Of a DNA stretch of 17,974 bases, positions 1 through 17,974 are shown in pieces. The notes below the pieces were generated by a model. The model worked only from the letters and a program-made list of their open reading frames with translations, had not been told where the DNA came from and ran no database searches. Each line of letters begins with the position of its first letter. The stretch's first letter is position 1. The DNA is from Clostridia bacterium (lineage in GTDB: Bacteria; Bacillota_A; Clostridia; Oscillospirales; CAG-272): assembly GCA_017462125.1 (NCBI GenBank), contig JAFTRQ010000099.1, positions 1 to 17,974 of the forward strand, in the 5' to 3' direction. A program made the position numbers and the translations under genes.

Positions 1-1
1 C

Positions 2-187
2 TGTACTAAAAAGGTGTTGGATGAAGAAGTCATTGTTCGTCCGAACATAAGGGTGCAGAAATATGTTTGTCAGTATCTTAATGAACTGACCGAAGAACTC
101 AAACGGCTTGAGAAAATCGAGCAAACAAACGATGTTCTGGACAACCTAAAGTATTTGCTTGAATTGATTGCTCATTTGTCAGAATAA
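2..187 (+). CDS. 3' end of an unidentified gene (partial at window start)
   Basis: The frame starting at base 2 is open from the window edge to a TAA at 185-187 and encodes about 61 residues ending in LELIAHLSE. The visible part is rich in Leu, Glu and Lys with a heptad-like pattern, so it is probably helical and perhaps coiled-coil. I recognise no catalytic motif and cannot name the family. A strong hairpin terminator follows 8 bases after the stop, which supports this being a genuine gene end. It sits against the 3' end of guaA, a known integration site for genomic islands, so it may be the last gene of an integrated element; that is inference from position. The function cannot be assigned without upstream sequence. 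Confidence 0.6.
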   Translation, partial: CTKKVLDEEVIVRPNIRVQKYVCQYLNELTEELKRLEKIEQTNDVLDNLKYLLELIAHLSE

Positions 188-194
188 AAAACAA

Positions 195-224
195 AAATGC
201 TCTGCTTTTTACGGCAGAGCATTT
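195..224 (+). terminator. Rho-independent terminator of the partial upstream gene
   Basis: An 11-bp perfect stem (195-205 with 214-224, core TGCTCTGC/GCAGAGCA) encloses an 8-nt loop. The descending arm ends in TTT and is followed by CATTTAG, so the T-tract is short. It lies 8 bases after the stop codon at 187. Confidence 0.7.
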
Positions 225-230
225 CATTTA

Positions 231-268
231 GTGGTGTCAAAATTCAAAGTGGTGTCAAAGTGGTGTCA
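231..268. repeat. Three direct copies of GTGGTGTCA near the guaA 3' end
   Basis: The 9-mer GTGGTGTCA occurs at 231-239, 249-257 and 260-268. The copies are head to tail with start-to-start spacings of 18 and 11 bases. They fall between the terminator of the upstream gene and the guaA terminator. Short, irregularly spaced direct repeats like this resemble tyrosine-integrase arm-type binding sites at the end of an integrated element. That role is inferred from position beside guaA, not demonstrated. Confidence 0.5.
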
Positions 269-271
269 GCA

Positions 272-320
272 CAATAAAGAAAACCCCGAAAATCCTTGTA
301 AAATCAAGGTTTTCGGGGGG
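272..320 (-). terminator. Rho-independent terminator of guaA
   Basis: CCCCGAAAA (284-292) pairs with TTTTCGGGG (310-318). An inner CCTTG/CAAGG (294-298/305-309) continues the stem past one bulged base, with a 6-nt loop. Read on the minus strand it begins 8-10 bases after the guaA stop and is followed by TTTTCTTTATT, a normal U-rich tail. Confidence 0.85.
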
Positions 321-327
321 TTTCGTA

Positions 328-1326
328 TTATTCCCACTCGATCGTACCCGTAGGCTTCGGCGAGAGGTCGTAAAGTACGCGGTTGATGCCGGGAACTTCG
401 GAGGTGATTCTGTTTACGATCTTATGAAGCACCGCGTAGGGAATTTCCTCGATGGTAGCGGTCATAGCATCCTTGGTATTGACGGCACGGATGATTGCGG
501 GCCAGCCCTCGTAGCGGCTGTCGTCCTTCACGCCGACGCTCTTGATGTCGGGAATAACTACGAAATACTGCCAAACCTTCTCGGCAAGTCCGCACTTATC
601 GAACTCGTCGCGAAGGATCGCGTCTGCCTCGCGGAGAGCGTGGAGACGGTCACGGGTGATCGCGCCAAGACATCTTACGCCGAGACCGGGGCCGGGGAAG
701 GGCTGACGGTATACCATCGCGTGGGGAAGTCCGAGCGCTTCGCCAACGACTCTGACCTCGTCCTTGAACAAAAGCTTTACAGGCTCGCAAAGCTCAAACT
801 GAAGGTCCTCGGGAAGTCCGCCAACGTTGTGGTGAGACTTGACGGCCTTCTTGCCCTCTGCCTGCTTAACGCTCTCAAGAATGTCGGGGTAGATCGTACC
901 CTGCGCCAAAAACTCGATGCCCTCAAGCTTGCGGGCTTCTTCAGCGAAAATCTCAATAAATTCCTTGCCGATAATCTTTCTCTTTGTCTCGGGATCGGAA
1001 ACTCCTGCCAAAAGATCAAGATAACGGTCGGTTGCGTCGATGTAGATCAGATTTGCGTCGAGGGTCTTGCCGAATATGTCGATAACTGCCTCGCTCTCGC
1101 CCTTACGCATAAGGCCGTGATTTACGTGCACGCAAACCAACTGCTTGCCGATTGCTTTGATAAGAAGTGCCGCAACGACAGAGGAGTCAACTCCACCAGA
1201 AAGCGCCAAAAGCACCTTCTTGTCGCCGACCTGCGCGCGAATCTCTTTTACCTGCTCGTCAATGAATGCGTTGGCAAGCTCAAAGTTTGTAATTCTTTCC
1301 ATATTTTCAGGACGAACGTTGCTCAT
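328..1326 (-). CDS. guaA: GMP synthase, ATP-pyrophosphatase subunit (no glutaminase domain)
   Basis: This is the synthetase half of GMP synthase, which adenylates XMP with ATP and aminates it to GMP in de novo purine synthesis in the cytoplasm. The PP-loop SGGVDSS is at residues 43-49, RQPFPGPGLGVRCLG at about 207-221, and the family C-terminus GTIEWE ends the protein. It has 332 residues, against about 510-525 for the usual two-domain enzyme. The N-terminal class I glutamine amidotransferase domain is absent, and the DNA upstream of the start is non-coding repeat sequence, so this is not a hidden frameshift. Glutaminase may be a separate subunit elsewhere, or ammonia may be used directly; both are inferences. 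The ATG at 1326 is preceded by GGAAAGG with good spacing. An ATG at 1302 is a weaker alternative. Confidence 0.95.
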   Translation of the reverse strand: MSNVRPENMERITNFELANAFIDEQVKEIRAQVGDKKVLLALSGGVDSSVVAALLIKAIGKQLVCVHVNHGLMRKGESEAVIDIFGKTLDANLIYIDATDRYLDLLAGVSDPETKRKIIGKEFIEIFAEEARKLEGIEFLAQGTIYPDILESVKQAEGKKAVKSHHNVGGLPEDLQFELCEPVKLLFKDEVRVVGEALGLPHAMVYRQPFPGPGLGVRCLGAITRDRLHALREADAILRDEFDKCGLAEKVWQYFVVIPDIKSVGVKDDSRYEGWPAIIRAVNTKDAMTATIEEIPYAVLHKIVNRITSEVPGINRVLYDLSPKPTGTIEWE

Positions 1327-1340
1327 ATATTTTTCCTTTC

Positions 1341-1411
1341 CTGCAGGGCTCTGCCCTGCACCCGCTTAAAACCTTTTTGAGAAAAAGGTTTTAAGAATTC
1401 CAAAAACCTTC
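1341..1411. repeat. REP-like double palindrome upstream of guaA
   Basis: There are two back-to-back perfect hairpins. TGCAGGGC/GCCCTGCA (1342-1349/1353-1360) has a 3-nt loop. A 14-bp stem at 1365-1378/1382-1395 (CTTAAAACCTTTTT and its complement) has loop GAG. An AT-rich tail with CAAAAACCTTC follows. The element lies just upstream of the guaA ribosome binding site, so it should be in or near the guaA leader. The layout matches dispersed palindromic intergenic repeats of gut Clostridia; multiplicity in the genome is inferred. Confidence 0.6.
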
Positions 1412-1525
1412 AAAAAATTGGTTTTATTATCAAATGCAGTATTTTGAAATGGACTTGCAACACGATAGCAGATGCGCCTCGGTAAAAATCAAGCCCGTTT
1501 CAAAGAACGAAATGGGGTTGTTTTA

Positions 1526-1584
1526 TCCCTTTTTGGGAAGTTCTTTGGAGAGCTCGAGAACCTTTCTCTCAAGAAAGGTTCTCG
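1526..1584. repeat. REP-like palindrome downstream of the CofE-like gene
   Basis: A 13-bp perfect stem CGAGAACCTTTCT (1555-1567) with its complement (1572-1584) has a 4-nt loop. A small TCCC-TTTTT-GGGA hairpin lies beside it at 1526-1538. The large hairpin starts 10 bases after the minus-strand stop at 1595 and could end that transcript, but no immediate T-tract follows on the minus strand. The arms share AACCTTT/AAAGGTT with the element at 1365-1395, suggesting the same repeat family. The DNA between the two elements (about 1412-1525) holds nothing I can identify. Confidence 0.55.
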
Positions 1585-1594
1585 AACGCATCCC

Positions 1595-2791
1595 TTAATT
1601 AGTATAGTTATCGAAATAGCCCTGAACGAGAACGACGGGAGTACCCTTGTCACCGGAGCCGCTTGTCAGGTCACAAAGGGAGCCAATCAGGTCGGTGAGC
1701 TGACGGGGAGTTGTACCCTGAGAAGCCATATTACCAACGAGAGAGGAGCCGTCCTTTGCCTTGATGGAAGCAGAGATAGCCGCCTTCAGGTCCTCGCCGG
1801 AGAGATCCTTGAAGTCGTTATCTGCGAGATACTTGAGCTTAAGCTCGTTGGGAGTACCGATCAGACCGTCGGTGTAAGCGGGGGAAACAACGGGGTCTGC
1901 AAGCTCCCAGATCTTACCCTGAGGATCCTTGAACGCGCCATCGCCGTAGACCATAACCTCAACCTTTTTGCCGGTTCTCTCAAATACTCTTGCCTGAATG
2001 TCGAGAACGAGGTCGCGACATTCGCGGGGGAAGAGCTTAACAGTGTCCTCTGTGGACTTGTTAGAGCCGAGAAGACCGTACTTTTCGTTGTAGCCGCTAC
2101 CGTTTATGGGCGCGGTCATAATATCGTCAAGAGAGCAGACGACCTTGGCGCCGTTTTCAAGAAGGATTCTCTTGGTGCGCGCGCGAGTGTGAATGTCACA
2201 GTTGATAATGTGGTCGCAGTAGTTCAGAATTGCCTTGGCCTGGTTTGCGAAAACGATCTCAACCTCGGCACCGCATTCCTTGATCAGGTCGCCGTAATAT
2301 TCAACGTAATCAACACCGGTGAATTCGTGCTTTTCGTATCCGAAGAGCTCGCGGTATTTTTCAAGGGAAAGAACGTCGCTGTAAGGATTCACGCCCGACT
2401 CGTCTATCATATCCATGCTGATCAGATGGTTGCCCACCTCATCGGAGGGATAGCTGAGCATCAATACGACCTTTTTGCATCCCTTTGCGATTCCGCGCAG
2501 GCAGATCGCGAAGCGGTTTCTGGAGAGAATGGGGAAGATAACGCCGACGGTGCCGCCGCCAAGCTTTGCTTTCACGTCCTCTGCGATCGCGTCTACAGAG
2601 ACGTAGTTGCCCTGTACGCGGGCTACGACCGATTCTGTAATCGAGATAACGTCCTTGTCGCGGAGCTCAAATCCTTCGCACTCCGCCGCATCGATAACGG
2701 TATCGGTAACGATTGCCGCGAGGTCATCGCCCTCACGGAAGATGGGGCAACGAATACCCCTTGAAACTGTTCCGACTTTACGTTCTTTCAT
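1595..2791 (-). CDS. Coenzyme F420-0:L-glutamate ligase-like (CofE-family) protein
   Basis: This 398-residue protein resembles the Bacillota proteins annotated as F420-0--gamma-glutamyl ligase. Characters supporting this are the N-terminal GIRCPIFREGDDLAAIV, an ISITESVVAR segment at about residues 49-58, and a Gly-rich GGGTVGVIFPILSRNR stretch. The archetype CofE adds L-glutamate to F420-0 using GTP. Bacillota of this kind are not known to make F420, so the true substrate is probably another carboxylate/amino acid pair, and the family name should not be read as the function. It is longer than archaeal CofE (about 250 residues), with a C-terminal extension. The ATG at 2791 has AAAGGG upstream. 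It lies 78 bases downstream of the SGNH gene with no clear terminator between, so co-transcription is possible. No signal peptide or membrane segment is visible. Confidence 0.75.
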   Translation of the reverse strand: MKERKVGTVSRGIRCPIFREGDDLAAIVTDTVIDAAECEGFELRDKDVISITESVVARVQGNYVSVDAIAEDVKAKLGGGTVGVIFPILSRNRFAICLRGIAKGCKKVVLMLSYPSDEVGNHLISMDMIDESGVNPYSDVLSLEKYRELFGYEKHEFTGVDYVEYYGDLIKECGAEVEIVFANQAKAILNYCDHIINCDIHTRARTKRILLENGAKVVCSLDDIMTAPINGSGYNEKYGLLGSNKSTEDTVKLFPRECRDLVLDIQARVFERTGKKVEVMVYGDGAFKDPQGKIWELADPVVSPAYTDGLIGTPNELKLKYLADNDFKDLSGEDLKAAISASIKAKDGSSLVGNMASQGTTPRQLTDLIGSLCDLTSGSGDKGTPVVLVQGYFDNYTN

Positions 2792-2807
2792 TGTTTGTCC
2801 CTTTCTT

Positions 2808-2825
2808 ATGCTTCAATAGAAGCAT
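2808..2825 (-). other. Small leader hairpin before the CofE-like start
   Basis: The inverted repeat ATGCTTC-AATA-GAAGCAT (7-bp arms) lies 17 bases upstream of the start codon, just before the ribosome binding site. It has a T-run only on the plus strand, so it is not an obvious terminator for the minus-strand genes. It could influence translation initiation. Confidence 0.35.
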
Positions 2826-2869
2826 TTTTATATAGAATTTATTATTTACAGGTTTGTTTTGCGATTCTC

Positions 2870-3844
2870 TCAGTCGAGATAGCCTAAAAGCTGAAGTCTT
2901 TCCGCCAAGAGCATTGCAATGCCGTGATATCCCTCAATAGAGAGATGAACCTCTTTGTCTGTCAGGTGGTTATAGGTGATCTCAACGGGAATAATATGAT
3001 TTTTGAGCTTTTGGCGCATAACGTCAAGCTCCTCCGCCGTTTTGTCGGCAAAATATCCGCCGGAGAGGATGAGGTCGAGACCGCGCGCCGCAAACTCCTC
3101 GTAAAGATCCAAAAAGTGGATGCCGAAGCGCTCCAGTGCCGCTCTGCGGTAGTATGCGTATTTTTCCTCGGGCGTGTCACCCTTCACGTCACACCAGCAA
3201 TTCCAAAGCGGATGATTGTTGGCAAGCATACCGCCGATGATGATATACTTTCCGCCGTTCAGCTTTCCGCAAGCCTCCATCGTGTCGAGCCAGCGCTGAA
3301 GGGTCAAGCCTCCGCCGTCGTTAAGACCGGCGAAGATAATATTGACGTCGGCACAGCGTTTGTGCGCGGTAAATACCAAGGTTCCCTTGGGGATCACGGT
3401 CTCGACGCCGTCGGGGTCCTTCTTCTGAATAAAATCGGTGTGACTGTCGTTATCTGCCGTCAGAATATATTCCTTGCCGCCGATGGTCAGAGGATTGGTG
3501 TCGCGAACGTTCTGGGTAAAATAGACGCACAGATCCTCGCCTACCTTGTCGGGATAGCAAAGCTTCAGCTTGGTGCCCGAGACGTGCCCGCCGATAAAGC
3601 TTCTTTGCCCGAGGCTTACGGGAGTGTTGTCGGCAGGGATCACCAGATCCTCGGCAAGATAGCAAGCTACGCCGCCCAATCGGGCAACGATAGCCGAAAG
3701 ACATTCACCGCCGTGACCGCAGTTTATGACCTCCGCGTCGTATCCCCGCTCTGTAAGAATGGCTTGAAGTCTGCCCGGATATGAGCTTTCCGTGCTGTTT
3801 CCTTGGGTAACAGAATCACCCGAGCAAAGGATCGTTCGTTTCAT
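2870..3844 (-). CDS. SGNH/GDSL-family hydrolase (putative carbohydrate esterase)
   Basis: This 324-residue protein has SGNH hallmarks. Block I is GDSVTQG at residues 9-15 (nucleophile Ser11), the oxyanion Gly lies in NCGHGGE (41-47), and Asn is in GLND (173-176). A C-terminal E-x-x-H (E304, H307) takes the place of the usual D-x-x-H. Such enzymes remove acetyl or other acyl groups, often from sugars. No signal peptide is visible, so it should act in the cytoplasm, matching the intracellular glycosidases downstream. About 130 residues separate the Gly and Asn blocks, far more than the usual spacing, which suggests an inserted beta-rich domain at about 65-165. The ATG at 3844 is preceded by GGAGGTG. 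Two good minus-strand promoters lie upstream. Esterase activity is likely; the substrate is inferred. Confidence 0.8.
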   Translation of the reverse strand: MKRTILCSGDSVTQGNSTESSYPGRLQAILTERGYDAEVINCGHGGECLSAIVARLGGVACYLAEDLVIPADNTPVSLGQRSFIGGHVSGTKLKLCYPDKVGEDLCVYFTQNVRDTNPLTIGGKEYILTADNDSHTDFIQKKDPDGVETVIPKGTLVFTAHKRCADVNIIFAGLNDGGGLTLQRWLDTMEACGKLNGGKYIIIGGMLANNHPLWNCWCDVKGDTPEEKYAYYRRAALERFGIHFLDLYEEFAARGLDLILSGGYFADKTAEELDVMRQKLKNHIIPVEITYNHLTDKEVHLSIEGYHGIAMLLAERLQLLGYLD

Positions 3845-3886
3845 TATTACACCTCCAAATGCGCATCGAAAACAAAGCTACATTAT

Positions 3887-3915
3887 ATTATATCAAATTT
3901 TATGGGGAAATTCAA
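3887..3915 (-). promoter_or_regulatory. Proximal sigma-A promoter of the SGNH hydrolase
   Basis: On the minus strand the -35 is TTGAAT (3910-3915), followed by a 17-bp spacer and a -10 TATAAT (3887-3892). TGA immediately before TATAAT makes an extended -10. Transcription should begin near 3880, giving a leader of roughly 35 nt. Confidence 0.75.
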
Positions 3916-3997
3916 TGTATATTTTTTGAACAAGTGATATTTTTCGATATTTATTATCAAAAAAACACTTCATTTTGACAAAACTTTTACACAGTGA

Positions 3998-4026
3998 ATT
4001 ATAGCACTTCACATAGTATTTGTCAA
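3998..4026 (-). promoter_or_regulatory. Distal consensus promoter with possible operator
   Basis: The match to sigma-A is perfect on the minus strand: TTGACA (4021-4026), 17 bp, TATAAT (3998-4003). An inverted repeat GTGAA-N9-TTCAC overlaps the -10 and could be a repressor site; that is inference from placement. It would give a leader of about 145 nt to the SGNH gene. Confidence 0.75.
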
Positions 4027-4089
4027 TAATTTTGAAAAAATGAGCTTGCCGAAATTATTTATCATCAAAAGCGCGTTTTTATCATTTTT

Positions 4090-4185
4090 TACAAATCAAC
4101 AGGTGTCGGTGTAAAATTACGCTTGGATATCGTCACGGACGGAGGAGATTCCCGTTCTGCGTTTTTTGCTGTCCCAACTTGCTGA
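4090..4185 (+). other. Possible remnant of a dispersed repeat or gene fragment
   Basis: The gap 3845-4337 has no full gene. Within it, 4090-4185 is less AT-rich than its surroundings and reads openly to a TGA as YKSTGVGVKLRLDIVTDGGD followed by SRSAFFAVPTC, without a start codon. The opposite strand is also open. This fits a degraded gene end or one copy of a dispersed repeat. I cannot confirm either from one copy. Confidence 0.3.
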
Positions 4186-4269
4186 AAACAGATCAAAATT
4201 ATCAAGAAAAAACAAAGGCTTTTCGGGAAAACAATCAAAATAATCAAGGAAAATCTTGTTTTATTGATG

Positions 4270-4275
4270 TATAAT
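4270..4275 (+). promoter_or_regulatory. Probable -10 element for the Gfo/Idh gene
   Basis: TATAAT preceded directly by TG lies 62 bases upstream of the chosen start. No good -35 is visible at 16-18 bp, so activation by a regulator is possible. Confidence 0.45.
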
Positions 4276-4337
4276 GGTAACAACACCGAAGAAAGGTGAA
4301 GCGATCCGTTGTGAAAAAACAAAGGGGGATAACAGTT

Positions 4338-5654
4338 ATGGAAAAGAAAAGATACGCCCACGTGGGCATTGGCGGCAGAGCGATCATGTATTATACCGCT
4401 ATTTCGAAGGATTTTAACGAATATGCGGAGCTTGTAGGCTTCTGTGATATCAACAGAAAGCGTATGGAATACGCGAATCGCAGACTTGTAAACCAGTGCG
4501 GATATCACGAGGTTCCTATGTACGGCGCCGACGAGTTTGAGAAGATGATCGAGGAGACCAAGCCCGATGTCGTTATCGTTACCTCGATGGACCGTACCCA
4601 CCACAAATACATCATCAAGGCTATGGAGTGCGGCTGTGACGTTGTTTCCGAGAAGCCGATGACCGTAGATGCAAAGAAGTGTCAGGAGATCGTTGATTGC
4701 ATTGAGAAAACAGGCAAAAATCTCCGTGTGACCTTCAATTACAGATATTCGCCCGACAGAACCAAGGTCCGCGATCTTATTATGAACGGTACGATCGGTG
4801 ACGTGAAGCAGATCCACTTTGAGTGGTTGCTCAACACCTCTCACGGTGCCGACTATTTCCGCCGTTGGCACAGAAATAAGAACAACAGCGGAGGCCTTCT
4901 CGTTCACAAGGCTACCCACCACTTTGACCTTGTCAATTTCTGGCTCGATTCCTATCCCACCAAGGTGTTTGCTCTCGGCGATCTGAAGTTCTACGGCAGA
5001 GAGAACGCGGAGGAGAGAGGCGTTACCAAGTTCTATTACCGCTCCTACGGCTCCGAGAACGCAAAGGGCGATCCCTTCGCAATGAACATCGCGGCAGGCG
5101 GCAACAAGGATCTTTACTTCGATTGCGAGTCTGAAGACGGTTACCTGCGCGACCAGAGCGTATTCGGCGACGGAATCAGCATCGAGGATACGATGAATCT
5201 CGTGGTTCAGTACGCGAACGGTGCGCAGATGTCCTATTCTCTCAACGCTTATTCTCCTTGGGAGGGCTACAGAGTTATGTTCACGGGAACCAAGGGCAGA
5301 CTTGAGCTTGAGGTCGTGGAGGCATTCGTTAAGGATCTTGGAGCAGAGCATGATAAGAACAGTGAGTATAAGGACAAGAAGATCACCGTTTATCCTATGT
5401 TCAAGCCCGCTTATGAGGTTGAAATTCCCGATTGTACGGGCGGCCACGGCGGCGGTGACCCCGTTATGCTCAACGATATCTTCAACCCCAATCCCCCCAA
5501 GGATCCCTACAGAAGAGCGGCAGGCTATATCGATGGCTGCATGAGCATTCTGACGGGTATCGCGGGCAACAAATCCATTGCCACAGGTCTGCCTGTTGAC
5601 GTCCTTTCTCTGGTAGACATTCCCGATTTCAAAAACAAATGGAAAAACCGTTAA
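4338..5654 (+). CDS. Gfo/Idh/MocA-family NAD(P)-dependent oxidoreductase
   Basis: This 438-residue protein oxidises or reduces a sugar or cyclitol using NAD(P). The N-terminal Rossmann fold has the glycine motif VGIGGRA (residues 9-15) and an acidic residue at the end of strand two (CD37), which favours NAD. The family EKP motif is at 105-107. The catalytic segment GLLVHKATHHFD is at about 186-197, with the usual family Asp/His arrangement. The C-terminal half is the alpha/beta substrate domain. It is somewhat longer than the typical 330-400 residues. The ATG at 4338 was chosen because AAAGGGGG precedes it at 9-bp spacing; an in-frame GTG at 4296 has no comparable site. A terminator follows, so it is probably monocistronic. 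Its place beside a hydrolase operon suggests it acts on a released sugar; the substrate is unknown. Confidence 0.9.
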   Translation: MEKKRYAHVGIGGRAIMYYTAISKDFNEYAELVGFCDINRKRMEYANRRLVNQCGYHEVPMYGADEFEKMIEETKPDVVIVTSMDRTHHKYIIKAMECGCDVVSEKPMTVDAKKCQEIVDCIEKTGKNLRVTFNYRYSPDRTKVRDLIMNGTIGDVKQIHFEWLLNTSHGADYFRRWHRNKNNSGGLLVHKATHHFDLVNFWLDSYPTKVFALGDLKFYGRENAEERGVTKFYYRSYGSENAKGDPFAMNIAAGGNKDLYFDCESEDGYLRDQSVFGDGISIEDTMNLVVQYANGAQMSYSLNAYSPWEGYRVMFTGTKGRLELEVVEAFVKDLGAEHDKNSEYKDKKITVYPMFKPAYEVEIPDCTGGHGGGDPVMLNDIFNPNPPKDPYRRAAGYIDGCMSILTGIAGNKSIATGLPVDVLSLVDIPDFKNKWKNR

Positions 5655-5704
5655 TGCTGTGCAGAGCATCGCTTCCGTAAAGGAACAGCATTTTCAATCA
5701 TCTG

Positions 5705-5740
5705 AGCCTCCGACAGGATTTTCTGTCGGAGGCTGTTTTT
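5705..5740 (+). terminator. Terminator of the Gfo/Idh gene
   Basis: A 12-bp perfect stem AGCCTCCGACAG (5705-5716) pairs with 5723-5734 around a GATTTT loop and is followed by GTTTTT. The AGCCTCCGAC/GTCGGAGGCT arms recur in the terminator at 11631. Confidence 0.9.
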
Positions 5741-5832
5741 ACGGCACAAACGTTGCTTTTTCCGTATCGCGCCGTTTCTCCGACAGGGCGAAATTATATA
5801 TCTTTTTTGAGCATCGCATATCGGATTTGGTA

Positions 5833-5861
5833 TTTACAACTTCAATTTTGTGTGGTATAAT
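5833..5861 (+). promoter_or_regulatory. Sigma-A promoter of the GH106-like operon
   Basis: TTTACA (5833-5838), a 17-bp spacer and TATAAT (5856-5861), with TGG directly before the -10 giving an extended -10. The expected start near 5868 gives a leader of about 24 nt containing AAAGGAGG. Confidence 0.85.
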
Positions 5862-5891
5862 GTCTTCAAGTGAGTAAAGGAGGGTTTGTGT

Positions 5892-8800
5892 ATGAGTATA
5901 TTTGATAAGATCAAAGCTCCGCCAAAGGAATTCAGCCCTGCCGCTTTTTGGTTCTGGTACGGAGCCTTAAATCCGGATGAGCTTCGCCGTCAGATCGATC
6001 TGATGACGGAGCAGGGCGTGTATAACGGCTTTATGCACTCGCGCGCGTATCTGAAAACTCCCTATCTTGAGGACGAGTGGTGGGATGCGATCTCCGCTTG
6101 CGTGGATGAGGGCGAGAAAACAGGCTTTTATCCGTGGCTTTACGACGAATATGCATGGCCCAGCGGAACAGCGGGAAGCACCTTTGAGTACGGCTATCAA
6201 AAGCCGTCGAAAACGCTGGCGAGCGGTCAAAAAAATATGGGAAAAAGCCTTGCTTTGCAGCGTTTTCCGTCCGCTTCGGAATTTAAAGAGGCCGCCAATA
6301 CGGATGCAAATCAAAGCCTCCTTTGTCTGTTCTGCGGTGAGGGAACAGAATTTTTCCCCGTGGAAAAAGAGAACATTGACGCGGCAGAGGGAGAGATCCT
6401 TGCGTTTTACGTGAAGCTGCATCCCACTCTCGTGGACTATATGAACAAGGAAACGATCCGTGAGTTTATAAGCTATACTCACGAGGAATACAAAAAGCGC
6501 TACGGAGAGCACTTCGGAAGCAGGATCCCCGGTGTTTTCTTTGACGAGATCTATATGAACCATTTCGCTCCGTGGACGGAAAAGCTTCCCGAAGAGTTCA
6601 GGGCTCGTCGCGGATACGATCTGATGCCCAAGCTTTTTGCTCTTGCCGTTGACGGCGGCGAGAGGGAGAGAGAGGTGCGCCGTGATTTTTATAAGACCGT
6701 GGCAGAGCTTTACGAGGAGGCATTTTTCGATCAGATCGGCTCGTGGTGCGAGGAAAACAAGCTGCAGCTGACGGGACATACCGAGGAGGATATCTGGTTG
6801 CATCCCTCCCGTCAAGGAAACTATTTCAATACGGTGAGACATCTGCAGATCCCCGGTGCCGATTGCCACGACTACCGTTACCGCTTCCCGAGAAAAATCA
6901 CCTACAGAGAGCCTAAGCTTGCCGTTTCGGTCTCCAGAGCATACGGCAAGGAGCGCGCAATGTCCGAGGCGTTTGGCGGCGCGGGATGGGCCTGCACGCT
7001 GCAGGAGTTCAAAAGAGGAGTTAACACGGCGGGCGCTATGGGCATCTCTATGTTCACGCTTCACGGATTTTACAGCGAGATCGATCATCAGGGATCGCAG
7101 TCGGATTGGCCGGGCAACTTCTTTTTCCAAAATCCCTATTGGCGCTATTTCAAGCATTTTGCAGACTATATAACCCGCGTGTGCTATATCAATTCGTTGG
7201 GAACGCCTGTCGTAGACGTCGCTCTCTACTATCCCATTGAGGATCTGCAGAGGGAGACTCATATAAAGGGTATGACTCCCGTAGGCAGGGGCATCAACGC
7301 CGCCTTCAATACCGTGCTGAACACGCTGATCGAAAATCAGATCGATGTGGATATGGTGGATATGGAGAGCTTGATGAGAGCAGAGCTTGCAGATGGCAGA
7401 TTGTGCGTGGGCAAGGAGCGCTTTGCCGTGCTTCTGATGCCCGACGTTGTGAAGCCTGACGCGGCGCTTGCCCAAAAGCTTGAGGAGTTTACGAAGGTGG
7501 GCGGTAAGGTCATCCGTTACGCGACGCAAGAGTCGGCTTCGGGTGAGCTTGCGCTACCCGAGGAGATATGTAAGGCTGTTTTCGGGGAATTTTCACTTCC
7601 GAGGGACGTGTACGTGGTTGGAGATAACTGCGACCTCTTCGTAAATCATCGCAAAATAGAGGACAAGGATTTCTATTTCGTGGCAAACAGCGCGCCGCGG
7701 GCACGTGAATTAACGCTTTTCCTCCGCGAAAGGGGACACGCGAGAAGGCTGAGCCCCGAGAGCGGAGAGCTTGGCAAGGTGTTCCACAGCATAAATGAGG
7801 AAGGCACGCTGGTGAGTCTTACCCTTGAAGAGGACGAGGCCGTATGGATCGTCATCGAGCCCAAGGGAGGATATACCAAGCTGGAGCGCGAAAGGGTCGC
7901 CGAAGAGATGATCGTTGCAGGCAGATGGGAGTTTTTGCCTCTTCCTGCCGATCTTGACGGAGAAGCGCAGATCAGGCAAGAGCGAACCGAGCTGAAGATC
8001 CCGCTCGCCACGTTTTCGTCAAGCCTTCAGAGGGGCGGCAGGCAGATCAGAATACAAAACAAAGAGGGCGAGCTTGGCAACGTTGGCAGACATCTGAGCC
8101 TTTGGAACGCAAGCTGGATCACAAGACGCGTTGGTTGGAAGGACAGCTGCTCAAGCAAGGGGCTCTATTTCAGACGAAGCCTTTCTCTCGCGCAAAAGCC
8201 TGACGAGGCAAGGATCTGCTTATCCGCGGTCAATGAATGGAGCTTGTATATCAATGGCGAGGCTGTGTGCTCGTCAAAAGAGGGAATGCAGCCCACAACG
8301 CTCGATATCACCGCGTTTTTGCGCGCGGGAGAAAATGCTGTGTGCGTGTTCGTTCATAATCCCACGCCTCTTTCGAAGGGTACGCTTCTTGAAAAAGAGG
8401 AGCTTCTGCCACAGCTTCTGATCTCTCTGATAGCCGAGATCGAAATGAATTTTGGCGAGGAAAGGCAGACCGTCTGCACCGACAGTCAATGGATCACCTG
8501 CGAGTCTGCAGGCAAGGATTGGATAAGCTTGGATTACAAGCCTGCCGTGTCCTATATTGATGCCTCCGCCCGCTCGGGTATGGCGCCTGCCTTAAGACCG
8601 ACCGAATGGTCGTGGGCATGGGAGCGCGGAAAACCGCCGATGAAGCCCTTTGGAGATCTGCCAAGGTTTGGCGAATCGCTTCAATACCCGCAAAGAGTCT
8701 GCTACGGTATAGAATTGCCTTGCGGTACGGCGGCTGTAAAGCATCCGCGCGTGTCCGGAGAACACGTAGAAATATTGATCGACGGTATAGAGGCTTGCTT

Positions 8801-9320
8801 CAAGGACGGCGTTTGCACGCTTAAGCCCGACGGAAATACCCACTATATGCAGATCATTCTTACGGCAAACGGTGAAGCAGACGGCTTGTTGGAGAATGTT
8901 GCCGTTGAGCTTGTACCGCAGAGAGGCGCTCTTTGTGACTGGAGACTTCACGGACTCAAATGGTATTCGGGATTTGCTTCCTATAAAAACAGCTTTGCGC
9001 TGTCTAAGGGCAGCGGACGGTATATCCTTGATCCGGGTCAGATCTGTCAACAGGCTGAGGTTTGGGTAAACGGACGGAAGGCGGGCGAACGGGTCTGGGC
9101 ACCCTATAGACTTGATATTACCGAGTATTTGAAGGACGGCAACAACGAGATCGTCATCGTGGTCAGCAATTCCGCGGGCGTGGAGCATCAATTTATGCTT
9201 CTCGACGAGGGAGAGGCTGTGGGCTGGAACAGATATTGGAATTTCGACAATATACAAAGAGAGGGCGAAAAGCTGATTTCCGGCTTGCTCGGTCCCGTAA
9301 AGCTTTTGAGAATGATTTGA
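5892..9320 (+). CDS. GH106-like glycoside hydrolase (putative alpha-L-rhamnosidase), cytoplasmic
   Basis: This protein has 1142 residues. The N-terminal catalytic TIM-barrel region matches the GH106/GH106-like pattern: AFWFWYGALN (18-27), a conserved PWLYDEYAWPSGTAG (81-95), VFFDEIY with Asp218/Glu219, TGHTEED (294-300), and AMSEAFGGAGW (356-366), giving several candidate catalytic acids. Two jelly-roll regions follow. One contains LYINGEA and a Trp-rich stretch. The C-terminal one (about 1025-1142) resembles a GH2-type sugar-binding domain with AEVWVNGRKAGE and YRLDITEYL. There is no signal peptide, unlike secreted Bacteroides GH106 enzymes, so it should act on imported oligosaccharides. The ATG at 5892 follows AAAGGAGG at 8 bp; an upstream TTG at 5886 is not needed. 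It is the first gene of a three-gene operon. Rhamnose specificity is inferred from family. Confidence 0.85.
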   Translation: MSIFDKIKAPPKEFSPAAFWFWYGALNPDELRRQIDLMTEQGVYNGFMHSRAYLKTPYLEDEWWDAISACVDEGEKTGFYPWLYDEYAWPSGTAGSTFEYGYQKPSKTLASGQKNMGKSLALQRFPSASEFKEAANTDANQSLLCLFCGEGTEFFPVEKENIDAAEGEILAFYVKLHPTLVDYMNKETIREFISYTHEEYKKRYGEHFGSRIPGVFFDEIYMNHFAPWTEKLPEEFRARRGYDLMPKLFALAVDGGEREREVRRDFYKTVAELYEEAFFDQIGSWCEENKLQLTGHTEEDIWLHPSRQGNYFNTVRHLQIPGADCHDYRYRFPRKITYREPKLAVSVSRAYGKERAMSEAFGGAGWACTLQEFKRGVNTAGAMGISMFTLHGFYSEIDHQGSQSDWPGNFFFQNPYWRYFKHFADYITRVCYINSLGTPVVDVALYYPIEDLQRETHIKGMTPVGRGINAAFNTVLNTLIENQIDVDMVDMESLMRAELADGRLCVGKERFAVLLMPDVVKPDAALAQKLEEFTKVGGKVIRYATQESASGELALPEEICKAVFGEFSLPRDVYVVGDNCDLFVNHRKIEDKDFYFVANSAPRARELTLFLRERGHARRLSPESGELGKVFHSINEEGTLVSLTLEEDEAVWIVIEPKGGYTKLERERVAEEMIVAGRWEFLPLPADLDGEAQIRQERTELKIPLATFSSSLQRGGRQIRIQNKEGELGNVGRHLSLWNASWITRRVGWKDSCSSKGLYFRRSLSLAQKPDEARICLSAVNEWSLYINGEAVCSSKEGMQPTTLDITAFLRAGENAVCVFVHNPTPLSKGTLLEKEELLPQLLISLIAEIEMNFGEERQTVCTDSQWITCESAGKDWISLDYKPAVSYIDASARSGMAPALRPTEWSWAWERGKPPMKPFGDLPRFGESLQYPQRVCYGIELPCGTAAVKHPRVSGEHVEILIDGIEACFKDGVCTLKPDGNTHYMQIILTANGEADGLLENVAVELVPQRGALCDWRLHGLKWYSGFASYKNSFALSKGSGRYILDPGQICQQAEVWVNGRKAGERVWAPYRLDITEYLKDGNNEIVIVVSNSAGVEHQFMLLDEGEAVGWNRYWNFDNIQREGEKLISGLLGPVKLLRMI

Positions 9321-9334
9321 TAGGGAGAAGGGTT

Positions 9335-10108
9335 ATGAAAATACACTTTTTGGGCACCTGCGCGGGTACCGAGCCGATGCCGACCCGAAAGCATTCATCC
9401 ACCGCTGTGGAGTTGAACGGCGCGCTCTATTTTCTCGACGCAGGCGAGGGATGCTCCTACACCGCCCACAATATGGGTCTTGACCTGCTGACAACCAAGG
9501 AGATTTTTATATCACACACCCATCTCGACCACGTTGGCGGACTTTGCAATCTGCTTTGGACCGTCAGAAAGTTAAGATACCATTACGGCAAGAAAACGAA
9601 ATTTGATACGATCAACGTCTATATCCCCACGGCGGAAAGCTTTGAGGGGGTAATGAAGATATTGCGCAACAGCGAGGACGATTTCAAGTGCGACTTTGCC
9701 GTTGTAGAAAATACTGTTGTCGACGGTGAGATCTTTGACGACGGACAGCTTAAGGTGACGGCGGCGCATAATACCCACCTGAGGAGCAAGAATTTCGCGC
9801 CGTGGCAGTCCTTCTCCTATAAGCTTGAGGCCGAGGGAAAAAGCATCGTTTATTCGGGCGACGTGGCAAGCTATAGTGAGCTTGATGGGCTGATCGGCGA
9901 GCATTGCGATGCATTGATCATCGAAACGGGACATTTTGTGATAAACGACGTGTACGAATATACGAAGGATAAGAATGTTGACAGGATCTTCTTCACCCAC
10001 AACGGCAGAGAGATCATTTTCGGAACCGAGGAATGCAGGGAGCGCGTCGGAAGGCTTTTCGGCGGCTTGGCGACGATCTGCGAGGACGGTATGACGGTTG
10101 AATTATAA
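9335..10108 (+). CDS. Metallo-beta-lactamase-fold hydrolase, RNase Z-like subgroup
   Basis: This 257-residue protein has the complete di-zinc site: HTHLDH at residues 61-66, AHNTH at 144-148, SGD with Asp176, and THNG with His222. The start, FLGTCAGTEPMPTRKHSS, has the layout of RNase Z-like phosphodiesterases, but the long exosite arm of RNase Z is absent. The likely reaction is hydrolysis of a phosphodiester or cyclic/lactone ester; the substrate is unknown. It begins 14 bases after the GH106-like stop, and the next gene begins 15 bases after its own stop, so it is co-transcribed. The ATG at 9335 follows AGGGAGAAGGG. Upstream in-frame codons overlap the previous gene and were rejected as starts. 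Pairing with a phosphoesterase-containing fusion suggests phosphate chemistry in the pathway (inference). Confidence 0.85.
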   Translation: MKIHFLGTCAGTEPMPTRKHSSTAVELNGALYFLDAGEGCSYTAHNMGLDLLTTKEIFISHTHLDHVGGLCNLLWTVRKLRYHYGKKTKFDTINVYIPTAESFEGVMKILRNSEDDFKCDFAVVENTVVDGEIFDDGQLKVTAAHNTHLRSKNFAPWQSFSYKLEAEGKSIVYSGDVASYSELDGLIGEHCDALIIETGHFVINDVYEYTKDKNVDRIFFTHNGREIIFGTEECRERVGRLFGGLATICEDGMTVEL

Positions 10109-10123
10109 AGGACGGAGCGGGTT

Positions 10124-11623
10124 ATGAAAATTGCTTTTATTTGCGATACGCATTTGCCGAACAATCAGAATTCGGCGCAATACGCTTATCTTACGGAAAT
10201 CATCAAAAGGATGCGCGAGGATAAGATCGAAACGGTTATCAGCGTGGGAGATATCACCTCTTTCGGAGAAAAAGAGATCTTTATGCAGCATCTCGAGGAT
10301 CTGAAGGGCTTCGACCACCAATACGTTATCGGAAATGCCGAGGTGAGAAATGAAGCAACCAAAGGCTTTTTCCTCGAAGCCTCCAAGGGATTTTTGATCG
10401 AGCGCGGCGGCAGACGCTTTTTGGGCGTGGATACTCCTTATGATAAGATCGAGGAGCGTGACCGAGAAAGGGCGCGCACTCTCTCCGACGGAGACGTGCT
10501 TGTGATGCACAATTATGTGGAATCCCTGGAAAAGGACAGCCGAGAATTCGTTATCCGCCTGTGCGAGGAGAAGGCGCTGACGGTCATTCACGCGCATTCT
10601 CATATGAGACGGGACTATGCCTTGGGAAGATCGAGAGTGATCGGCCTCCGCGCGCTCGACCCCGATAAGTCCATCGGCGGCTATCCCTGTATCGATTATA
10701 TCGAGTTTGACGGGGGGCAGGTCGCCTATGAGGAGGTCTTGATCAAGAACCCCGTGGATGTTCTGAAGGATCTGAGGGCACATTTCGGTATCTCCTGCGT
10801 GGATAATCTGAGAGATCTGACCTATGCCCTTGAAAACAACGTATATGCCGTGGAGATCAGGACCAACGGCGCGGATTGGACGCCCGATCTTTCTTTGATC
10901 CCGCTGATCGAAAAGTGGAGAGCGAAAACAGGCGGTTATCTTTCGGTCCATTTCCCGAATCTTGGATATAAGAACGGGGAGATCACAGGCAAGGAGCAGT
11001 GGTATGCGGCAACAGAGTATGCCATCGCCATTCAAGCCGACGGCTTAACGATGCATCCGCCAAGAAGAGTGCGCGTATGCGATATGCCTTGCGGAGGAAA
11101 GCTTTGGAATGAATTTCTGGAGATCTATTTATACACCGTGAAAAGGATCCCTGCGCACGTCCGTGTCGGAATTGAAAATATGCATATAGAGGCAGGAGAG
11201 GGGAAAAACGAGCAGCGCTCCTTTGGGTATACGCCCGCAGAGGTAAGCGCCTTGATCGATGCCTTGAATGATGCTATGTCAGACCCTGGTCGTGTCGGTC
11301 ATATTTTGGACGTTGGCCACGCCAGAAACAACGGCCACTTGGCTTCGACCTATCCCATCAGCCGTTGGTATGAGATCATGGGGCAGAGAACCGTGGCATA
11401 TCACATCCATCAGGTTCTTGCCGCAGAAAAGGGAATGAAGAATCATAATGCCATTGAGAATTGGCTCGGTCCGATCATCAATTACGCTTCGTTCTTTTAC
11501 AGCTGGGAGAAAAAGGTGATCAATCATAGGCCCGTATTCCTTGAGGTGCAGGGATGCGTGAACTATCAAAAGAGCATCGAAGCCTTTGAAAGGCTTTTGC
11601 GTGATGCCAAAGACCTTTTGTGA
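10124..11623 (+). CDS. Fusion: calcineurin-type metallophosphoesterase + xylose-isomerase-like TIM barrel
   Basis: This protein has 499 residues in two apparent domains. Residues 1-205 look like a small calcineurin-like phosphoesterase: CDTHLP (D8, H10), VGDI (D43), GNAE (N71), MHN (H129) and HAHSH (H158, H160). The His of the usual GNH(D/E) motif is Ala72, while the other metal ligands remain. Residues about 215-499 look like an AP-endonuclease-2/xylose-isomerase-like barrel with E244, H276 (SVHFP), MHPP (310-313), IENMH with E351, LDVGHA (D396, H399), YHIHQ (426-430) and LEVQG with E474, which suit a metal-dependent isomerase, epimerase or nuclease-like site. The reading frame is continuous across the junction, with no internal ribosome site evident. 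It is the last gene of the operon. Coupling of dephosphorylation to sugar isomerisation is inference. Confidence 0.8.
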   Translation: MKIAFICDTHLPNNQNSAQYAYLTEIIKRMREDKIETVISVGDITSFGEKEIFMQHLEDLKGFDHQYVIGNAEVRNEATKGFFLEASKGFLIERGGRRFLGVDTPYDKIEERDRERARTLSDGDVLVMHNYVESLEKDSREFVIRLCEEKALTVIHAHSHMRRDYALGRSRVIGLRALDPDKSIGGYPCIDYIEFDGGQVAYEEVLIKNPVDVLKDLRAHFGISCVDNLRDLTYALENNVYAVEIRTNGADWTPDLSLIPLIEKWRAKTGGYLSVHFPNLGYKNGEITGKEQWYAATEYAIAIQADGLTMHPPRRVRVCDMPCGGKLWNEFLEIYLYTVKRIPAHVRVGIENMHIEAGEGKNEQRSFGYTPAEVSALIDALNDAMSDPGRVGHILDVGHARNNGHLASTYPISRWYEIMGQRTVAYHIHQVLAAEKGMKNHNAIENWLGPIINYASFFYSWEKKVINHRPVFLEVQGCVNYQKSIEAFERLLRDAKDLL

Positions 11624-11630
11624 TAAAAAC

Positions 11631-11665
11631 AGCCTCCGACGAGTATAAAAAACTTGTCGGAGGCT
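11631..11665. terminator. Bidirectional terminator between convergent genes
   Basis: AGCCTCCGAC (11631-11640) pairs with GTCGGAGGCT (11656-11665). Three more pairs, one of them G-T, extend the stem around a TATAAAAAA loop. It lies between the fusion gene stop (11623) and the GH78 stop (11699). The minus-strand tail GTTTTTA is the stronger T-tract; the plus side has TATTCATTT. Confidence 0.8.
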
Positions 11666-11698
11666 TATTCATTTGAGATTTTTCGATATTGTCAGCAA

Positions 11699-13972
11699 TC
11701 AGACCCGATATTCGGTAACCGTCAGCGCCGCCGATTCGGGAAGATGTGCTTCATATTTCATTCCACAGGGGATCGCCAAGGAGTACGTCTTTTTGCCGTC
11801 CGCAGTCTTGCAGCTGACGGCGATCAGCCCTTGGGGAGTGGGAACGACGCCCTCGAAGCTGTCAAACCTGTCGCAGGGCTCGAAACGGACGACCTCATAT
11901 CCTGCTTTTTCGGGGCGGATGCCGAGAACGTATGCGCTGAGCACGTAGGTGCAGCCTGCGCTCCAGGCGTGGCAGTTTGTGAAATACTTGGGCTTTGGCG
12001 CGTCGGTTGCGGGGCAGTATTCCCAAAACGTCTCCGTCCCCTTACGAAGCATTCCGCCAAAGCATCTGTCCATAAGCTCAAGCGCCCCTTCGCTGTCGCC
12101 CATCAGAAATCTTGCCTCTGCTTCATACGTGTTCATAAGAGGGGACACGGTATCGTTACCGCCGTACTGATGGGGGTCCGGTCTGTCGATAACGGTAGCG
12201 CCGTAAGGCGACCAGAGCTGCTTGCGCAGGGTTCTCATTGCCGCGTCTGCGCGGTCACCCTCGGCAATTCCGTAAAGCACGCAGAGTGCGTTGCCGTCCT
12301 GAGGCACGTAGCTTTGATCGAAGGTGTCAAGATAAGCCTGCTTTTCCTCGCTCCAGAGGCGGTCGTTGATCGCCTTTTTTACCTTTTCGGCAAGCGTGCG
12401 CCATTCCTTTGCGCGTTGATCTCCCACAACGTCGGCAAGCTCTGCCATGCAGATAAGACTCTTATACAAAAGCGCGTTGATCAGAGGCTTTTCCCCGAGA
12501 CGGTCGAGGGATTGAGTAAAATCTACGGAGGAGTTGGCAAAGCAGAACGCGCCCGAGAAAACAGGGAACTGATAGATCAGATCCGATGCGTTCATTTTGC
12601 CGATCATCCAATCGAGATTGCTTGCAAGCTCTTCGAAATGCTGCTCTGCAAGATGGGTGTCGTTATAGTAAAAGTAATGATTGTAGGCGTGAACGATCCT
12701 CCAGGCAGGGTATTCCCAGAGACCGACGTTCCGCATAAATCGGTCGGTGATGCGACCGACGTTGCTGGTCATTTCGGTATAGGAAAGCGAGCTTACCGTC
12801 AGGTCACCGTCGCCGAATGCGTAAGCGTCGATCAAAGCGGCAATAATGCCGTCTCCCGTGAAATATTTCATCTCGTTTCGGGGACAGCTTTCGTACTCCT
12901 GATGCTTGTTGATGTGAAGGGTGTATTTTCCAACCTCCCACATTTTGTTGAAGATCTCCTCGGAGCAATGGAAGTAGCCCTGCTTTTCGTGATTGATCAG
13001 ATCAAGACGGAAGCCGAAGGATTTCAGCGTAACCTTGGTGTTGAAGAGTAGCTTTACGTATTTTGCCGCCCTTCTGCGGAGCAAAAACAGCTTGTTTTCG
13101 CCCTTTTTCAGAGGGCTTTTCAGAGTCAAACGCTTGGCGGATATATTGTGCTGCGGGGTCTCAAACTCCAGATCCTCGGGATAGGTGGTGTAGTCGAAGC
13201 GAAGCTCAACCTCGCCCTCATCCTCCGCAATGCATTCAAGGCAAACGTATCCGCAGTAAAGCCTGTCAAATTCGTACATTACGTGAGATTTTTCCTCAGC
13301 GGAGACAAGGCAGTCGTCCCGCATCTCCATATTGGTATAGCGAATACTTGAGGGATAGGCATAGGTCTGCTTCGGGCGGGATACGTAGCGCTGATAGCCC
13401 TCCGCCACCTTTGCGACGGCATCGGGAACCGAGATCTCCTTTTCCTCGCGCCAAAGCGCCGCCGAGAGCCAGAAGCGGTCATATTCGCCTTGCGTTACTT
13501 GCGTGAACACCTGGGGCTTGGTCTGCCCGTCATCGCTTTCGCAAAGCCAGCTTTCATCCGTCGCGATCTTCAGCTCTTTCTCGCCGACGTTGATTTCAAG
13601 CTCTGCCGCCACGCAGGAGAATTGCGAGCCGCGGCGCTTTTGAAAGTCGCGCTCCACGGTCTGATAGTAGTGACCGCCCAAAACAAGAGCGATTTCGTTT
13701 TCACCAAGCTTCAGCAAAGACCTGCATTCGGCACAGCTTATGCGGTTTGCATATCTGCCGGTGTTGGTTCCAACGAAAGCGCCGTTGACGTAAGCGCCGC
13801 AAACGCCCACCGAGTCAAAACGGATCGCGGCAAAATCGGGAAGGGTGTCAAGCGTGAATCTTTTTTTGAAGCAGATCCACTCGTCACCCGTATGCTTGAT
13901 GATGCCGATGCGGCCGATGTCGGTGTGCGAATTCATATTTTCTGTTTTTCGAATGATATAGCTTGCGCTCAT
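11699..13972 (-). CDS. GH78-family alpha-L-rhamnosidase-like protein, cytoplasmic
   Basis: This protein has 757 residues. An N-terminal beta region contains AYVNGAFVG (about 60-68), as in the accessory sugar-binding domain of GH78. The concanavalin-like region is at roughly 200-325. The (alpha/alpha)6 barrel begins near GYFHCSEEIFNKMW (332-345). The catalytic segment ESCPRNEMKYFTGDG (361-375) keeps Glu367 and Asp374, but has Ser362 where the family usually has Asp in DCP. TETFWEYCP with Glu651 and the HAWSAG motif match the second catalytic region, and a C-terminal beta domain ends the protein. The length is slightly shorter than many GH78 enzymes (about 850-950). There is no signal peptide. 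The ATG at 13972 follows AAGGAGG at 6-bp spacing. It converges on the GH106-like operon. Hydrolysis of terminal alpha-L-rhamnose is the family activity; the Asp-to-Ser change leaves room for a different sugar or weak activity. Confidence 0.85.
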   Translation of the reverse strand: MSASYIIRKTENMNSHTDIGRIGIIKHTGDEWICFKKRFTLDTLPDFAAIRFDSVGVCGAYVNGAFVGTNTGRYANRISCAECRSLLKLGENEIALVLGGHYYQTVERDFQKRRGSQFSCVAAELEINVGEKELKIATDESWLCESDDGQTKPQVFTQVTQGEYDRFWLSAALWREEKEISVPDAVAKVAEGYQRYVSRPKQTYAYPSSIRYTNMEMRDDCLVSAEEKSHVMYEFDRLYCGYVCLECIAEDEGEVELRFDYTTYPEDLEFETPQHNISAKRLTLKSPLKKGENKLFLLRRRAAKYVKLLFNTKVTLKSFGFRLDLINHEKQGYFHCSEEIFNKMWEVGKYTLHINKHQEYESCPRNEMKYFTGDGIIAALIDAYAFGDGDLTVSSLSYTEMTSNVGRITDRFMRNVGLWEYPAWRIVHAYNHYFYYNDTHLAEQHFEELASNLDWMIGKMNASDLIYQFPVFSGAFCFANSSVDFTQSLDRLGEKPLINALLYKSLICMAELADVVGDQRAKEWRTLAEKVKKAINDRLWSEEKQAYLDTFDQSYVPQDGNALCVLYGIAEGDRADAAMRTLRKQLWSPYGATVIDRPDPHQYGGNDTVSPLMNTYEAEARFLMGDSEGALELMDRCFGGMLRKGTETFWEYCPATDAPKPKYFTNCHAWSAGCTYVLSAYVLGIRPEKAGYEVVRFEPCDRFDSFEGVVPTPQGLIAVSCKTADGKKTYSLAIPCGMKYEAHLPESAALTVTEYRV

Positions 13973-14015
13973 AGCGGTTCCTCCTTAGTCGGGAAGCTTT
14001 TGAAAGGGTAATTCC

Positions 14016-14044
14016 ATTTTATTACAGATCTTTGATTTTGTCAA
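14016..14044 (-). promoter_or_regulatory. Proximal promoter of the GH78 gene
   Basis: On the minus strand TTGACA (14039-14044), a 17-bp spacer and TAAAAT (14016-14021). The start should fall near 14009, about 37 nt before the start codon. Confidence 0.75.
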
Positions 14045-14123
14045 GTTTTTGTTTGTTGCAAAGATGTTTTTGAACAAAACGTGTCGAATTTTATACCTGC
14101 TGTCGGCAATGCGGTCATGCTTT

Positions 14124-14152
14124 ATTATATCACGGCAGCTTTGCTCTGTCAA
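14124..14152 (-). promoter_or_regulatory. Distal consensus promoter of the GH78 gene
   Basis: On the minus strand TTGACA (14147-14152), a 17-bp spacer and TATAAT (14124-14129), with TGA directly before the -10. This is a perfect sigma-A match. With the proximal site it forms a tandem pair like that upstream of the SGNH gene. Confidence 0.8.
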
Positions 14153-14251
14153 TTCGGGTTTATAAGCTTCATAAGCTGTTGGTCGCGTAAAGAGTTATCC
14201 GATATTTTTTTGAAATAACAATATTTTTCACACATTTATGAAAAAATGTGG

Positions 14252-14257
14252 TATAAT
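14252..14257 (+). promoter_or_regulatory. Extended -10 promoter of the DUF5722-like gene
   Basis: TGG-TATAAT lies 53 bases upstream of the start codon. It shares GTGGTATAATG with the GH106-like operon promoter. No clear -35 is visible at 17 bp; TTTCAC lies 20 bp upstream. Confidence 0.6.
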
Positions 14258-14310
14258 GAAAAAAACACTTATTTCAAGCCGTTGGAAAATCGTTTACGGA
14301 GAGGATTTAT

Positions 14311-15012
14311 ATGAAGGTATCAGCTATCATCGCCACTGCAAGTGAAATCAAAATACAACTATCGGGACTTTCTGCGGATACAACCGCCGTTGCCAAAGCC
14401 TTCGTTCCCTTGCTTTGCGGCAACTCAAAAGAGAACAAGACTCCCGGCAGACTTATATTTGAAAGCAACACAACGCAAAAGGACGGCTTCGTTCTGCCAA
14501 GATATATAGGCGGCTACGATCTCTCGATCTGTCGATTTGAGGTTACGTTTGGTGGAGAGACGGTTGGCGGTGTGCGATACGTTACCGACTTTGGCGAAGG
14601 GTTTTCAAAGAACGACTTCAGCTTTACGGTCAAAAAGCCCGTGGGTACTTGGATCAATTCCACCGAGGAGGATATGGATCTCTTGGGCTTTGGCTGTATG
14701 ATGAACGAGCTCAACTGCGCGTGGATACAGACCGTGTCTCCAAAGGAGGATGACATCCCTCACGAGTGGAACGGCAAAACCTATTATTTTGATCGCGAAT
14801 TTATGGAGCTTTACGATTCCTTGATGCTTCCGTGCGTCAATCGCAGGATCCCGTGCCTGATCAGGCTTATCAATCGCTTCAGCTACCGCTTATGCGGCTC
14901 GGACAACGAGCTTGTCAAGATCATCGGACACCCCGACTACGAGCCCACGGGCTTTAACGAGCAGATGAGCGCATTCAACCTCAGAACAGAAGAGGGACTT
15001 GATATGTACTGA
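14311..15012 (+). pseudogene. DUF5722-like protein, apparently truncated at the 3' end
   Basis: The ORF encodes 233 residues after a good GGAGAGG site and an upstream extended -10, so its 5' end looks functional. The N-terminal part is beta-rich. Residues 108-190 (KKPVGTWINSTEEDMDLLG through NGKTYYF) resemble DUF5722 proteins, putative carbohydrate-active TIM-barrel proteins usually several hundred residues long. Reading stops at TEEGLDMY, inside what I recall as a conserved segment near the start of the barrel (AFN-T-EG--Y). No continuation is seen downstream, where the DNA becomes AT-rich and non-coding. A deletion or recombination removing the 3' part is the likely cause. It may be a short expressed protein instead; family assignment is from memory. 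Confidence 0.5.
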
Positions 15013-15054
15013 AACCAATTTTGTCAAGGGTAAAGTGTGTATGTTTACAATTTC

Positions 15055-15083
15055 TTAACAAAATATTATGTATTCTTTATAAT
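15055..15083 (+). promoter_or_regulatory. Upstream promoter in the AT-rich region before the RHS gene
   Basis: TTAACA (15055-15060), a 17-bp spacer and TATAAT (15078-15083). It lies just after the truncated DUF5722-like gene. AT-rich DNA makes chance matches likelier. Confidence 0.55.
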
Positions 15084-15150
15084 AAGAGCTATAGCGACAC
15101 ATTTCGACAATCTGTTCAAAAAGATTTTTCATTTTTTGTTTCCAACCTAC

Positions 15151-15179
15151 TTGAAAATTATTCCAAAATATGATATAAT
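15151..15179 (+). promoter_or_regulatory. Promoter of the putative leader or small RNA
   Basis: TTGAAA (15151-15156), a 17-bp spacer and TATAAT (15174-15179), with TGA making an extended -10. Transcription should start near 15186 and run into the structured segment and terminator. Confidence 0.75.
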
Positions 15180-15185
15180 GGGTTT

Positions 15186-15372
15186 ACAATTTAATAGCCG
15201 TAAGAAATCAAACACAAAACCCGACAACAATGTGCGAAGATGAATTTATTGTTGCCGAGTTCTTCTTGTATAGAAGCGAGGAATCTGTACGGGAATTATT
15301 AGGCATAACATAAAAAATTACAGCGCATAAGAGTTTGGGATTGATGTCCCGATCTTCTTATGCGCTGTTTTA
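15186..15372 (+). ncRNA. Candidate structured small RNA or attenuator leader (about 185 nt)
   Basis: A promoter and a terminator bound a segment with no convincing ORF. Its possible structure has CCCG/CGGG (15220-15223/15290-15293) closing a junction with two hairpins: CAACAAT/ATTGTTG (15225-15231/15248-15254) and CTTCT/AGAAG around TGTAT (15264-15268/15274-15278, approximately). The 3' end is the strong terminator. I do not recognise any known riboswitch or 6S consensus. It could be a free small RNA, or a leader attenuating the downstream RHS gene. The boundaries are inferred from promoter and terminator positions. Confidence 0.4.
15320..15372 (+). terminator. Strong hairpin terminator after the putative RNA
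   Basis: A 13-bp stem (15320-15332 with 15356-15368, core CAGCGCATAAGA) contains an inner GGGA/TCCC pairing and is followed by TTTAATT. Confidence 0.8.
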
Positions 15373-15408
15373 ATTGATGATACATTTTATACAAGGAGGG
15401 ATTGCCTT

Positions 15409-15489
15409 ATGATGAAAAATTGCAATCACTACGTTTCCCCGTTCACCAACCGCAGAGTCCCTCTGCTGTTACTTCGATTATGCATATAG
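15409..15489 (+). CDS. Possible 26-residue small protein or leader peptide
   Basis: ATG ATG follows AAGGAGGG at about 8-bp spacing, a better ribosome site than that of the large gene downstream. The ORF encodes MMKNCNHYVSPFTNRRVPLL and six further residues, then TAG. The stop lies inside the left arm of the hairpin at 15481-15505, an arrangement seen in translation-coupled leaders. I recognise no family. It may also be the remnant start of a lost gene. Confidence 0.4.
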   Translation: MMKNCNHYVSPFTNRRVPLLLLRLCI

Positions 15490-15505
15490 TAATTTGCTAT
15501 ATGCA
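15481..15505. repeat. Perfect inverted repeat at the small ORF stop
   Basis: TGCATATAG (15481-15489) and CTATATGCA (15497-15505) flank a 7-nt loop. CAATTTTCC follows, so it could be a weak terminator or an operator before the RHS-type gene. Confidence 0.55.
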
Positions 15506-15577
15506 CAATTTTCCAATATTCGATATATTAACACCCCCACCATCCATCATTTCAATTAACAGAAAGGAACAAAAACT

Positions 15578-17974
15578 ATGAAGAAATTCTCCATGAAATT
15601 TATCGCGGGCTTACTTTCGGTATTGCTCGTGATAATGTCACTTCCCGTATCCGCATTTGCAATTGATCTTAGTGGTGATTCCTCGCCTCCCGCTGAAGAT
15701 GAGATTATTTATAACCGCGATATAGTTGAGCTCGTAGATATGCGCACGGCAACGGATAAATATTTTCGCCTTGATGACGGAAGTTATTACGTTGCGCACT
15801 ACAATTCAGATGTCCATTATCTTGATGATAATGGTGTATGGCAAGATATAGACAACTCTTTGGCAGTCAATGGTAGCGAGATTACCACCAGTGACGCTAA
15901 GATCAAACTTGCCAAGAAAACGACTGGCAACGGCGAGATTTTCACTATCCACGATGGCAATCGAAAACTCTCCCTCGCGTTGAATGGCGCTAACAAGAAA
16001 GTGGAGGGCATCATCAGCAACAATGAAGCTGAATTTGATGATGACGCTACTCAGCTTCAAAAAATGACAACCCTTGATAAGATATCCGCCTCGGTACGTT
16101 ATAACGACATTCTTGAAAATGTTGATTTGGAATATGTTATTAAAGGCGCAAATATCAAGGAAAACATCATTGTTAAAGCGAAAGCAAGTAATTATTCGTA
16201 TTCGTTTACGCTTTCGTTGAACAACCTTGTTGCCTCACTTAACGAGAAAAACGAAATTATTATTTCCGATTCGTCAACCTCCGAAATCGTTTATCTCATT
16301 CCCGCGCCTATCATGTGGGATGCAAACGATGTATATTCCGACGATATTGCAGTTTCTCTTACCGATAATAACAACGGCAAGTACACCTTGACGATTACCG
16401 CTGATTCCGATTGGATGAACGCAACCGACCGCGTTTATCCGATCACGATAGATCCTCCTATATACACTTCTTCCAGTTCAAGCGTTTTGGATTTGGATTT
16501 TTCAACATCGTCCACTTCTCCGAGCGTTAGTTCGGATTCGCTTTATGTGAGTTCCACTTGGAGAGCGTATTGGAAGCTTACAACGCTCCCCACCCTCCCT
16601 GCATCTGCGTACATAACAAACGCAGAATTTACATTAGAGTGTTTCACTTCCGATGTACTCCAAGGATATGTTGCTGTATACGATGTGTTGTCGGATTGGG
16701 ATAATACTTTAATTTACAGTAAAACGACCGCTACTACAGGTCACCAAGGCAAGCCCGCTGAACATTTTTCGGATTTCCAAGAAATCTATACAGAAGATTT
16801 TGATGGCACCGGTAATTATTATCCAAATGATTATTGGGGATATCATTGGAATGTTACCCCCATCGTTAAAAAATGGTATGCCGGAGAAAATTACGGATTG
16901 ATGTTAGCTCCTGCAACCGATACGACATTTACCGGAACAGCAAAGTTTTATTCAAACGACCATACAGTACAAGCGGAACGTCCGCAGCTTTGTATCGAAT
17001 ATCGCGATATGAAGGGCGTGGAAGATTATTGGACATTTTCTTCTCAAAGCGCAGGCTTTGCGGGAACCGGTTCTGTAAACAATGCAACCGGTAATCTTGT
17101 GTTCTCCATTCCAACGCTTACCACAACCGATGCGTTGATGCCGATTACTCCTGCAATGGTATATAATTCGGTACTCGCGGCCAAGGATTATTCTTACTCT
17201 AATGTTCAGACATCCAACGTAACCTCACTGGCGCCTAAAGGTTTTAAGCTCAACCTTCATGAAACGCTGATTAAGAAATCTTACATCGACGCGGAAGGCG
17301 CAACCGCTTACTATTTCATATGGGCTGATGCAGATGGAACAGAGCATTACTTTATGCCTACTGACACCGACGGCACCTATGCGGACGAGGACGGAATGCT
17401 TATGACCTTGGTCGAAAGCACTACCTGTACCATAACCGACAGTAATGAAAATGTAAGAACCTTCACATCTCGCTCCCGTCCTTCCGGAACGATATCCGGC
17501 TGGTATTTGTCGAGCATAGCAGACAGGAACGGCAACAAGGTCACTTTTACAGTGGACTCCAGTTATAGACCTATCACAATTAGCCTTGTTCCCAAAAACA
17601 GAACCGCAATTGAGCAAATGAAGATTGCATACAACTCCGACGGAGATCCCTATGTTGTATGGAATCCCAATTCCGGTGAAGGTGTTGTATTTAGAATGTC
17701 GTCCTCGGCCACTACCACCTCTACAGTTACAAGCGGCGGTAGCTATTTGCGACAGACTGTTCGCGCTCACGGCGGAACTACTGAAGCAGAGTGGCTTGCG
17801 TTTTATAACACAAATTCCAACACAAGCACTTCTACTATAACGGTTGATGCTGTGGCTCAGTATACATACAATTCTTCGGGATTGCTTCTTACTGCTACAA
17901 ACAATTTGTCGCAGTATAAGATCTCCTATGGATATGATTCTGCAAAGCGAGTCACATCTGTTGCCGAATATGCA
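15578..17974 (+). CDS. Secreted DNRLRE/RHS-type cell-surface protein (partial, runs off window end)
   Basis: The frame is open for all 799 codons from the ATG at 15578 (AAAGGA upstream) to the window end. Residues 1-28 are a clear signal peptide: MKKFSMKF, a hydrophobic core, and cleavage expected after AFA. A roughly 270-residue beta-rich N-terminal domain follows. A DNRLRE-like domain at about 297-480 has paired Trp strands (WNVTPIVKKWYAGENYGLML). The RHS-type N-terminal segment starts near 482 (YWTFSSQSAGFAGTGSVNNA). The last visible residues, YGYDSAKRVTSVAEYA, look like the first YD repeats. Such proteins usually continue for over 1000 residues to an RHS core and a variable C-terminal toxin, which is outside the window. 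The DNA is more AT-rich than the carbohydrate locus by eye. A contact-dependent toxin or surface role is inferred from family. Confidence 0.85.
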   Translation, partial: MKKFSMKFIAGLLSVLLVIMSLPVSAFAIDLSGDSSPPAEDEIIYNRDIVELVDMRTATDKYFRLDDGSYYVAHYNSDVHYLDDNGVWQDIDNSLAVNGSEITTSDAKIKLAKKTTGNGEIFTIHDGNRKLSLALNGANKKVEGIISNNEAEFDDDATQLQKMTTLDKISASVRYNDILENVDLEYVIKGANIKENIIVKAKASNYSYSFTLSLNNLVASLNEKNEIIISDSSTSEIVYLIPAPIMWDANDVYSDDIAVSLTDNNNGKYTLTITADSDWMNATDRVYPITIDPPIYTSSSSSVLDLDFSTSSTSPSVSSDSLYVSSTWRAYWKLTTLPTLPASAYITNAEFTLECFTSDVLQGYVAVYDVLSDWDNTLIYSKTTATTGHQGKPAEHFSDFQEIYTEDFDGTGNYYPNDYWGYHWNVTPIVKKWYAGENYGLMLAPATDTTFTGTAKFYSNDHTVQAERPQLCIEYRDMKGVEDYWTFSSQSAGFAGTGSVNNATGNLVFSIPTLTTTDALMPITPAMVYNSVLAAKDYSYSNVQTSNVTSLAPKGFKLNLHETLIKKSYIDAEGATAYYFIWADADGTEHYFMPTDTDGTYADEDGMLMTLVESTTCTITDSNENVRTFTSRSRPSGTISGWYLSSIADRNGNKVTFTVDSSYRPITISLVPKNRTAIEQMKIAYNSDGDPYVVWNPNSGEGVVFRMSSSATTTSTVTSGGSYLRQTVRAHGGTTEAEWLAFYNTNSNTSTSTITVDAVAQYTYNSSGLLLTATNNLSQYKISYGYDSAKRVTSVAEYA

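Follow-up and report, generated by a model that had tools for sequence, protein, structure and literature searches.

The question raised by this locus is what kind of enzyme results when a calcineurin-type metallophosphoesterase and a xylose isomerase-like TIM barrel are carried on one polypeptide. The gene lies at positions 10124..11623 on the forward strand of the stretch of DNA that was analysed (17,974 nucleotides, hereafter the window), has an RBS-like GGACGGAG 5' of its ATG, and encodes 499 aa. The metallophosphoesterase domain covers residues 1-207 (10124..10744, + strand), with D8, H10, D43, N71, H129, H158 and H160 as ligands, and the barrel, recognized by its PF01261 match, its alignment with endonuclease IV (Endo IV) and its conservation, covers residues 211-495 (10754..11608, + strand), with H276, H311, E351, D396, H399, H427, H441 and E474 as ligands of the Endo IV type. 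A preliminary description of this DNA had claimed an uninterrupted frame joining the two domains, with calcineurin-type motifs and barrel metal residues, and had proposed a domain search and a structure prediction as checks. The frame is open and contains both Pfam domains, as claimed, and the conservation of the ligands in homologues supports the motifs. Curated cut-offs were exceeded both by the calcineurin-type metallophosphoesterase match (PF00149/PF12850; 34.7 bits with a cut-off of 27, 31.6 bits with a cut-off of 21.5) and by the xylose isomerase-like barrel match (PF01261; 38.9 bits vs. 31.1), and the predicted structure of the 499-aa protein is confident (pLDDT 93.6, pTM 0.91). The single ORF 10124-11623 is a genuine fusion. 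Literature searches in open-licence papers found nothing on this architecture, a sequence search of solved structures with the fusion gave no credible match, and plasmid and phage searches returned no match.

The architecture is conserved well beyond the window. At E<=0.001, 222 proteins match the fusion, and the 120 listed among them align over 96-100% of the query; the few names that they carry are generic ("TIM barrel protein", "metallophosphoesterase family protein"). Genome contigs yielded 27 loci with the fusion, at 25-56% identity, 16 of them labelled Clostridia, Oscillospiraceae, Lachnospiraceae or Ruminococcaceae, six Gemmatimonadota/Gemmatimonadetes, four Latescibacterota and one simply "bacterium". 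Its distribution is patchy: the fusion occurs in 1/51 genomes in the order of G001, in 5/16 in the order of G002 and in 18/64 in the phylum of G006, one of the last being a weak N-terminal match only, while the class of G001 (27/391 genomes) and the family of G003 (9/397) contain matches that are strong over both domains in only 10 and 2 genomes, respectively. The survey of fused versus split versions proposed in the preliminary description yielded no secure split pair. A barrel-only search (<=481 aa) gave 30 matches, which comprise shorter or truncated two-domain members and, for the most part, fragments on short contigs, and the five matches of a metallophosphoesterase-only search have ends that look like fragments or broken frames; a possible free barrel is P0135, a protein of 278 aa that begins close to where the two domains meet and comes from a contig of 4.2 kb. 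Two observations on individual members are added. L019 (Latescibacterota; its contig is shared with L055 and L061) has an in-frame TAG ahead of the last barrel ligands, which may mean that the gene is broken, that the stop is recoded or that the sequence contains an error, and only the stretch ahead of the TAG was used. Two divergent fusion genes occur in the single genome bin of isolate SIG676: L007, which belongs to the near group and has a metallo-β-lactamase (MBL) gene, and L016, which is distant and has a separate PF01261 gene directly downstream.

Residue conservation was scored in 37 members spanning the Clostridia, Gemmatimonadota and Latescibacterota groups and in the 120 listed homologues. 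All fifteen ligands of both sites are complete in 113 of these 120; the other seven have gaps at residue 8 only, except that two are also gapped at residue 10, and substitution of a ligand, in either site, was found in none of the 120. Both sites therefore look active as far as conservation can tell, and the activity of both halves, which the preliminary description had put forward conditionally, gains support from these complete ligand sets. For the N-terminal domain, the dimetal pattern DxH, GD, GN, H, GHxH is present, with all seven ligands in 113 of the 120; in the set of 37, D8 and H10 are kept in 36 (one gap) and D43, N71, H129, H158 and H160 are also kept. A one-to-one, forced global comparison aligned all seven with those of Escherichia coli CpdA (E 5e-16). 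Position 72, where CpdA has the catalytic histidine of its GNH motif, is S or A in 36/37 members, and H occurs there in 1/37 and in 2/120 of the listed homologues. The equivalent motif is GNHD in CpdA and GNCD, with Cys, in E. coli YfcE, so this histidine is not universal in the superfamily. From its sequence, we favour a class III-type (CpdA/GpdQ-like) dimetal phosphoesterase for this domain. A D179-P-D-K182 motif (residues 179-182; 10658..10669, + strand) that follows the phosphoesterase core, ahead of the barrel, is near invariant across phyla, D179 and K182 both being present in 37/37 diverse sequences and, in the wider set, in 120/120 and 119/120, respectively.

The barrel was compared with Endo IV, for which we take the zinc ligands of E. 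coli Nfo to be H69, H109, E145, D179, H182, H216, D229, H231 and E261. In a profile built from Nfo and 14 sequences above the TIGR00587 cut-off, each of these nine positions is invariant (15/15), and profile-profile alignment with the fusion barrel (E 3.3e-6, Prob 87.8) placed them at H276, H311, E351, D396, H399, H427, K439, H441 and E474. Eight of the nine are thus identical, and the full set of nine is not found, since D229 falls on K439, which is variable in the fusion. Seven of the eight (H276, H311, E351, D396, H399, H427 and E474) also align with Endo IV in both multiple alignments; H441 was matched to H231 in one of these and was off by one in the other, so that this match holds in only two of the three alignments. 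Single sequences aligned only weakly with the Endo IV profile: P0001, L014, L018 and L026 show the same seven positions, His stands at the H231 position in L018 and P0145 only, and, besides D229, P0145 misses 2/9 and L008, whose PHP tail was included, 5/9. A forced global single-sequence alignment put H276 out of register, and the result given here is that of the profile alignment. Within the set of 37, H276, H311 and H399 are found in all members, E351, D396 and H427 are kept, H441 is present in 36 (one gap) and E474 in 35 (two gaps). E244, another residue of the barrel, is conserved in 36/37.

Such conservation bears on the possibility that the protein is one working enzyme, in which catalysis is left to the metallophosphoesterase and the barrel serves for substrate binding or for the shape of the protein. 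This is possible in principle, and the near-invariant D179-P-D-K182 motif between core and barrel speaks for it. However, a noncatalytic barrel would be expected to have lost ligands somewhere, and all eight are present in 120/120 listed homologues and across phyla; we therefore disfavour such a barrel and consider this explanation improbable.

A more serious competitor is offered by the isomerases. PF01261 includes many isomerases, and E-D-H-E is the standard metal set. The phosphoesterase could dephosphorylate a sugar that the barrel isomerises or epimerises, or the reverse, leading glycan sugars into central metabolism. Consistent with this, the fusion barrel belongs to PF01261, its E351, D396, H427 and E474 set is present in 120/120 listed homologues, E244 is conserved as described, epimerases are among the top matches in a fold search with the barrel, ranked as high as Endo IV, and genes of glycan degradation occur close to the fusion gene in the window, L004, L005, L006, L015, L016 and L113. 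The reading was examined against six controls with isomerase, epimerase or dehydratase function (UlaE, Hyi, FrlC, YcjR, psicose epimerase and IolE). One-to-one alignments to Endo IV were good only for psicose epimerase (Prob 93) and FrlC (Prob 75) and weak for IolE, UlaE, Hyi, YcjR and CbiR (Prob 0.2-3.2); all barrel groups were therefore aligned jointly in two ways, and the ligands of controls and CbiR were scored there. Equivalents of both H276 and H311 occur together in 15/15 Endo IV and 2/2 CbiR sequences and in 0/6 controls. No His was seen at either extra position in psicose epimerase (7 sequences, any of three alignments), IolE (12 or 11 sequences), YcjR or Hyi; UlaE has H at the first in both multiple alignments, S there in the one-to-one alignment, and no His at the second, and for FrlC one of three alignments shows H at the second. 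In addition, none of the NCBIfam isomerase models matches the fusion up to E 1. The profile of the fusion barrel reached E 0.19 with psicose epimerase and 0.1 with IolE, against 3.3e-6 with Endo IV, values that serve only as a guide because profile depths differ. Because many uncharacterised PF01261 barrels share the same ligands, we keep the isomerase reading as a possible, although unlikely, explanation. The label "isomerase-like" of the preliminary description thus holds at the level of the PF01261 superfamily and not beyond it, and its suggestion that the protein dephosphorylates and then isomerises a sugar phosphate is less likely than two phosphoester-cleaving sites, given the extra His pair and the lack of a match to an isomerase model.

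The nearest precedent for the ligand set was found in CbiR. The report on this cobamide remodelling enzyme (PMC7733943) describes a barrel of the AP endonuclease 2 superfamily that hydrolyses a cobamide (adenosylcobalamin), is inhibited by EDTA, is sensitive to oxygen and has little or no activity in many single mutants of conserved residues. In two sequences above the NF041277 cut-off, both alignments gave equivalents of H69, H109, E145, D179, H182, H216, H231 and E261, and an equivalent of D229 was absent in CbiR and in the fusion family alike. All 8/9 positions are common to the fusion and CbiR in one multiple alignment; the other shows seven of them. Since CbiR shows the same eight-ligand set, the reading as a two-site phosphoesterase is raised and the isomerase reading lowered. 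Still, the profile comparison of the fusion barrel with CbiR (E 0.048 over 33 columns) amounts to no match, and neither the CbiR model NF041277 nor the Endo IV model TIGR00587 matches the fusion up to E 1; as the same holds for the isomerase models, the barrel was filed in none of these families. The closest profile was that of 22 unclassified barrels (E 2.7e-14), in which the ligands are mostly shared too; these may include isomerases, and their ligands are not independent evidence because they were chosen by weak Endo IV similarity. In a tree with 34 of the 37 barrels (L008 and L010 were left out for their long PHP tails and L019 as too short) and 11 of 12 IolE sequences, the fusion barrels group together with a support of 1.0, and the placement of this clade among the other barrels has a support of 0.48.

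A third metallohydrolase frequently accompanies the fusion. It was found beside or within the fusion in at least 13 of 43 loci (raw count), as an MBL gene in six, a fused PHP domain in four and an adjacent PHP-like gene in three. These counts are lower bounds, since partners were sought by BLAST with three queries (the window MBL and two PHP sequences), some loci end at contig ends, and eight of the 43 (G062, G063, G128, G132, G131, G095, G098 and G116) have at most 1.5 kb of flank per side. The window, L001, L003, L004, L007 and L114, which make up 6/10 of the near group (>=36% identity), have the MBL gene immediately 5' of the fusion and in the same orientation; BLAST found none in L002, L005, L006 and L113 of that group. 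Its metal-ligand positions, HxHxDH and further ones, appear conserved by eye. Three-domain chains with a C-terminal PHP domain are L008:9989-12157, L010:111-2270, G181 (L118:8555-10696, - strand) and G228 (L117:9474-11624), which place three metallophosphoesterase-type folds on a single chain. The Pfam PHP scores are 35.8 bits in L008 and 26.4 bits, exactly the cut-off of 26.4, in L010; G181 and G228 are 57% and 47% identical to the PHP region of L008, and the PHP-type metal positions are kept by eye. The adjacent PHP-like genes, directly upstream in L013 and L027 and directly downstream in L021, form a weaker case and are of another PHP type than the fused domains, since the L027 gene is below the cut-offs (PHP 25.2 vs. 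26.4; CehA/McbA model 74 vs. 80) and those of L013 and L021 were judged by identity to it (92% and 24%). L004 has a PHP-like gene about 2 kb downstream besides its MBL gene. Separate PF01261 barrel genes (L004:8228-9097 and L016:11539-12501) adjoin an MBL gene or the fusion, and the former has weak matches, below cut-off, to the IolO and CbiR models.

In the window, the fusion follows two genes on the same strand, a GH106-like alpha-L-rhamnosidase (5886..9320; Glyco_hydro_106, E 2.4e-32) and an MBL-fold hydrolase of 257 aa (9335..10108; Lactamase_B_2, E 4.4e-10, frame from 9236), with gaps of 14 bases before the MBL start and 15 bases between MBL and fusion. A consensus scan placed a promoter-like TTTACA-17-TATAAT with TG before the second hexamer (5833..5861, + strand; 11/12 matches) ahead of the first gene, weak evidence alone because 13 such sites were found against 7.4 expected, and a terminator-like 14-pair hairpin (11631..11665, + strand) 7 bases past the fusion stop codon, terminator-like sites numbering 11 against 8.3 expected. 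Taken together, the short gaps and both sites suggest that the three genes are likely to form one transcription unit with the fusion last. The Gfo/Idh/MocA oxidoreductase gene upstream (4296..5654, + strand; Pfam) is followed by a terminator-like 13-pair hairpin (5705..5734, + strand) located before the GH106-like gene, and probably forms a separate unit; a GH78-like alpha-L-rhamnosidase gene (11699..13972, - strand; Bac_rhamnosid6H, E 6e-17) is convergent with the fusion. Besides these GH106 and GH78 genes, the glycan enzymes near the fusion comprise GH28 in L015, GH88 in L005, a GH109-type enzyme in L006, heparinase and GH2 in L004, alpha-L-fucosidase in L016 and GH78 in L113, and housekeeping neighbours also occur (polyamine transporter in L001, FeoB in L117, NRDD in L118). 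As selected neighbours were scanned, the glycan context is a tendency and not a count, and no counterpart of the window's GH106-like gene was found beside the fusion at the other loci. Two pathways considered for the locus were dropped. One was a phosphonate pathway: the match of the MBL to PhnP is weak (E 8e-5, well under the cut-off), and the upstream ABC transporter of L001 appears to be of the polyamine type. The other, a 3-keto-glycoside pathway, had been suggested by the Gfo/Idh/MocA gene, which is followed by a terminator-like site of its own and for which BLAST (E 1e-5) found no homologue directly beside the fusion at the other loci. Elsewhere in the window, a 233-aa ORF (14311-15012) matches DUF5722 only over positions 15-121 of 393 (E 1e-8) and may thus be truncated; by eye, 328-1326 (- strand) looks like the ATP-pyrophosphatase portion of GMP synthase, with no glutaminase domain in frame, and 15578-17974 is a long secreted-looking ORF that runs past the window end and resembles RHS/wall-associated repeat proteins.

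Calcineurin-type metallophosphoesterases, Endo IV-type barrels and MBL folds all include nucleases, and a nucleic-acid enzyme has to be weighed, in which a Mre11/CpdA-like phosphoesterase, an Endo IV-like barrel and an RNase Z-like MBL would process or repair DNA or RNA. Foldseek returned Mre11 and Endo IV among its matches, and the window MBL resembles the RNase_Z model, below cut-off (E 1.4e-23, frame from 9236). Against it, the fusion lacks a TIGR00587 match, separate Endo IV genes above cut-off coexist with it in some genomes (G067, G006, G098 and G132), several neighbours are glycan genes, and PADLOC defence families gave no match to the fusion. We regard this explanation as very improbable. 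The MBL had no PADLOC match either, and the three-domain L008 protein gave PDC-S10 at E 6.4e-4.

Therefore, we hypothesize, with about even confidence, that the fusion is a two-site metallophosphoesterase, with a diesterase barrel and an N-terminal domain that cleaves a further phosphoester. The Endo IV/CbiR-type zinc barrel would cleave a phosphodiester in a small molecule, the N-terminal domain would cut the phosphate bond that remains after this step, and in some lineages an MBL in trans, or a PHP domain in cis or in trans, might perform another step. The eight Endo IV/CbiR-type ligands, the fused phosphoesterase and the frequent third metallohydrolase are most simply explained if a small phosphodiester, perhaps linked to a sugar, is hydrolysed stepwise; hydrolysis by the barrel, the order of the steps and a small sugar-linked substrate are what we infer. 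The protein is presumably cytoplasmic, and no signal peptide is apparent by eye. Counted against the two-site phosphoesterase were the unconserved D229, the lack of a CbiR profile match, the equal rank of epimerases in the fold search, the missing GNH histidine of CpdA, the varied neighbours, some of them housekeeping genes, the single His of UlaE and FrlC, the shifted H441 in one alignment, the weak single-sequence alignments and a closest profile that may include isomerases. More tentatively, these proteins may constitute an undescribed multi-phosphoesterase family, in which a metallophosphoesterase and a zinc barrel, with PHP in cis or an MBL or PHP-like neighbour, dismantle a phosphodiester-linked sugar compound stepwise. 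If true, such a family would bring Endo IV-type chemistry to carbohydrate metabolism. Although Clostridia and Gemmatimonadota/Latescibacterota have this conserved architecture in common, the few names listed for it are generic. A barrel with Endo IV ligands that is joined to a phosphoesterase and often accompanied by a third metallohydrolase of either of two unrelated folds (MBL or PHP) offers a testable lead to a putative phosphodiester-cleaving pathway. Caution is advised in that such barrels should not be called sugar isomerases by default.

Compared with known systems, the fusion differs from the class III metallophosphoesterases CpdA, GpdQ and Rv0805 (PF00149, PF12850) by S or A in place of the GNH histidine (36/37), the additional near-invariant D-P-D-K motif and the attached barrel. 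With Endo IV (Nfo; TIGR00587, PF01261) it shares the barrel fold and 8/9 zinc ligands at aligned positions, whereas variable K439 at D229, a separate clade (support 1.0) and the attached phosphoesterase set it apart. The isomerases, epimerases and dehydratases of PF01261, as represented by the six controls, share the barrel fold and most of the E-D-H-E set and lack the H276 and H311 pair, although UlaE may have the first and FrlC perhaps the second. CbiR, a hydrolase barrel of the AP endonuclease 2 superfamily according to its report (PMC7733943), has the eight ligands in common with the fusion and likewise misses D229, but is a single domain instead of two. In the ebo cluster (PMC5133447), EboB is TatD-like, EboE is a barrel and EboF is a phosphodiesterase. 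The cluster resembles the fusion in that the neighbours of its xylose isomerase-like barrel gene code for a metallo-dependent hydrolase and a predicted phosphate hydrolase; it differs in having separate genes, a phosphoesterase of another fold, and UbiA and sugar phosphate cyclase genes.
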